This document shows, piece by piece, positions 1 through 64,000 of a DNA stretch of 64,000 nucleotides (its first letter is position 1; each line of letters starts with the position of its first letter). The position numbers were made by a program, and so were the translations under genes. The stretch comes from Symbiodinium natans (lineage: Eukaryota; Sar; Dinophyceae; Suessiales; Symbiodiniaceae). The notes beneath the pieces are model-generated. The model was not told the origin of the DNA. It saw only the letters and a list, made by a program, of their open reading frames with translations, and searched no databases. Where the stretch lies: positions 38,501-102,500 of the forward strand of contig CAJNDS010001435.1 of the NCBI GenBank assembly GCA_905221605.1. The letters run 5' to 3'.

Positions 1-101
1 GGGGTTTCTGAAACTTATTGAAACTTATTGATATTATAAGGGAATCCTACTATGTGGGGGTCTATTTTAAGGGTCCCCTAGTTTCGTAGACCCCCACAAC
101 A
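1..101 (-). mobile_element. Palindromic MITE-like element, family A (copy 1)
   Basis: The left part GGGGTTTCTGAAAC and the right part GTTTCGTAGACCCCC are inverted repeats. The interior, read on the minus strand, contains AGTAGGATTCCCTTATAAT and a run of GGACCC blocks shared with the copies near 10.55, 27.8, 30.9 and 37.0 kb. It has no coding capacity, so it is a non-autonomous element. The left end may lie just outside the window. Confidence 0.6.
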
Positions 102-3100
102 GGCAGTTCCAAGACCTGGCACAATGTGGGCACCCTGAATTTTCCAAAGATCCGCCGTTCTGTCGGGCTTTGGGGCTCCTTAAAGAACCCAAGGCCAAAA
201 ACTAATCCCCAACATGCGCAGCAGCCACATCTCTCAGAGGGTTTCTTCACTTCGCCACCCGCTTAAACACTGGAACATGGAAGGCCCCCCCCTCCCCCGT
301 GGTAGCCCTAAACCCTAAACCCTACACCCTACACCCTAAACCCAGTGCTGGAAGCCTGGCGCTCCAAGACCAAGAAGCACATGGCTCACGGAGGATCTAG
401 GGGGGAGTGATTGGGAACCCTAAACCCTAAACCCTTTTCGCCACAGGACTCCTCTTCCCTAATCCCCTAAACCCTACCCTAAACCCGAAACCCGAAACGG
501 GTGAAGAGGAGTTTGGGGGAGCAGCTTTGCCCAGTGTCGCTCAAGGACACACAGTGGTGATTCCAGCAATCAACGCAGCATCGCTGCTACATATCCATGA
601 AGAAAAGGGGGCCGGGAGCCGAAAACTTGCCACACCATGAGTCCTACCATGTGCACCACGACGATGAGATCAGGCTTTTAGCATGAGTACGCTTCCATAC
701 CCCCCCCCCCCCACCTCCTGCAGTTTGTTGTTGAGAATGGTGCCGTCTGATTTTTCATAGCAAGCACCAAGGAAGTCCCACCAACATGGACCCTTGCTGA
801 GCTGCTGAGCTGTCTGAGCATCCACCAGTCAACGGCCTGGTGCAACCCTCCGCAAGCCATGTCTTTGCACCCCCCACTGAGACATCCCAAGTTCCATGTT
901 GACACACTGAGACACGCACAATCTGCCCCAAGCATGGGGGCAAGCCTGCAGGGGCGGTGCAGTGTTGCTGACGGTGGCCATGAAGGGAGTGGCGGCCTGC
1001 CTTGGCGTTCCAAACTTTCAAGCTGTTCCGGAGGAACTCGAAATACATCCCCCACCATTTAAGAAGGTCTGGCTCTGAGACTTTCCTAGCAGGGGGAGGG
1101 GCATACGTGGGCATGACACGCATTCCATTTGATGCAGCATGACATGAACCTGAACCAGAAGTGTGCTCCTAGGATTCAGGGCAACAAGTGTGCCTTCTCA
1201 TAGACTTCAAGATGGGCCACCACAGCGTGAGCCAAGAACTCCAAGCTGAGGGCCACAAATTTAGGGCTTAGGGTTTAGGGCTTAGGAACCCTCCAACACC
1301 GAGGTGCTGCCGTGCTGACGCCGGTTGGCTATAGTTGAGCTGGCGCGCCTGCCCTGGCAAGACGATCCGTCAACTTCCCTAAACCCTAAACCCCAAACCC
1401 TCCGTGTTGTGCCGTGTTGTGCTCCCATTCTTGGCTCACCCGTATTTGGAGCGACATTGCTACATGGTGGCCAGCTTGGGCCGTCAGTTTTTTTTTTCAG
1501 AACCTTGAGCCATCCTCAGCCCTACACTCGAAAACCCATGTATGGGCTGACGATAGTGCCCCCTTCCTCTAACAGTCCTTACTGGGGATTATAATAGAGG
1601 GCACTACAATCCCTATTCAGAACTGTCAGTATAAGGGTGAACATCCCAAACTATATAGGTCAATTTTGGAATATAGCATATAGCCCCCTGGCCCCCCCCC
1701 CCCCCAGCTTTGGCTGACAAACTGCTCAATTTCCATTTCCTCAACTCTGAACCCTCCTCTCCCCGCCTAAGCATTTGAGCCCAAAAGAACTCCAAAAGAA
1801 AGGCTTTTTGCTCTACTAGGTTCAGATGCCTTGCCGATTCATGTATGCCCCAGCAGCGCCCACGCCGGCGCCGACAGCTAGAACAGGTGCCGCCTGATCA
1901 AGTTAGCCGCTCGCACTTAGCGCAATTAGGAACCGCAAGAGGCATCATGGTCCGCAGTCACCCCAAGCTTCAGCACATTGGCTGGCAGGGAGTGTGTGCT
2001 TCACTCACAGCCCATGGAAGGATTCCGAGGGGCGCTACCAGCTCAGAGCGTGGTTTCTCAGGAAACACCTTTGTGGAAGTGGGCTCAGAAAAAGTCAGTG
2101 TGTCCTAGGCCTAGTTGTCACAAAGCCGCATGCCTGGAACTGGAAAAACATGTTGAAGCTCTCTGCTTCCGCTTTCTCATCTGGCAGGCCCCTTGCCCCA
2201 CCAGTTGCCCGAAAGGCCTGCGCCACCGCAGCACAACAACCTGGACCATGGGGGAAGCCGAGATGGTCACTGGGCCAGAGCCCCATTTGCTTGCGGTACA
2301 GAGCTTCAACATAGGGTGATGGATGCTTTTTGGGAGATCTTGGGAGGCCTTAGAGATTGGTCGAAGTCTGAATAGGTGATCGCTGCGTTCTACTGCCCCT
2401 TGCGTGGAGACCACGTCGAACTAACCACCCATTGCGAAACATCTTCTTGCTGTCGCATCACACCACGCACAGGCCACACAAAGCCCAATCCTTGGATTCA
2501 CAGTGCGTAAGGTGATTCAGATGCTGCAGTAGACTATGCCGTGCTGCGTTCGGTCTTTGGCGGATGTGACGTGTTAGCAGCTGGAGTGGATCTGAGAGAA
2601 AACAAGAACCAGAACTCGGTGCCCCTCTGTACTTGAATAGGCAGAGCCAGTTCAATCTTGACCCCCGACCTTCCCAGACGATCCTAACCTCAAAGACCGC
2701 AAGCCCAGCGACGCAATCGGGGTGGCAATGAAAAGGCAGAGGTTGGTATCCTTGGCTCGCATCAGAAGATGGGCCAAAGCGTCACAGTCCTAAAAGAGAG
2801 AAGCATCCTAATGCCGCCATGCCTTCAACCAATGCATGGAAACTCAAAACATTTGAAGCCATAATGCTACATCCATGTCATCTTTTCTGCCAGTGTAGGT
2901 CAAGGTTGGTCACTTGCTGAAGCCGCCCGGATGCGAAATTCAGGCAAGGCCATGTATAACACACCTCGCCGCAACAGCAGGTAATGTAGTTTGCTGACTA
3001 GTATTGCCCCCCCCCCACCCGCCCCAAACAGTAGGAACCCCCAGTTGGTGGGGAGCCTCTGAACAAAGATAGTAGCAGCTGAGCCGTGTTCTACTGCAGT

Positions 3101-3144
3101 TTCACTTCAGCTTGGTTTGCATGGAGGTCAGGGCTGCGCGTTCT
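102..3144. other. Region without a supported gene
   Basis: I find no exon here that I can defend. Short telomere-type tracts occur at about 305-345, 416-436, 468-500, 1258-1288 (G-rich) and 1379-1402. Poly-C runs are at about 702-712 and 1690-1705. A degenerate family B palindrome lies near 1543-1650. Open frames around 678-1120 and 1845-2414 overlap on both strands without splice context or recognisable domains. Confidence 0.5.
1543..1650. mobile_element. Degenerate family B palindrome
   Basis: The core CTAACAGTCCTTACTGGGG and the right end ATAAGGGTGAACATCCCAA match family B (see 3638-3701). The left terminus is eroded and no target duplication is visible. Confidence 0.5.
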
Positions 3145-3611
3145 AAACCCTAAACCCTAAACCTAAACCCTAAACCCTAAACCCTAAACCCTGGGTGCGG
3201 AATGGTGTTGGATTTTCCGCCTGTGCTTCTCTGCAGCACATCAGCACGGCGGACTTTGAGTGCAGGCCCTGACGAGGCAGAGTTTTGCCCACGTCCGCCC
3301 TCGCACCAAAAGCCCACCTGTGTGCTCTGCATGCTCTGCAGCACGGTGGACCTGTTGAGTGAGGGGGCTTGGCTGGGGAGTGTGTGCCAAAACAGGCCCG
3401 GCCGTTGAACCTCCGTATTTCTTTGTGCAAATGGGATTCTGGCTCGCTTCTTCTTGGCCCAGAATGTCCGTGGAGATGGGGTTCGACAGAGGCAGCTTGA
3501 CTGGGGTATGTGGGGGTATCTGGGGGGCATGTGGGGGGTATCTGGGGGGGCATGTGGGGGGTATGTGGGGGGCAGAGCCCTTCCAACACCATTCCGCACC
3601 CAGGGTTTAGG
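3145..3611. mobile_element. Inverted-repeat element capped by telomeric heptads
   Basis: The left end is seven CCCTAAA-type units running into CTGGGTGCGGAATGGTGTTG (about 3189-3208). The right end is the reverse complement of that sequence (about 3581-3604) followed by GGGTTTAGGG. The heptad cap therefore forms part of the inverted termini. The interior of about 370 bp includes a G-rich minisatellite (3504-3573). Long frames cross the interior on both strands, but none looks like a transposase. It could be a non-autonomous DNA element or a snap-back repair product. Confidence 0.6.
3504..3573 (+). repeat. G-rich minisatellite
   Basis: Alternating GTATCTGGGGGG and GCATGTGGGGGG units repeat about six times. 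The G5-G7 runs could form quadruplexes. It lies inside the inverted-repeat element at 3145-3611. Confidence 0.7.
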
Positions 3612-3637
3612 GTTTGGGGTTTCGGGTTTGAGATAAG

Positions 3638-3701
3638 TTGGGATGTTCTATACTAACAGTCCTTCATTATTCTACCCCCAGTATAGGGGGGAACATCCCA
3701 A
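3638..3701. mobile_element. Family B palindromic element with 8-bp target duplication
   Basis: The termini TTGGGATGTTC and GAACATCCCAA are perfect inverted repeats and enclose CTAACAGTCCTT. The 8 bases before the element (GAGATAAG, 3630-3637) are repeated exactly after it (3702-3709), which is the signature of a cut-and-paste insertion. At 64 bp it is one of the shortest copies. Eight-base duplications are typical of hAT-like transposases, but the TIR does not match a hAT consensus I recognise. Confidence 0.8.
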
Positions 3702-3702
3702 G

Positions 3703-4883
3703 AGATAAGAAAGCATCAGGGAGTGCAATGAAGGGGCCATCAGTGGAGCAGGTCCCTACATGTTCGCCCGCGGCAAGAAGAGTTCCGGTACCACAAGCCC
3801 CCACATCCAAAGTGAAGGAAGCCGCAAGAAGCGCAGATTTCAGTGCTCTGCCCCCACTCATCCGGCCGAGCTTATTCTGGAAAGAAAGCCCCAGACCATG
3901 CCTGTTGAGGCAAACGCCTGCCGAACTTCTCGCACACAGCACGGCAAGCAGCCTGGAAAAGCCGAAGCACATCGCCTTGTTACCCTAAACCCTAAACCCT
4001 AAACCCCAAACCCCAAACCCTAATCCTAAACCCTAAATTCCAAATCATCCCCAAAACACGTTTCGTGTTGCAGTACCTTGCAGCCCAGGGTTCACAACTG
4101 CCAGCGCCCGCCCAGCAAAAATCGCAGGAACCTCGGGAACGCTTAAGGTGAATTAGGGTTTAGGGTTTAGGGTTTTAGGGTTTAGGGTTCAGGGTTTTAG
4201 GGTTTAGGGTTTTAGGGGTTTAGGGTTTAGGGTTTAGGGTTTTAGGGTTTAGGGTGTAGGGTCTTAGGGTTTAGGGTTTAGGGTTTTTAGGGTTTATAGG
4301 GTTTTAGGGTTTAGGGTTTAGGGGTTTAGGGTTTAGGGTTTCGAGTTTAAAGGGGTTCTCATGCGACTGGCCAAGGTTTAGCCAAAGCCAGTGACATGAT
4401 GGCGGTCCAGTTAATGGATTGGGGTTTAGGGTTTAGGGTTTGGGTTACCCCTGCCATCTTTGCTCGCGAGTTCAACCCCCGAGCCTTTCCTGTCCTTCGC
4501 CCTGCAAGAGACCCAGCTGATCAAGACGCCCTAAACCCTAAAACCTAAAACCTAAACCCTAAACTCTGAACCCTAAACCCTAAACCCTCTTTCTATTTCC
4601 TTTCTGCGAACAGGCGGCACTTGTTGAAGAAGGGCTTGCGGTCGAAGAACGGGTCGGACTTGCAGGTGCCATGGTCGTTGCCTCGGCAGCAGGGGCTGCT
4701 AGCCTGCTGCCATCCCATCATCCTTTTGCGGGTTTAGGGTTTAGGGTTTAGGGTTTTTTTCCCTCCTGCACAGCTGGGGCGAATCCGCATCGCAGGGCGA
4801 TTTCGAGTCTGTTGGGATCGTTTTGGGTCAGTGCCAGGGTTTAGGGTTTAGGGTTTAGGGTTTAGGGGCCACGACGGCTTCAA
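3703..4883. other. Repeat-rich region without a supported gene
   Basis: Heptad tracts occur at 3982-4036 (C-rich), 4152-4352 (G-rich), 4418-4444, 4529-4586, 4731-4757 and 4836-4866. The interspersed single-copy pieces show no convincing exon. Confidence 0.5.
4152..4352 (+). repeat. Long degenerate TTTAGGG array
   Basis: About 200 bp of TTTAGGG with frequent slips (TTTTAGGG, TTTAGGGG, TTCAGGG). It is one of the longest interstitial telomere-type arrays in the window, and more degenerate than the arrays near 11 kb. Confidence 0.9.
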
Positions 4884-4990
4884 CTAGACCCAAGAGTAAC
4901 CTAGGAATAAAACGGGTGCCCTTTTTGGTTTTCAAGGGGCTTCTACGGGAACCTGAACCCCTCAAAAAGGGAAATGAGGGCCTACTCCTT
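4884..4990. mobile_element. Dispersed repeat, family I (copy 1)
   Basis: GAGTAACCTAGGAATAAAA, then CCCTTTTTGGTTTT and GGGCCTACTCC, recur in the same order at 26887-26996. The ends GAGTAACC and GAGTAGGCC (on the other strand) suggest weak terminal inverted repeats. Confidence 0.5.
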
Positions 4991-7910
4991 TTCCGAGTCA
5001 ACTCGGCAACACAAGAGCCCCACCGACTTCGTAGCTCAACCTGAGGAAGTAATTGCGCTTGTCCAGCAAATGGCAGGCGGATGTTTGATGCAAGTTTGGG
5101 GCAAGGGCGTGGCTTTTTGCGATGCCGGTGCTGGGCTGCACGCTGCGCCGGCTTGCTCAACGAGGTTGGAACGGTTCTTTTAAACCCTAAACCCTAAACC
5201 CAAACCCAAAACCCTAAACCTCAAACCCTGAACCCTAAACCAATGACCGGGCCACGGTTTTAACGTGCACTGTGGCGGGGATCATTCCAAGTGTGGAATC
5301 TCCGACGAGAGATTAGTAGCAAGCGAGGGTCATCAGCTCTTCTCGCGGCAGAAAAAGCAATGCACTCATGAACGCAGCATGTCGCAGCCGCGGTGCTGAG
5401 TTCCTTGAAAGCCGTGGCTACATGTCACTCTTTTTTGCAGGCTGAAGTCTCGTTCGTTCACGGAAATACGCAGACAAATCGTTCCACCAATGAAAGGTGG
5501 CCATGTGCCACCACCCACGGACTCTAGCAAGAGCTACCGACCAATCACAACCAAACCAATATGCCAAGCAGCAATCTTCCCGGCTTCCTTGGCTACAGAG
5601 TGAGGCAGGACTCCGATGTTGAATTGGGTGGGAAAAAAAGAGGGCTCAGGATAGAACTTCTAGCATGAGGGAAATAGGGTACTGTAGTTGAACCTGTTCC
5701 CGAACTCCCTTTTAAGAAGCAGCAAAAGGCAAATTGAGGGTGGGTGACTTTTGGTGTAGAAGTCGCGGGGAACGAATTCGGGACATGCAGCGTCAGTTTG
5801 CGCACAGAGAACCCACGACTTCGTACAGCCTGAGCCCTGAACATGCTCCGAGGCGTCTTCCCAACGCCCTACAAGCAGACACACCTCGCAAGCCTCATAA
5901 GAAAGGTTTAGGGTTTAGGGTTTGGGGTTTAGGGTTTAGCATAGTAGCCTCAAAAGATGTTTACGCCCAGGGATCCGACCACACAGCCGGCCCAGCCTAC
6001 TTCCGCAGCACAGGACGCCAAGACCAGGACCAGACTGCCTTGGGTTTAGGGTTTAGGGTTTAGGGTTTAGCGTTCAGGGATTAGGGTGGATCCCTAAATG
6101 CGACAACCGCCTTCTGACCCCATCCGCTCTAAAGTCAAAACGGCTTTTCGGCTCGGGGAGAAGGACCTGGCAGCATCTTCAAGTCTCCCGTAGTGTTCCG
6201 AACCTTTGGGCCAGCTGGTTTAGGGTTTAGGGGGTTTAGGGTTTCGGGTTTAGGGTTGAGGGTTTAGGGTTCCCCCGCCCCCCTTTTGCCCTTCCTGCGA
6301 AAGCTTACAGCTTAGAAAGGTCTGGGAAGTGTGCTCGGTGCTTGACATCCGGCTCTTCACCTGCAAGCAAGTCCGTGTAGCATGTGCCCAAGCAGCCTCG
6401 ACTTTCCTTCACGGAAGAACCTCCTGCCAGAATTGCCTATTTCCTTTAATTCTAGGCAAGCTGCCCCTCATCGTCCTGGGACCTTCCAGGCTGCAACAGC
6501 AGCCAGAGTTGTGGAGCTCTTGACCAGACAAAGGGATTGAGCCGACATGATGCAGCAACAGGTGTAACCCCGCATAAAACTACATTCCCCGAAGTCGCTC
6601 AACATGGACGGCCATTCTGGCATCAACACGCACGGAGTTCGTATAGCCCGAAAGCCCTGCGCTGCCCATTCTTCAGGTTCACATTTGGATCATGCCCATG
6701 GAAATTGAATCTAACTACTCGGTTCTTACCGCAGAGTGCGCGGGACCTCGTCAACACAAATCAGCATCGTTGGCATCACTACTTCTGCCATCTAAGAATC
6801 TATGCCTCTACCCCGACATGTCGTCACAGAAACGGGAACGATAAGAACGCCGGGTATAAAGTAGAGCTCCTTGCTCTTCGACGCCATCGGGGCGCTTACC
6901 TTCGGGAAGGCTGTACTGCAGTCGCACTGCAGCCTCTCTGTCTCCGGAAACCCTAAACCCTTTTGAAGCTGGACTTGCTGACTGCCAGACGCCCTAAACC
7001 CTAAACCCTAAACCCCCAAGCCACTGAAATCCTCTGAAAATCCCAAGGTGGCGTGTTCGGCTGTGGCGATGCGGCCAAGCGACGTGTTGCGACCAGCTTC
7101 GGAAAAACTGCCACACGCACTGCGTCGAAGCGGTCTTTCCAACCTGCACTGGCGGGGCTGTTTCCGAACATGGGGCACTTGGTTTGGGGTGCCTAGAATC
7201 AAGATGAGAGTTTCGTGGGGGGGGGGGGGGGTATGTAGAAAATCAAGACAAGAGTTTGGGGTTTATATGAAGGGCACCCCTGTTTTGCCCACTCGGGTTA
7301 ACAATTGGAAAGGGAGTCGCCCCCGTACAAAAGTCGGAAGCCGGCCGGGGTTGCCAATTTTCAAAGGTCGAATCTGGCTTCTGATTCATGAATCCTGAAG
7401 ACCTCTATGTGCCACACCTTGGAGGCCTCCTCTGGTTTAGCCGAGGGGCAAGTTTCTCCGCAACCGGTGGGATGGTGCTCCCAGCGACTGTGCGGACTAT
7501 TGCTTCCAGAGATGGGCTGGCTTGGCTACTGTTGCTCTGGCTGGAATGACCAGTTAGAACACGTACATGCAAGACAGTGGCAAACGCACAAGGCCTGTAG
7601 TGGGGCGCATCTCATGCCCAGGGTACGAAAACTCTCCTGCCCTCTACATCATGACATGGATTTGGGTTGTGAAACAAATGGACATCGTCTTAGGCTTCGG
7701 GTTGTAGGGCAGCCGAGTCCTCTCGCCTTGCTGCGTCTTTCCCCCTCTTGGTGCGCTCACGCAGGTGATGCCTGTGAATGGATAGGAGTGGCCGGGCAGA
7801 GCCAAAAGGGTCAAAACGGTGTGATGCTGGGACTTTTCTCTTCTTGGCATCAAGCCACATCCGCTTCTGTGAACAAGGTGCTCAGGATTGACTCAGACAC
7901 ACAAAGGTTA
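4991..7910. other. Region without a supported gene
   Basis: Heptad tracts lie at 5180-5243, 5905-5940, 6043-6085, 6218-6272, 6948-6960 and 6990-7016. The tract at 5905-5940 is bounded GT...AG on the plus strand. A G-homopolymer is at about 7215-7230. Open frames at 6537-6956 and 7407-7910 lack recognisable domains and splice context; I leave them uncalled. Confidence 0.4.
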
Positions 7911-8022
7911 CTTGGAGGTTCCTGGGTAGCGTCGAAGTAGAGTTATACAATACCTTAAACAGTGTTCTAAGTATAGCTACCATACTTCTAACCCTACTTA
8001 TCAGGACCCACGAATCTCCAAG
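7911..8022. mobile_element. Family C palindromic element (copy 1)
   Basis: The termini CTTGGAGGTTCCTGGGTAG and GGACCCACGAATCTCCAAG are imperfect inverted repeats. The interior has TCTAAGTATAGCTACCATAC and AACCCTACTTAT, which are shared with the copies at 13.8, 29.9, 30.6, 32.6 and 63.4 kb. It is non-coding. Confidence 0.7.
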
Positions 8023-8469
8023 GCTACCCCTCCATGCAGCCAAGCAACAGCGCCAGCTTGAGGGCTGCCTCAAAGCTGACTCCTAGGCCGCGGGCTCCAA
8101 AACCCTTCAACCCTTCGTGGCAGCGCATGGCTCTGGGGCAACTTGCTACGCAGCATACAAGAATCTGAATTTGAACAAGGCTTGTCAATGTTCCGACTGC
8201 GCCCTGCCCTCAGAGAGATTCTGTGTTGTTAAAAAAAACGACTTGCGACATCTGGCCTAAGTTCGCAAGGGATGCCGGTGACTTAAGCGCGCCTTTTTGC
8301 ATCACCACCATCCCCCCGACACGATGAGTGGGGGTTGTGGGGATCCCTCCTCTGAAGCTAAGTGGGTCAGCGCTTCTGTCTCTGGTGCGACTGCGTCAGG
8401 TGCTAGGTTCCCAAGGGCGATGGCACAGTCTGATGGCCAAGCTTAGTTTTTTTTTTTGGGTTTAGGGTT

Positions 8470-8796
8470 TAGGGTTCCCATCCCTGAAGGCGTGTGTAGG
8501 GAAGAGCACTGCTTGGACATCAAAAATGGAACATGTTCAATGACAGGGTGGACAAGGCTTGGCCAACCGTAGGCTGATCCTATACTCCACACAAGGGTTC
8601 CTAGTCCTTCGTTCATCCGCCACATTGCTCTGGAATGCTGGGGGCCCATGCCCCACCGGAGCAAGTCCGAAGACAGCACGGGAGTCTCGATTGGGGGCAG
8701 GCCCTCCTTAGTTGCTTCTTGCTGTTCCAAGGGGATTAAGGGTTGTTGTCTTTTTTTGCCAGGTTCAATTCTCACTGGTTGCCTGGACGCGAACAC
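8470..8796 (-). CDS. Possible exon, hypothetical protein
   Basis: A minus-strand frame of about 110 codons reads like ordinary protein, with mixed charged and hydrophobic segments, until it runs into a TTTAGGG tract at 8457-8476. No domain is recognised. An ATG is present at 8794-8796. Both other minus frames are broken, but no strong splice site fixes the limits. Low-confidence call on composition only. Confidence 0.25.
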
Positions 8797-10072
8797 CGAA
8801 TCGGGTTGTGATCCGGTGCTGTGGTCTTGCCAGGGTTAATACAAAGAAACAAGGTCTAATGATTGGGGAGTCCGTTCAGGGGGTGAGACTGAACTTGCTA
8901 TCCCAACTCCATTGGTGCGCAACGTTGAACTTGTGCTGGGGCGCACAGAGTAAGCCCTCAACTCTGTGGAGCCACCTGCTCAGGTGTCGGCATCACACTG
9001 CTTTTCTACTTCAGCTGACGGGTCCATGAGTATAGAGTCGAGGCTTCCGACCAAACCCAGCAACATGGTATTTGACGATTTGCCCATCGTCAACACCAGC
9101 TGACAAAGCACGAGCGACTGATACTGCGCTCAAGTTGCTTGGGAAAATGCGGTGGAGCCAAGGCCCTGCGTGCACTGCCTACTGCACGGAAAACGGGTCG
9201 GTGAAACCTTGCTTCACAGTTGTAAGCAAAGATTCTGCCAAGAAAGTGTTGTCGAGATCGTGTGTTGGACTGAGGCCACGGGCCAGCGCACAAAATGCGT
9301 CTTCTGGCCATTGTGGCGTTGAGCAAACTGCTTAGAATCCGAACCCTAAGCCGTAAGGAGTATCCGCCCTACCCATGATCTCTGTCTCCATGTCGGATGC
9401 TTGCCGAACTTGGAAGACCTGTGCCTTTCTGTATGCAGAGAAGAATCGTCTTAAAGGCCGGTTCGTCACCCAGTGGCTGTGAGGAAGTCTCGTCTTGAAG
9501 ATTGGTTCATTTTTCCGACATTTTCGGTCTTCCGCCATTTTAATCGTTTCCACATTTTTGGTTTAGGGCTTAGTTTCTTGCTGTTTAGAGGGGTTTGGGG
9601 TTCAGGCGTTTTCTCTTTGTTCCCCGCCCTAGCTGAACCGTTGGCCATGATGTACCGAATGATGACGGGTTACTTGAGTTTAGGGTTTAGGGTTCAGGGT
9701 TCAGGGTTTAGGCCAGACTGTAGGGAAACAACTTCCGGATGATTCAGACAGACTTCAAGTTTAAGGGTTTAGGGAAAGGGGCCAAGCCGTTGTAAAACGA
9801 CTGGATGCCATGTAGGGTTCAGGGTTCCGGGAACTGCCCATCTTCCCCAAGGACGTTGATAAGGGAATCTTGAAGCATAAGCCCTGCACCCTAAACCGTA
9901 GGCGCGCCAGCTGGACACCACGTTATGAAGCCACCGGGCACCGCAAAATTGGCCGCCGCTGAAGAAGAAGGCAGAGCGGACTTCTCAAATGACATGCTGG
10001 CGGGGGCCGGATACGGAGTGTTAAGGGTTTAGGTTTTAAGGGTTTTAAGGTATAGGTGGTCGGGTTTACAGT
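8797..10072. other. Region without a supported gene
   Basis: Overlapping frames at 9072-9335 (both strands) and 9332-9742 show no recognisable domain. Heptad-like tracts lie at 9677-9712 and 10020-10060. Confidence 0.4.
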
Positions 10073-10351
10073 TTGTGCAAGGGTTGGAGTCTGGGCCCAG
10101 AGTCGTTGAACGTCAAGATGCGGCGAAGTGCCCCCCATGCCAATGCCTGCGCGAATATGACAGGATGGGAAGCAGGAGAGCTGGCCTTGAAAGCTGTGGC
10201 GGCAACGAGAGGAATCATCAAAGAATGTCAGAACACAGCACGGAGCCCTACACGGTCATCTATACCGAGCTTCGCAGGAAATATCATGGCATCCATACAC
10301 CGCGCTTCACCCCAGCTCTCAAGGCTTCTGCGTCTCAAGCGCCAGAGTTAA
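10073..10351 (+). CDS. Hypothetical protein, putative exon
   Basis: After a heptad-like tract the sequence GTTTGTGCAAG| offers an acceptor, and the following frame stays open for about 90 codons. Part of it reads GWEAGELALKAVAATRG, which has the look of an amphipathic helix. No family is recognised. The competing +2 frame is equally long, so frame choice is uncertain. It may belong with the exon at 10419-10477. Confidence 0.35.
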   Translation: MCKGWSLGPESLNVKMRRSAPHANACANMTGWEAGELALKAVAATRGIIKECQNTARSPTRSSIPSFAGNIMASIHRASPQLSRLLRLKRQS

Positions 10352-10418
10352 AGCAAGGAAGATCTCAGGCTCACCTTTTGCCCACGGGTTTACAGGTACG
10401 GCACTTAGGGGCCAGAAG

Positions 10419-10477
10419 AGGGTTTGGAGCTGTTTGCCGTGCGCTCAGGATGTGCAGAAATAGGCAAAGAAGTGCAG
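10419..10477 (+). CDS. Hypothetical protein, putative exon
   Basis: Acceptor GGCCAGAAG| and donor AAGTGCAG|GTGAGC enclose a 59-nt open segment reading about GLELFAVRSGCAEIGKEVQ. The donor is a strong match to consensus. The product is unknown. It is probably downstream of 10073-10351 in one plus-strand gene, but the junction phase was not proved. Confidence 0.4.
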
Positions 10478-10548
10478 GTGAGCCCTGACCGAACACGCAA
10501 ACTGCTTGCCACCCTGTACCCGACCCCTTGCAGACATGCCTTCTTTTG

Positions 10549-10637
10549 GGGGGTTTACGCAAATAAGGGGCCCCTAGTAGAGTCCCCCCACATAGTAGGA
10601 TCCCAATACGGTACCCAGAATTTCGGAAACCCCCATA
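10549..10637 (+). mobile_element. Family A palindromic element (copy 2)
   Basis: GGGGGGTTTACGCAAATAAG at the left pairs with TTTCGGAAACCCCCATAT at the right. The interior CACATAGTAGGATCCCAATA and GGTACCC match the other family A copies. It is non-coding. Confidence 0.65.
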
Positions 10638-10639
10638 TG

Positions 10640-11017
10640 TCACCATGTTGGTATGCCTATCCTCGGAGAGCTCTGGGAACTATTTCCCCAGGAGGTGAAC
10701 ACCAGAAGCCTACAACTCCCATGTGATGTTAGGCTTGGCAGAGTGGACATCCCTGGCAAATGACCGGTCTCAGCTGAGATTGTTATAGCTTCGAAGGAGG
10801 GAAATGCCCTGAAGCTATTGAAGCTATCGCGAAGCTCCCCCGGTTTCCCAGGCCTCTGATTCATGTCCCCCCAATGCTCCATTAGCCCGCCCCAAGCAAG
10901 CGCCACTGTTGATGTTCGAAGGACCACTTCTTTTGAAATAAGTTTGAAGCCTCAGCCCTACCGGAGTCTTTTTGGGCTAGCCTCAGCCTTCATCGACGTG
11001 GGGTGGGAGGAGATGGT
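10640..11017. other. Region without a supported gene
   Basis: There are short frames on both strands and nothing recognisable. A plus-strand GGGAGGAGATGGTAAGGG precedes the telomeric array. Confidence 0.4.
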
Positions 11018-11110
11018 AAGGGTTTAGGGTTTAGGGTTTAGGGTTTAGGGTTTAGGGTTTAGGGTTTAGGGTTTAGGGTTTAGGGTTTAGGGTTTAGGGT
11101 TTAGGGTTTA
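11018..11110 (+). repeat. Clean TTTAGGG array
   Basis: About 13 nearly perfect heptads in G-rich orientation. It faces a C-rich array of similar length at 11271-11368 across about 160 bp. Confidence 0.95.
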
Positions 11111-11226
11111 ACATCTCCAATTGGTTCCAGTAGGGTTCTCAAACTCCAGATCCCCAACTTCTGCAATGTGCCGCAGTTCAACGGCTTGTCAGCGGTGACC
11201 ATGGAGTGATCAGTACATGGAAAGCT

Positions 11227-11272
11227 ATACTCCCCTAAGAACCTTGAGAAAAACAATCTTTTTGATATTAAA
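11227..11272 (+). repeat. Dispersed repeat shared with 16801-16853
   Basis: TATACTCCCCTAAGAACCTT followed by an A-rich then T-rich stretch ending GATATT recurs near 16803. It lies directly before the C-rich telomeric array, so it may mark an insertion boundary. Confidence 0.55.
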
Positions 11273-11368
11273 CCCTAAACCCTAAACCCTAAACCCTAAA
11301 CCCTAAACCCTAAACCCTAAACCCTAAACCCTAAACCCTAAACCCCTAAACCCCTAAACCCTAAACCT
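11271..11368 (-). repeat. Clean CCCTAAA array
   Basis: About 13 heptads in C-rich orientation, the last few with slips to CCCCTAAA. With 11018-11110 it forms a facing pair, the arrangement expected of a telomere-telomere junction. Confidence 0.95.
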
Positions 11369-11370
11369 GG

Positions 11371-12002
11371 GTTTTAATGCAAATAAAAACTACAAGTATT
11401 TCCTAAGGGGGCTGTAGGAAGTCTGCAGGGCAAGTATGGCCAGAACCAAGAACGATCAGTCGGCAGTCCGCTGCAACCGCCTGACCGACTGGCTGTGTTC
11501 GGTCTCCCTTGCCAATGAAAAATTCTGGGGGCTTACGAAACTTGGGGGATGCCCTTCATGAACCCCCCCCCCAAAATAGTAGAAGGGTTTTTGGGTTTAG
11601 GGTTTAGGGAAAGGAACCCCCCAAAGAGGGTACCCCTATATTTTTTTCGGAAAGACCCCAGGATGCAGCAGAGGCCTCCAGCCTCCAACAAGTCCTGCAA
11701 ATGCCCGTGCCTGTCGTGTCTGGGCGTCATAGACCCTTCAAACAAAGAGGCTCCCATTAACCATAAACCCTAAACCCTGTCTCGATGTCGGCAATACTTC
11801 TGAGGGGCCTACATCATGATTTCTCCGTGGCTGGTCAGGGCAAAACGTACAAAGTCCCGGGCTGGGGCATTTGTTAACGTGCTTTTTTTTCGCGTGTTCA
11901 GGCCAATAACCAGGTAAAGTTTGGGCTTGAGACGTGTGGACGATGCAGAGTCGTGGCCTCAAGCTTGGACTGGGGAAGGCGAAGGATTTGTAAGGGCTGA
12001 GG
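11371..12002. other. Region without a supported gene
   Basis: A possible decayed family A element covers about 11529-11650 (GGGGGCTTACGAAACTTGGG at its left side) and contains a heptad tract. No exon is recognised. Confidence 0.35.
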
Positions 12003-12091
12003 CTGGTATGTTCCCCCTTGTACTAACAGTCCTTAAGAGTGATTATAGTACCCCCTATTAAGGACTGTTAGTATAAGGGGCAACATCCCAA
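12003..12091. mobile_element. Family B palindromic element
   Basis: CTGGTATGTTCCCCC at the left pairs with GGGGCAACATCCCAA at the right, and ACTAACAGTCCTTAA pairs with TTAAGGACTGTTAGT inside. The flanks GGGCTGAG and GGGCTTAG resemble an aged 8-bp duplication. Confidence 0.7.
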
Positions 12092-13173
12092 GGGCTTAGT
12101 GTTGTGGATAGTGTTGTCTGTTCCCACCAACCAGGAGCCGATCGAATGCAACAGGGACACTGGCTTACCAGGACCTTTGTGCTAAAGCAACTGAAGCAGC
12201 GTGTCGCATGCAGCGACAGACGAATTTCAAGGATTTCGTGCGCTGTGCGTCTGGCACAATAGCACTATTCTCTGACCTTTGCATTGTAGGTCGGGTGCAC
12301 TCGCCATGTGCCAAGAACTGGCCTTGCTTTTGCATACCCTGACTGGTTTAGGGTTTAGGGCGTTAGGCTTTAGGGTTTAGGGTTTAGGGTTTTTGTGCCA
12401 GCGTTCAGACTCACGGCGCAAGAAGGGATTTCGCACCCGGCAAATTCGGCAGCTCCAAAACCTCCATCGATGATCTACCGAATCATAATCCGAAGCGATG
12501 CTTCTACTGCTCGGCTCTCGCCTGTACACTTAAGTGAGGTATGTGCTTGAGCTCACATGGTTTTCTCCCCCTCTCATGTTAGGCAGAAGCCACGGCCAAG
12601 AACTGGGAACTCGCCCAGAAGACTATAGATCTCCTTCCGCTTCCAGAGGGCTTGTGGACAATGCTTTCAAGATGCTTTAAGGCATGGCTTTCATGGTCCG
12701 GACGGTCCGAATTTTGATTCTCACGCCTGTCAGGGGCCAAGTCTGAGCTCAAAGCAGGAGAAATGGATAGCACTTGCTAGACACTGCGAAAGGCCCAAAA
12801 GGGCTTGATGGCAACCCATGCGTTATCCAACTCACAAGCGTTGTAGCTTCTTGATGGCAGTTTTACGCTGCTCGTCCTATACACTGTATTAAGGTCTTCT
12901 CACGATTTTCGAAACGATGCCCGGCGGTCCAGCGGGTAGGTCGGATGGCTTTTCAACATGAGGTGTAGATCATTAAAGTCTTCGTAGTGTTGTCAGAAGA
13001 AGACGTATGCAACACCTCTTCCTGATGTGTGCCAAATTGAGGTCTCGAACTTATCCGAAAGGGGCGTATCTTGAGGAGCATGCTCGCGAGTTAGATGCTG
13101 GATGCCGCAGACGGAGGGTCTGGGGATCTTCTCTCTTCACCCCACCCCTCCGCCCCCCAAATGGATCTCCTAC
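12092..13173. other. Region without a supported gene
   Basis: A G-rich heptad tract lies at 12349-12392. Frames at 12579-12773 (minus) and 13007-13240 (plus) have no support. The sequence immediately downstream of the F-box-like exon is presumably the 3' side of the minus-strand gene. Confidence 0.35.
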
Positions 13174-13271
13174 CAGCTGCTGTGGCGCGCAGCGTTCACA
13201 AAACTCTTGCTGCAGGCTCGAAGGTCACGAAAGGTCATGATGTTCCACTGCCCTGAGAGGAGCTCAAGCAC
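13174..13271 (-). CDS. F-box-like exon, copy 1
   Basis: Acceptor CCGATCAG| and donor CAGCTG|GTAGGA bound 98 nt, the same length as the paralogous exon at 25886-25983. It encodes about VLELLSGQWNIMTFRDLRA and then a basic helix. The pattern of leucines followed by a FRDL-type motif resembles an F-box, but the match is by eye. The intron before it ends in C-rich telomere-like sequence. Confidence 0.65.
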
Positions 13272-16200
13272 CTGATCGGTTTTAGGGTGCAGGTTTTGGG
13301 TTTTGGGTTTAGGGTTCAGGGGTTTATTTTTTAAGGTTTAGGGTTACGAGAATGGGGTCTGCTGTGAACCCTCAGCCTTAGTAAACGGTGGAATGTGGTG
13401 CAATTATCGGGCTTGGGCCTACAATGACCTGGTTCTTGACTCTTCTGGTCGTGTTTGCCCTCGGAAATGCTCCCTCATCCTCAATGAAACCCTTTAAACC
13501 CTAAACCCTAAACCCGTCCAAAAGTGCCTGACATGAGCGATATGCCAGGGCCGTGAACCCCTTGCCAAACCCTGATGTCAATGCTCAACATTGTAAAGCA
13601 CAAGCATCCTCAAGGCAAGCCGACGCATGTTTTGGGACGTACTGTATTTGAATGGGAACAGATTCGCTGGTTAAGGTCGAAGTGTTAGAAGCACATCCTT
13701 TGGCAATCTCTGTCGGATGGGTCAGCTGCCCAAGAGGGTAGATGATCCTTTCCTTCGCTTCTTGGTAAGCTGCAGAGCTACTTGGAGGTTCATGGGTACT
13801 TATAAGTAGGGTTAGAGGTACCCTAAATCGGGTTCTAAGTAAAGTTGCCATACTTCTAACCCTGCCTATAACTACCCATGAACCTCCGAGTAGCTTTGGT
13901 GTTTTTGGTTTCTTTAGCCAGGCGACCAAGGAGTGAGAGCGAAACTGGTTGGCTGCAGCTGCCACGTCCGCTGCCGTGCGCCCAGTCGAAGTCCTCCATC
14001 CCAAGCCATCCCCCAGACAGTGCTTATATAGATGACCCGCGCAGCTCCTTCTAAACCCTGTATAAACCCTAAACCCTAAACCCTAACCCCTAACCCTAAA
14101 CCCTAAAGCCTAACCCTAAACCCTAAACCCTAAACCCTAAACCCTAAACCCTACTCTCCGCACCCTGGTTACGCGGCCCAGATGGTTGATTTTTCAACTG
14201 GGAGGGAGCTGGAAGGACACCACTTGCTAATCGGCTGGTGTCACTTCAAGGAACCGCTCAGCCTACAATAGGAGGTCGAGTTTCCTTCACTTACTTCAAC
14301 CTCTTTAAATATGCCTAGTGAACGCATTTTGAGACACAGAATGACACACACACATACACACACACACACACAATTCTGGGGATTTCTCGCTTGAAGTGCC
14401 TGCACATCCCGAGCCTTTCAGGGGTGGCCGCATCAAAGTCTTGGTGAACCAAGGGCTTTGGAGAGGGTTCTGGCGTTCTGAGTGCATCCACCGTTTCCCA
14501 TTCATTTGCTGCTCCTCTTCTTGGGGTCGGCCCCTTCCCGGAGAAGGTCGCGGACCATCCGATGATCTCCTTCCACCGAATGCCCAGTGCTATGAAGGGG
14601 CTTGACCCTGAACCCTAAGCTTTGGGGAGGTGCCGTCACGACCCCAGGCAGCGTGGAAGGATCATCAGGTGCGAAAGCCAGGGCAGGATGGGAAAAGAAG
14701 GATTCGAGCATTTGGCTTGGAGGCATTTATAAGCCTTGGGGTGGAGACTTGTGCACACTCTCAGCGGCTGTTGGCCTCATGTCAGGTTGCAGAACCCCTA
14801 AACCGCAAGCCGTTGAGGCACCCATCTGCGCGGCCAGATGAATCGGGTAGAAGGATTCCGCTCGGTGCAGCGAAAAGCGCCCCCCGCGGTTGCGTGGTGC
14901 GTTGACTTCCGTGAAGCCGTTCCTCGAGAATTTGGGGCTGCTGGGGCTTAACGACTCCGTGGAGTCTACAAGGTTGCTACTAGGGTTTGGGGTTTAGGGT
15001 TAAGTCTGAGGATGGTTGATGTTGCCCCCTGATGGGTGAAACCCCCTCTCCCAGCAGCAATGAGGTGTCCATGACTACTTCAACAGTGGCACCGGCAAGC
15101 AGCAAAAGCAAATGACCGATTACTGCGGGGCCTTTCCAGGAACTCGAAGACCAGCTCCCTTCGCAATGCTTGAATTCGCTCACGACGAGCGCCTGGCATG
15201 GTTAGTTCTTCGCAGGGAATGAAGGGATTTGGTACCTTGTACAATGCTTGCCAAAGGTTTTAATTGTAGGAGATATAAAGGTACCTAATTCCCCTAAACC
15301 CTAAACCCTAAACCCTAAACCCTAAACCCTAAACCCTAAACCCTAAACCCCCAACTAAGAACTGGCAAGATGAAACAAGGCCGGGCACGAACCGCGTGCT
15401 TGCGGAATGACGCGATCGAGGTGGCCTGTCAGTAGCAGAAAGGTTCCACATTCGGGTTAAAAGGTTTACATATATATATATATATATATGTATATGTATA
15501 TATATATCTGTATGTATGTACGTATGTATATATATATATAGTTTCGTGAAGTTAGGTTTGTTGACGGCTTGTTGCCCGCAATCTTGGAAACCATGCTCGC
15601 CTTGCGCACCATGAGCTCCTCTGGCAGACCAGCGTCCTCCGAGGCTTCTGGGGAACCATTAGGTGATTCTTACGAGGCCGGGTAATGCGGATTGGCCTGA
15701 GGTTTGCAGTAGAGTCTGCAGTTCCGGATGCAAGATTTGCGTTTCAAGCACAACTGACACTACAACCTACGCAGCCGCTCGCTGTACTTTTGGTTGTATC
15801 ATGGCTGTTCCTCCCTACTTGATGCTGATCCCTCAGGCGGCATCCTCCTCCTCATCTTCGTCCTCATCCTCCTCCTCGTCCTCTGTTGTGATCGATAAGC
15901 CGAATAGGCACTCATCTTCGCAGTTCGTCGAGGCAGCAACAGAGGGGGTCACCTGTGCAGGCGCTGACTCAGGGTAGATGTGTGGGAAACCTCTCAAAAC
16001 CCTACAACCTAAACCCCAAACCCTAAACCTGCAATAAATGTGCCGGAGTAGGCTTTGCTCCGCCTATAGGGACCCATGGGGCAATGTATGCACCGACGAC
16101 AGCTCCAGTTTCAGCTTGGATTTCAAGTAGAAGGTGTCCGAGAATAATGATGCACAAGCCGGGCCCATATCTGCATGGATTAGATGAGCGACCCATACAG

Positions 16201-17389
16201 TAACGAGATGCGGGCTCTTTGCCCGAAATCTTTCGTGATGGGCGGGGGTGCCTACTTTTCAGAAGTCTACCTGTCCTCCCCCCAATCAGCAGCCACAAGA
16301 GAGTCTTTGTATGCCACCCACTCTTCTCAACGGGTGGTGTTGCGTCATATCCCTACCCAAGCAGGAGGAGGAAAGGGTACAAACAAGGTCACGCACGAGC
16401 AGGGCCGAGGGAAGGTAAGCTTGAAAAGCAGACGGTGGGCCTTTCACCCGGATACAACGTTGCTCAGCTGTGTAACAGGTCTAGAATAAACTCACAGCTA
16501 GCTGCCCACAACACAAGCCCTAAGCCCTAAACCCTAAACCCGGGGAAATAGAGCCCGCACACTGGCTCGCAGCTTCATGACCGACTTCCTGAGAATTCTC
16601 AGGACAAGAAGATGAGCCTTTCTTTGTGCGTCGCCTCCGAGGATACCCAAAAACCCCTAAACCCCTAAACCCTAAACCCTAAACCCGAAACCCTAAACCC
16701 GAAACCCTAACTTGAGTTGAACATCCCTGAAGCGAGGGTTTAGTCTTATGCCGTTTAAGAACTCAAACTGAGCTCCTGACATGCCATCCGGGAACATGTG
16801 ACTATACTCCCCTCAGAACCTTAACAAAAACACTATTTTTAATATCCTCATGGGTTTATATGAACCAAAAGAAAAAAGAACCCCAAGGGGGATACAGGTG
16901 AAAGCACTCCCGCGAGACTGTGAGAGGACCATTGCGGCGGTTTGGGGTCTTTGGCCACCTGCCTAGCAGCCTCGCGGTTTAGGGTCTTGGGTGTACGGCT
17001 TAGGGTTTCGCGTGTCCCGGAAACCCTTGGTGTCCAAATCCAGGCACGGATTGACAACGCTTCGGTGATCTGTCTATCCTCTCATCCCGGAGCGTGCCTC
17101 AGGCACGGCGGCGTACCACAAAACAGGCTGCTGGCTGATGGACCCGAGTTCTATCTTAAGCTTAGTTGCTGAGTTCATAAGCCCAAAAACGTGTACACTT
17201 TCAGTTCTGCAGGGGATTCCAGTACCCCAAAAAGTGTCAAGTGTGCTCGCCTTCCCCACCCCCTTCACCCCTTTCTGCAGATGGAGTGCTATCGTCTTCG
17301 AGCTCCAGCTCACTGAACGTGGGTGCAGTGACATTGGCCAGCATGCTGCATACCGACTCGTCAAGTTGGCCTCGGGAGGGAATTAGGTG
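13174..17389 (-). CDS. Ankyrin/F-box-like gene, copy 1 (multi-exon locus)
   Basis: Minus-strand gene assembled from exons at 17269-17389, 16029-16170, 15836-15967, 15597-15647, 15366-15425, 15132-15207, 14822-14923, 14515-14569, 13905-13993 and 13174-13271. The order of regions is an acidic N-terminal part, a basic helical segment, an ankyrin repeat pair and an F-box-like helix pair. Every exon except 16029-16170 has a homologue in the same order about 12.5 kb away (25886-30401). Reading phases agree at most downstream junctions. Ankyrin repeats are protein-binding modules, and an F-box would suggest a ubiquitin-ligase adaptor; that role is inferred only. A one-base insertion in exon 14822-14923 and an impaired donor at 15366 suggest this copy may be a pseudogene. 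Confidence 0.65.
13781..13890. mobile_element. Family C palindromic element (copy 2) beside an ankyrin exon
   Basis: AGCTACTTGGAGGTTCATGG and CCATGAACCTCCGAGTAGCT are near-perfect inverted termini. The minus-strand frame of the neighbouring ankyrin exon stays open straight through the element, so it could add residues if unspliced. Confidence 0.75.
13905..13993 (-). CDS. Ankyrin-repeat exon (second half of repeat), copy 1
   Basis: After acceptor GATGGAG| the frame reads TSTGRTAADVAAAANQF, the start-of-repeat pattern of an ankyrin unit following a GADPKKR end. Joined to 14515-14569 through an AG|GA donor it restores a continuous ankyrin sequence. The homologous exon is at 26425-26486. The 3' limit is uncertain because a family C element follows. 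Confidence 0.65.
14051..14152 (-). repeat. CCCTAAA array in intron
   Basis: About 14 C-rich heptads with a few slips, lying in the intron between the two ankyrin exons of copy 1. On the coding strand the tract is G-rich. Confidence 0.9.
14344..14372. repeat. (CA)n microsatellite
   Basis: CA repeat of about 29 bp with one T interruption, within the same intron. Confidence 0.9.
14515..14569 (-). CDS. Ankyrin-repeat exon (helix pair), copy 1
   Basis: 55 nt, identical in length to 27065-27119. It encodes DHRMVRDLLREGADPKKR, a typical ankyrin helix-loop. The preceding exon ends in one base and this one starts with GA, giving the G that precedes DHRM. The donor appears to be AG|GAGC, a GA donor, which is known in dinoflagellates. 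Confidence 0.75.
14822..14923 (-). CDS. Ankyrin-repeat exon (first half), copy 1, frameshifted
   Basis: Acceptor TCTCGAG| and donor ATGG|GTGCC enclose 102 nt. The start reads NGFTEVNAPR and the end, one frame off, reads SLHRAESFYPIHLAAQM. A run of seven C (14880-14886 on the plus strand) is one base too long to keep the two in frame. The paralogue at 27304-27401 is intact. This is either a homopolymer sequencing error or an inactivating mutation. Confidence 0.7.
15132..15207 (-). CDS. Basic helical exon MPG-RRE, copy 1
   Basis: The exon encodes MPGARRERIQALRRELVFEF preceded by two residues. Its start acceptor is GCGAAG|AACTAACC. It ends at GGAAAG|GCCCC, a GC donor, which joins in phase to the next exon (ER then NGFTEV). 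The homologue at 27533-27611 is three bases longer. The MPG methionine is probably internal rather than the start, because conserved exons lie upstream. Charged heptads suggest a coiled coil. Confidence 0.7.
15292..15350 (-). repeat. CCCTAAA array in intron
   Basis: Eight clean C-rich heptads between exons 15366-15425 and 15132-15207. Confidence 0.9.
15366..15425 (-). CDS. Conserved exon C, copy 1
   Basis: After acceptor CTGACAG| it reads HLDRVIPQARGSCPALFHL, homologous to the 60-nt exon 28039-28098. The expected GT donor is replaced by CC, so this junction is probably defective or shifted. Confidence 0.55.
15469..15540. repeat. (TA)n/TATG microsatellite
   Basis: About 70 bp of TATATA with TGTATG interruptions in an intron. 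Confidence 0.9.
15597..15647 (-). CDS. Conserved exon B, copy 1
   Basis: 51 nt after acceptor CCCCAG|. It encodes ASEDAGLPEELMVRKA and ends at a GC donor (GCGA|GCATGG). It is nine bases longer than 28226-28267 and in the same phase, joining to HLDR as ASHLDR. Confidence 0.65.
15836..15967 (-). CDS. Acidic exon A, copy 1
   Basis: Phase-0 start TCAGCGCC after CCCTGAG|. It encodes SAPAQVTPSVAAST, then NCEDECLFGLSITTED and a run of Glu/Asp. The homologue is at 29189-29295. The acidic tail is longer here by a GAG/GAT/GAC expansion. The 3' splice is unresolved; the frame stops at 15833. Confidence 0.6.
15968..16028 (-). other. 61-nt intron begun by telomeric heptads
   Basis: On the minus strand the donor is CAG|GTTTAGGGTTTGGGG and the acceptor is CCCTGAG|. 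The first 36 bases are telomere-type repeats, so the 5' splice site is the repeat itself. Both flanking exons are in phase 0. Confidence 0.55.
16029..16170 (-). CDS. Hydrophobic exon, copy 1
   Basis: Acceptor ATCCATGCAG| and donor TTGCAG|GTTTAGGG bound 142 nt. The translation contains GLCIIILGHLLLEIQAETG followed by AYIAPWVP, suggesting a membrane or buried helix. I could not find its counterpart in copy 2. It joins exon A in phase 0. Confidence 0.45.
16200..16416 (+). CDS. Possible plus-strand exon
   Basis: An open plus frame runs to a strong donor GGGAAG|GTAAGCTTG at 16417. No domain is recognised and the start is unknown. It overlaps the region of the minus-strand gene's introns. Confidence 0.25.
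16515..16712 (-). repeat. Heptad tracts in intron of copy 1
   Basis: C-rich tracts at 16515-16542 and 16648-16712, the second including CCCGAAA variants. Confidence 0.85.
16801..16853 (+). repeat. Dispersed repeat shared with 11227-11272
   Basis: CTATACTCCCCTCAGAACCT with the following A-rich/T-rich segment ending AATATCC matches the copy near 11.23 kb. Confidence 0.55.
17164..17250. mobile_element. Family F palindromic element (copy 1)
   Basis: GTTGCTGAGTTCATAAGCCC, GTACACTTTCAGTTCTGC and AAAAGTGTCAAGTGTGCTC match the copies at 30418-30525 and 37687-37789. Here it lies on the 3' side (coding sense) of the exon at 17269-17389. Confidence 0.65.
17269..17389 (-). CDS. Upstream conserved exon, copy 1
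   Basis: Acceptor GATGCCAG| is shared with the paralogue at 30290-30401. The frame reads SRGQLDESVCSMLANVTAP and then an acidic stretch ending STPSAE. Aligned codons differ mostly at third positions (CTT/CTC, GAC/GAT, TCG/TCC, CTG/TTG), which supports minus-strand coding. Confidence 0.6.
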
Positions 17390-18162
17390 CTGGCATCCCG
17401 AAGAGGCTGCATTTCTCAGATGCTTTTAGGGTCGAGTTGGGGCATGAGTCTTGTGCCAAGGGCGGCTCGTCACCGTTTGCTTCTACGTTACAGATGGAAG
17501 AGCAGCCTGCCCAGCTAGCATCAAACAAAAAGAGCACAAGTCTAGATCCTGGCCAAAGCAACAGTTGACTTCTAGAGGATTTAGGGTCGCATGAACGGGG
17601 ATCGCCAAAAACGGCTGAGGACAGTCACGGTGCATCCGTCGAGACGATGGCTGCTCACAAGTGTGCGTCGTGCGTTTGTGCCACTCGTCTGGTTTATTGT
17701 TTTGTTTTACTCTGCGTTTTCTAAGTTCAAGTCCTAGCTACGCTTTCCTACTACTATGAACTGCTGCTACAATGGCTGAGTCGTGAGGTTCTCGGCCCCT
17801 TCAAGACGGCATTTGGGGACACAGGCAAACACGCAACCAAACAAAGAACACTTAGCAACACAAACTACCCCAACCCACAATACAATGCAAAACTCTGGAA
17901 ACCAGTCTTCATTTGATGTGTCTTGAAACCCCAAACCCAAAGGAAACTGGGGACTGTCTGCCTGAAGCTGAAGTCCTCCTCGCAACCAGCAAAAACAAAA
18001 CATTAGGGTTTAGGGTTTAGGGTTTTAGGGTTTAGGGTTTAGGGTTCAGGGTGGGATAAGCCTGTCTTGGTGGAGTGGAGGCCAAGGGGTGATTTTGAAC
18101 GCTTCGGGCTTGACCATCAGGAGCCTCCGTGGTATTCCTATAACAAAGCACCTAAAAGTGGC
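17390..18162. other. Intron or intergenic, no further exon recognised
   Basis: G-rich heptads lie at 18004-18052. Frames at 17361-17561 and 17767-18003 on the minus strand were not accepted. Confidence 0.35.
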
Positions 18163-18268
18163 GACTGTTTGCTGAAGAACCCCAAAAGAATGAAAGAGAA
18201 TAATCCCTATATTACCCTAACAAGGGAAGATGATCTTTGATTTTTTCGGGGTTCTGAAGCAGTTCGTA
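18163..18268. mobile_element. Family D palindromic element (copy 1)
   Basis: CTGTTTGCTGAAGAACCCC at the left pairs with GGGGTTCTGAAGCAGTTCG at the right. The interior AGAATAATCCCTATATTACC is shared with 40408-40515. Confidence 0.7.
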
Positions 18269-18683
18269 GATGGTAGCACCGAGAAAAACACACCAGGCAT
18301 GGAGTCTCTTCCATTTTCTGCATTGCGACAAGTCTCCAAAGAAGTTTCTTGGAAAAACCCTGCAACGCCTCAGGTGTCCAGGTTGTTCCAAGGCTGCTCG
18401 TGGTTAAAACCCCTTGCCCGCCAAACCCCGACGGATGCTGATCTGAACGTCAGCGCCCGGAGAGTTCTGGCACGCCATCCTATGGCGTTTGGTGATTTTG
18501 GTGTGGGTGCCACAGGTCACTGCAGCACCGTACCAGCAGCGTCGGTCAACACACATTCTTGTGAGGGACCCAGAGCCGCACAAGAGCCTAGAACCCTAAA
18601 CCCTAAACCCCATAAACCGCATGAACCCTAGAAGTCCTGCAACACTAAGCCACGTTTCTGAAACCTGCGCACTACAGACTTAC

Positions 18684-18776
18684 CGTCTCAGACCGGCCAA
18701 AAGAGTTCGCTGCGTTCGCGTTCGCGTTCGCCTTCGCGGCCGCTACTGGATCAACGGCCCTTGGAGCCACAGCTGC
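18684..18776 (-). CDS. Ala/Asn-rich exon
   Basis: Acceptor ACATCCCAG| and consensus donor GAGACG|GTAAGTC bound exactly 31 codons, phase 0 to phase 0. The product reads AAVAPRAVDP, then a KANANANA run and NSFGRSET. The acceptor is preceded by a short C-rich heptad tract. It is probably an upstream exon of copy 1 or of a separate minus-strand gene. Confidence 0.6.
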
Positions 18777-19338
18777 CTGGGATGTAGTGTTTAGGGTTTG
18801 GGGTTCACCGACAAACAAAAGAGAAAACACACGAAAACAAAAGGAAACCAAACATACCATGTACATGCGTAGGTTTTTGTTTATGCGTAGGTATAAATAA
18901 ATGAGTATATATCTATATCTATACCTATTTGTATATCAAAATCTAGATTAATTGATCTCTACATATGCTAAGAAGCAGCCGCTGCATCCGGTTCCGCTTT
19001 CTCTGCGCTCGACGGCGGTTCCGCCACGTCCAACCGAATCTCCTGAGCATCACGGGCATGGAACGAGCGGACAGAGTTTTCTGAGCAATCAGGTGGTTAC
19101 TGCTCCTCGCCCGCAACACCTTTCTGGCGCAGGGTTCCGGACAGTTTGTGTGGCCTCTGGCCGCATGAAGCCAAACCCTAAACGAGGGCTCACACGCACA
19201 CTCTGTTCGTGGGTGGCCTAAGTCTAGGTGAGGGCACGCGTTTAGAGGTTAGGAGCTAGGACGGTCGACCCCCTGTAGCGCAGTGTTGTGGCCTCTGCTC
19301 CCCTTGCTTCAAGAGCAACGACGAGCCTAGCTCTGCCA
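18777..19338. other. No supported gene
   Basis: AT-rich stretch at about 18880-18960 with TATATCTATATCTATACC. A plus frame at 18952-19221 has no support. Confidence 0.35.
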
Positions 19339-19570
19339 TTAGCTCCCTAAGGTGCGGATTTTGAGGTGCTTCCGGGCGGAGGTTGGCTCATCTATCATCT
19401 TCATGATCTGGGGATGATCGGAGTGGATCAGCGTGGTACTTGCTGCGGGTTCTGGAGAATACACATGATGATGAGGTGAGTTCCGGAACGAATCCTCGCA
19501 TTCCTCGCCTCTCTCCTCATGGCGTAGGTGGTTGACCACTGTCTGATCGCTTGCGCTACGTACCGTTCCC
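19339..19570 (-). CDS. C-terminal exon of predicted membrane protein
   Basis: Minus frame of about 76 codons from acceptor ATTATGTAG| (19571) to a stop at 19339. It is rich in His, Asp, Glu and Ser (for example HVYSPEPAASTTLIHSDHPQ), with no hydrophobic segment. It reads as the cytosolic tail following exons 20030-20185 and 19700-19861. The junction phase to the previous exon is unresolved. Confidence 0.45.
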
Positions 19571-19699
19571 ACTACATAATTGGCGAGCGGCGGGAATAGA
19601 CAGCAAAAGGGCCATCACGAACCTAAATCTGGAAACCCCGACTCCTGTGACCTGCCTCAAATGTGATGTCTACCCCTCAACCCTAGAACACAGTACTTT

Positions 19700-19861
19700 A
19701 TAGGGATGGATCTTCCAGGAGAGTGGGCTGAAAGCCCTGAACCACAAATCCATCACGAGGAGGGTCTTGCGGCTCGTCTGCGTGGTGCAGGACGTCCGAT
19801 GACGCTTCCGCCGCGTCGCTCTCCACGTCGAATTCGAGGTTGCACAATTCAATTGCATGGC
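19700..19861 (-). CDS. Acidic exon of predicted membrane protein
   Basis: Starts after acceptor AACTTGCAG|. It encodes HAIELCNLEFDVESDAAEAS, then SSDVLHHADEPQDPP. The exon continues in phase from 20030-20185 through a GC donor (GCAG|GCGGGG), completing a Gly codon. It is strongly acidic and probably cytosolic. The 3' end is uncertain. Confidence 0.6.
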
Positions 19862-20029
19862 CTGCAAGTTTTGGGGGTTCTGGCAGGTCTGGGTCTGGGT
19901 TTGAGGTTTAGGCAAGGTGCTACTCAAACCCTAAAGTTCATGCATCTCCCTCCTCGACCCCCCCCCCCCCGCCCTCTGAAAGCTTTGACAACCTTGCGTT
20001 CCAATATCAAGAATCCCACGCTGCCCCGC

Positions 20030-20185
20030 CTGCGAACTGCCACGTGCTGGATACAAGGCTGACAAACTGTATGAGCATCTGGCCGGCCGCGTTGACGGCA
20101 AAGAAGAGAGAATAGGCCGTGATGCACCCGCAGTAAAGAGCCTGCGACCGCTTCTGTTCCTGGTCGCGTCCAAAGCTCCGTATCC
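20030..20185 (-). CDS. Membrane-spanning exon, hypothetical protein
   Basis: 156 nt between acceptor GGGTTGCAG| (itself preceded by heptad-like GTTTAGACTTTAGGG) and GC donor GCAG|GCGGGG. The 51 codons start IRSFGRDQEQKRSQALYCGC and continue with a hydrophobic stretch (ITAYSLFFAVNAAGQMLIQF), a probable transmembrane helix. No family is recognised. It may be downstream of the membrane protein exons at 21187-22958, but the phases do not join directly, so another exon would be needed. Confidence 0.6.
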
Positions 20186-20762
20186 CTGCAACCCTAAAGT
20201 CTAAACCTAAACCCTAACACCCAACATGTGCTTTGATGTGTTTAGGGTTTCCGGCCTGAGGATGAAATGTTTTGGCTGTCATGTCAGAGCCAGTCCTTCA
20301 GCCTCTGTATTTGCGGGCATAAAGCCCACCTCCAACCTCTAAGTCCGGAACACTGTGAACCTTAAACCTCAAACCCGACGCATTAATCCCGAGCCCCACC
20401 AGATTCCCCCAAAAGACCAAACCTCAAGCCTTGCAAACCAAAGACAGGTATCTTCCAAGAAGTCCAAGATGTCTTGCCGCGGGATGCCTCGGCACACGCT
20501 GTCCCTGAGCGCCTCTCAGGGTTTGGGTCGGTTGGAGTTGGATCGTGCGTGGGACCATCGTCATGGAGGGTCCCGGCTGTAGATCACAAAGATAACAAGG
20601 CTACCCTAAACTCCTAAACCCTAATCTCAACAGTCTCAGCTTGTGGGCACTCGGCCTGTCGGAACTGCCAAGGGGGAAGGACACAGAATCGATGTACCAC
20701 CCCCCGGACGAGCACAAAGGCCATGCATGAAGCAAACCAGTATTGTCGGACGAGGAGGAAAC
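20186..20762. other. No supported gene
   Basis: Short heptad-like tracts lie at about 20195-20245. A plus frame at 20355-20582 was not accepted. Confidence 0.35.
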
Positions 20763-20876
20763 CTTGGTGGCCCAATAGCCATACCACAACAAGGGTACCT
20801 TGGTTGGGGTTGGTTAACTGTATCAGAGAACCTTGAACCCAAAACTGGGCAAAAAGGGTACCACTGGGCCACCAAG
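20763..20876. mobile_element. Family G palindromic element
   Basis: CTTGGTGGCCCAATAGCCAT at the left pairs with GGTACCACTGGGCCACCAAG at the right. Inside are AAGGGTACC blocks. A related half-element is at 44652-44720. Confidence 0.7.
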
Positions 20877-20877
20877 T

Positions 20878-20942
20878 CCTAAACCCTAAACCCTAAACCC
20901 TAAACCCTAAACCCTAAACCCTAAACCCTAAACCCTAAACCC
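20878..20942 (-). repeat. CCCTAAA array
   Basis: Nine perfect C-rich heptads directly abutting the right end of the family G element. Confidence 0.95.
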
Positions 20943-21186
20943 AGAAACAGAAGATGGTGTTGATGTCCAACAAGGTGTCCAGAACCTGCAGCCCGACGCT
21001 TTGGTACAAGCCGTGGCCCTTCCAGGGCCAGGTGAAAGCCTTCACCTTGCTAGCCCAGGAAAGGCATCTTCCCAATAAGGGCACTATTCTTCTTGGGTTG
21101 GCTTTTGTTTTTATTCTTCTTTTTTTGTTTTAAACAAGGGAGCCCAGAACCAAAGCAAAAAAGGGTAAAGGGTACCCACAGGGCTC

Positions 21187-21636
21187 TCAAGCCACAGGCT
21201 TCAGCCTCCTGTCGACGTCGCCAAAATCTTCTGGTGGCTTCACCAGGAGCTCTTGGACTGCATGCTCGAGCTCATGACGAGCCTTCGTGTGGGTATCGGA
21301 CGGGCCGCAAAGGAGGCGATGAAGTATGACGCCGAGCAGGCTGGCCCAGTACACACCGACAAGGCAGATGCAGATGTCTCTGGATGTATTGAAGATCTGC
21401 ATTGCAGTCACCGGGGGTGCCCAGGAAAACAGCCAATGCTCGTCTAAGGTGCTATTCGTCAAGACCAACTTCTTCTGAGATCTCCAGGTGGGCAGCACAG
21501 GGTTCAGCATCCATGAGAAGCTGGAGACCACGTGGTCCGGGATTATCAGCCCCCAAAAGAGCCCCCCATACATGAAGGAGAAGATCCCAAACAGAGCTGT
21601 GGTGCCTTGGGAATCCACGTCAACAATTGAGATCAT
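21187..21636 (-). CDS. Predicted multi-pass membrane protein, second exon
   Basis: Minus frame of about 149 codons. Hydrophobic segments ALFGIFSFMYGGLFWGLIIP and ICICLVGVYWASLLGVILHR look like transmembrane helices. The C-terminal part ARHELEHAVQELLVKPPEDF is charged and helical. The ATG at 21636 is probably internal: a matching upstream exon (22134-22958) lies across an AT-rich intron. The sequence before it has acceptor-like TATATAG. The C-terminal motif faintly resembles the frame near 37.6 kb. The family is unknown. Confidence 0.6.
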   Translation of the reverse strand: MISIVDVDSQGTTALFGIFSFMYGGLFWGLIIPDHVVSSFSWMLNPVLPTWRSQKKLVLTNSTLDEHWLFSWAPPVTAMQIFNTSRDICICLVGVYWASLLGVILHRLLCGPSDTHTKARHELEHAVQELLVKPPEDFGDVDRRLKPVA

Positions 21637-21639
21637 ACT

Positions 21640-21710
21640 ATATAAAAAGAAAAGTATCTATACATATATATATATATATCTATATATCTATATATCTATA
21701 TATCTATATA

Positions 21711-21747
<37 letters not shown>

Positions 21748-22010
21748 GCACTGGTATACTTGAAAAAAACAGAAAAAAGGGATCCCAAATCGCCAAGAAG
21801 GTGGCGGATGAGGGCGGCCACCTGGCCGCCGAAGCTTCTCGATACCATCGCCAATGTCGGAGCCCTCAACACCTCCTCTCTGAGGGCGTTGGCAAAAGCT
21901 TTTTTTTGGTCTTACTTAACTATTTTATATTTTCTATTTTATGTAAATATACATATGCATATAAATAAAAAAGAATATATATATATATATGTATATATAT
22001 ATACACCCTT
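21640..22010. repeat. AT-rich microsatellites in intron
   Basis: Two (TA)n/(TATC)n blocks at about 21660-21745 and 21976-22005 lie between the two membrane-protein exons. Confidence 0.85.
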
Positions 22011-22133
22011 TATGAAGCAGAGGGAGTTGTTTTGGAAAAAAGCAGGATTGGGGAAGTTAAAACACCCAACATCACAGCCAACACGCCACCGCTGCAGCAG
22101 AAGCCACTACTGATGAAGCTTGGGGTCTTGGGC

Positions 22134-22958
22134 TTATCGGGCACAGGGCTTAAGCTCCTTCATCCCGTGTAGCATGACGGCTGGGCCCAGGTAAAAGGCC
22201 GCCGCGATCGGCAGCCACCAAGCCCAGTGTGCGAGCATTAGCACAAACCCCAACCAAAACATGCCCACACCGACTTCAAGGAAGCGCCAGAGCTTGACCA
22301 CCAGGCCATTTTTCCGAAATGCCTGGCTGACTAGCAGCTTGGCACCCTCTAAGAAGGGCTCGGCCCCGTTTGCATGGCGGCTCCGCCTCAGAAGGCACTT
22401 TCGCTCCAGGCGTACCTCTGCGTAGGCGAGCAGGGCCGCCAAGGTTGGCATCAGCCAGGCACGCCAGTCTGTCATGGTGCTCACCATGGTGGCCTGGACA
22501 GTTGCATAGGCAATCCAAAAGTCCCGAGCATCGGGGTTCTGAAGGAGGTCCAGGAGCGGTATGCCGGTTTCGTCTTGCCATCGAATGTCGCCCCCACAGC
22601 TCGACCAGAGCTGCAACAAGGGCTGGGTCAGCTCTCCGGGATTGCGGCAGCTCAGGCTTAGTGCGGCTCGTCTCAGGGCGCTGTTGGTAGAGTCGGTATC
22701 GACTGTATAGTTACATCCCAGCTGAACAAGGATCTCACAGTCCAACTGGGGGCTACCCCTGCTGACATCGATGCTGCAATTCTCAAGCAGCTGCTGCAGG
22801 TCGCCCACGCCGCCAAGCGAAGCCGATTGCAGCTCCTTCTCGGAGCAGGCTACGGCGCCGCAGCGAAGCCATGGCAGCAAGGCCAAAGGCAGAAACGACG
22901 TGGGCTTCAGCCCCAAACCTCCCATCCTCAGCGAGGGAGACCTTAAGCCTGAAGCCAC
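22134..22958 (-). CDS. Predicted membrane protein with N-terminal signal peptide, first exon
   Basis: The longest convincing open frame of the window, 274 codons on the minus strand. The N-terminus has a hydrophobic leader (SFLPLALLPWLRCGAVACS) consistent with a signal peptide. A Cys-rich, probably lumenal region follows (CSIDVSRGS, CEILVQLGCNYTVDT, SLSCRNPGEL, WSSCGGDIRW). Then come at least two hydrophobic stretches (WLMPTLAALLAYAEV; FLEVGVGMFWLGFVLMLAHW with WWLPIAAAFYLG). The frame stops at 22134, probably inside the next intron. The exon at 21187-21636 would add two more helices. No family is recognised. The ATG at 22958 is a reasonable start because of the leader. Confidence 0.7.
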   Translation of the reverse strand: MASGLRSPSLRMGGLGLKPTSFLPLALLPWLRCGAVACSEKELQSASLGGVGDLQQLLENCSIDVSRGSPQLDCEILVQLGCNYTVDTDSTNSALRRAALSLSCRNPGELTQPLLQLWSSCGGDIRWQDETGIPLLDLLQNPDARDFWIAYATVQATMVSTMTDWRAWLMPTLAALLAYAEVRLERKCLLRRSRHANGAEPFLEGAKLLVSQAFRKNGLVVKLWRFLEVGVGMFWLGFVLMLAHWAWWLPIAAAFYLGPAVMLHGMKELKPCAR

Positions 22959-23199
22959 GCCGGGATAAGAAAATGAGATAAGGACTGGAGTCCAGCTCCT
23001 GGGGCTGGTCCTTGGCGTTTCCCCACTCCCTTCCGTTCTGCCTCCTGCTTGGAATGCAGGGACTCCTCAACTCTCCCTAAAGGGCGGGTTCACGAACTTC
23101 AGGGACCCTAAAATAACCCTTAAGTCATAGGCCTCCCTCAACAAAATAAGGACCCCAAATAAGGTACCCACAACTACCGTAACCGCCAAATGCGCTTAA
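22959..23199. other. Upstream region with decayed family A-like sequence
   Basis: AAATAAGGTACCCACAACTA and GGGACCCTAAAATAACCC around 23084-23190 resemble family A, but the termini are not clear. Confidence 0.35.
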
Positions 23200-23293
23200 A
23201 CCCTAAACCCTAAACCCTAAACCCTAAACCCTAAACCCTAAAACCCTAAAACCCTAAACCCTAAACCCTAAACCCTAAACCCTAAACCCTAAA
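23200..23293 (-). repeat. CCCTAAA array
   Basis: About 13 C-rich heptads immediately 3' (coding sense) of the exon at 23306-23382, i.e. at the start of its intron. Confidence 0.95.
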
Positions 23294-23305
23294 TCACGCC
23301 TTCAC

Positions 23306-23382
23306 CTGCCTGCTGCCAGGGGGCCATCGCCTCCCAGAACTTCTTCTGGCCGAGTCGGCGCGGTCAGGGAGCGCACGAACAT
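23306..23382 (-). CDS. Conserved exon, paralogue of 31152-31231
   Basis: Acceptor GTTGCCAG| and donor GGCAG|GTGAAGG enclose 77 nt reading MFVRSLTAPTRPEEVLGGDG. The paralogue near 31.2 kb encodes APARPEEVLGGDGLLAAG. In this frame several differences are silent (CTG/CTT, GGA/GGC, GAT/GAC, CTG/TTG). The function is unknown. Confidence 0.6.
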
Positions 23383-25539
23383 CTGGCAACTCGACTTACT
23401 CCGGCCCGAGATTAAACCTCTAAACCCTAGAGAGAAAAGCATCTGCAGCTAGTTGCACTCTATTGGCCCGGTTGCAAGCACATGACTTATGTTGGTGCAA
23501 GGCAGGGAAGAAAAATACCACGCTCAACCTTGACAGTGCGTGGCAAGTGTTAAGTGTTGCCGGAGGAGGGTCTTCTCAGCCTGTGCTTGAGGCCAGGTTG
23601 TCGTGGATTCCCTGCTGAAGCCAACGCCGCCAGGGTGTTTAGGGTTTAGAGTTTAGGGTTTTGTTTTTGGGCACCCGCATAGCTGGACGAACCATCTTAG
23701 GGGTCAGGGTTCGTCACATTTGATATGCTGGCTACCGCAACGTTCCAGCGCAAACGCACAAGAGGCAAAGGCACAGAGGATTCCTCCGGATATTGGGCCC
23801 TAAACAGCCTAACCCCTAAACCCTAAACCTAAGCCCTAAACCATACAAAACCCGATACCCTAAACCTGTCAACCTTTATCAACTTCGGGAGGTGACTGCG
23901 CTCCTTGACAGGCCGATCAGCTTCATGCGCAAATGAGCAATCAGAGTTTCCCAGCTTTTCATGGCATTAAGCCATTTGGGGATACGCGCCATGGTCGCAG
24001 AAAATAAAGGATGCATGGCAGAATTAGCCTTTGCCATCGCCTCCTACGCAGCAGGAGTGTGGGCCAAGGTGCTGAGAAAGATTGCGGACGCGAACCTCGT
24101 GGCTTGCAAGTTGATGACTCTGAAGCCACCAGGGAACTGCGACAGGAAAAGAGCTGTTGACGCTGAAGCCGCAGATCCAAAAATCTCAAATGGCTGCAGA
24201 TGCTCAGGGCTGATTAGGGCTTTGGGTTTAGGGTTTAGGGTTTTGGGGTCCAGGATTCGAGGAGGGTTGATGAAGTTGCAGCTCTGGACTTGAAAGCGTA
24301 GCGTTGAGTTGGGATTTAGTCGTGCAGGAATGCGGCTTTTCGGGTGGAGGTGGGGGATTGAAGGATAGGAATTCCCAACGCAACTCAAACGAAATGGTGC
24401 TCTCATTTCCAGCTTCATTCAAACACATGCTGGATTCTGGGTGCCTGAAGAGCAGAGGTGGTACCGCAGGTAGGTGTCTTTGCAGAATGCCTGGTAACCT
24501 CACGAAATCTCACGTGGCCGGTGCAGACGAACCAAACTTTCTACTGCCGAAGCAGTAGAAGTGGGAAGTCTTACTCAGGCAGCACACTTCACCTCAGCTC
24601 TCATCTGAAAAAAGGGCTCAGCTGCGAAATTTATACCTCCTCGCACCGAGCTTGACTTCAAAATACTTTGCGGTTGCTCCTTGGCCTTCTGGGCCACACA
24701 GACTTCTTGGCTTCAATTAGAACCCTTACCCTAAACCATGTGTTCCCAGTTGGTGGTGTTTACTGAACAGAACGATCACACGACTGGGCGACTCCTGGAT
24801 CCCATACCAGAGGTCCAACCCGGCTTTCAAGCCGATTTGCCGCTGCTGTCAGGGTACTTTGCAGGCTTCTTGTGTGCTACAGCTGGTGAACTAAACTCTT
24901 TGAGTGAACCCTAACCCTAAACCCCAAATACCAAACACCGTCTCAGCTTCAGTCTGGTGCGCAGGCTTGACTGGGCCATCCTAGCACGATTGTGAGGGTC
25001 TAGAGTCTACAGCCTACGGGCATGAAATGGTCCTTCAGCCTTAAACCTAAAGGCCGAAATCATTAGAGGTGCTGGAGGGTTTCAGCTTCAGTGTTGGGGT
25101 CGGGTCGGACGTGTAGTCGAGGAGTCAGGACTTAGCACTGGCTGTGTGGCCACATTGAACCAACGGAGCAAGAAGCGTGTGACAAAAAATGCGGTTACCG
25201 GCCCTTGCCTGGCACAATTGTTGTGCTACGTCAGGATCAGTTGTGTTGGGTTCTTATAAGAAGAAAGGCATCACTTGGGGCACTGTTCGCGGACCCTGAT
25301 GTAGAACAGAAACTCGCTGCAGAGCCCTGGCTTTGCTAAAAAGCTTTCATTTTAAGCAAGAATGCAGAATCGAACTGGCATATTATGCTCTTTTATATTT
25401 TTTCGCTCGGTTCTGCTACTGTAGCATGATATGTTCTGAGAATGTATTGCTACAGTTTTATAAGCCATACTTCCTTGACGCAGATTGCAACTCCACTCCT
25501 GCGGCTCTGGCGAATCGTGTCCGAATGAGCTAGCCACAA
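23383..25539. other. Mostly non-coding, heptad-rich
   Basis: Heptad tracts lie at 23637-23662, 23809-23870 and 24222-24250. Apart from the weak candidate at 23990-24220 I see no exon. The stretch 24660-25330 shows nothing recognisable. Confidence 0.35.
23990..24220 (+). CDS. Possible exon, hypothetical
   Basis: A plus frame reads MVAENKGCMAELAFAIASYA and continues with mixed composition until a heptad tract at 24222. The opposite strand is also open, so strand and reality are uncertain. Confidence 0.25.
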
Positions 25540-25587
25540 GATAGATATAGATAGATAGATATATGTATATATATATATATATATACG
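25540..25587. repeat. (TA)n/(GATA)n microsatellite
   Basis: ATAGATAG followed by a TATATA run. Confidence 0.9.
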
Positions 25588-25885
25588 TAGAAACATGATT
25601 AAGCATAACGACCATAAGAAGGACCGTAAGAATGAGAACAACGGACCATAGCCCGGTCTTTTTCGACTTGTGGTGTTGAAAGATTAAAAAAGAAGCCTTG
25701 CCTTGCCTTGGCTCGGCAAAAGCAGGAGGGGGTGCCAACGAGCAGGAGCTGTTCATCATCGAAAACGAAGTCCGCCATTTTTTTTGCTGAGCGCTCGTTT
25801 CAATCTCGTGGATGGGACTAGTGGAATCCACACCACACCCTAGCAAAAATGGACAGCTTTTCTGGTTCTCAGCTTCCTTCCTTAC

Positions 25886-25983
25886 CAGCTCCTGTGGCAC
25901 GCAGCGGGCCAAAAAGCTTTGCCGCACTTCCGAAGGTCACGAAAGGTCATAGGGTTCCACTGCCCGGAGAGGAGCTCAAGCAC
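25886..25983 (-). CDS. F-box-like exon, copy 2
   Basis: 98 nt between GCCGAACAG| and GAGCTG|GTAAGG. It encodes VLELLSGQWNPMTFRDLRKC followed by a helix. It has the same length and splice phase as 13174-13271. Confidence 0.7.
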
Positions 25984-28900
25984 CTGTTCGGCAACAACCC
26001 CCCCTGGGAATGAGGTCTGCATAGATTATATAAGGGATAGGGTATAGGGTTGAGGGTTTAAGGCTAGCGTTGAGCTCTCTGCCGGGCCTTATGCTGCGAT
26101 CTGATGCGTTTGCTCGGATGCGCAGCGGGGGCCGGGTTGCATGTGCCGGGGCTGCAGCTGGGTGCCCGATAAGAATTGCAATACTCTTGGTTTTACTGCT
26201 ATACAGAGCTACTGCGGGATCAGGATCCACAAGGGTGAACAATATTTGGGCCGCAAATAGGGGTGCATTAATGGAGGTACTCCGTTGTGCAATGCCCATT
26301 TCGACTAGTTGCTTCTAGAATGTCTGGGGCGAGAGGAGGAATGTGAGCTTAGGGCTTCGGGTTGAGGGAGTTCATCCTGCGTATCACACTCTTGCTATAC
26401 TGCAGGGCTGCCAGGTCACTGAGCGGTGTGAGCCAAACTGGTTGGCGGCAGCTGCCACGTCCACTGCCCTCCGGCCAATCGATGTCCTCCATCCCAAACA
26501 CTCAGATAGAGTTCAGAACCTCAACATTCGTTCTCAACGTGCGAGCACTATTTTTAAGGTCCCGGCCTCCTCTGTAACAAAGGCCACCAGATGGGAACCC
26601 TAAACCCTAAACCCTAACTGTTTGCAAAAGAAGGGCTTTCAGAGCTCACTGACATCAGACTCTTAAATGAAGGGGGCCTCCTTGATGTGAAGTGAGGTGG
26701 CTGCTCTGGGCCTCTTATTCAAAACCTTTAGGGTTTAGGGTTTAGGGTTTAGGGTTTAGGGTAGTACAAGAAATCCGGATCCTGGGCCATGGTTTGGGAC
26801 ATGCAGCCCGAAAGCCTAAATGGGGCAGTGCTTGCCGAGGAGGGTTTAATAACAGTGCCCTGAATTTCAAACAGATGCTTCAGGGGCTAGACTCGGGAGT
26901 AACCTAGGAAGAAAAAGGGTACCCTTTTTGGTTTTAAGGGGTTCTTTTTGGGAACCCCAACCCTAAAAAAAGGAAGACAAAACGGGCCTACTCCCCGGGC
27001 CCGGGGGGGTGTAGGGGAAGCTTGGGGCGCCGCCTGCGCACCCTGAACATGCGGGCGGGCGCTCCTCTTCTGGGGGTCGGCTCCTTCTCGGAGAAGCTCG
27101 CTGACCAGCTGAGGATCTCCTTTCCCCCCCCCCCCAATGACCCAAAAGAAAAGTTCCGTTTGCCTATCGCCCCAATTTGGGGGGGGGGGGGGGGCAAGGA
27201 GGGGGGGAAGAAGGGGGGGATGGGGGGGGGGGGATGAAAGCAGCGAAAGCAGTGGGGGCCTTGTCGGGGTGCGGCGCCTGGCTAAGTAATCATGCCCAGG
27301 TACCCTGTTGCGCCGCCAGGTGAAGCGGGTACAGGGACTCCGTGCGGTGCAGCGAGAAGCGTTTGCCAGGGCGCGGCGTGTTGACTTCGGTGAAGCCATT
27401 CCTTGAACCGGGCTACACAGCATGCGTGCATAAATGAAGATGCGGGAACGGTTAAGTGCGGGGAAAACCTTCAGAGTTCTTGGCGTCACGTGAATGCGAG
27501 CTGAGTCAGGTCTGAAAACTATTGCTGCGGGCCTTTCCATGAATTGGAGGACCCGCTCCCTTTGCTTCTCGCGAATCTGCTCGCGACGCTCACCTGGCAT
27601 ATAGCTATGTTCTTATATTGCTTTCTTAGTAGATTACTATATAATTCTGCTATCATATTTCCATATTGTCATATCATTATATTCTTGTAATATCATACAT
27701 CTTCCCCGAGCCCATTTAGGGTAGGCTTGAAGCTCCGACTTTATCTCTAGGATCAGTTACAGGTAGGGTTTAGGGTTTAGGGTTTAGGGTTTAGGGTTCA
27801 GGGTTTAGGGTTTAGGGCTTCATATGGTGCGACATTAGGGGCACCATATTGGGGTCCTTCTTATAAGGGAATCCTATTATTTGGGGGTTTATTTTAGGGT
27901 CCCTATTTTCGTTAACCCTCCATATGGGCCCTTAACAAGGGGGCCCTCAGACTATCTGGAGAGGCTTGGGCTATGGCCATGGTTGCATCTTCGCCAAGGG
28001 TGCAATTGGCTAGAGGTAGGTACGCCATATCATGGAACCCTGGGTAAACAGGACCGCGCACGAATCGCATACTTGCGACATGAACCGGTCGAGCTGGCCT
28101 GTCAGGGGCGAAAATGTTTAGTCAAACCCAAAACCCAAAACCCAAAACCCTAAACTTAAACCCTAAACCCTAAACCCTAAACCCTAAACCCTAAACCCTA
28201 AACCCATATTGGTGAGTGCGTTCGCTGGCCTTCCGCACCATGGGCTCCTCCGGCAGACCGTCGTCCTCTGGGCTTTCAGGCCCCTACCAAGTCAAGCCTT
28301 AAACCCTCGGTTTAAGGTTTAGGGTTTAGGGTTAGGGTTTAGGGTTTAGGGTTTAGGGTTTAGGGATGAAAGGGTTTAGGGTTTAGGGTTTAGGGTTTAG
28401 GGTTTAGGGTTTAGGGTTTAGGGTGGGTTTAGGGTTAGGGTTTAGGGTTTAGGGTTTCGGGAGCCGTAGTCTTCCTGGGTGTCCCATGTGAACTCTGGAC
28501 ATGGTCCGAGGCTTTGCTGCGCTGTTGCTTGTGAGTCGCAGTGGTCAAGGCAACAAGTACCCAGTGCCCCGGGACTTCAAGTGAAAATCAACGGGAAGGC
28601 AAGAGCTCTTGTAGTTGAGAAGTCGGTGAAGATTCAGGCACAATGAAAACATGCAACTGCGCCAACACGAATGGGCAAAAACATCAGCTAAGACAGCTCA
28701 AGCCCACTCTAAAACAGTTTTTGGGAAGTCCCATCAACACGGCCTCCCCCCACCCCCCCCCCCCGCCCTTCAACCACACGGCTGAGCATGCATGCAACTG
28801 CGTTTACGGTTACCAGAACTTTGCAAGTGAGCCCGAACATTGTTGCTTCGCAATGTCTAGGAGCAGCATATGATAGAGAACAAGAAGAACCCTCACAAAC

Positions 28901-30401
28901 GTCGCGCCCGATTATGTGTTTGGCTGTTTTTGTAGAACTCCATAGACAAGAAGAAACAAACAACAATACACCCCAAATCAACACTCGGATGCTTTCCAGA
29001 ATGATGGCAAACAAGAACATCTTTCTCAGCGGTGTAGTAGACCCCGTGCCGAGCTTGTTGTAATCGCCCGGACCCTAAACCTCCTAAACCTCCTAAACCT
29101 CCGAAACCTCCGAAACCTCCGAAACCTCCTAAACCTCCTAAACCTCCTAAACCTCCTAAACCTCCTAAACCTCCTAAACCTCCTAAACCTTGCGGCCTCT
29201 TCATCCTCCTCTGTTGTGATCGATAGGCGGAACGGCCACTCGTCTTCGCAGGTCGTGGAGGCCGCAGCAGAGGGCGTCAACTGCGCAGGCGGTGGCTTTA
29301 GCATTTAGGGTTTAGGGGGTTTAGGGTTTAGGGGGTTTAGGGGGTTTAGGGGGTTTAGGGGGTTTAGGGGGTTTAGGGTTCAGGGTTTAGGGGTTTAGAG
29401 TTTAGGGTTCAGGGTTTTTCTGGCTTAGAGTTGCACGCGACGAGAGCTGGAGAGATGCGTGAGGGGAGCCGACAATTGCGTATGGCGCTGGCTTTTCTCG
29501 CCCCGAGGACGTTCTGCGAGGGGCAAAGGTTTTTTTATTGCTTAAGAACCCCCAAAATAGAAATGTTCTTCCTTATTAAGGATAATATCGGGATTCTCAT
29601 TTTCTATTCTTTTGGTTCTTAAGCAAATAGTAGCTATGGGTGGTAAGCCTATGGTGCCGACTGAGCTCGCGAAACGAGGGGGCAACAAAGTGGGCCCTAT
29701 AAACCCGAAACACCTAAAAACCCTCAAGCCAAAAAAACCTAAATCCGAAGAACCCTCAAAAACCCAAACCCTCACATCATCTCACATCTACACACGTCTG
29801 CCGTGCATCTGAAAAGTGCCTGGCAGGTGCCCCAGATGAAGACCTCGCCCTCCCGGCAACGCGACTTGCAGGTTCGTGGGTAGTTAGAAGTAGGTTTATA
29901 AGCAGGGTAACTTTACTTATCACCCCATTTAGGGGTACTTATCACCCTAGTTGATGTAGGTATAAGTATGGTACCTATACTTATAACTCTACCTAGGGGG
30001 GTACTTAGAACTCTACTTATCAGTACCCTTATACTACCCATACGAAACTCCAAGTAAGGCCGACGGTGGCTTCTAAGCCAAGGCACGGAGTGAAAGCTCC
30101 GATGGCTATCCGTGCGGGTGCCTCAGCTTCGGCCATGCTCCAAAACCCTAAACCCTAAACCCTAAACCCTTGACCCTTAACCCTAAACCCCGGCGGTAAG
30201 AGTTGTTTGCTGCGGGTGCTTTTATTTTTCCAACCAGAAGGGCTCCTCCCACCTTCTAACCTCAAGAATCCCTGAAGCTTGCATGAACCTCCTCCCCCTC
30301 CTTGCAGATGGAGTGCCGTGGTCTTCACAGGTCGCGGGCTCACTGACATTGACCAACATTTTGCATTCGGACCCATCGAGTCGGCCTCGGGAGGGTAAGC
30401 C
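25886..30401 (-). CDS. Ankyrin/F-box-like gene, copy 2 (multi-exon locus)
   Basis: Second copy of the gene at 13174-17389, from exons at 30290-30401, 29189-29295, 28226-28267, 28039-28098, 27533-27611, 27304-27401, 27065-27119, 26425-26486 and 25886-25983. In the segment from 28267 to 26425 the phases join without a break, giving an ankyrin protein that runs from LPEEPMVRKASQLDR through QFMERNGFTEVNTPR to YPLHLAAQQGDPQLVSELL and GADPQKRTSIGRRAVDVA. Donors are a mix of GT, GC and probably GA. The F-box-like exon follows. The gene may begin further upstream (exon near 31.15 kb). This copy seems the healthier of the two. Confidence 0.7.
26425..26486 (-). CDS. Ankyrin-repeat exon, copy 2
   Basis: After GATGGAG| it reads TSIGRRAVDVAAAANQFGSH, homologous to 13905-13993. 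The 3' limit is uncertain. Confidence 0.65.
26596..26763. repeat. Facing heptad tracts
   Basis: A C-rich tract at 26596-26620 and a G-rich tract at 26727-26763, both in the intron after the ankyrin helix exon. Confidence 0.85.
26887..26996. mobile_element. Dispersed repeat, family I (copy 2)
   Basis: GGGAGTAACCTAGGAAGAAA, CCCTTTTTGGTTTTAAGGGG and GGGCCTACTCC match 4884-4990 in order and spacing. Confidence 0.55.
27065..27119 (-). CDS. Ankyrin-repeat exon (helix pair), copy 2
   Basis: 55 nt encoding DPQLVSELLREGADPQKR. It starts with GA completing Gly from the preceding exon and ends at AG|GAGC as in copy 1. Confidence 0.75.
27304..27401 (-). CDS. Ankyrin-repeat exon (first half), copy 2
   Basis: 98 nt from GGTTCAAG| to CAACAGG|GTACC. 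It encodes NGFTEVNTPRPGKRFSLHR and then TESLYPLHLAAQQ, an ankyrin first helix. The frame is intact, unlike copy 1. Confidence 0.8.
27533..27611 (-). CDS. Basic helical exon MPG-RRE, copy 2
   Basis: 79 nt from ATATAAG|AACATAGC to GGAAAG|GCCCG (GC donor). It encodes MPGERREQIREKQRERVLQF and joins in phase to NGFTEV. It is rich in Arg/Glu, with probable coiled-coil character. Confidence 0.7.
27612..27720. other. AT-rich intron segment
   Basis: TATCATATTTCCATATTG and similar short pentamers; no coding. It lies just upstream (coding sense) of the MPG exon. Confidence 0.5.
27764..27820 (+). repeat. TTTAGGG array in intron
   Basis: Eight G-rich heptads next to the family A element at 27822. Confidence 0.9.
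27822..27930 (-). mobile_element. Family A palindromic element (copy 3)
   Basis: Right end GTTAACCCTCCATATG with interior TTATAAGGGAATCCTATTAT, reverse-oriented to the 30.9-kb copy. The left terminus CATATGGTG is degenerate. It lies in an intron of copy 2. Confidence 0.65.
28039..28098 (-). CDS. Conserved exon C, copy 2
   Basis: 60 nt from CTGACAG| to CCCAGG|GTTCC, encoding QLDRFMSQVCDSCAVLFTQ. It joins in phase on both sides (S before, E after). Confidence 0.7.
28123..28206 (-). repeat. CCCTAAA array in intron
   Basis: C-rich tract with CCCAAAA variants at its left, between exons B and C of copy 2. Confidence 0.9.
28226..28267 (-). CDS. Conserved exon B, copy 2
   Basis: 42 nt after AAGCCCAG|, encoding DDGLPEEPMVRKA, with donor GCCA|GCGAAC. 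It is in phase with exon C. Confidence 0.65.
28308..28460 (+). repeat. TTTAGGG arrays in intron
   Basis: Two G-rich blocks (28308-28367, 28372-28460) split by AGGGATGAAAGG. With 28123-28206 they form a back-to-back pair. Confidence 0.9.
28461..29070. other. Long intron part, no exon recognised
   Basis: Poly-C near 28745-28762. Plus frames at 28643-29063 were not accepted. Confidence 0.35.
29071..29188 (-). repeat. 9-bp telomere-variant array CCTCCTAAA
   Basis: About 13 copies of CCTCCTAAA or CCTCCGAAA, i.e. the telomeric heptad with two extra bases. It abuts the acidic exon, and on the coding strand begins at its putative donor AG|GTTTAGGAGG. Confidence 0.95.
29189..29295 (-). CDS. Acidic exon A, copy 2
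   Basis: 107 nt from GCTAAAG| to GCAAG|GTTTAGG. It encodes PPPAQLTPSAAAST, then TCEDEWPFRLSITTEE and DEEAA. Both bordering introns are telomere-type repeats. The end phase does not match exon B directly, so an exon is missing or the donor differs. Confidence 0.65.
29296..29420 (+). repeat. TTTAGGG/TTTAGGGGG array in intron
   Basis: G-rich on the plus strand, therefore C-rich on the coding strand of the gene, ending directly at the acceptor of exon A. Many units have extra G. Confidence 0.9.
29535..29633. mobile_element. Family D palindromic element (copy 2)
   Basis: TTGCTTAAGAACCCCCAAAA at the left pairs with TTTTGGTTCTTAAGCAA at the right. Confidence 0.75.
29863..30055. mobile_element. Family C palindromic element, long copy
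   Basis: ACTTGCAGGTTCGTGGGTAG and CTACCCATACGAAACTCCAAGT in inverted orientation. The interior of about 150 bp holds repeated CTTATCACCCCA/TTAGGGGTACTTAT blocks, suggesting internal duplication or nested insertion. Confidence 0.7.
30143..30190 (-). repeat. CCCTAAA tract
   Basis: Six C-rich heptads with CCCTTGA variants. Confidence 0.85.
30290..30401 (-). CDS. Upstream conserved exon, copy 2
   Basis: Acceptor GATGCCAG| then GLPSRGRLDGSECKMLVNVS and an acidic end HGTPSA. It is homologous to 17269-17389. The donor is not clear. Confidence 0.55.
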
Positions 30402-30417
30402 CTGGCATCTTAAGCTC

Positions 30418-30525
30418 CTAGTTGCTGAGTTCATTAGCCCCCCCAAACAGTGTGTAAACTTTCAGTTCGATGGGGGATTAGAGTATCCCAAAAAGTGTAA
30501 AGTGTGCTCACTCAGCTACTAAGAG
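30418..30525. mobile_element. Family F palindromic element (copy 2)
   Basis: GTTGCTGAGTTCATTAGCCC at the left pairs with GCTCACTCAGCTACTAAG at the right. It lies just 5' (coding sense) of exon 30290-30401, on the opposite side from copy 1. Confidence 0.7.
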
Positions 30526-30603
30526 CTTTAGATGCTGCGGAGATCGCATTTCGTGGACGCCACGACGACGCTTAGGGCAAGTTTTGGGGTTCATGGGGTG
30601 AAC

Positions 30604-30710
30604 ACTTGGAGGTCCATGGGTAGTCATAAGTGAGAATCTAAGCATGGTAACTAAGCTTATGACCCTATTTAGGGGTACTTGTAACCCAACTTGTAAGTGC
30701 CCTTTTCGTA
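30604..30710. mobile_element. Family C element, truncated
   Basis: ACTTGGAGGTCCATGGGTAG and TAAGTGAGAATCTAAGCATGG match family C; the right terminus is lost. Confidence 0.55.
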
Positions 30711-30892
30711 GCAGTCATCACGCCACTCGAGCTCTGTTGTATCTCTGATTCCTGCCTTCAAGTCCCCGTTCAAGCTTTTCCCGGCAACCTGTAAACTGGA
30801 TAAAGCTAGATGCCAGTACCTCAAAGGCTTGAGAAGCTTCACCGCAAGAAAGTCCAGCTACGCGCTCTGTGACCGGATGTCGGGGCAACCAT

Positions 30893-30999
30893 ATGGGGGT
30901 TTACGAAAATGGGGGACCCCTAATATAGATCCCCAAATAGTAGGATTCCCTTATAATCAGGACCCCAAAAAGGTACCCTCATATCGTAAACCCCCATAT
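30893..30999 (+). mobile_element. Family A palindromic element (copy 4, best preserved)
   Basis: CATATGGGGGTTTACGAAAA at the left pairs with ATATCGTAAACCCCCATAT at the right. Interior ATAGTAGGATTCCCTTATAA and GGTACCC. Confidence 0.8.
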
Positions 31000-31097
31000 C
31001 AACGCGGAATGTTCGCCAACTCCCGGAAAGGTGGTGGAGAAAGCTGGGAGGGCATCCTGCAAGGAAATAACTCGGACGTACCCTTAATAAACTCACC

Positions 31098-31141
31098 CAA
31101 AACCCTAAACCTTAAGGCCTAAACCCTAAACCTTAAACCCC
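31098..31141 (-). repeat. CCCTAAA tract
   Basis: Short C-rich tract with CCTTAAA variants, just 3' (coding sense) of exon 31152-31231. Confidence 0.85.
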
Positions 31142-31151
31142 AGACCATCCT

Positions 31152-31231
31152 GCAGCCAAGAGGCCGTCGCCGCCAAGAACTTCTTCTGGCCGAGCCGGCG
31201 CGTTTATCGCGAGCACAGGCATCGACAAGAC
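31152..31231 (-). CDS. Conserved exon, paralogue of 23306-23382
   Basis: Encodes APARPEEVLGGDGLLAAG. The 5' side is probably near GGTAG|TC and the 3' side near GCAGG. It is likely an upstream exon of copy 2. Confidence 0.5.
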
Positions 31232-31766
31232 TACCCTGGCCTTCAAGATCTGTATGCGGCCTGCGACCCCTGGCAAAATTCCGGGTTTAGGGTTTTAGGG
31301 TTTGGGGTTTGGGGATGCAATAAGTTGGCAATAAGAGAAGAGGCATGAGCTTTTTGTGGCAACAGGTGTAGGCGTATCGGTGGCCATGAACAATGTTGAG
31401 GGCCTGAGCCTGTGCTTGGCCATTCGATCAGGGAGCCCCTGAACACGCAGCGACGAGCATCTCGATTCTCTCATCAAGCTCATGCATCGGGTTAAGAGGC
31501 CTCCTATGCCCTCCTATACTTGCCAACCTTAATTCCTTTTGTAATGCCTTATCGGCGAAGAGGTCTATGAAGGTTGGGTGCATCTTGTGGCATTTTAGCA
31601 AGACCCATGCGCAGTCTCAACCAAAAAACAGGCTCTCATAGCGGCTTTCTGCATGCGTTGAAGTGCATACAACTTCTTAAACCTTTACAGGCCTCTCTGC
31701 ATCATGCCGTACATGGCCCTTGGAATCTCGAACGCCCTATGCCAGCATTCCTGCTGTGTGGCGACA
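31232..31766. other. No strongly supported gene
   Basis: A heptad tract lies at 31284-31315. On the minus strand near 31485-31438 a short frame MHELDERIEMLVAACSGAP ends in a stop and could be a coiled-coil exon; evidence is weak. Confidence 0.3.
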
Positions 31767-31893
<127 letters not shown>

Positions 31894-31996
31894 GTGTGTG
31901 TAGGTTGGGAACTCCGTAGTGTTGAGGACACAGCCCAGTCAGCTTTCTGGTCACCTTACCTAAGACATTGCTGCCGAGCCGCGGCGCAGTACTCAC

Positions 31997-32100
31997 CTTG
32001 GGGTCTTCGGCTTCTGCAGAACCATTCTTTCAGTCTTGTGGCTGTGAGGCTTCGTTCGCTGAGTCTGGAGGATCTTTCGGGTGCATTTTGTGCGAGCTCC
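31997..32100 (-). CDS. Possible minus-strand exon
   Basis: A consensus donor ACCCCAAG|GTGAGTACTG lies at 31996. Upstream frames are open in places, but the phase is undecided. Confidence 0.25.
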
Positions 32101-32280
32101 GATCCTCTGCATGTGTTGAAGTCTTCAACTGTGGGAAAAACATAGCAGCTGGAGCTGTTCCTCATAGAACTCTGGATGTGCGTGCATCTTCCAAAGCCTT
32201 AAATCTCAGCATTCCTAAGCTCCAAACGCTCTGATATCAGCAGTTCCACGTAACGTCGCAGCATTTCTAGGTGCACAACT

Positions 32281-32362
32281 GCTTGTTTGCTTCCTTGCCT
32301 GTCCGACGCTTGTTTGCTTGCTTGTCTCTCCGACGCTTCTTTGCTTGCTTTCTTATCTGTCC
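32281..32362. repeat. GCTTGTTTGCTT minisatellite
   Basis: About 2.5 imperfect copies of a 34-bp unit containing TTTGCTTGCTTGTCT and TCCGACGCTT. Confidence 0.75.
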
Positions 32363-32456
32363 AGGTACCGCAAGCAGGGCGACAGCACAACACACATTGA
32401 AAACACATAGGTGCATACCAAGAAGACCCTGTATTTAGTTCCTGTGGGGTTAGAAC

Positions 32457-32556
32457 TTGGAATGCTCCCCATGAAGCTAACAGTCCTTTAGGGGGATTAT
32501 GCTCGAGGGTACAATAATCCTACGAAGGACTGTTAGCATAAGGGGGAACATCCCAA
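32457..32556. mobile_element. Family B palindromic element
   Basis: TTGGAATGCTCCCCATGA and GGGGGAACATCCCAA are inverted termini; CTAACAGTCCTT pairs with AAGGACTGTTAG. The flanks GTTAGAAC and GTAAAAAC are a likely aged 8-bp duplication. Confidence 0.75.
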
Positions 32557-32644
32557 GTAAAAACACAGGAACTTTTTGAGCACGCTCTCCCATCCTTACC
32601 AATGGGCGGTCTGAACAAGATCTCGTGATATCATGCCAGGACTC

Positions 32645-32757
32645 ACCACGAAGGTTCATGGATAGTCGTAAGTAGGGTGTAAGTATGGCAACTATGCCTA
32701 AAACCCTACCAGGATACGTATAACCCTACCTATAAGTACCCATATGGACCTCCAAGT
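32645..32757. mobile_element. Family C palindromic element (copy)
   Basis: AAGGTTCATGGATAGTCGTA at the left pairs with ATAAGTACCCATATGGACCT at the right. Confidence 0.7.
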
Positions 32758-33368
32758 ATGTTGAGCATGGCATGGGCTCATAGGAGCTACGGTTGACCTC
32801 CCAAACCACCCAACCCCTTGGAGCCCTCAACCTCATGCGGCTTTGCCCGAGCCTCACACCCCCAAAAAGCCCAAAACCCCAGGAGCAAAAAAACAACCCG
32901 GGACAAGCAGACGACCAGTGCAGCCACGCTGGCACACGAGAACCACTCCCAACTCCGCTTTCAGTGGAGGCGCCTCAAGGTCTTCTTCGGGGCGCCTTTT
33001 CGTTTGTTTTGTTTCTGTTGCTGTTGTGTCCGCCCACCTAGTGGTGGTGTAAGGCTTAAGTTCAGATGGGCTTCCGTGGAGCATTTTGGAGGGCCCTTTG
33101 TTGCCTCCTGGCTGAGTGACTGAGTGTGTTCAAGGTTTGTATAAGTACCCTATCTTGTGACAAGGTACCTTCAAGTCGGGTTGGTTTTCAAGGTAGGGCC
33201 GGTTTGGGAAGGTCTCAGGGCTCGGGATTCAAGGAGCCAGGGTGTGGGGGTTCTTTGAGGAAGGAGGCCTCGAGTCAATGAGACGCAAAGGTACGGCAGA
33301 GCACACACACCCGCATCTGCGCCTGCGCAGCCTGAGGTGCCAAAACAGCGTCAAGTATACAGTAGATG
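32758..33368. other. No supported gene
   Basis: Three overlapping plus frames at 32793-33123 reflect low stop density; no domain is seen. Confidence 0.35.
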
Positions 33369-33447
33369 ACCCTAAACCCTAAACCCTAAACCCTAAACCC
33401 TAAACCCTAAACCCTAAACCCTAAACCCTAAACCCTAAACCCTAACC
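33369..33447 (-). repeat. CCCTAAA array
   Basis: Eleven perfect C-rich heptads. Confidence 0.95.
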
Positions 33448-33537
33448 ATGGCCGCCGCCTCTCCATGGAGAGCGCAGTGGGGCAGGTCGAAGCCTTCCAA
33501 CCGCTGTGGCGAGTGAGTGGAAACCCAAAAGGTGCGT

Positions 33538-33585
33538 ATAGGGTTTAGGGTTTAGGGTTCAGGGTTCAGGGTTTAGGGTTCAGGG
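33538..33585 (+). repeat. TTTAGGG tract
   Basis: G-rich heptads with TTCAGGG variants; faces the array at 33369. Confidence 0.9.
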
Positions 33586-33592
33586 GCCTGGT

Positions 33593-34418
<826 letters not shown>

Positions 34419-36117
34419 AACGCCCTATATATGCACTTTAAGGGATTACATAGAGGGCCCTATGTATACACGTTAAGGGATTATCTGGGGTACCTCATTT
34501 CCTCATTCCCTACTAAGAACCAGCCAGTAAAGCTCGACTGGAGACCTGGAGCTGCTAGCTTCACTCGCTTAGACTGCTTATTACTCTGTACACCAGCCGA
34601 GCCGTGAGGGTGGCAACCTTGGTCACTGAAGCCTTCTTTCACGACCTGAAGCGCCACAAGCCCAATGGCATCTGCTTCCCAAATCGCCTGTTGGCAAGGT
34701 CTGCTGGCGCGCTGAAATCCTGAGCTCTCGCGAAACCGTAGGGTTTTTTGGCCTTGGACCTTTGGGGATTGAAAGGAGAATGGAACGTTTGCATCAGTTC
34801 CTGCATCGAGAGCTTAGCCAGACTCCAAGAGTGTTCTTCACTCTTGTCTTCGGGACCCGCTCATTTGCAACCAAGGGGCTTTGTGGCCGGCCATAGCCTT
34901 GACTTGCAAAGGCTGGTTGCGTTCTGAGCAATTCGTACAGGCACCACGAGGCTCGTAGGGTCACGTTGAAGCACCCTAAGCACTAGTCCCTAAAACCGTA
35001 CGCCGAATGAGCTTTGCCGCAGGGTTGAACAAGAGAGATCATCTCAACGCCAGTATGTGCCATTCTTTGCATCCGTGTTGTTGTGGGAGCGTGGTTTTAA
35101 CATAATTCGTGCAGTAGATGAAGTAAATAAACACAACAGTAGCTAATATCTTTCAGTAACTCAGAAAATATTAACTATGATGCTTGTCGGATCTTACAAA
35201 AAGCCATTTTCATTCGTCTTCCTTTCTGCCACGACTGAAAGAAGAGCAGATAAAGATCAAAGTTGAATTCGAGCTGCAATCCCAACTTTCTTGTCCTAAG
35301 AAAGTGTTTGAGCCCGACCTACGCTAAATGAGAAGCCTTTCGATTCATTCGGATTGCAATAGACATGTATTGGGGTCTTGCTCACAGGAATCATATGAAA
35401 AAAAACACCGCTGGTCGTTGCCCTTGAAGGGCATCTTGAGGCAATTTCCCAGTAGTTGTTACTCATTTTCTGTCTAGAATGCCGTGAGAATCGTAGCTCG
35501 TAGCTGCACTGCCTCTCTTTTGGGTTCTGGGTGTACAACTTACTTCAGAAAGAGGACCCTCAGTAAACTCCATGAAGTGAGATTCCTTTTGTTCATGCCA
35601 TTATGAAGATTCTACAATGTGATTCAGGTTGACCGAAGCCAAAGAGACTCCAACCGAATTAGATCATATTCTTACCTGAATTCAAGAGCCAGTTCAATCT
35701 TTTGTTCCTTGCAACTTCACCAGGAAATGCTTTCAAACTCAACTGGCTGTTCATCACACAGGCGAGTTGAAACGAAAAAAAGCAGCTAGATGCAAAAAAC
35801 AATCTCGCCATTCTAGACGGGCACAACATATGTGTATGCACTGATAGAGAAAAGTAGTAAGTCCTAATTGAGCTCGGAGAACAACATATGAGACTGAGCC
35901 TGCATAACTGACCGCAGCTCTCCTGCACATCCTTACAACATCTGCCTGAAAATGCGTCACAACGGGAAAGCCCAAAATAATTGAAGGAAAAGTGAAGAAA
36001 GTGTCATTCTCAGCCTTTTGGGGCGTGAACTATGGAATTTTGCAACTCTTACATTTGCAGCTCTGGTGGAAAAGCGGTTTGCGCAGTCGCAGCAACAATA
36101 TCGGAGGAGGTTCTGCT

Positions 36118-36148
<31 letters not shown>

Positions 36149-36560
36149 GCTGCTGCCGCTGCTGCTGTTGCTGTTGCTTCATGCTATGTTGCATTTATGT
36201 TTTGGAAACTACAAACACAAAACAAACCACCTGCACTCCCACCTCGCCACATGTCAAATATCTGTTCGTGCATTCACTGAGTACAGAACTGACTTCTGCA
36301 TTTGCTGGCTGTTGTTATTATTGCTATTATCATTACTATCATTAGTATTCTCACGATTATGCTTGTTACAAGTATTGACCTTCTGGCGAATTTTGGGGAT
36401 TATGGGCGGGCTGACTTGGAGGAGTGTCCCAGGCAACATGAAACCAGAAATTACACGACTCAATGGGGGTACAGTACCTTTTTTTTGGGGGGCTTCCTTG
36501 TTATTTCAGGGCATTTTACTATTTCGGGTGTCTATATTTATGTTGGGGAAAACCTAACCC
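34419..36560. other. Heptad-poor island, no supported gene
   Basis: Apart from a single CCCTAAAACC near 34988 there are no telomere-type tracts for about 2.1 kb, unusual in this window. The stretch 35.1-35.9 kb is relatively AT-rich. Frames at 35296-35538 and 35659-35928 (minus) have no recognised domain. Confidence 0.45.
36111..36178 (+). repeat. CTT then CTG triplet microsatellite
   Basis: CTTCTTCTT passing into TGCTGCTGCCGCTGCTGCTG. Confidence 0.9.
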
Positions 36561-36805
36561 AAACCCTAAACCCTAAACCCGAAACCCTAAACCCTAAACC
36601 CTGAACACCCCCCCCCCCCCACCCACCCCAATGCCCGCTTGCCCCGAGCAACTGGGGCAGAAGGCGCTCTCCACAGCTGTGAAGCTCGTTTGGGGCATCC
36701 GCGCGGCCATCAGCAAAGGCCTACAGGGACGAGGGCCTAGGGTTTAGGTTTAGGGTTTGGGGTTTGGGGTTTGGGGTTTAGGGTTTGGGTTTTGGGGTTT
36801 AGGAT
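36560..36805. repeat. Heptad tracts
   Basis: C-rich at 36560-36604, followed by poly-C, and G-rich TTTAGGG/TTTGGGG at 36735-36805. Back-to-back orientation. Confidence 0.9.
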
Positions 36806-36978
36806 GAGGCATAGGGGCTTCCTCGCTCGCAGCTTGCTCCGGGTCCATGGGGCGCCTAGCTAAAGGCACAAAGCCGAGCACAAAACCCCAAAGTCCAGTA
36901 CTGACAATCTTCAAGTTTTTTGGGGTTTTAGGGCATCCAAAGAGAGACTCTGGACGCCAACCAAACCCGTCTCCTACA

Positions 36979-37050
36979 TGGGGGTTTTACGATAATAAAG
37001 GACCCCTAATAAAGGACCCCAATAAGATACCCCTGATCTCAAACCCCCAC
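36979..37050 (+). mobile_element. Family A palindromic element, short copy
   Basis: TGGGGGTTTTACGATAATAA at the left pairs with TGATCTCAAACCCCCAC at the right. Confidence 0.65.
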
Positions 37051-37599
37051 AATCTCCCACATCTCAAAAGCGTAACGGGGGCTCCAGTGGTGAGGCTTCC
37101 GAAACTCTTGCGAGACGGGGAGAGGCTCCGTGTTCCCGGCGTGCTCGAATACACATGCCTGTGAAAGTTTGCATGTATGGCAATACTGCGAGTGCAGAAT
37201 CCCTGTGTGCCAAGTCCGTGACACACAGAAGCTCTACCCCAGAACTGACAAACTTTGCTGTTTGTACACTTTGGACAACTGGGCATCCCACATGTTTTTG
37301 ACTTCGCAGGGACTACATGCTTACTCGAGGACTTAAGCCCTAAGCCCTAACCCTCCAGAAAGGACTGTTGTGAGGCGGAGTTGTTGGGTAGTTTTGAGTC
37401 GTTTCATAAGGTTTGGGGGTTAGTATGAAAGCTTAAAACTTTAAACTTATGGCCTCACAACAGCTCTTTCGTAAAGATCTTGACCATGATGTTTGGCAAC
37501 AGTGAGGTGATGTTTTGAAACAGTGACATGTTCAAGCCCCCTCCCCCCCCCCAACCCCTAAACCCTAAACCCTAAGCCCCAAAGCCGTCAAAGCCCCGA

Positions 37600-37656
37600 A
37601 ATCTCGGAGAGCCTCGAGGACTGCTCGGACTAACTTGTGCTTCGCCTCCTGCAGCT
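37600..37656 (-). CDS. Possible exon, strand uncertain
   Basis: On the minus strand, after GAGCTGCAG|, the frame reads EAKHKLVRAVLEALRDFG, reminiscent of the tail of the membrane protein exon at 21187-21636. On the plus strand the same sequence has CTAAC, a pyrimidine tract and CCTGCAG|, an excellent acceptor. I cannot decide. Confidence 0.35.
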
Positions 37657-37686
37657 CTTTTCTCTCTTGGAGGTTCCTATGGAACT

Positions 37687-37789
37687 CTTCGTTGCTGAGT
37701 TCATAGGCCCCCCAAAAGTATACACTTTCAGTTCTATTGGGGGCGATAGTATCCCAAGAAGTGTAAAGTGTACTCATTCAGCTACGAAG
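37687..37789. mobile_element. Family F palindromic element (copy 3)
   Basis: CTTCGTTGCTGAGTTCATAG at the left pairs with TCATTCAGCTACGAAG at the right. Confidence 0.75.
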
Positions 37790-38023
37790 AACTCATAAGC
37801 AGCTAGGGAAAGTGGGGTTATACGTAGGGTAACTACACGGAAGCTCCACAAAGCATGCCACCTACTGGCTATACGGCTTAAGACCTCCAGACTTGTTTCC
37901 CTTGAGGCTTTGCAGGCTTCAGAGGCTTTGAGGTTTACGGCGGCTTTGTGAGAGCTTAGGGCTTCGCCCCTGAAGCCCACCAACTCCAAGCCTCTCTTGC
38001 CGGGTTCTCAAGACCCAGATGCC

Positions 38024-38135
38024 GCCCTAAACCCTAAACCCTAAACCCTAAACCCTTTAAACCCTAAACCCTAAATCCTAAACCCTAAACCCTTTAAACC
38101 CTAAACCCTTTAAACCCTAAACCCTAAACCCTAAA
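38024..38135 (-). repeat. CCCTAAA array
   Basis: About 15 C-rich heptads with CCCTTTAAA slips, upstream of exon 38206-38286. Confidence 0.95.
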
Positions 38136-38205
38136 AGCCCAAGAGTGACAAATCTAAAGAATCCCGGTTTCATGGGCAGTTGATGGGCACTCCTCATCCT
38201 TGCAG

Positions 38206-38286
38206 GCAGCAAAGTGCGCGAAAAGCATGCCAACCTGCTGCTTCAGCAGATCTTATGCGATCATTTCAAGGGGAAGACCGTTCCAG
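38206..38286 (+). CDS. Exon 1 (internal) of the 38-kb gene
   Basis: CATCCTTGCAG| and TTCCAG|GTAAGG are consensus splice sites around 81 nt. It encodes SKVREKHANLLLQQILCDHF then KGKTVP, and ends in phase 1. Confidence 0.75.
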
Positions 38287-39524
38287 GTAAGGACGGGTGC
38301 TTTTTGCTAAAAGCTTGCGGCAAAGTCTATAAATGACTCTTCCATTTGGCACATCTTTTGACTGGGAGTGCCGCCCACATGTGGGAGGTGCTACGGGTAT
38401 TTAAGATAGGTGACATTCACATCTGCTTGAGCCCTCGAAGCCGTCAGCTGCAGAATCTGTACTGGAAGACCCAGCCCATCTGAGGCGTGCGCAGGCACCA
38501 CGCGGGTGATGTCGCCGTGGAGAATCATCTGCCCTGATGCCTGAAAGGATCCCTACTTCAACGAGCTCTGTAGAAGCAAAGCTCTGAGCCTAATACCCTA
38601 TGACTGCATTCCTACACGGGCAGACCATGCCGAGGTACGCCCTCACTCCCGGGAGGGGGGTTCCCGGCTTCACAACCCCCCTTTTTTATGGTTCCCTACT
38701 ACCCCCGCCTAGGTTTGCCCCTTAAATAGCCTTGATTAGGCCCATGTATCCCGAAAGAGCCTTTTGGGGGTGGGGGGAACCTAGGGCCTAGGGGGGGTAG
38801 GGTAGAGGGGGCTTCACAATAGGTTTATGGCACCCACATAGCTGGTCGAACAGCTCAGCAGGTCTCCGACAGTCTGAACTCAATCGTGCGCCCCTCCTCC
38901 TGCCCTTCTTCAGGTGCTCGGTTCAGTGCAATCGGTTTAGGGTTTAGGGCTAGAACTGCCTCATCGAACTCGCATGTCTGACCATCCAAGCCAGCCTGGC
39001 CACAGGAATCAAGCTCAGGTAAGCATGACATACCCTAAACCCAAAACCCAATACCCAAACCCCTGACATGACTTAGCAAGCAAGGCCACATGACCAAACC
39101 AGTTCCGACCCAACATTTGGCCAACAGGAGTTCCAAAACAGCCCCAAGGCAAGCCACCCTAATCCCTAAACCCTGAACCCTAAACCCAAAACGCAAACCC
39201 TACCCTAACAATAAACCCTAAACCCTAAACCCCTCCAAACAAACAGGGACCTCCTCGAAGCCCTCGCGCAGCTGTGCCGCAAAAGCTGCGATGGCCATGG
39301 CAGCTCCTTGGTCGGCAGGTTGTGCCACCCGCAAAACCCTGGTAGGGTTTAGGGTTTAGGGTATAGGGTTTAGGTAGCTGGCAGCTGAGACTGCGGCTTA
39401 CCGACTAGAAAGATGCCACATTTCCCCACGAGTCCTCATTGCTAAACTTTTCACTCGCGTCATCCAAACTCTGCTCCAATCCATCCAAGGGACAGCAGCA
39501 GTCTTGCTCGCAGGCTGGAGCTAG
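38206..39524 (+). CDS. Hypothetical protein gene with telomere-repeat introns
   Basis: Plus-strand gene with exons 38206-38286, 38432-38484, 38548-38634, 38914-38934, 38954-39018, 39247-39341 and 39385-39524, all joining in phase. The product starts before 38206. Visible segments are SKVREKHANLLLQQILCDHF, DPYFNELCRSKALSLIPYD, NCLIELACLTIQASLATGIK, DLLEALAQLCRKSCDGHGSS and VLIAKLFTRVIQTLLQS. It is mostly helical with scattered Cys and no clear signal or membrane segment. I do not recognise the family. The stop at 39522 ends the last frame; a further exon beyond is possible. Two introns (38935-38953 and 39342-39384) are almost wholly telomeric heptads. That all seven exons chain in phase makes the model credible, though RNA is needed. 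Confidence 0.65.
38432..38484 (+). CDS. Exon 2 of the 38-kb gene
   Basis: From CTGCTTGAG| to CTGAG|GCGTGC (GC donor), 53 nt, reading ALEAVSCRICTGRPSPSE after joining. The phases fit both neighbours. This is the least certain exon of the chain. Confidence 0.45.
38548..38634 (+). CDS. Exon 3 of the 38-kb gene
   Basis: From CCTGAAAG| to GCCGAG|GTACGC, 87 nt, 29 codons in phase 0, reading DPYFNELCRSKALSLIPYD and then CIPTRADHAE. Confidence 0.6.
38914..38934 (+). CDS. Micro-exon 4 of the 38-kb gene
   Basis: After a strong pyrimidine tract and CTTCTTCAG| there are 21 nt (VLGSVQS) before a telomeric insertion. If the insertion is not spliced out, the frame hits TAG at once. Confidence 0.45.
38935..38953 (+). 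other. Putative 19-nt intron made of telomeric heptads
   Basis: GTTTAGGGTTTAGGGCTAG, two heptads plus five bases, starts GT and ends AG. Removing it restores frame between VLGSVQS and NCLIEL. Alternatively the true acceptor is the AG at 38953 and the intron is 38635-38953. Confidence 0.45.
38954..39018 (+). CDS. Exon 5 of the 38-kb gene
   Basis: 65 nt ending AAGCTCAG|GTAAGC. It encodes NCLIELACLTIQASLATGIK and an Arg shared with the next exon. Confidence 0.7.
39156..39232 (-). repeat. Degenerate CCCTAAA tract in intron
   Basis: C-rich heptads ending about 14 bases before the acceptor AACAAACAG| of exon 6; may serve as pyrimidine tract and branch region. Confidence 0.85.
39247..39341 (+). 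CDS. Exon 6 of the 38-kb gene
   Basis: 95 nt from AACAAACAG| to AACCCTG|GTAGGG, 31 full codons, reading DLLEALAQLCRKSCDGHGSS then LVGRLCHPQNP. Confidence 0.7.
39342..39384 (+). other. 43-nt intron composed of telomeric heptads
   Basis: Starts GTAGGGTTTAGGGTTTAGGG, continues with TATAGGGTTTAGG, and ends TAGCTGGCAG. About 33 of 43 bases are telomere-type. Removing it joins Ala in phase. Without splicing the frame meets TAG within the first heptad. Confidence 0.6.
39385..39524 (+). CDS. Exon 7 of the 38-kb gene with stop
   Basis: After GCTGGCAG| the frame reads ETAAYRLERCHISPRVLIAK then LFTRVIQTLLQSIQGTAAVL and stops at 39522-39524. Confidence 0.65.
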
Positions 39525-39708
39525 CTCAAGAATGGACAATTGCTATTCTTTTCGGTCCTTTCAGTGCATGGAGGATGAAAAGTATGCAACCCATTGACAA
39601 GTTGAGCATGTGCTTGCCGTGGCATTTGCTGGCCAAGATCTTGCCGAAACAACTAAACCATACTTGCTGGAAGCGTGACAGCTATGGTTTGAGGGTGTAG
39701 GGCCGAGG

Positions 39709-39939
39709 CTACCGCCAGGATTTCCGATCACACTTGCGCAAGGCTGCTCTACAGCTTAGTCCGCTGGACCCTTCCCGCGCTTGAGCAGTGCACGGTGTGT
39801 CAAACGCAGCTTTCATCGGTTCGGTGGGGTTTGGGGTGTGCAGGAACTCGCCGTTTGAACAGGTCTGCATGCTCTCCAGCACAGGTTCGTTGACTTCTTT
39901 TGATATCGCATATGAAATATAGTCATAACTATATGCCAT
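39709..39939 (-). CDS. Possible exon, hypothetical
   Basis: Minus frame with ordinary composition (EVNEPVLESMQTCSNGEF) between AAAAG| near 39899 and 39711. No domain. Confidence 0.25.
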   Translation of the reverse strand: MAYSYDYISYAISKEVNEPVLESMQTCSNGEFLHTPNPTEPMKAAFDTPCTAQAREGSSGLSCRAALRKCDRKSWR

Positions 39940-39976
39940 AAGTAGAATCTATAGTTTCAGAATACAACAAATATAG

Positions 39977-40095
39977 CTATAAGGATAACATCTATATGAA
40001 TAAGTATAAACAAAACAAAGAAGAATAAAGGTATAAGGATAACATCTATAATAAGAGACATTAACATTACAACATAAAGAAGAATAAAGAAGCCC
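39977..40095. repeat. 55-bp AT-rich tandem duplication
   Basis: TATAAGGATAACATCTATA occurs twice, 55 bp apart, each followed by AAGAAGAATAAAG. Confidence 0.8.
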
Positions 40096-40219
40096 TTCTT
40101 TAGGCATCCGGAGGTGCGCAGTGCGACGGTGCTCTCGACTCGCCACCTTTGACGGCACGCCACATCCACACAGGATTTCCGAGCCTCTTGCAGAGCTGTG
40201 TGGTGTGGCATGGAACAGA

Positions 40220-40280
40220 AGGGTTTAGGGTTTAGGGCCTTTAGGGTTCAGGGTTCAGGGTTTCGGGTATAGGGTTTAGG
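40220..40280 (+). repeat. TTTAGGG-type tract
   Basis: G-rich heptads with TTCAGGG and TATAGGG variants. Confidence 0.85.
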
Positions 40281-40407
40281 AGAAAAGGGTCATGACCGTT
40301 TTGTTCTACCGAAGATCTCAGCTCGCTCGGCTCCAAATGCCTGCCTGAGTTTCAGAGATGCTGCTGCCACTCAGGCTCGATGTTCGAGCCCGGTGTCGGT
40401 CGATGGA

Positions 40408-40515
40408 CTACTATTTGCTTAAGAACCCCAAAAGAATAAAAAAGTAATATTCCCTATATTACCCTTATAAGGAAGAACATTTTGCATTTGTTGGGGGTTC
40501 TTAAGCAATTAGTAG
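40408..40515. mobile_element. Family D palindromic element (best copy)
   Basis: CTACTATTTGCTTAAGAACC at the left pairs with GGTTCTTAAGCAATTAGTAG at the right. Confidence 0.8.
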
Positions 40516-40539
40516 TGGGCTGGTTTTTAGTTCATGCAG

Positions 40540-40677
40540 GGTGCCACATCTACTCGGGGCTTTGCGCACAGTCACTCGTGCAGCCAAGCTTTCCTTGCAC
40601 GTTCTCGTGCCTTCTGAAATCAAGTGCAAAGTACCGGCTGTCAGACATAGCACTCACCAAAAGCCAAAGTCAACCAG
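40540..40677 (+). CDS. Possible exon, hypothetical protein
   Basis: TTTTTAGTTCATGCAG| and TCAACCAG|GTGAGC enclose 138 nt open in one frame (CHIYSGLCAQSLVQPSF, then KSSAKYRLSDIALTKSQSQ). It starts 24 bp after a family D element. No family recognised. Confidence 0.4.
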
Positions 40678-42402
40678 GTGAGCCTTGCCCTGACTTTAGG
40701 GACAAAAACAAAAACGTTGCTTCCGAGCTGAGCCCCTGAGTCTAGCAGTCTAGCGTGCAGGTGATTCTCCACCTTCGGTCGAGATGGGGTCGATCTACCA
40801 GCTTCGCTGGAAGACATCGGGTCCGTTCAAGCTTGCCTGGATGTAGTGCGAATTACAAGGTGCCTAGTGAGAACGCCGTGAACACAAGATCCTAAACCCT
40901 AAACCCTAAACCCTAAATCCTAAACCCTCCCAAAACTCCATGCTCTAGGTTGCATGCAACAGCCTCCCGCTTGGAGTGTGAGGGGAGAGAGGGAGCAGCG
41001 GAGTCGGCTCCCTGTGACCCAGAACATCACGTGGCTGGTCTGACTTAATATTGGAACCCTTAAACCCTAAACCCTAAACCCTAAACCCTAAACCCTAAAC
41101 CCTAAACCGAGTAGACCTTGGGTAATATTGGGGAGCAACCCCCAGGTTCCCAAGACAGTCTGCCTGGGCTTAGACCCTCACCCTAAACCCTAAACCCTAA
41201 ACCCTAAACCCTAAACCCTAAACCCTAATGCCTTTCACTGGCAACCCTCGACCTAGAACTTTGCTCTGCCTTGTGGCCAGAAGCTTTCTGCGCCCTGCTT
41301 TGGCCCAAGTACCGGGTTACAGCCATTGACATCCACTAGCCCGTTGGACCCCGAACTTTGGCCCTGTGAGTGGGCTTGTTAGCCTCTTTACCCATTCAAC
41401 CCAGTAACCCTGAGCCCCTAACCCTAAACCCTGAACCCAATCGTTTGGACCCATGAATTGGCCTCAAACCTGATAAACCCGTTAACCCAGTAACGCCCAG
41501 ATGAGTGGGCGAATGGGCTAACGGGGTTAGCGAAAAATGTCAGCGTGTCACATACCCAACACTGTGTATACACACTGGATCCCGATAGAAGCAAATTGGA
41601 GCTCATATCCATTCAAAAGGGCCAAAAGGACTGGGTTCGTGCCCTAAACCCTAAACCCTAAACCCCAAATACGGTTAGTGGTGTTATGGGTTCAAGGCCT
41701 AACCTATCCATAGGGCCCAAACGATTGAGTTCATGGGTTTCATGGGTTGCGGGATACGCGAAGCAGTGAGAGTTGCACAAAATGCAAGGGGGGGATGCCC
41801 CACCTAGCCGGCATGCTTGCGTAGAAACGGACCAGGGTACCCAAACTGAGTGCAGAGAAGCCAGTCTTAGGCATCCTGTGCGATTGGAGGGGCAGGAAGG
41901 GAACTCTCATCGCCGAGCTTCAGGTGTTGGACAACGCCTTGTCGCATGAGATAGGCGGAGAGGCTGTCGGCTTCTCGGGAGAGGTTGCATCATCAACCTA
42001 ACTTCCTGACAAGTCAAGGGGCATGCTGTGGAATGGGGTAAGCCTGGGGATGCGATGACCCCCCACCTCTCCTGTCCCACAACCCCTTTGCTCGCAAACA
42101 CGCGTCAACTCCATCTGCGTACGGAGCAGCTCAAGCAAGATGCCCTGTAAGAGTGACCCTTAATAAGCCCGAATCTTATTCCCCAATCTAACCCTTAAAT
42201 GTACCTTACTCCCTATAAACCTACTAAGTAGCCCCTAAATAACCCCCAAAGAAACCTTAAGGTCCCTTATAAGGCAAGAGTTTGAGTTGCCCCACAGCTC
42301 AGGCTCAGCAAGCATGCCCTCTGCTTTTGCCTCTTGCTCAAGGTTGCGCTTCAGCCCTCTCGCCTGCTGGTGGGCGGAGGGCGGCGAAAGAAATTGATGT
42401 AC
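40678..42402. other. Repeat region without a supported gene
   Basis: Heptad arrays lie at 40891-40928, 41058-41108, 41180-41230 and 41640-41665, and a palindromic element at 41438-41727. The stretch 42.13-42.28 kb resembles the tails at 44.75 and 50.8 kb (CCCCTAAATAACCCC, CCCTTATAAGG). Confidence 0.45.
41438..41727. mobile_element. Long imperfect palindrome with CAATCGTTTGG ends
   Basis: CAATCGTTTGGACCCATG at the left pairs with TAGGGCCCAAACGATTG at the right. Repeated ACCCATTCAACCCAGTAAC-like words and a C-rich heptad tract lie around and inside it. Confidence 0.55.
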
Positions 42403-42540
42403 ATTCTGCAGCTCCTGATGTACCGAGGTGCTGTCTCCACCAGAAGCGGGGCACCCCCAGGTCACCACCCTCCCGTCTCTGCGAAGGGCGGCGAAGGCGA
42501 AGGAAGTACTGCGCACGAGAAGGACATCCTCAAGTTCGTC
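42403..42540 (-). CDS. RCC1-module exon
   Basis: 138 nt from TGGTCCAG| to CAGAAT|GTACAT. It encodes DELEDVLLVRSTSFAFAALR, then RDGRVVTWGCPASGGDSTSV and HQELQN, a full RCC1 unit. Beyond it on the coding strand TTCGCCGCCCTCCGC suggests one more truncated unit. Confidence 0.8.
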
Positions 42541-45500
42541 CTGGACCATGAAAATGCCGGCTAGGGGGCAGCCCTGAATCCCAAACTGCCAAAACTCAAA
42601 AAACCCCTCCCCGCCCTCTCCTGCACTGCACTGCTGTCGCCGCCACAGGAAGGCTCGCCCCAGGTGATGACTGCGCCTCCTGCCAGGAGAGCTGCGAAGG
42701 CCGCGCAGGTCGACTCGATCCGCTCGACAGCCTTCAGCTGCTCCTGTGACGACTTTTGCTCTAAGAGGGTTGTACCTGAAGTCACCTGCATACCTGTGAA
42801 GACAGCCACTTCCATAGTTTTGGGGCATGATGGGTTACTCTCGGCTGGCTCAGAAATCTCGCCGGAAAGCTTGCAAGGGACGCCCGAAAAACTTGTTTTA
42901 AGCTCCTGGACAGCCTGGCTGTTCCCTCCCGCAGATCCGTCGCCCCAGGTGACGACGGAGCCATCGCCGAGAATCACGGCAAAGGCATCGGACGTGGCCT
43001 CTGTGCATTTTTCTTGCATCCTTCTTGACCCCTACAGACTTGAAGCTCACACAGGCGATGTCTCTGCACAAACTTGTGCTGAGCCCGTTAAGCCGGTTTT
43101 AAGTAAACCAATCTGTTCCCTGCACCTGCACCAGCTGCACGTCTTGGAGCTGCGGCTGGACGCTCGCAGAGTCCCCGCCGAAGCGAGCATGACCCCAGGT
43201 CACAACCTTGAACAGGCTGGATGGTCATTCTTGTCGTACCGGATGCTAGGGTTTAGGGTCTTTACGGTTTAGGGTTTAGGTCACATGAGTCACCAGATGC
43301 TACGCTGGGAACTGAAACCGTGCTACGAACTGCGAGGCAGGACTCCAGGATACGATAGGTGTCCGCGTCATGTTTCTGGACCGATCGTTCCATGGTCATG
43401 CGTGCAGGGCGCTCTTTCCGTGATGCGCTTGAGAACCCAAAGTTCCCTACCGGCCCTTAACCCTGAAATCCTAAACCCTAAGCCCTAAGCCCTAAGCCCT
43501 AAACCCTAAACCCTAAACCCTAAACTCTAAACCCTAAACCCCCTAAACCCTAAGCCCCCTCCCAACGCTGCAACCTCTAAATCTCCACACCCAGGGGACG
43601 GTTCCATCAGCCCTCAGCGCTGCGAAGGCCGCGGCTGACGACTGAAGATGCCGCACGTCGTGGAGGTGCCCCTGGTTCTGGTTTAAGGGTGTAGGGTATA
43701 GGGGTTTTTAGGGTTTAGGGGTTTCGGTTTTTTTCGCCACCCGCCTAGTTGACTCAGAGAGACAGGGAACAATGCTCGTTACTGCTTTGTAACATGTTGT
43801 GATCAACAATCCCTCTTCCTGACACTGTCTGCTTTGTTCCAGTTTCCCCCTACCCTCAGTCTGTATTTAGGAGTTTAGGGTTTAGGAGTTTAGGGTTTAG
43901 GGTTTAGAGTTCAGGGTTTAGGCTCTTCTCATTCTACTCACCCAAGAGAGCATCAAATTGTTGTCCGATGTTGTCCGACTCGGTAACTTACATAAGCTGC
44001 AGTGGGGCATTGGCACATCACAAGCCCTAAACCCTAAACCCTAAACCGAGCACACAGCGGCTTCATGAACCGCCACAGCTCCTGAACGTCCCTGCTGTCG
44101 CCACCGTAGTCTGCATCGCCCCAGGCAACCACGGATCCCCCCTCCAGGACGACAGCAAAGGCTCGCTCCGTAGCCTTGAGTTGGGTGGCCTTCTCTGACA
44201 GCTCCTCAAGTTGTCTGGGAAGAAGGGAGACAAGAAGCTTTGTAGACAAAACCAAAAAAAGGCTGAAGAAGCCCGGAAGAACGATAAATAGTTTTCCTTA
44301 TTACCGGCATTCTTTTGGGGTTCTTGAGCGAATAATAGTAAACCCTACCTATGCGGGTCGGAGTTGGGAGATGGCCACTTCTGGCAAGGAGCCTTTGAGA
44401 AGATGAAGCCCAGATCGTCGCGACCCCAACCTGTTCTCTTCAGGGTTTAGGGTCTAGGTTTAGGGTTTAGGGTTTAAGGTTTAGGGTTTAGGGTTTAGGG
44501 CCATCCTCTACAAAATGTTTGGGCTCTGGGGCCACAAGGGCCTGGAAAAAGACTTCAACTCCCTCCAGGTCGGAAACCCTAAACCCTGTGACTATAACCA
44601 AGGTCCACATCAAGAGAATCAACGACACCCCCCCCGAAAAGGGCAAGGTAGACTTGGTAGCCCAGTAACCATGTTATTGTAAGGGTGCCCCTTTTTGGGT
44701 TGGTTACTTTATGAAGGGACCCTGAATCTTTCTTCCCTTTGCAACTAACCCCTATATGACCCGCAAAAATACCTTCTTTCAAGTATCGTTCCTATATACC
44801 TGAGTAGGCCTAATGTAGCCCCTAAGCCCCTTACAAGGGAACCCCAAAAGCCGAAATTAGAGCAAGCCCCGAGTTATACAGGGGGCCTTCCGTTCAGAAA
44901 CCCCCGGGAAAGTGATGCATGATTCGCCACCGAAGAACTTAATTAACTGACCTCGAGCTTTGAAAAGCTTTGCTCGTTGCTACTCGCAACATTGTTCTCG
45001 AAAGCCCCGTGGGGCTGAGAGTGACTTGGCTAAAATACAGGGGGCCTGAATAATTACAATAGAGGTTTCAATAGTATAGTTATAAAGGGCTCACACGGGA
45101 TAATAGTATAATTATAAAGGGATCATAAGGGACGATAATATCATAATAAAGGGATCATAAGGGAAGACGATGAGTAATTCTTCTGACCCCTAGAGCCTAC
45201 GGCCCAAAATCCAAGGAAAAAAAGGTTGAAACTTTCAGAATATACTACCTTATAAGAAGCCCAAAAGTTGAAAAGTTGGGTTTTGAGCCAGTAAGAGAGT
45301 AGGCCGAGGGGCTAAAGACTGTACCATCCCTGAGTCGCGCAGCCACGGCTTGAGTGGTGGCCTCGAGATCCTGCCAGGTTTCAGAGGTTGGCAGGGTTTA
45401 GGGTTTAGGGTTCAGGGTTCAGGGTTTAGGGTTCAGGGCTTAGGGCCGTGTGGTTTAGGAGTTGGGTTTCGACTCTCGCAACTCGTGCAAGCAGGCGCTG

Positions 45501-48500
45501 TGAGTCTTTGGATAAAACGCCTTAAATCCTCAATCCTCAACACTGTACATCCGAAACGCTGAATGCAGAGCACATGAACGGAGGAGCAGTACTACTGACC
45601 GCACGACTCTATCCGACAATGCCAGTGTGGAGGACTATGTATGTGAAATTCTTCAATGAGGAGAGTAAAGATTGAATGAAGTGCCAGATTCCACCGAGGA
45701 AATCCTCATGAAATTGTCGCACCTGCATGCCCTCGCTATGGTCAAGCCACGCCACTCGATGCTGACACAGTTCTGGCCCACTGCACTTGTGGGTCAAGTG
45801 AGTGTATCTCTCCAACTATCTCAGGTGACATGAGCATGCATGGCATGGCCCTTCATCTGGTGAACTTGCACAAGGTGCTTCACACCAGCATCCTTCTAAC
45901 TGATCTTGTCCGCTGCTTTGACGCAGGCTTGAGCGAATATGTCAGCACCATGCACGTCAGCTGTGATATCCGTGAAGACCTGAGAAACGTGTCCACGAAA
46001 CTAACACCAGAAGGAAGTCCCAGCTGCCCTTCCCTGAACCCCGACCACTGCCAACTCCTGTAGGTCACTGAGTCGATGCCGAAAGCCGAGCGCCTCCAGC
46101 TCCTCGCACATGTAGGAGCCTTCGATCCATGAGACATGAGTGCCAGAAGGATGGTGGAGGGTTTTTGGGGTTTAGAGATTAAGGGGGGAGGGAGCATTAG
46201 CTGTTCCCACAAAGGCTGTGAAGTTGATGAGTTGAAGGGTTTGGGTCAAGGGGTGCGGGTTTATGAAGACTTCTGTAGCCCAGTAAGCAGATACCACTCT
46301 GAACTGAACGGGTCCGATCTCGAACCCTGCTTTTTGGAATCTTTACGGTATTGAAAATGCCACTAATTCGGCACACTTTCGGATGCTTCCGTTTATTTGC
46401 TCTTGCGTTCTTCTTTTGTTCGCTTTCCGTGGGGTTGCGTGGGTGGGTGGGTGGGTTGTAGCATTGTATTATTAACCGGGCAAAGACCTGTGCACATCCG
46501 CTATCGTCCTGCGCTTGCGTCCCAGTGCCTTCCATGCAAGAACGTCTAAGTTGCGCACAGTCTTCCCTCACCCCCACGGATTTTGGTGTTCTTTAGGTGG
46601 TCGGGAGGTGTGCCACACGAAGTACTCTTACGACGGCCGGTGCTCCTGTCTTTTTCGAGAGGACTCCTCAAGACCCCGAAACATGCATCTGGTATAGGCT
46701 GGCAAACTTGTTGTTATCGACCCGCCAGCACACTAATCCCTCCCCCCCCAACAGCAAAAAGGATGCCACAGCACAGGCTCAGCAACCCCAGAGAATTGTC
46801 GAGCCGTCAGCCAACTTTGCTGCGAAGGCCCCTGCTGTCGCCCAGAGCTCCTAAAAGTCACTTTACAGTAGGGTTGTTAGGGTTCATCTTATGTCTGATA
46901 TGACGCTGCTCCGGCAAGAATGAAGTCGGACCGACATGGAAGAGCTGTGGCGGACCCGAAACCCTAAACCCTAAACCCTTCCTTCCTTGATGGGCCCTCA
47001 AAACTCTGGAGGGCAAAGAGCCCAGGATCTACACCACCAACTGCTGAGCATTTCCCCCCTTGAGCGTGATGGAGGTTTAGGGTTTCGGCTCTCGCACTCG
47101 GCAAGAATTCGGTCGGAAGGTCACTTACTACGACAGTCGTCGAGATTCCCATCCCACAGTGAATCACGAAGAAGCGTCAAGATAAGCGTTTTGGGTTTAG
47201 GGTTGCAAGGTTGACCTGTGGCCAACGGGCGCAGAGTCGGTCCTCCACGTCTTGCATGTCGGGCTGGAGGCACGGCCCCTCAGGATCCCGTACCAAGGCT
47301 GGGGGGTGAGATAGGTCTTTGGGTCATGTCAACCCGAGCTTTTGCACCCCTCCTCTGTCCACTGGGGGGAGCCCCATGTCAGCACGGTGCCATCAGCTCG
47401 TAGAGCTGCGAATGCCTCCGCTGCACCTGAAGAGGAATTTACGGCATCCGCCCCCCCCCCCCCCCCCCCCCCCCAACAAAAAAAACGCAAGCTCGGTGGT
47501 CCGACTTTCTGGGGCTCTAGAGGGCTCTCAGGGGCTCAAGAGGGTGCCAAGGGCTTCTTTCTCTTTGCCACATGGTCCGTTCATTCTTTTGTTTGTCTTG
47601 TTGCGGGGCTCGAAAATATTGGACGCTTTGACCGTGAACCTTCAACCCTCAACCACATCTCGAGGGGGGTGAGCGCAGCGTTGGTCCCTCAACTCCACAG
47701 CCAGGCTCATGGAGGGCAGCTATGGACGGCTTGAAGACTCTGGGACAGCAACAAGGTTTCTTCTGCCCATGGCGCCAATCCCAAAGACGGCAGGTTATCG
47801 AGCTCGGGTTTGGGGAGCGGTTTGGGCCAGCACAAAAACAAGGCCCCCGAGGTCTCGAATCCAAAATTTTAAGCATCAGACACATGGCAGGTGTGAGTTG
47901 GGATGCTCCCCCTTATACTACCTTACTACCAGTCCTCAGTAGGGATTCTACTAGGGGGTACTACAATCCCTAAGGAGTACAAGGGAGAACATCCCAGGGA
48001 GAACATCCCAAGGCGTGTGGTTGGCGGCTCATGGTCTCTTGCAGACGCGGTGCCCTCCACCTTGTCCACGTTGCTCAAGCCCTCCGGTGCACAGTGCTGC
48101 TCTCCGCCCAGATAGCCCCAGGTCAGAACAGTTCCTGGGTTTTTCAACTCTGAGTGTGGAAAAACATAGGAAGTCTGGGTCTTTTGGGGAGGAGGTGGAG
48201 GAGGAAGACCTGTCCAAGCACAATGTGAATTTATGCATGTATGTACATTCTGCATGAATGTGCATGCTGAAGTATACATATAAGCTAAACAGTCCAGAAG
48301 TACATGTCAATGTCGAAACTTCGATATCTTGTCTATCATCCTTTATCCATCTGAAACCAAAATCAGGCTATGTATGTATACACACCTGGCATGTCTCCAC
48401 AGAATGTCTCTAAACGTTTTGCTGCTGCATGGACTGGACTGGGGGTGGGGCCAGCCTAAATCCATAGTTGCCCGTGTCAGTTGACATGCGACGACTTGGA

Positions 48501-49810
48501 TTTCACCCATCTGCCATAAACAAATGAACCTCAAGGAGACCAAAGGGAGACGCTCCAAAACCCGAATCTCCGCGCCCCAAGTTAGCAGCACGAAAAGTTT
48601 TGGGCCTCTGCTGCGGCAAAGGCTCCGTCCACCCGGACCAGCGCGAATGCATGGGAACTCGAGTACAGTGCAGCCTGCTCGGAGGTTGGCTGCAGGCTTC
48701 ATGTTGCCCCTTCAGGCCGCACGACAGGCGACATACGCCCCTAAGCCCCCCTCACGTAAAACCAGATCTTAGCACTGGGGCATGGCTGTGACTGTTGTAG
48801 CTCGGAGTTCTATGCGGGGAAGGAAAGGCTCAAGCAACCTGCGGAAGGGCACGTCTGCGCATTCAATTTGAGAAGCTGCCCTCGCCTTCTGTGTTTACCA
48901 TGCTGGGCAGGGTTGATGAATGGCTCACGAGAAGAACGAGCCGACCTTCCTTTCTATTCTTGCGACCCCATGTGCCAGCCGTTCATAAAGTGATGGAGAC
49001 CTTGTTGGGTGGTGACCCCTCCTTTGATGCGGCTCTTATTGGGAGACCACCAGCTGCCGGAATTTGGAGTCCCCAAGTTCGGGAAAAGTACCTCCCCTCA
49101 CAGGCCTTGCGTGCGACGGCCGTCAGCGTTTCGCCCTCCTGGTCGGGGGCTGTCTCCGGATGCCGGTTCTACCGTCAGAGATGCTCCCTGGCCCCGGGCA
49201 CTATGGGCATCAACCGAGCGATCTGTCGAGGAGGGGTTCGGGCTGCAAGGTCTGAGCGGAGTGTGCATACAGACTTAAACCGAAGTCGACGTCCTGAATG
49301 CCTGCAGCGGCAATCGTCTTGCAACATCGCAGCTTGGAGCCTGTGCTGCAAGCTCAAGTCCGAAGACATCGAAAGGCCCAGACAACCTTCTGGGTTGCAG
49401 GCGCTAACCCTAAACCCTAAACCCTAGCAGGCTCCCGAGATTTACAGGATCCCGCCCACGCAGCCCACGCGAAGACGGCCGAGCAGCCATTTGAGCGAAC
49501 CAGCCACCGGATACCTGTGCCTCAATGTGCACTTAAGCCACTTCTGGCCATTCAAGATGCACATTTTGGCATGCTGCCCCAGGTGACATGCTGCATGTGG
49601 GCTGTCGTCTTTCTCACGTGTGCAGCCCAGCATCTAAGCTGACCCTGGGCAACCTCAATGAGATCCTGAGTAGATGCTTCTGCAACCCAAGCCATCCCCA
49701 TGGAAGCTTTGTTTTGCCTTAACACACACCTTCCAGTCCTGCACGGTGGCGTCGGCTGCCACTTCCACTCTTACCTCTGCCCCGCTCAGAAGCGCAACCG
49801 CCAGCCGCAT
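42403..49810 (-). CDS. HERC/RCC1-like gene with N-terminal ubiquitin-like fold
   Basis: Minus-strand gene. The 5' exons encode a beta-grasp, ubiquitin-like start (MRLAVALLSGAEVRVEVAAD, then TIAAAGIQD and GETLTAVARK). At least eight RCC1-type modules follow, mostly one per exon, with the motif FA(A/V)xLxDGxVxTWG and GGDSxxVQ. RCC1 repeats form beta-propeller blades. In Symbiodiniaceae large families of such proteins are annotated by similarity to HERC E3 ligases, but no HECT domain is visible here, so ligase activity is not claimed. Introns carry heptad tracts and family B, D and G-like elements. One module (48.6 kb) is frameshifted. Several junction phases, and the 3' end, remain unresolved. 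Confidence 0.7.
42621..42743 (-). CDS. RCC1-module exon
   Basis: From GTCACAG| it encodes EQLKAVERIESTCAAFAALL and AGGAVITWGEPSCGGDSSAV. It probably ends at GTGCAG|GAGAGG, a GA donor. Confidence 0.8.
42898..43012 (-). CDS. RCC1-module exon
   Basis: After GGATGCAAG| it encodes CTEATSDAFAVILGDGSVVT then WGDGSAGGNSQAVQEL. The 3' limit is approximate. Confidence 0.8.
43126..43206 (-). CDS. RCC1-module exon, second half of unit
   Basis: From CTGTTCAAG| to CTGGTGCAG|GTGCAG. It encodes VVTWGHARFGGDSASVQPQL then QDVQLVQ. Confidence 0.75.
43461..43560 (-). repeat. Degenerate CCCTAAA array in HERC-like intron
   Basis: C-rich heptads with CCCTAAG variants. Confidence 0.9.
43591..43677 (-). CDS. RCC1-module exon, first half of unit
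   Basis: From TTAAACCAG| it encodes HLHDVRHLQSSAAAFAALRA then DGTVPW, ending in front of GTGTGG, a usable donor. The acceptor is directly preceded by CCCTACACCCTTAAACCAG, telomere-like sequence. Confidence 0.7.
43690..43921 (+). repeat. TTTAGGG tracts in intron
   Basis: G-rich tracts at 43690-43730 and 43869-43921. Confidence 0.85.
44056..44214 (-). CDS. RCC1-module exon
   Basis: From CTTCCCAG| it encodes QLEELSEKATQLKATERAFA then VVLEGGSVVAWGDADYGGDS and RDVQEL. The likely donor is CCGCT|GTGTGC, followed at once by GGTTTAGGGTTTAGGG. Confidence 0.8.
44247..44339. mobile_element. Decayed family D element in intron
   Basis: The right half GGGGTTCTTGAGCGAATAAT matches family D; the left half GGCTGAAGAAGCCCGG is eroded. 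Confidence 0.5.
44442..44502 (+). repeat. TTTAGGG tract in intron
   Basis: About eight G-rich heptads. Confidence 0.9.
44652..44860. mobile_element. Family G/H-related dispersed element
   Basis: CTTGGTAGCCCAGTAACCAT resembles the family G left end. The tail CCCCTAAGCCCCTTACAAGG resembles the ends near 42.25 and 50.86 kb. Confidence 0.45.
44861..46786. other. Long intron or intergenic part of HERC-like gene
   Basis: Contains the 34-bp AT-rich repeats (45061-45165), heptads at 45395-45445, and a plus frame at 45830-46063 of ordinary composition (MHGMALHLVNLHKVLHTSIL). Plus-strand donor CAA|GTGAGTGT lies at about 45798. A nested plus-strand gene cannot be excluded. Confidence 0.35.
45061..45165. 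repeat. 34-bp AT-rich tandem repeat
   Basis: About three copies of a unit containing TAATAGTATAATTATAAAGG and GATCATAAGGGA. Confidence 0.75.
46787..46850 (-). CDS. RCC1-module exon, first half
   Basis: From GACTTTTAG| to CTCTGGG|GTTGCT, 64 nt. It encodes ELWATAGAFAAKLADGSTIL then WG. Confidence 0.7.
47340..47426 (-). CDS. RCC1-module exon
   Basis: From TCCTCTTCAG| it encodes AAEAFAALRADGTVLTWGSP then QWTEEG. The 3' boundary is approximate. Confidence 0.75.
47453..47475. repeat. Poly-C homopolymer
   Basis: About 22 consecutive C, just upstream (coding sense) of an RCC1 exon, followed by AACAAAAAAAACG. Confidence 0.95.
47898..48011. mobile_element. Family B palindromic element with doubled right end
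   Basis: TTGGGATGCTCCCCCTTATA at the left; the right terminus GGGAGAACATCCCA is present twice in tandem. The flanks GGTGTGAG and GGCGTGTG may be an aged 8-bp duplication. Confidence 0.7.
48040..48138 (-). CDS. RCC1-module exon, second half
   Basis: From AAACCCAG| it encodes TVLTWGYLGGEQHCAPEGL then SNVDKVEGTAS. It lies 29 bp from a family B element. Confidence 0.7.
48545..48690 (-). pseudogene. Frameshifted RCC1 module
   Basis: SSSHAFALVRVDG is followed in another frame, after 32 extra bases, by VLLTWGAE. No splice sites fit the 32 bases, so this unit appears broken. Confidence 0.5.
49092..49138 (-). CDS. Ubiquitin-like domain exon 4
   Basis: From CCCGACCAG| to GGGAG|GTACTT, 47 nt, encoding EGETLTAVARKACEG, the last strand of the ubiquitin-like fold. 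Confidence 0.65.
49291..49356 (-). CDS. Ubiquitin-like domain exon 3
   Basis: Encodes STGSKLRCCKTIAAAGIQD, ending GAC|GTCGAC. TIAAAGIQD joined to EGETLTAV reproduces the loop and strand of this N-terminal domain in related dinoflagellate proteins. Confidence 0.65.
49618..49665 (-). CDS. Ubiquitin-like domain exon 2 (tentative)
   Basis: From CTACTCAG| to GCACAC|GTGAGA, 48 nt in phase 0, reading DLIEVAQGQLRCWAAH. Position and phase fit between exons 1 and 3. Confidence 0.5.
49731..49810 (-). CDS. Ubiquitin-like domain exon 1 with start codon
   Basis: ATG at 49810 then RLAVALLSGAEVRVEVAADA and TVQDWK, ending TGGAAG|GTGTGT. The hydrophobic strand and the TVQDxK motif match ubiquitin-like N-termini. 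Heptads lie just upstream at 49847-49893. Confidence 0.65.
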
Positions 49811-49846
49811 GCCACACCGACGCAGGGCTTTCGCAAAGTCAGAGGT

Positions 49847-50083
49847 TCAGGGTTTAGGGTTTAGGGTTTAGGGTTTAGGGTTTAGGGTTTAGGAGTTCAG
49901 AGGGCTAAAGCGGCTAAAGGTGGCAGCTCGTTGGGAGCGTGACCCATCCTGCAGAAAACCCTCAGCTTGATTCCCAAATCCTACCATCCCTGAAGCAGGT
50001 AGGGTTTGGGTTTGGGAACCAATCTTGAAGCCCTAAACCCTAAACCCTAAACCCTAAACCCTAAACCCTAAACCCTAAACCCC
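49847..50083. repeat. Facing heptad arrays upstream of HERC-like gene
   Basis: G-rich at 49847-49893 and C-rich at 50031-50083. The HERC-like promoter region would lie here. Confidence 0.9.
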
Positions 50084-50203
50084 CCGAGAAGAGGCTTGAG
50101 GAGTGGCAGCCAGCAGCAAGTCTACAGGTCCACAGCCGCCTTGAGCAGAAGGAGGGCTGCATGTGCTCCGAGATCACAGAAAGCCCCTCTAAACCCTCTC
50201 TCT

Positions 50204-50276
50204 CTCTCTATATATATATATAATTAATTTTAATTAACATATATATATGTGTGTGTATTATATATATATATATACA
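50204..50276. repeat. CT/TA microsatellite
   Basis: CTCTCTCTCTATATATATAT followed by AATTAATTTTAATTAA and more TA. Confidence 0.9.
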
Positions 50277-50408
50277 GAGCCACACGATCTTAACACGCCC
50301 TAAGAACCGCATTCTGAGGATCACGCGGTCCATGGTTCGTTCCATGCTCCTGCAAGGGGGCTACAAGCCTGAAACTTCCGGATTAAGAGGCCAAGGCCAT
50401 GTCAGTCA

Positions 50409-50465
50409 ACCTAAACCCTAAACCCTAAACCCTAAACCCTAAACCCTAAACCCTAAACCCTAAAA
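50409..50465 (-). repeat. CCCTAAA array
   Basis: Eight C-rich heptads. Confidence 0.95.
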
Positions 50466-50599
50466 GTGCATGGCAGGCCTGTGATGTGCCTAAAGGGCCT
50501 GGAGCTGATGGACCACCCAGGGACCAGAGGCTCCATGCTCAGGTTAAGGACCAACCAGGCTGGCGACCTACAATTAAGAGACAGTCAGGGGTTTAGGGG

Positions 50600-50880
50600 T
50601 GATATATAGAGAGAGAGTAGGATTCTAAGTAACCAAAAAGGTTAGGAGGGTACCTACCTGATTAGTCCCGAAGGAACTTAGAACAGAAATTAGTCCCTAA
50701 GGAACTTAGAACAGAAAGCACATGTTTAAGGGATAAAAGGAGGGACCCCTAGAAGGGGCCCTTAATCTTCTTCCCCTATATAACCCATCTATAACCCTAC
50801 ATATGCCTGGTCTAATCCCTATGTACCTAAATAATCCCTAAATTGCCCCTAAGCTCCCTGATAAGGGTCTCTCCTTTAGT
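50600..50880. mobile_element. Family H-like dispersed element
   Basis: AGTAACCAAAAAGGTTAGGAGG begins a segment with a doubled AGGAACTTAGAACAGAAA and ends in CCCCTAAGCTCCCTGATAAG, like 42.25 and 44.85 kb. No coding. Confidence 0.45.
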
Positions 50881-51003
50881 CCCTTGACATGTGCAAGCGC
50901 TGGCTCCTGTTGTGCAGCGCCCTTTCGAGATCCAGGAGCTCCTCCCCCCGAAAACACGAAGCAAGCGAGTGGAGCATGCAAGGCCAAGGTTGAAAAGCTC
51001 GTG

Positions 51004-51005
<2 letters not shown>

Positions 51006-51035
<30 letters not shown>
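51006..51035 (+). repeat. (GT)n microsatellite
   Basis: About 30 bp of perfect GT. Confidence 0.95.
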
Positions 51036-51036
<1 letters not shown>

Positions 51037-51103
51037 CCTAAACTCAGTCCTACGTAGTTTGTCTCCAAGGAGCTTCTTCGAGACAGTCCGCAAGACCGCA
51101 TGC

Positions 51104-51590
51104 ATGAAACCCTAAACCCTAAACCCTAAACCGTTACGGATTACTCGCTTTTCTGGCTTGGGGGGGGGGGGACGGGGGGAGGGGCGAATCTCCTTCGTGG
51201 CACCCCTTTGTTCCGACCCTTTGGTCACGACCCTCCTTCAACCCGGGAGTTGCTGGAGGTTGCTGATCGTTGCTTTTTCCCCACACGGTTTCGGGTTTAG
51301 GGGATTTAGGGTTTCGGGTTTAGGGTCTGGGGTTTGGGGTTTAGGGTCTTAGGGCTGATGCCTTGCAGAAGTTTCTATTTCCAAGAGTGGCTCCTTGTGA
51401 TGCTTGACCATCTCATCCGTGTTCTTGCGAGCTGTGTCCTGACATTGGGGAAATCATCCCGATGACCGGGGCTGCCAACCCTAAACCCTGAACCCTAAAC
51501 CCTCACCCTGAACCCTAAACCCTGAACTCTGAACCCTAAACCCTGAACCCTAAACTCTGAACCCTGAACCCTAAACCCTGAATCTTGAAA
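51104..51590. repeat. Heptad-rich segment
   Basis: C-rich 51104-51133, G-rich 51292-51350 and a long degenerate C-rich array 51479-51590 alternating CCCTAAA and CCCTGAA. Confidence 0.9.
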
Positions 51591-51725
51591 GCACGGAGGG
51601 CCCAAAATACCGCTTCCCTTGGGTAGTCTACCCCGGGCCTCTCATATGAAAGGGAGAGCCTGGAAAACCCTCGTTTGTACTACAGCCAGCTACATCAAAT
51701 CCTAATCCTAAAGTCCTAAACCCCC

Positions 51726-51776
51726 ACTTTCCTATATGTATATGTCTATATATACATATATATATATATATATATT
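51726..51776. repeat. (TA)n microsatellite
   Basis: TATATATATA with TGTATATGTC lead-in. Confidence 0.9.
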
Positions 51777-51780
51777 CACA

Positions 51781-51906
51781 TGTTGAACACAGTTTGTGGT
51801 CAATCGGCACCGTGTTGAACCCATTCGTGGTCACTCGGACCAGTGCTGAACCAATCTGTGGTCAATCGGCACCCGTGTTTGGCAAATTCCGGTCAATGGC
51901 CACCCT
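51781..51906 (+). repeat. 31-bp tandem repeat
   Basis: Four units starting TGTTGAAC/TGCTGAAC with TGTGGTCAATCGGCACC; the last degenerates into GGCAAATTCCGGTCAATGG, a motif that recurs at 52116. Confidence 0.85.
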
Positions 51907-51922
51907 TGGCGAGCCTGCGTGA

Positions 51923-52121
51923 AGAAGCAAAAAGGCCATTTTGTTGTGGACGTTTCTTTGTCCAGTTAATATTAAGAGGAAGAAGCGCCATTTTGTTACG
52001 GACATTTCTGTGTCCATCGAGTCTATCTCAAGAAGAAAAAGCGCCATATTGTTACGGACATTTCTGTGTCCATCGAGCCCATGCCCAGAAGAAAAAGCGT
52101 CATTTTGTTACGGGCATTCGG
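51923..52121 (+). repeat. 57-bp tandem repeat
   Basis: Four imperfect units with GAAGAAAAAGCGCCATTTTG, TTACGGACATTTCTGTGTCC and ATCGAG. Units near 57 nt keep a plus frame open (KRHFVTDISVS), but no gene is recognised. Confidence 0.85.
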
Positions 52122-52339
52122 CAAATTCCGGTCAACCAGCAATGTATGTTTAGGGCTTTGGGTTCAGGGCCTAAGGTCTAGGGGTTGAGGAGTTTAAGGG
52201 CTTCCTGGGCCTTAGGCCGCTTGAGGATAGGCAGAATTTGAGCTGGCTTGAGGGAATTATATGCAATGTAAAAGAATAATGTGAAACTTCAGATTTTGTT
52301 AGCGTTATGGGATTCTTTTGGTTGGACTTGAGATGCTGA

Positions 52340-52534
52340 ACCCTCAACCCTAAACCCTAAACCCTAAACCCTAAACCCAAATAGAGGCGCCTCGAAGTCT
52401 TTCAGTCGGGCTTCCTTCCTTAGCAGGCAAGGACGCCAGATGCGTTGAGTGCGTCAAACCAAGCTAAGCCCTGAAGAATAATAGGCGTTCAGGGTTAGGG
52501 TTTAGGGTTTTGTCTCGAGGGTTTAGGGTTTAGG
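52340..52534. repeat. Facing heptad tracts
   Basis: C-rich 52340-52380 and G-rich 52494-52534. Confidence 0.85.
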
Positions 52535-54120
52535 ACTTGAAACACATTCCGGGCTTCCAGCTTCAGGACGATGGGGAGAGCTTGTGCTAGCTTAGGCTTC
52601 AGAAGGCCCTGGAAGCCCAACCCCCAACAGTCTTCAGGGCTACAGCCCACCGCCCTCCCTCCTCGACCGAGGCACTCTGCGTAGAGGGCGTCTGCTTGGT
52701 CTTTCGAGGTTTGCAGCTCCTGCATGATCCAGTAAGTTCTGAGATCCACGCCGTAAGAAGGGCTCAACAGCCTAGGCAATTAGGACCCCTATTGCAATTA
52801 TAGTGATCAGCGTAACGTACTTATAACAGTCATTCTATTTCTGAAGGGGTCTGTCTCTGTATAGGGGTCAAACCATGTCTGAGGCGTTTCTTTAGTTTAG
52901 GGGCTTCCTTTTTGCGGCGCTTCGGGTTTAAAGCGAAACCATCTAACCACCGGTTTCACAACCAAAGCCAAAGCTCAACTCCTCCGTTCTCCCCTCAAAC
53001 TGAGAGGTCTCTCGGCCTGCTCCATACATGCCAGATGGCGCTGCGCTGCATCAATTGCCTGCGAGTGCTGAACCCACAACGTTACTGCACACCAGAAACT
53101 TGGATCACGACGACCGCAGCTAGAAACGTGCCTTCTATTTACCTGGCAAACCCCGTGTGTGCCAACTGCTCGCCCCTGCCGCGCGCGCGCGTTGCAGCCC
53201 CAGCACGCCCAAATCGCACAAGTTCTTGCCCCGAAATCTTCAAGCTTTATCTCTTTGGGACCGAATAGGGCCCTTCAAGCGTTCCGAAATGTGGTTCCAG
53301 GTGCTGGCGCGGATCAGCTTGGAGCAGTTGCACATACATGTGAGCTTGTTTGGCTGGGTGGCAACAAATCAGCCTCCAGACTTGCAGGATTTCGATTCTT
53401 GCAACTGGCCTCCGCCTTCTCCAGCCCATTTGCGTACCTCAGGGGTAACATTCAAGGTTTCTGCCTAAGCCTGACGAAGCCGCGACCCATTTTTCATGAA
53501 GTCGGCCTCATACTGTGGCCGCCGCTCTGCCCTAAAGGATCCGTCCCGAACATGTTTGGGCACAAACCATCTTGCAAGGCAAAATCGTTGAGAAAAAATT
53601 GTGGGAACATGCTCAATAGCACAAGCAACGCACCGAGGGTAAAACCAATGTGAGTAAGCACCGCCGCTTTGTGATGCCACTCCAGTGCAGCACCCCTGTG
53701 AATTGTGGAGTGGTGACCTTCCCTGAAAGATGGGGCCTTGCGGAATCTCTGCTAACTCGATGGCTGCCAGGGCGTGCTGTACGAAATCTTATGACGCCAC
53801 GGAGCGGCAACTGAGGGCCTCTCAACGCGTTTTCTGTACCCATTCTGTCTTTGTCGCCGACGGGCAGCAACTGTGGTGTTTGGAGCTGGACTCGGGATTG
53901 GTAACTGTTGGGGCACGTATCGGCTACCGTGTCCTGGGTCTAGAATGGTTCCGAGTCTTCAGCGCTGTAGGTCTTGTAAGCACAACAGCTTCTTTACATA
54001 TTGCCGGGCTTCTGAAGCAGTGCATTCGATCGCTGGAAACGATGCCTTGTGATGACTCGGTGGCATGTATGTGCACCATCTAACGGCCTAAGCATCTCCA
54101 AAACCAGACCCGAAACCGTA
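52535..54120. other. Heptad-free interval with open plus frames
   Basis: About 1.6 kb without telomere-type repeats. Plus frames at 53159-53653 and 53730-54083 are long for the window; only the latter is listed as a candidate. Confidence 0.35.
53730..54083 (+). CDS. Hypothetical protein, single-exon candidate
   Basis: 117 codons from ATG, of ordinary composition (VFVADGQQLWCLELDSGLVT, then GYRVLGLEWFRVFSAVGLV). No domain recognised. It lies in a heptad-free interval, and an upstream open frame at 53159-53653 could belong to it. Confidence 0.3.
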   Translation: MGPCGISANSMAARACCTKSYDATERQLRASQRVFCTHSVFVADGQQLWCLELDSGLVTVGARIGYRVLGLEWFRVFSAVGLVSTTASLHIAGLLKQCIRSLETMPCDDSVACMCTI

Positions 54121-54123
54121 ATC

Positions 54124-54475
54124 TTAGGAGTTTACTTAGGGTTTAGGGCTTAAACCCCAAACCCCAAACCCCAAAGCCCAGACCCCAAACCCTAAACCCC
54201 AAACCCTAAACCCTAAAGCCTAAACCCTAAACCATACCCTGAACTCCCCCCCCCCAAAAAGACCAGTCTCTGGCTCTGGGTTCTGGACAGCGCTTCTTCC
54301 ATCAGCCGCTGGCGCTCCAAAAGGTGGGCATCCCTGGAGGGTAGAGGGTTTAGGGTTTGGGGTTTAGGGTTTGGGGTTTAGGGTTTGGGGTTTAGGGTTT
54401 GGGCTTTAGGGTTTGGGGTTTAGGGTTTAGGGTTTGGGGTTTGGGGTTTAGGGTTTAGGGTTTGGGGGTTAGGGT
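54124..54475. repeat. Heptad-rich segment
   Basis: C-rich CCCTAAA/CCCCAAA 54150-54235 and G-rich alternating TTTAGGG/TTTGGGG 54345-54475, facing away from each other. Confidence 0.9.
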
Positions 54476-54520
54476 TTCCCCCTAATGGTGTCCGTTTGTT
54501 GGGGGTACCAGAAATAGTTT

Positions 54521-54572
54521 GGGTGTGTGTGTGTGTGTGTGTGTGTGTGAGTGTGTTTGTGTGTGTGTGTGG
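54521..54572 (+). repeat. (GT)n microsatellite
   Basis: About 50 bp of GT with GA and TT interruptions. Confidence 0.95.
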
Positions 54573-55250
54573 GGTACTATTCTAGGGGCCTGCGTGTGGA
54601 GAGCAGGCGTGCGTGTCTCCGACCAGCAGAGGCTAGAGCTGACATCGTCCAAACCTCTTTGGGCCAGTTGTGGCTCACTGACCAAACAGCCGTGTACATC
54701 CGATCATCCAGTAGTGCGTCTCAGCCTTTAAGCAAGCTAGGCCTCAACACCTAGTGATCCCAAGGATTCGTTTGAGGTCATTCAAGAAAATTGAGTTATA
54801 TAACAATCAAGCACCACAAGTGCACCCACAAGTCCACTGCAGGAAGACTCTTCAGAGCACCTAAAGCCCAAATTCCTCAAAATCAGGACACCTCACACTG
54901 ACATTCTATACCGCCGGCGCCCCATCTTTACTTTTCAGACCCAGATTTTGGAAGCTTTTGTCACCCGGAGTGTTTCCGGTTGAGGAATTCCCTTTGGTTT
55001 CCCAAGCTCACCCTGAACCCTAAACCATTTTTGGGCCACGGACTTTGGAGGCTGCGGGCAAACATGCATTTCTCAGAAGTCACATCACGCAATCTGACGC
55101 AAATAAACCCTAAACCCTAAACCCTAAACCCTAAACCCTAAAGCTCTGAAGCCAGTGTGAGAGGTGCGAGATGGTCGGAGGCCTCATGTTGGCCTCCGAG
55201 CGCATCTTCGCCTCCAGCTCACGCCTCGCATCTTGGGGGTTTAGGGTTTA
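54573..55250. other. No supported gene
   Basis: C-rich array at 55106-55143; otherwise nothing recognised. Confidence 0.4.
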
Positions 55251-55251
55251 A

Positions 55252-55478
55252 CCCCAAGAGCCCAATACCTTGGGATGTTCCCCTTCTCATAACGGTCCTT
55301 AATCGGGAACTATCGTACCCCTTATTATAATCCCTATGAAGGACTGCTAGTAGAAGTGGGAACATCCCAACCAATACCCCTTAACTAAGGACCATTCCTT
55401 GAACCTTAACCAAGATTAAGGATCCCCATATTCATTTAAGGTCATATTCCTTAGTCAAGGGGTATTGGGCTCTTTGGG
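55252..55478. mobile_element. Family E palindromic element interrupted by family B
   Basis: The left arm CCCCAAGAGCCCAATACC and the arm after the insertion pair with GGGGTATTGGGCTCTTTGGG at the right. The family B element at 55270-55370 sits within the left terminal repeat. Confidence 0.75.
55270..55370. mobile_element. Family B element nested in family E
   Basis: TTGGGATGTTC to GAACATCCCAA, 101 bp, flanked by perfect 8-bp duplications CCAATACC (55262-55269 and 55371-55378). Removing it and one duplication restores the family E terminus. Confidence 0.85.
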
Positions 55479-57795
55479 AAGGTTTAGGGATTGAAGGCTG
55501 GGCTTGGGGTGTGTTGGGGTTCAGGGTGTGGGTTGAAGGGATACATGGCTCGAAATTCGGGCTTGCTCTTGGGTCGAGCTCTGAATTAGGGACAACCTTC
55601 AGGGAGGGAGTTCACAGTACTATATACTAGGCCTGTATATTGGGGTATATAAGGTCACTAGGTTTGGCACTCAAAGCGTACAGGAACGTGTCCAAAACCC
55701 TCAACTGTGTGTGCAGACTTCCTTGCGCTTGAACTGACGGATATGCGCCTGCACCTCGCTACAGACATCATGGGCCCTCAAGGTTGCTCTTGTAGGCTGC
55801 CGAAGCTTTGCACCGAACCAAACACCGAAAGCATCTGAAAAGCCCTAAACCCGAAAACCCGCAACTGTCAGGGCCCGTGGCGTCCGTGTCTCCGCAGCAG
55901 CCCGGACCTCTGTGATTCGGCGTTCCTGGCTGAGAGAAGCTGGGAAATTCGTTGAACAAAAAACCTCTTGTGTGGCCACCCACCTAGCCAATCAGGCTTA
56001 TCATGGAGGGTCAAAAATACGCTTCTACTTGGCCTTGGTACAAAAATGTGAGAAATTAGGCTCAGCTTATCTCTATGAATATCTTCGGGACCTTCTCTTG
56101 CTCCTTTCCTGCTTCGTGGTCCTCCTTTAGAGGAACTGGGGGTTCCCAGGTTCGACACAGCTCCTGCTGTCGGTCTTCGCCCGCGCATGCGCAGACAACG
56201 GGGGTTTGCGAAATTCTAGGCACCCTGTTTCAGGTTTTGTTTTACGAAGGAATACATTCTTGGGAGACTTAGGGATTCCCCTGTTTGGGGAAATGCCCAT
56301 TTGATTGTTGCGCTTCACTTGTGGTTGGCACCTGCCTAGAAGGAAAAGCTTGCCGCTTGGGGGCTCTTCAGGAATCCAATCGGATTTTGGACGCCCTGTT
56401 TGCAAAGCCTTGGATTCGGCATCACCCATCGCCCGAAAGACTTCACTATAACTCCGTAAACCCGCGGCCTCTCACATTGCATAGAGGACGGGTGGGGGGA
56501 GGAGAACCGTTCTAAACGCAAAGCCCAATATTCACCAAACAATTGCCTCCCGTGCTCTCGCAGCCACGACATCTTCGTGAGCACGCTTCCTGGCAAAGCC
56601 CTACATACCACCTCTGCTCTGAGTTGTATTGCTTGGTGGTCTCTTTAAGTAGGGTTTTTGTTTTGTAGGGGGTTCTCATTAGGGTATCTAGGGGCTATAT
56701 TAAGGCATAAGGGTAACAGATAAAGAGGCCACCGGCCATTATAAGCTCTGAGGGTTCTTGGTATATTTCTGCCCCGATGCCGACAAACTACAGGCACAAA
56801 GCCGTATAGGATGGTGGGCAGATGGAGAGGCAACACTATCGCTGTTCACTCTCTATTCGCAGCCACCTGAAAAACATTGAGCCCAAAGAACACCGCAACC
56901 CCCACCCAAACCGACCTTCTGCAAATGTAGACATCAACCGACCTGCTGCAAATGTAGGCATCCGTTAGTATAAGTTATGATGTTCTAGCCCTATTGTACC
57001 ATGATACGACTTATGCTAGTACTTTATTGTTCACTCATACCATTCTCGTAGTATATTATTCTGCTAGACTATTTCTACCATGAAAATATTACATCGTTGT
57101 GTTTTACTTGTTATACCAATCGAGTACTATCTTAGTTGTCCAGTAACCTGGATGAATTGAAGGTCGACCTTTGGGACTATAAGGGGATTATACTACCCCA
57201 AAAGGGTTAAAGGTTACCTACTCTACTACTAAGTTATAATATCGCAGTATTCCTATATTTCCTCGGAAGCAAGCCAAGAGCTTGGGATCCGAGCTGGACG
57301 AGATCCACGAGCTCGTGAGCCTCCCTGGGGCTTCAGCGGATGTGCATGGCTTCGATGGCGCTTCGAGTTGATGTAGGGTTTAGGGTTTAGGGTATAGGGC
57401 TTCATCTTGAGACCAAGAGAAGGAGCAGGGCTATCGAAGCACTTCTCGCGCTGAAGGCCTCGCACTAGCCTCATGTTCCAAGGCAAGACTCAACAGTCAG
57501 GGAGGATACTTTGGTTTTGGAGATTCGTGGTTGAGGGGGTGATGGAAAAACTCAAGTGAAACACAATGGAAACCACAATCAAAGCCTCAGAAGTCCATCT
57601 GTTTCAATTGCCTCTCCGTGGGGGTTTCCAGCAGTTCAATCCCACATTCTAGATCGGGCCTTGGCCTGCTGAATTTGTCGCCAAGAAGACTACTGCCCTC
57701 GATGCAATCCTGAACTTCAAGAAGACATCGGGAGCTCCTAAACAGGAGTGGGTCAGTTCAGGTCGAAGTAACGAGGAGCCGATTTTGACAAGAGC
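55479..57795. other. No supported gene
   Basis: Frames at 55868-56188 (minus), 55912-56130 and 56285-56515 (plus) have no recognised domain. An AT-rich stretch at 56960-57240 contains the imperfect inverted repeat AGTATAAGTTATGAT / ATGATACGACTTATGCT. Heptads at 57374-57400. Confidence 0.4.
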
Positions 57796-57903
57796 TTGGC
57801 AACCTTATGGGAACTCAAAAGTAGGGTTCTAAGTGCCCTAGATGTGTTGTTGGCATACTTCTAACAACTTCTAAGCCTATCTTCAACATATGAACCTCCC
57901 AGT
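57796..57903. mobile_element. Decayed family C element
   Basis: AAAAGTAGGGTTCTAAGTGC, GGCATACTTCTAACAACTTC and ATATGAACCTCCCAGTG match family C; the left end is degenerate. Confidence 0.5.
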
Positions 57904-58802
57904 GGACATGTCTAGAAGATGCTTCTGGAGTTTTATTGTCCAGAGGCCAGCCCCGCTGGCCTCACTCGCTCCTGTTCCGCGGCGAGCTCTACTCGATGCC
58001 GCTTTTCGGCTTCCTGCTTGGGACAGTTTGGGGCCGGTTTAGGGTTTAGGGTTTAGGGTCTTGCGGCTGAAAAAGGAGGGTTAGGAAGGGTGTTTTGTTT
58101 TGCCACCGGTCTAGCATTGCTCCATGGGATTCGTGCGGAGAAAGCCAAAGGATGAGATGTCAGACTCCGCCCAAATTGAGTAGCCCAAAGTCAGAAAATC
58201 ACTCAGAGCAGTCTCAGAAAGTACTGGCAGCACTCACGAGTAAGCGAAACCCACGTTCGTAAGGGTTTAGGGTTCTTAGGGGATTTCTCTGCAACCCTGA
58301 GCCCTGTGCTTAAACCCCCTGCATCCCATTTGCGATTCCTTGCCATGAGGCTTTGCTACTACTCGTGGTATGTGCAAGCCCAGTGTGGAAACTTTCATCC
58401 GGTACCTCCTTTCGGGCCTCCGGTTTGAGTACATCTGCATGCCTGCTGTGCTGGCCTCCAATTCCACTGCAGCCTCTCTTCGCACCTGCCGCAGACAATG
58501 GCTTCGGGTGTGCTTAGGTCACCTGTGATCTACAGCCTCTACACCATGGTCTTCCTCCTGGACTCCTTGCCCTAAACCCAAAGGTCTGATCAAGCCTCAA
58601 GCTCTTCAACCCTAACACCCCAAATCCCCTTCCGCACCCAGGACTCTGCTGGCCCTACGCCTCGAAACTGTACTTAAAGCCGAGACCTGCTGTGTGAGGC
58701 CTCACACCAAAAGCTGACTTTCGTGCGGCCAGGCGCTTGTCGCACGTTGCAATGTCGTGACATCTTGCACTCCGAACAATGTAGGCGCAAAAGCCGATGC
58801 CC
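57904..58802. other. No supported gene
   Basis: Heptads at 58038-58060 and around 58262. A minus frame at 58276-58498 was not accepted. Confidence 0.4.
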
Positions 58803-59127
58803 TCAACCCTAAACCCTAATTAAACCCTAAACCCTAAACCCTAAACCCTAAACCCTAAACCCTAAACCCTAAACCCTAAACCCTAAACCCTAAGTTCATC
58901 CTGGCCTGGGCTACTTGCTCCGTCTGCCTCTGCCGCTCCAGGAGCTGCGCAGTCCGCTCCTCGCTTTTTTGGGGGGACTTCGCGGCTTTGGCTGTGAAAA
59001 AAATCAGGCCGGGTAGGGTTTAGGGTTTCGGGTTTAGGGTTTCGGGTTAGGGTTTAGGGTTTAGGGTTTAGGGTGTAGGGTTAGGGTGTGGGGTTTAGGG
59101 TTTAGGGTGTAGGGTTTAGGGTTCAGG
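58803..59127. repeat. Heptad-rich segment
   Basis: Thirteen C-rich heptads at 58803-58892 and a degenerate G-rich array at 59014-59127. Confidence 0.9.
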
Positions 59128-61640
59128 GATAGAAAGATGGACAGATAGGTCGGTAGATAGGGGGAGCTTGCATGCTTATCGTACTCTATAGCGATCGACT
59201 GAGCGACTCGATAAGTATACGGGAAGGCAGAGCAGTCAGATAGCTGGATCGTGGATAAACGCATTTTTGGGTAAATGTTCCTGCTTTTGGGTCCGGGAAT
59301 TATGTGGCGTTCCTGCAGAAAGACCCATTTTTGTTGCACAAAGTTACGGGGCCATGATGGGGCAGGTCAAGACAAAATCGCACCCCTCTGGCCTCGTCCA
59401 GCATCGACTGAAGTCGTCGGATCTTCTCCTGCCAAGTACTCTTCGCCCCTGAACCCTAAACCCTAAACCCTGAACCCCAAACCCCAAGCCCTAAACCCTA
59501 AGTGGCCGCGATGTGGCGGAAAATTGCGGCGAACTCATGTGAAACACATGCTGTGCTTTGTTTAAGCACCGTTGACCAGGAGCTCTACAAGTGCCTCTGG
59601 GCTGCACTGAAAAAATAACTCATAGTATTCAGTTTTCCTTTATGGTCTCTTTCTAAGTATACTATACAAACCCTCCCAAACCCGATTTTAACTATTCAGG
59701 CCCCTATATTACGATAAAACACATGGCTTCTCAGATCCCACTCTGCAGCTGCATGTTACGATTGCTGTGATGTACCGCAAACCGCGGCTGCCGCTGCTTG
59801 AACTTGACACCACCCCTCTGTGCACGGGCTGTAAGCACTCCGCAGGGTGATGCTTCCCAAGCACCCGTTATTCTGTGCTGGGCCTTCATCCTACGCAAAA
59901 GCAGCTCATAAAGTCAAACTGTTGCCATCTAGACTCTAGTGCATCTCTCCGGCTTGAGCTGCAAGCACATCTCTACTATCTATAGCTTTGGAGACCTCAT
60001 CCCCACTTGTGAATTCCCCACACACTTGTGTCATCTCACGAAGATATGGGGAAACCTTAAACCCAGCAAAACATCCGGTCCTCCATTTCTTGGAGCTTCT
60101 TGGCTGTTGCCCAGTGGTAGTCTTGAACCTCTGGCCAAGCTCTGCTCCGGCTTCTCAGTGGCTTCACACGATGCTCTTTGATACTCCCACAATCCCTGCC
60201 AGAAAGGACACGTCTCGACTTTGACGCCGACTGCCATGCCCACTAACCCTAAACCCTAAACCCTGAACCCTAAACCCTAAACCCTAAAACCCTAAAACCC
60301 TGAACCCTAACCCTTAAAAACAATACATCCGTGCGTCCATGGCCTGGCGCCGGGCATGCTCCTCCGCCTCCTCCGCCTTGCGCCTCATGGGTGTATCGGC
60401 TTTTGGCCAGTTAAGGGCTTCGGCGGTGTCACCTCATTTGGGTTTAGGGTTCAGGGTTCAGGGTTTAGGGTTTAGGGTTTAGGGGTGATCAAAGAAAAGC
60501 TCAAACAATGCGACTTGGGAGCGGAGGGCGTATGGTGGGCTGTACTTGTGTTGCTAGGCTGCTAGATCTTTCCTTGCCAGTTGCGTCTCATCACCTGACG
60601 CCATTTCAGCCTGAAACCAACAAAGTCTGCAACCGAGACGCGAAAGACTCAACCCGAAACGGCCTAAGAAACAAGCCTAAGTCCTAGACCCAAAAAACCC
60701 CAAAACCCTAAACCCTCAACCACTTGGGGGGCTCATCGGTGCCTAGTCTTTGTGGGAAGAAGGGCCTGGGTCCAATGACCTGCGCCCTGTATCTACCTCC
60801 TGCTTTTGTAGAGTCTCGGGACCTTGAGACATGTTAGTTCTATGGGGATTACACAGAGATTCGGGTTCGTAGCGTTTCGGTCGCTATTCCGAATCAAGCC
60901 CAGAAATGCTGGCAGACACAACTGCCACGCTGTCTCTTTTGCTGTAGTGTACCAAGCTGCTTGGCCCCTGCTTTTGCAAAGGCGCAGAGCTCACATCTGA
61001 CACGAAGAGGTGCCTAAAAGTGCAAACCAAACAGACCCCTTTGCAACTCGAACAATGTGTCAGTTTTTCGCCGCATGGTCCCTGTCATGCGATGAGTCTT
61101 TAGTCTCTCACATAGTAATCGTACAAGACTGCCCGGCACTGTGGTGTGATATAACACGCAAGCCCGTCCCATGGATTCCCTAACCCTAAACCCTAAACCC
61201 TGAACCCTGAACCCTGAACCCTAAACCCTAAACCCTAAACCCTAAGGGGGGGCTGGCTCTTCTCATCCTTCAGTCGAGTCCACTCTGCTTCGAGTGTTGC
61301 TTCTGGTCTTTTTGGCCTGCGATGTCGGTCTATAGACACTAGACATAACTAGCCTGAATTAGCGATGCGAGGGTCTCGCACGCCTGGGACATGTGCCTGT
61401 ATACTAAATGAGCAACTTCATTGTAGCTTCATGCTCAGGGAAGCGCGCAGCACTTTTGGCTGAGCGCTCGCTTGTTGGAGCCTGATTTGTTCCCTTAGAC
61501 TTGTCGGAACAGCCCCTGGAACAAATCGTTGGTCCAGTTAAACGCCGCGGAGCAAGAACCGCGGGCCGTGTTAATTAGTTGTGCTTCGCTTCGGGATCAT
61601 TCAGTCATGACAGCCGCTGACACCAAGCATTCTCTGTACG
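59128..61640. other. No supported gene
   Basis: Heptad tracts lie at 59450-59500, 60244-60318, 60438-60485, 60700-60716 and 61177-61245. Frames at 59939-60224 have no domain. Confidence 0.4.
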
Positions 61641-61850
61641 ATGCATCGCCGCACAAGGAAGAAGCAGGGCAGGGCTCTTCTACGAGCAGCATTCTCGACG
61701 CAATGTGAAGTAGATGTAAATCCAACTTTTGCTGCTGCCATTAGACCAGCCCCGTTTCCTTACAAGCCACTGGACACCACAACTGCTCATGGGCAGCACC
61801 AGAACAACCGCAAGTCTGAGGGCAGACCTGGGCTCCCAGTTCAGGGCTTA
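61641..61850 (+). CDS. Possible exon, hypothetical
   Basis: Plus frame of about 70 codons from ATG (KKQGRALLRAAFSTQCEVDV) running into an AAT-rich satellite. No domain recognised. Confidence 0.2.
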
Positions 61851-61856
61851 AGGCAT

Positions 61857-61963
61857 AATATTGACAATATTAATAATATTAATACTATTCATACTATTCG
61901 TAATATTAATAATACTAATAATATTAATTATATGAATAATATTAGCAATACTAATAAAATAAC
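61857..61963 (+). repeat. (AAT)n-type AT-rich array
   Basis: About 100 bp of AATATT and ACTATTC triplet-like units; the open frame through it gives Asn/Ile repeats and is probably an artefact. Confidence 0.85.
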
Positions 61964-62197
61964 TAAGAGGTTCGGAAATGGTAGCACGCCTGGCTTGTTT
62001 TCAGGTAGGGTCGACTCTTGGCTGCCAAAAAATGCCACAACCACATGCGACCCTGGTGGTCATGATCAGGAAGTTCTGGGAAACATCCTCGCACCTGTTT
62101 CAACGTGGGGGGGTATATGCCTGTGGGAAGTGCATCTCCTGTGGTGCAAACCCATAGGGACATAACAACTTTCCAAGTAGGACCTTCAGATTGTAAC

Positions 62198-62360
62198 CCC
62201 TAAACCTAAACCCTAAAACCTAAACCTTAAACCCTAAAGCATAAGCAGCAGCACTCCTCACCACTGCCTAAACCCTAAACCCTAAACCCTAAACCCTAAA
62301 CCCTAAACCCTAAACCCTAAACCCTAAACCCTAAACCCTAAACCCTAAACCCTAGACCTT
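62198..62360 (-). repeat. CCCTAAA arrays
   Basis: Tract 62198-62238 and thirteen clean C-rich heptads at 62270-62360. Confidence 0.95.
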
Positions 62361-62475
62361 AACCCCCCTCCCCCCCCCCCCAATTGCATCCGAGGGTGCC
62401 AGGGAGGCAGGCCGAGAGGTGCCAGGCTTCGGTTTCTGGGAGGCGCAAGGAGATTTTGGCTCAGGGCGTCCCGGC

Positions 62476-62612
62476 AGGGTTTGGGGTTTAGGGTTTAGGG
62501 TTTGGGGTTTAGGGTTTGGGTTTCGGGTTTGGGGTTTAGGGTTTGGGGTTTCGGGTTTGGGGTTTAGGGTTTGGGGTTTAGGGTTGGGGTTTAGGGTTTG
62601 GGGTTTAGGGCG
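62476..62612 (+). repeat. Alternating TTTAGGG/TTTGGGG array
   Basis: About 20 G-rich units, many TTTGGGG. With the C-rich array at 62270 it is back-to-back. Confidence 0.95.
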
Positions 62613-63033
62613 GCTTTGGGTTTACGCAACTACCGACCCAGTGCAAGAGTTTCCTAGCAGCGACTGCCCCCCCAGAAAACTGCGCGGCAAAACGGGCCTG
62701 GCAGATCCGAGAAATCGGGCTGCAATAGAACATGAAGCCAAAGTGTGTGGGGTGACTTCAAGGCTTCGTGTGGCTGCAGTTGGCGCGGCGATCTCAAAAA
62801 CCAAAAGGTTTTGGAGCATGCTTTATGAAGGTTCCCAGAGTAGGAGTGTCAAACCCAAGCAATCGCCTGTCCCCGCCTCCAACCCTAAAACGCGGGGAGG
62901 GGCGGCCACAGCCCTATGTGTGACAGGCAAGCTCTCTACACCCCGAGACACAAGGAAGAGCCTTCACAAAAGGGTCGAGAAGTCGGGCCTAGCAATCGCC
63001 TCAGGCTCCCGGCACTTATCACCCACCCCATGA
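62613..63033 (+). CDS. Possible exon, hypothetical protein
   Basis: After the heptad array a plus frame stays open for about 140 codons (RKLRGKTGLADPRNRAAIEH, then KVCGVTSRLRVAAVGAA), Lys/Arg-rich. No acceptor stands out and no family is recognised. Confidence 0.3.
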
Positions 63034-63379
63034 AGGTACATTGGAGGAACAGCTCGGCTTCCTTTCCCCCAGCAGAGTCTGGTTCAAAGTTCGCATGGAA
63101 CCCAAGGGGCACCCGAAAGCTGCTTGAAGCGTGAAAACTTGTCTGCCAGCAACCATAAGAAACACCATCCAACAACAGTCTACAATGAACCTCTGCCCCG
63201 GTTATCTTTTCGGAAGGGCGGTCAATTCATTCATGATACCTCGTTCGTACAAATGATTGTGTAAGGTGGCTTTTCGAAGATCGACGAATCGAAGACACAT
63301 GGCGTAGTAGAAGCCTTGTCCAGAATATTCCCACTACAAATCTACTCAAAGCTGCCCCGATTCTTTTGATTTGGAGCCT
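63034..63379. other. No supported gene
   Basis: Nothing recognisable on either strand. Confidence 0.4.
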
Positions 63380-63464
63380 CCCTGGAGGTTCATGAGTAGC
63401 TATAAGATATAAGTAAGGTTGTAGGTACCCAGTCAACCTACTTATAACCCTACTTCAAAGAACC
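63380..63464. mobile_element. Family C element, right-truncated
   Basis: CTGGAGGTTCATGAGTAGCT at the left and ACTTATAACCCTACTT at the right; the right terminus is missing. Confidence 0.55.
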
Positions 63465-63955
63465 CACTGCGTCAAGCTTCGCACACCGTGTCGCGGATCC
63501 AGCTTTCGGTGTCAAGGAAGGAGCAATTGCCTGCAGCTGCAAAACTTTTTACCGGGGAGTTTCAAAAAGTGCCCCTTTTGGGGGGGACCGTGGATAAGGA
63601 GTCTCAATACAGAAAATGGCGACTGACTATATGGGGACCTCATAGACGCCACATGTCATGTTGGTGAGGTAGGATCGTCTGTGCCCATCTTCTCTTCCAT
63701 GCCACCACGCATCTGAAAAAGGAACTCCAAACTGTGATCCATGAAGCATACAGTAATTACGCCTTTTCTGAAGTCCCCAGCAGATCAATCCCCCTGCGAC
63801 ATATGATCCGGCGACTCATCGGATGCGCGCACCTGCTGCGCCGCTCAACGCGAACTTCATCATGGCGTTGTCCTCTTGCCACCTAAGCCGAACCGCGTGA
63901 TGCTGAGGACTACCAACCTAAGCCGAGGTGTACTGGGGCCTAGTCTAAAGACACC
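63465..63955. other. No supported gene
   Basis: Nothing recognisable on either strand. Confidence 0.4.
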
Positions 63956-64000
63956 GTAAACCCTAAACCCTAAACCCTAAACCCTAAACCCCTAAACCCT
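63956..64000 (-). repeat. CCCTAAA tract at window end
   Basis: Six C-rich heptads running to the window edge. Orientation and context give no reason to call it a chromosome end. Confidence 0.9.

Follow-up and report, generated by a model that had tools for sequence, protein, structure and literature searches.

Intron-like telomere-type heptads in a 64-kb Symbiodinium natans window and probable heptad-bearing introns of an HSP90 gene

The 64-kb stretch of DNA analysed here (the window) is rich in telomere-type TTTAGGG heptads, two tracts of which, at 38935-38953 (19 nt) and 39342-39384 (43 nt), had been proposed as introns of a seven-exon gene. Both tracts are most probably interstitial telomere-type repeats of the sort that litters this genome, and neither is likely to be an intron with the proposed boundaries. 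The heptad repeat would then account for their GT...AG ends and their stops; the seven-exon frame would be the product of a free choice of GT-AG pairs, obtainable almost anywhere in the window. Elsewhere in the genome, heptad-bearing introns, as delimited by a conserved reading frame, interrupt a constrained gene (HSP90) and differ between its close paralogues.

Telomere-type repeats and the two proposed introns

Exact TTTAGGG/CCCTAAA heptads occur 498 times in the window (G+C content 51.3%), while 16.4 are expected and none of 100 shuffles reached as high a count. They form 147 clusters on both strands (66 plus, 81 minus) at a density of 78 exact heptads per 10 kb; tandem telomere-type units are thus present at internal sites above chance, as in interstitial telomeric sequences. 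TTTAGGG has been reported for dinoflagellates. At least one heptad is present in nine of 13 readable 300-base samples of the window's own contig. Twenty stretches of 10 kb, two flanking the window and the others from further contigs of the assembly (759.4 Mb, 2543 contigs), contain 2592 heptads in total, a density that is skewed upward because the contigs were drawn from repeat matches; four of these stretches hold 2500-5000 N. Three of the 20 (L013, L019, L026) have no exact heptad, and the remaining 17 have 52-279 each; the contigs of these three do bear the telomere-type repeat elsewhere, and L013 contains open reading frames of 693 and 666 amino acids. The window also possesses a (GTA)n array of 820 nt (33598-34417, about 274 units) and two places where telomere-type arrays of opposite orientation stand as a pair, one at 11019-11110 and 11269-11367 with 158 nt between them, the other at 29074-29190 and 29304-29418, 113 nt apart and with a 9-nt variant unit.

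The sequences of the two tracts are exactly as the preliminary description gave them, TTTAGGG-type and with GT...AG ends (Table 1). When units of the TTTGGGG type are included, which makes the measure permissive, telomere-like bases account for 95% of the first and 79% of the second tract, and 39343-39374 is a tandem array inside the second. The repeat sequence GGGTTTAG has both GT and AG, and therefore a usable GT...AG pair can be framed around 79 of the 86 analysed tracts of at least two units so as to keep an open frame; in the opposite-strand reading, under an alternative setting, such framing is possible in 11 of 91 tracts. The ends of 38935-38953 are those of a spliceosomal intron, but they are inherent in the repeat. 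The stops vary with the number of units: among the 147 tracts, the 54 with a single unit each keep two frames open, and of the 64 with at least three units 55 leave no frame open. That retention of a tract gives an immediate stop is true of the first one only in the frame chosen in the preliminary description; stop-free stretches at 38823-38981 and 38941-39066 cross all and most of it, respectively.

Table 1. Features at the window locus, with window positions; a slash marks an exon-intron border
Feature	Positions	Strand	Remarks
Two-unit TTTAGGG tract, proposed 19-nt intron	38935..38953	+	GTTTAGGGTTTAGGGCTAG; interstitial telomere-type repeat, splicing unsupported
TTTAGGG-type tract, proposed 43-nt intron	39342..39384	+	GTAGGGTTTAGGGTTTAGGGTATAGGGTTTAGGTAGCTGGCAG; interstitial telomere-type repeat, splicing unproven
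Alternative 319-nt intron taking in 21-nt exon and tract	38635..38953	+	Sole frame-keeping join from 38635 to exon 5
Candidate intron, if a gene exists	38635..38913	+	AG/GT...AG/G flanks, 279 nt, 4-nt end repeat
Rival reading: exon enters tract, stop from tract	38914..38940	+	TAG at 38938-38940
Putative exon 5	38954..39018	+	Coding-like codon usage, 2% tail; no relative found
Candidate heptad-rich intron	39019..39246	+	CCCTAAA on sense strand, 228 nt, 4-nt end repeat
Putative exon 6	39247..39341	+	Weak coding-like codon usage, 7% tail
Putative exon 7, ends in TAG	39385..39524	+	Weak coding-like codon usage, 6% tail

The proposed introns are flanked as caatcg/GTTTAG..CTAG/aactgc and accctg/GTAGGG..GGCAG/ctgaga; the donor is preceded by CG and TG, the next exon starts with A and C, and the exact end repeat is 1 nt in both cases. 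When in-frame boundaries were sought within limited ranges at both tracts, three short GT-AG choices and one 319-nt intron, hence four options, were found across the first, and nine GT-AG pairs, the 43-nt one among them, kept the frame across the second. A single longer intron ending at 38953, which had been mentioned as the alternative to the 19-nt one, is therefore possible as 38635-38953, and with several other in-frame boundaries at hand the 19-nt intron was rejected as the simplest reading. No matching protein was found that would require the removal of either tract, and at both of them other boundaries keep the frame, nine choices being available at the second.

Removal of both tracts does turn 38914-39524 into one frame free of internal stops (run from 38915), and the exon at 38548-38634 joins in phase, so that this part of the proposed in-phase protein stands; its value as evidence does not, since equal or longer frames arise in 79 of 80 window segments. 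In a search that permitted a maximum of six GT-AG introns, each 19-600 nt long, the longest spliced frame in 38200-39524 was 752 nt, and a frame of at least this length was reached in 40 of 40 dinucleotide shuffles and in the same 79 of 80 window segments. In-phase splicing is hence uninformative, and frame continuity was rejected as coding evidence because nearly all null segments match or exceed 752 nt. When other tracts were "spliced out" in the same manner, the joined frame was at least as long as that of the 19-nt case (best frame) in 52 of 79 and that of the 43-nt case in 38 of 79. By coding score, the tracts of the two proposed introns ranked 16th and 6th among 78 tracts under one setting and 17th and 15th among 80 under the other, in nulls that, like the spliced-frame and tract-by-tract ones, include the locus under study; at the second tract the top-scoring pair was 31 nt long rather than the proposed 43 nt.

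Evidence for a gene at 38.2-39.5 kb

The corrected 163-residue protein (without exon 2) matched no Pfam family at E values up to 10 and none of 191 candidates in the protein database at the same limit. The initial query, which carried a nine-residue wrong-frame tail after exon 6 and was without exons 2 and 7, had no match in the PDB; in the 759-Mb genome the same query (exons 1 and 3-6 with the tail) retrieved its own locus and two matches with E values of 0.08 and 0.09. A second (empty) copy of the locus was not among the listed genome matches, the repeat itself aside. An identification of the gene via Pfam, the PDB, the protein database or a paralogue was consequently rejected for want of a match. 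Ten open reading frames of the window yielded no family above its cut-off, and Rfam nothing at gathering thresholds.

Codon usage gives a more differentiated picture. We trained a codon model on 26 segments with 2461 codons in total; it scored the true frame positively in 13 of 13 left-out loci (range 0.08-0.49). Per codon, the putative exons of the window locus scored -0.02 (exon 1), -0.31 (exon 3), +0.09 (exon 4), +0.30 (exon 5), +0.09 (exon 6) and +0.08 (exon 7); the mean of exons 4-7 (0.13) lies inside the range of the left-out true loci. The score of exon 1 is reached by 19% and that of exon 3 by 62% of length-matched open stretches of the window, and these upstream exons look non-coding. 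There may be a short coding stretch around 38.95-39.52 kb, because the codon scores of exons 5, 6 and 7 are matched by 2%, 7% and 6% of such stretches, a finding that counts in favour of the preliminary description.

If a gene spans 38.95-39.52 kb, the tracts would ride in longer introns, or the first would provide a stop codon. The former arrangement corresponds to an orphan gene with a heptad-rich intron at 39019-39246 and the 319-nt intron ending in the first tract, the second tract lying within a 43-nt intron or one of the longer in-frame choices; apart from the 43-nt boundary, it fits our preferred explanation. In addition to the codon usage of exons 5-7, the AG/G flanks of 39019-39246 and 38635-38913 speak for such a gene, as does the existence of heptad-rich introns in an HSP90 gene, and the databases searched may lack relatives of genes specific to dinoflagellates. 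Exon 3 scores as non-coding DNA and exon 1 near zero, neither a protein nor a genome match was obtained, and the frame is shorter than those of almost all null segments; with these points against it, we regard the orphan gene as rather unlikely.

The borders of 38635-38913 read gccgag/GTACGC..TTCTTCAG/gtgctc. Those of 39019-39246 read gctcag/GTAAGC..AAACAG/ggacct (AG/GT...AG/G), and the telomere-like fraction of this segment is 0.50. No other segment of the window locus is as good a candidate for a telomere-repeat intron, and the likeness of 39019-39246 to the HSP90 introns described below is far greater than that of the two stretches originally proposed.

The exon at 38914 might, on the other hand, run unspliced into the first tract and be ended by its TAG, the remainder being 3' untranslated or intergenic. 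Reading on from 38914 indeed halts at 38938, and the preceding candidate intron has AG/G flanks; the codon scores of exons 1 and 3 are those of non-coding DNA, however, and there is therefore perhaps no gene to end. This arrangement is compatible with our preferred explanation of both tracts as interstitial repeats, and we consider it improbable.

Probable heptad-bearing introns in HSP90 and kinesin genes

Introns that contain heptads are found in HSP90 and kinesin genes of this genome (128-279 nt), and the general idea of heptad-bearing introns thus appears to be true at least of one HSP90 gene. Three HSP90 paralogues, L070 (G000:C754:71000-73460), L071 (contig C941) and L072 (contig C41), have aligned coding pieces that are about 89-94% identical, and their intron sets are largely different; heptads are present in four of 11 gaps across the three copies. 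A further sequence considered as an empty-site copy (L073) was rejected as a distant HSP90, presumably GRP94-like, and used as a query only.

The boundaries of the seven L070 introns were fixed by the conserved frame and by a choice among GT, GC and GA donors. The introns measure 68, 128, 279, 144, 116, 207 and 230 nt and contain, in this order, 0, 2, 1, 7, 0, 9 and 1 exact heptads; five of the seven are hence heptad-bearing, and exact units make up 30-34% of two of them. With degenerate units counted, 36% of the last intron is telomere-like, and none of the eight exon pieces contains such sequence. The exon after the intron starts with G in all seven cases, and AG precedes the donor in four. 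Once spliced in this way, the L070 sequence yields a partial HSP90 reading frame that stays open over 1260 nt. Counted over aligned codons, with aligned pieces that overlap by a few bases, it differs from L071 by 79 synonymous and no amino-acid differences in 301 codons, and from L072 by 64 synonymous differences and three changed codons in 277. Because its exons show no amino-acid change alongside 79 synonymous ones relative to L071, the predicted introns of L070 are very likely truly spliced.

At the corresponding sites L071 lacks five of the seven introns, as judged from exon lengths and from aligned pieces that run across the sites; L072 lacks four of these five as well, and its stretch ends short of the fifth site. 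The exact end repeats of the seven introns are, in order, 6, 3, 1, 5, 7, 3 and 9 nt. Two features of break-repair neointrons are thereby found in L070: short direct end repeats in four of its seven introns, and absence of introns from close relatives. Both coincide in three of the five introns missing from L071, which have exact repeats of 5, 7 and 9 nt; among 2529 random donor-acceptor pairs, repeats of at least 5 nt occurred in 0.4% and of at least 7 nt in 0.1%. Intron d/e, which is 144 nt long and has 34% of its length in exact heptads, is absent from both paralogues and has a direct repeat of 5 nt exact, or 10 nt with one mismatch. In a genome search, one gained intron proved to be single-copy, and another was matched, among the 40 of 428 candidates that were scored, by its telomeric part and the edge of it. 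The site of intron f is common to all three copies and heptads are found there in L070 only, an indication that a tract may also enter an intron after its origin.

Exact heptads, whichever their orientation, keep a distance of 22 nt or more from both splice sites in each of the six heptad-bearing introns that were measured (L070 and a kinesin locus). Elsewhere in the genome, such tracts accordingly sit inside introns of conserved genes and away from the splice sites, the splicing being deduced from the conserved frame. From the absence of introns in close paralogues and the short direct repeats at their ends, we infer that some heptad-bearing introns originated when DNA was inserted at a staggered break, telomeric DNA serving as the filler in the way described for interstitial telomeric sequences at breaks. 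We tentatively extend this to the proposal, possible though doubtful, that interstitial telomeric repeats help to create spliceosomal introns: they would be captured at staggered breaks in exons, the splice sites would come from the short direct repeats formed during repair, and the tract would be carried inside the new intron. Intron d/e of L070 would be the type case, and 39019-39246 of the window may be another such intron.

Several structural details of these introns are recorded here as observations. Introns d/e and g have perfect short hairpins (arms of 8 bp and 7 bp) close to their 3' ends, intron c/d contains a 13-bp inverted repeat that might be that of a small DNA transposon, and one tract-bearing intron also has a long (TTC)n run. 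At another locus (L040, G000:C1902, around 104310-104423), exons resembling a Cpn60/TCP-1 chaperonin have telomeric tracts within about 1.3 kb, which are possibly partly intronic.

The kinesin sample comprised 15 loci (21.5 kb), chosen from 98 matches because several matched pieces lie close together in them. It contains three heptads where 167 are expected at the window density, and none of 2000 random matched sets was as low. These loci had suggested that heptads are absent from conserved genes, a notion overturned by L070 with its 20 heptads in 2.46 kb, and the kinesin scarcity is for this reason not counted against a gene in the window. Heptads are present in one of 21 gaps between matched kinesin pieces, namely in L055, where we placed a GC-AG intron that is 130 nt long and includes CCCTAAA three times, its position being set from what we take to be a kinesin motif. 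The shortest placed kinesin intron is 47 nt long, and thus 43 nt is not far outside the range seen. Splice placement was scored in favour of AG/G, so the AG/G trend in the kinesin loci is partly circular.

Against this background, the gene model as originally written, with a GT-AG intron of 19 nt and another of 43 nt, both composed of telomeric heptads, is highly improbable. Its in-phase join counts in its favour. Its introns, the 19-nt one most of all, are unsupported given the missing protein match, the chance frames and the other boundaries that keep the frame equally well; their flanks (CG/G...AG/A at the 19-nt intron) and 1-nt end repeats are unlike those of L070, they are shorter than the shortest placed intron, and they lack the distance between heptads and splice sites seen in every measured intron.

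Comparison with known systems

Ultra-short introns of 15-16 nt in Stentor and 18 nt in Bigelowiella have been reported (PMC12316389, PMC9505925, in the parts of these sources available), and together with those of Trichomonas (23 nt) they fall in the same length range as the proposed 19-nt intron. In Stentor, as far as the available text goes, introns number in the thousands and their branch point lies at a fixed position, whereas the case considered here was a single candidate inside a repeat, put forward from sequence alone. The claim of a near-record intron rests on repeat arithmetic and is removed.

The tracts of the window resemble interstitial telomeric sequences, which are likewise short telomere-type runs at internal sites. 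In the accessible portion of PMC7215372, 31% of the human ones are intronic, their insertion is ascribed to double-strand breaks, and target duplications are described for a few horse loci; introns are also among the sites of plant telomere motifs (PMC3022908, consulted in part). Unlike these known cases, the window reaches the heptad density given above. None of the matches listed from the open-access literature described dinoflagellate introns with telomeric repeats in them.

Repeated introns of dinoflagellates offer a second comparison. The introners of Amoebophrya have direct repeats that span the borders with the exons, joined in some cases by inverted repeats (PMC7789003, the part consulted), and L070 is similar in its direct end repeats and in the inverted repeats of some of its introns. 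As a difference from introners, of the two L070 introns compared with the genome one is single-copy, and the listed matches of the other cover its telomeric part and the immediate edge of it. GC-AG and GA-AG introns, which the available part of PMC11453091 describes for Symbiodiniaceae, were found in the placed loci of this genome as well.

A further parallel is provided by the gained introns of Daphnia pulex, attributed to the repair of staggered double-strand breaks, whose end repeats measure 4-12 bp (PMC4202315, as far as its text was available). The five paralogue-absent introns of L070, three of them with repeats of 5, 7 and 9 nt, are of a similar kind, and one of the five is single-copy in the genome search. 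They differ in that the L070 inserts are partly made of telomeric heptads, while the string "telomer" has no occurrence in the portion of the Daphnia text consulted. Close HSP90 paralogues with differing introns and end repeats offer a concrete, testable case for the source of new introns, and those gained introns that contain telomeric DNA are worth following.
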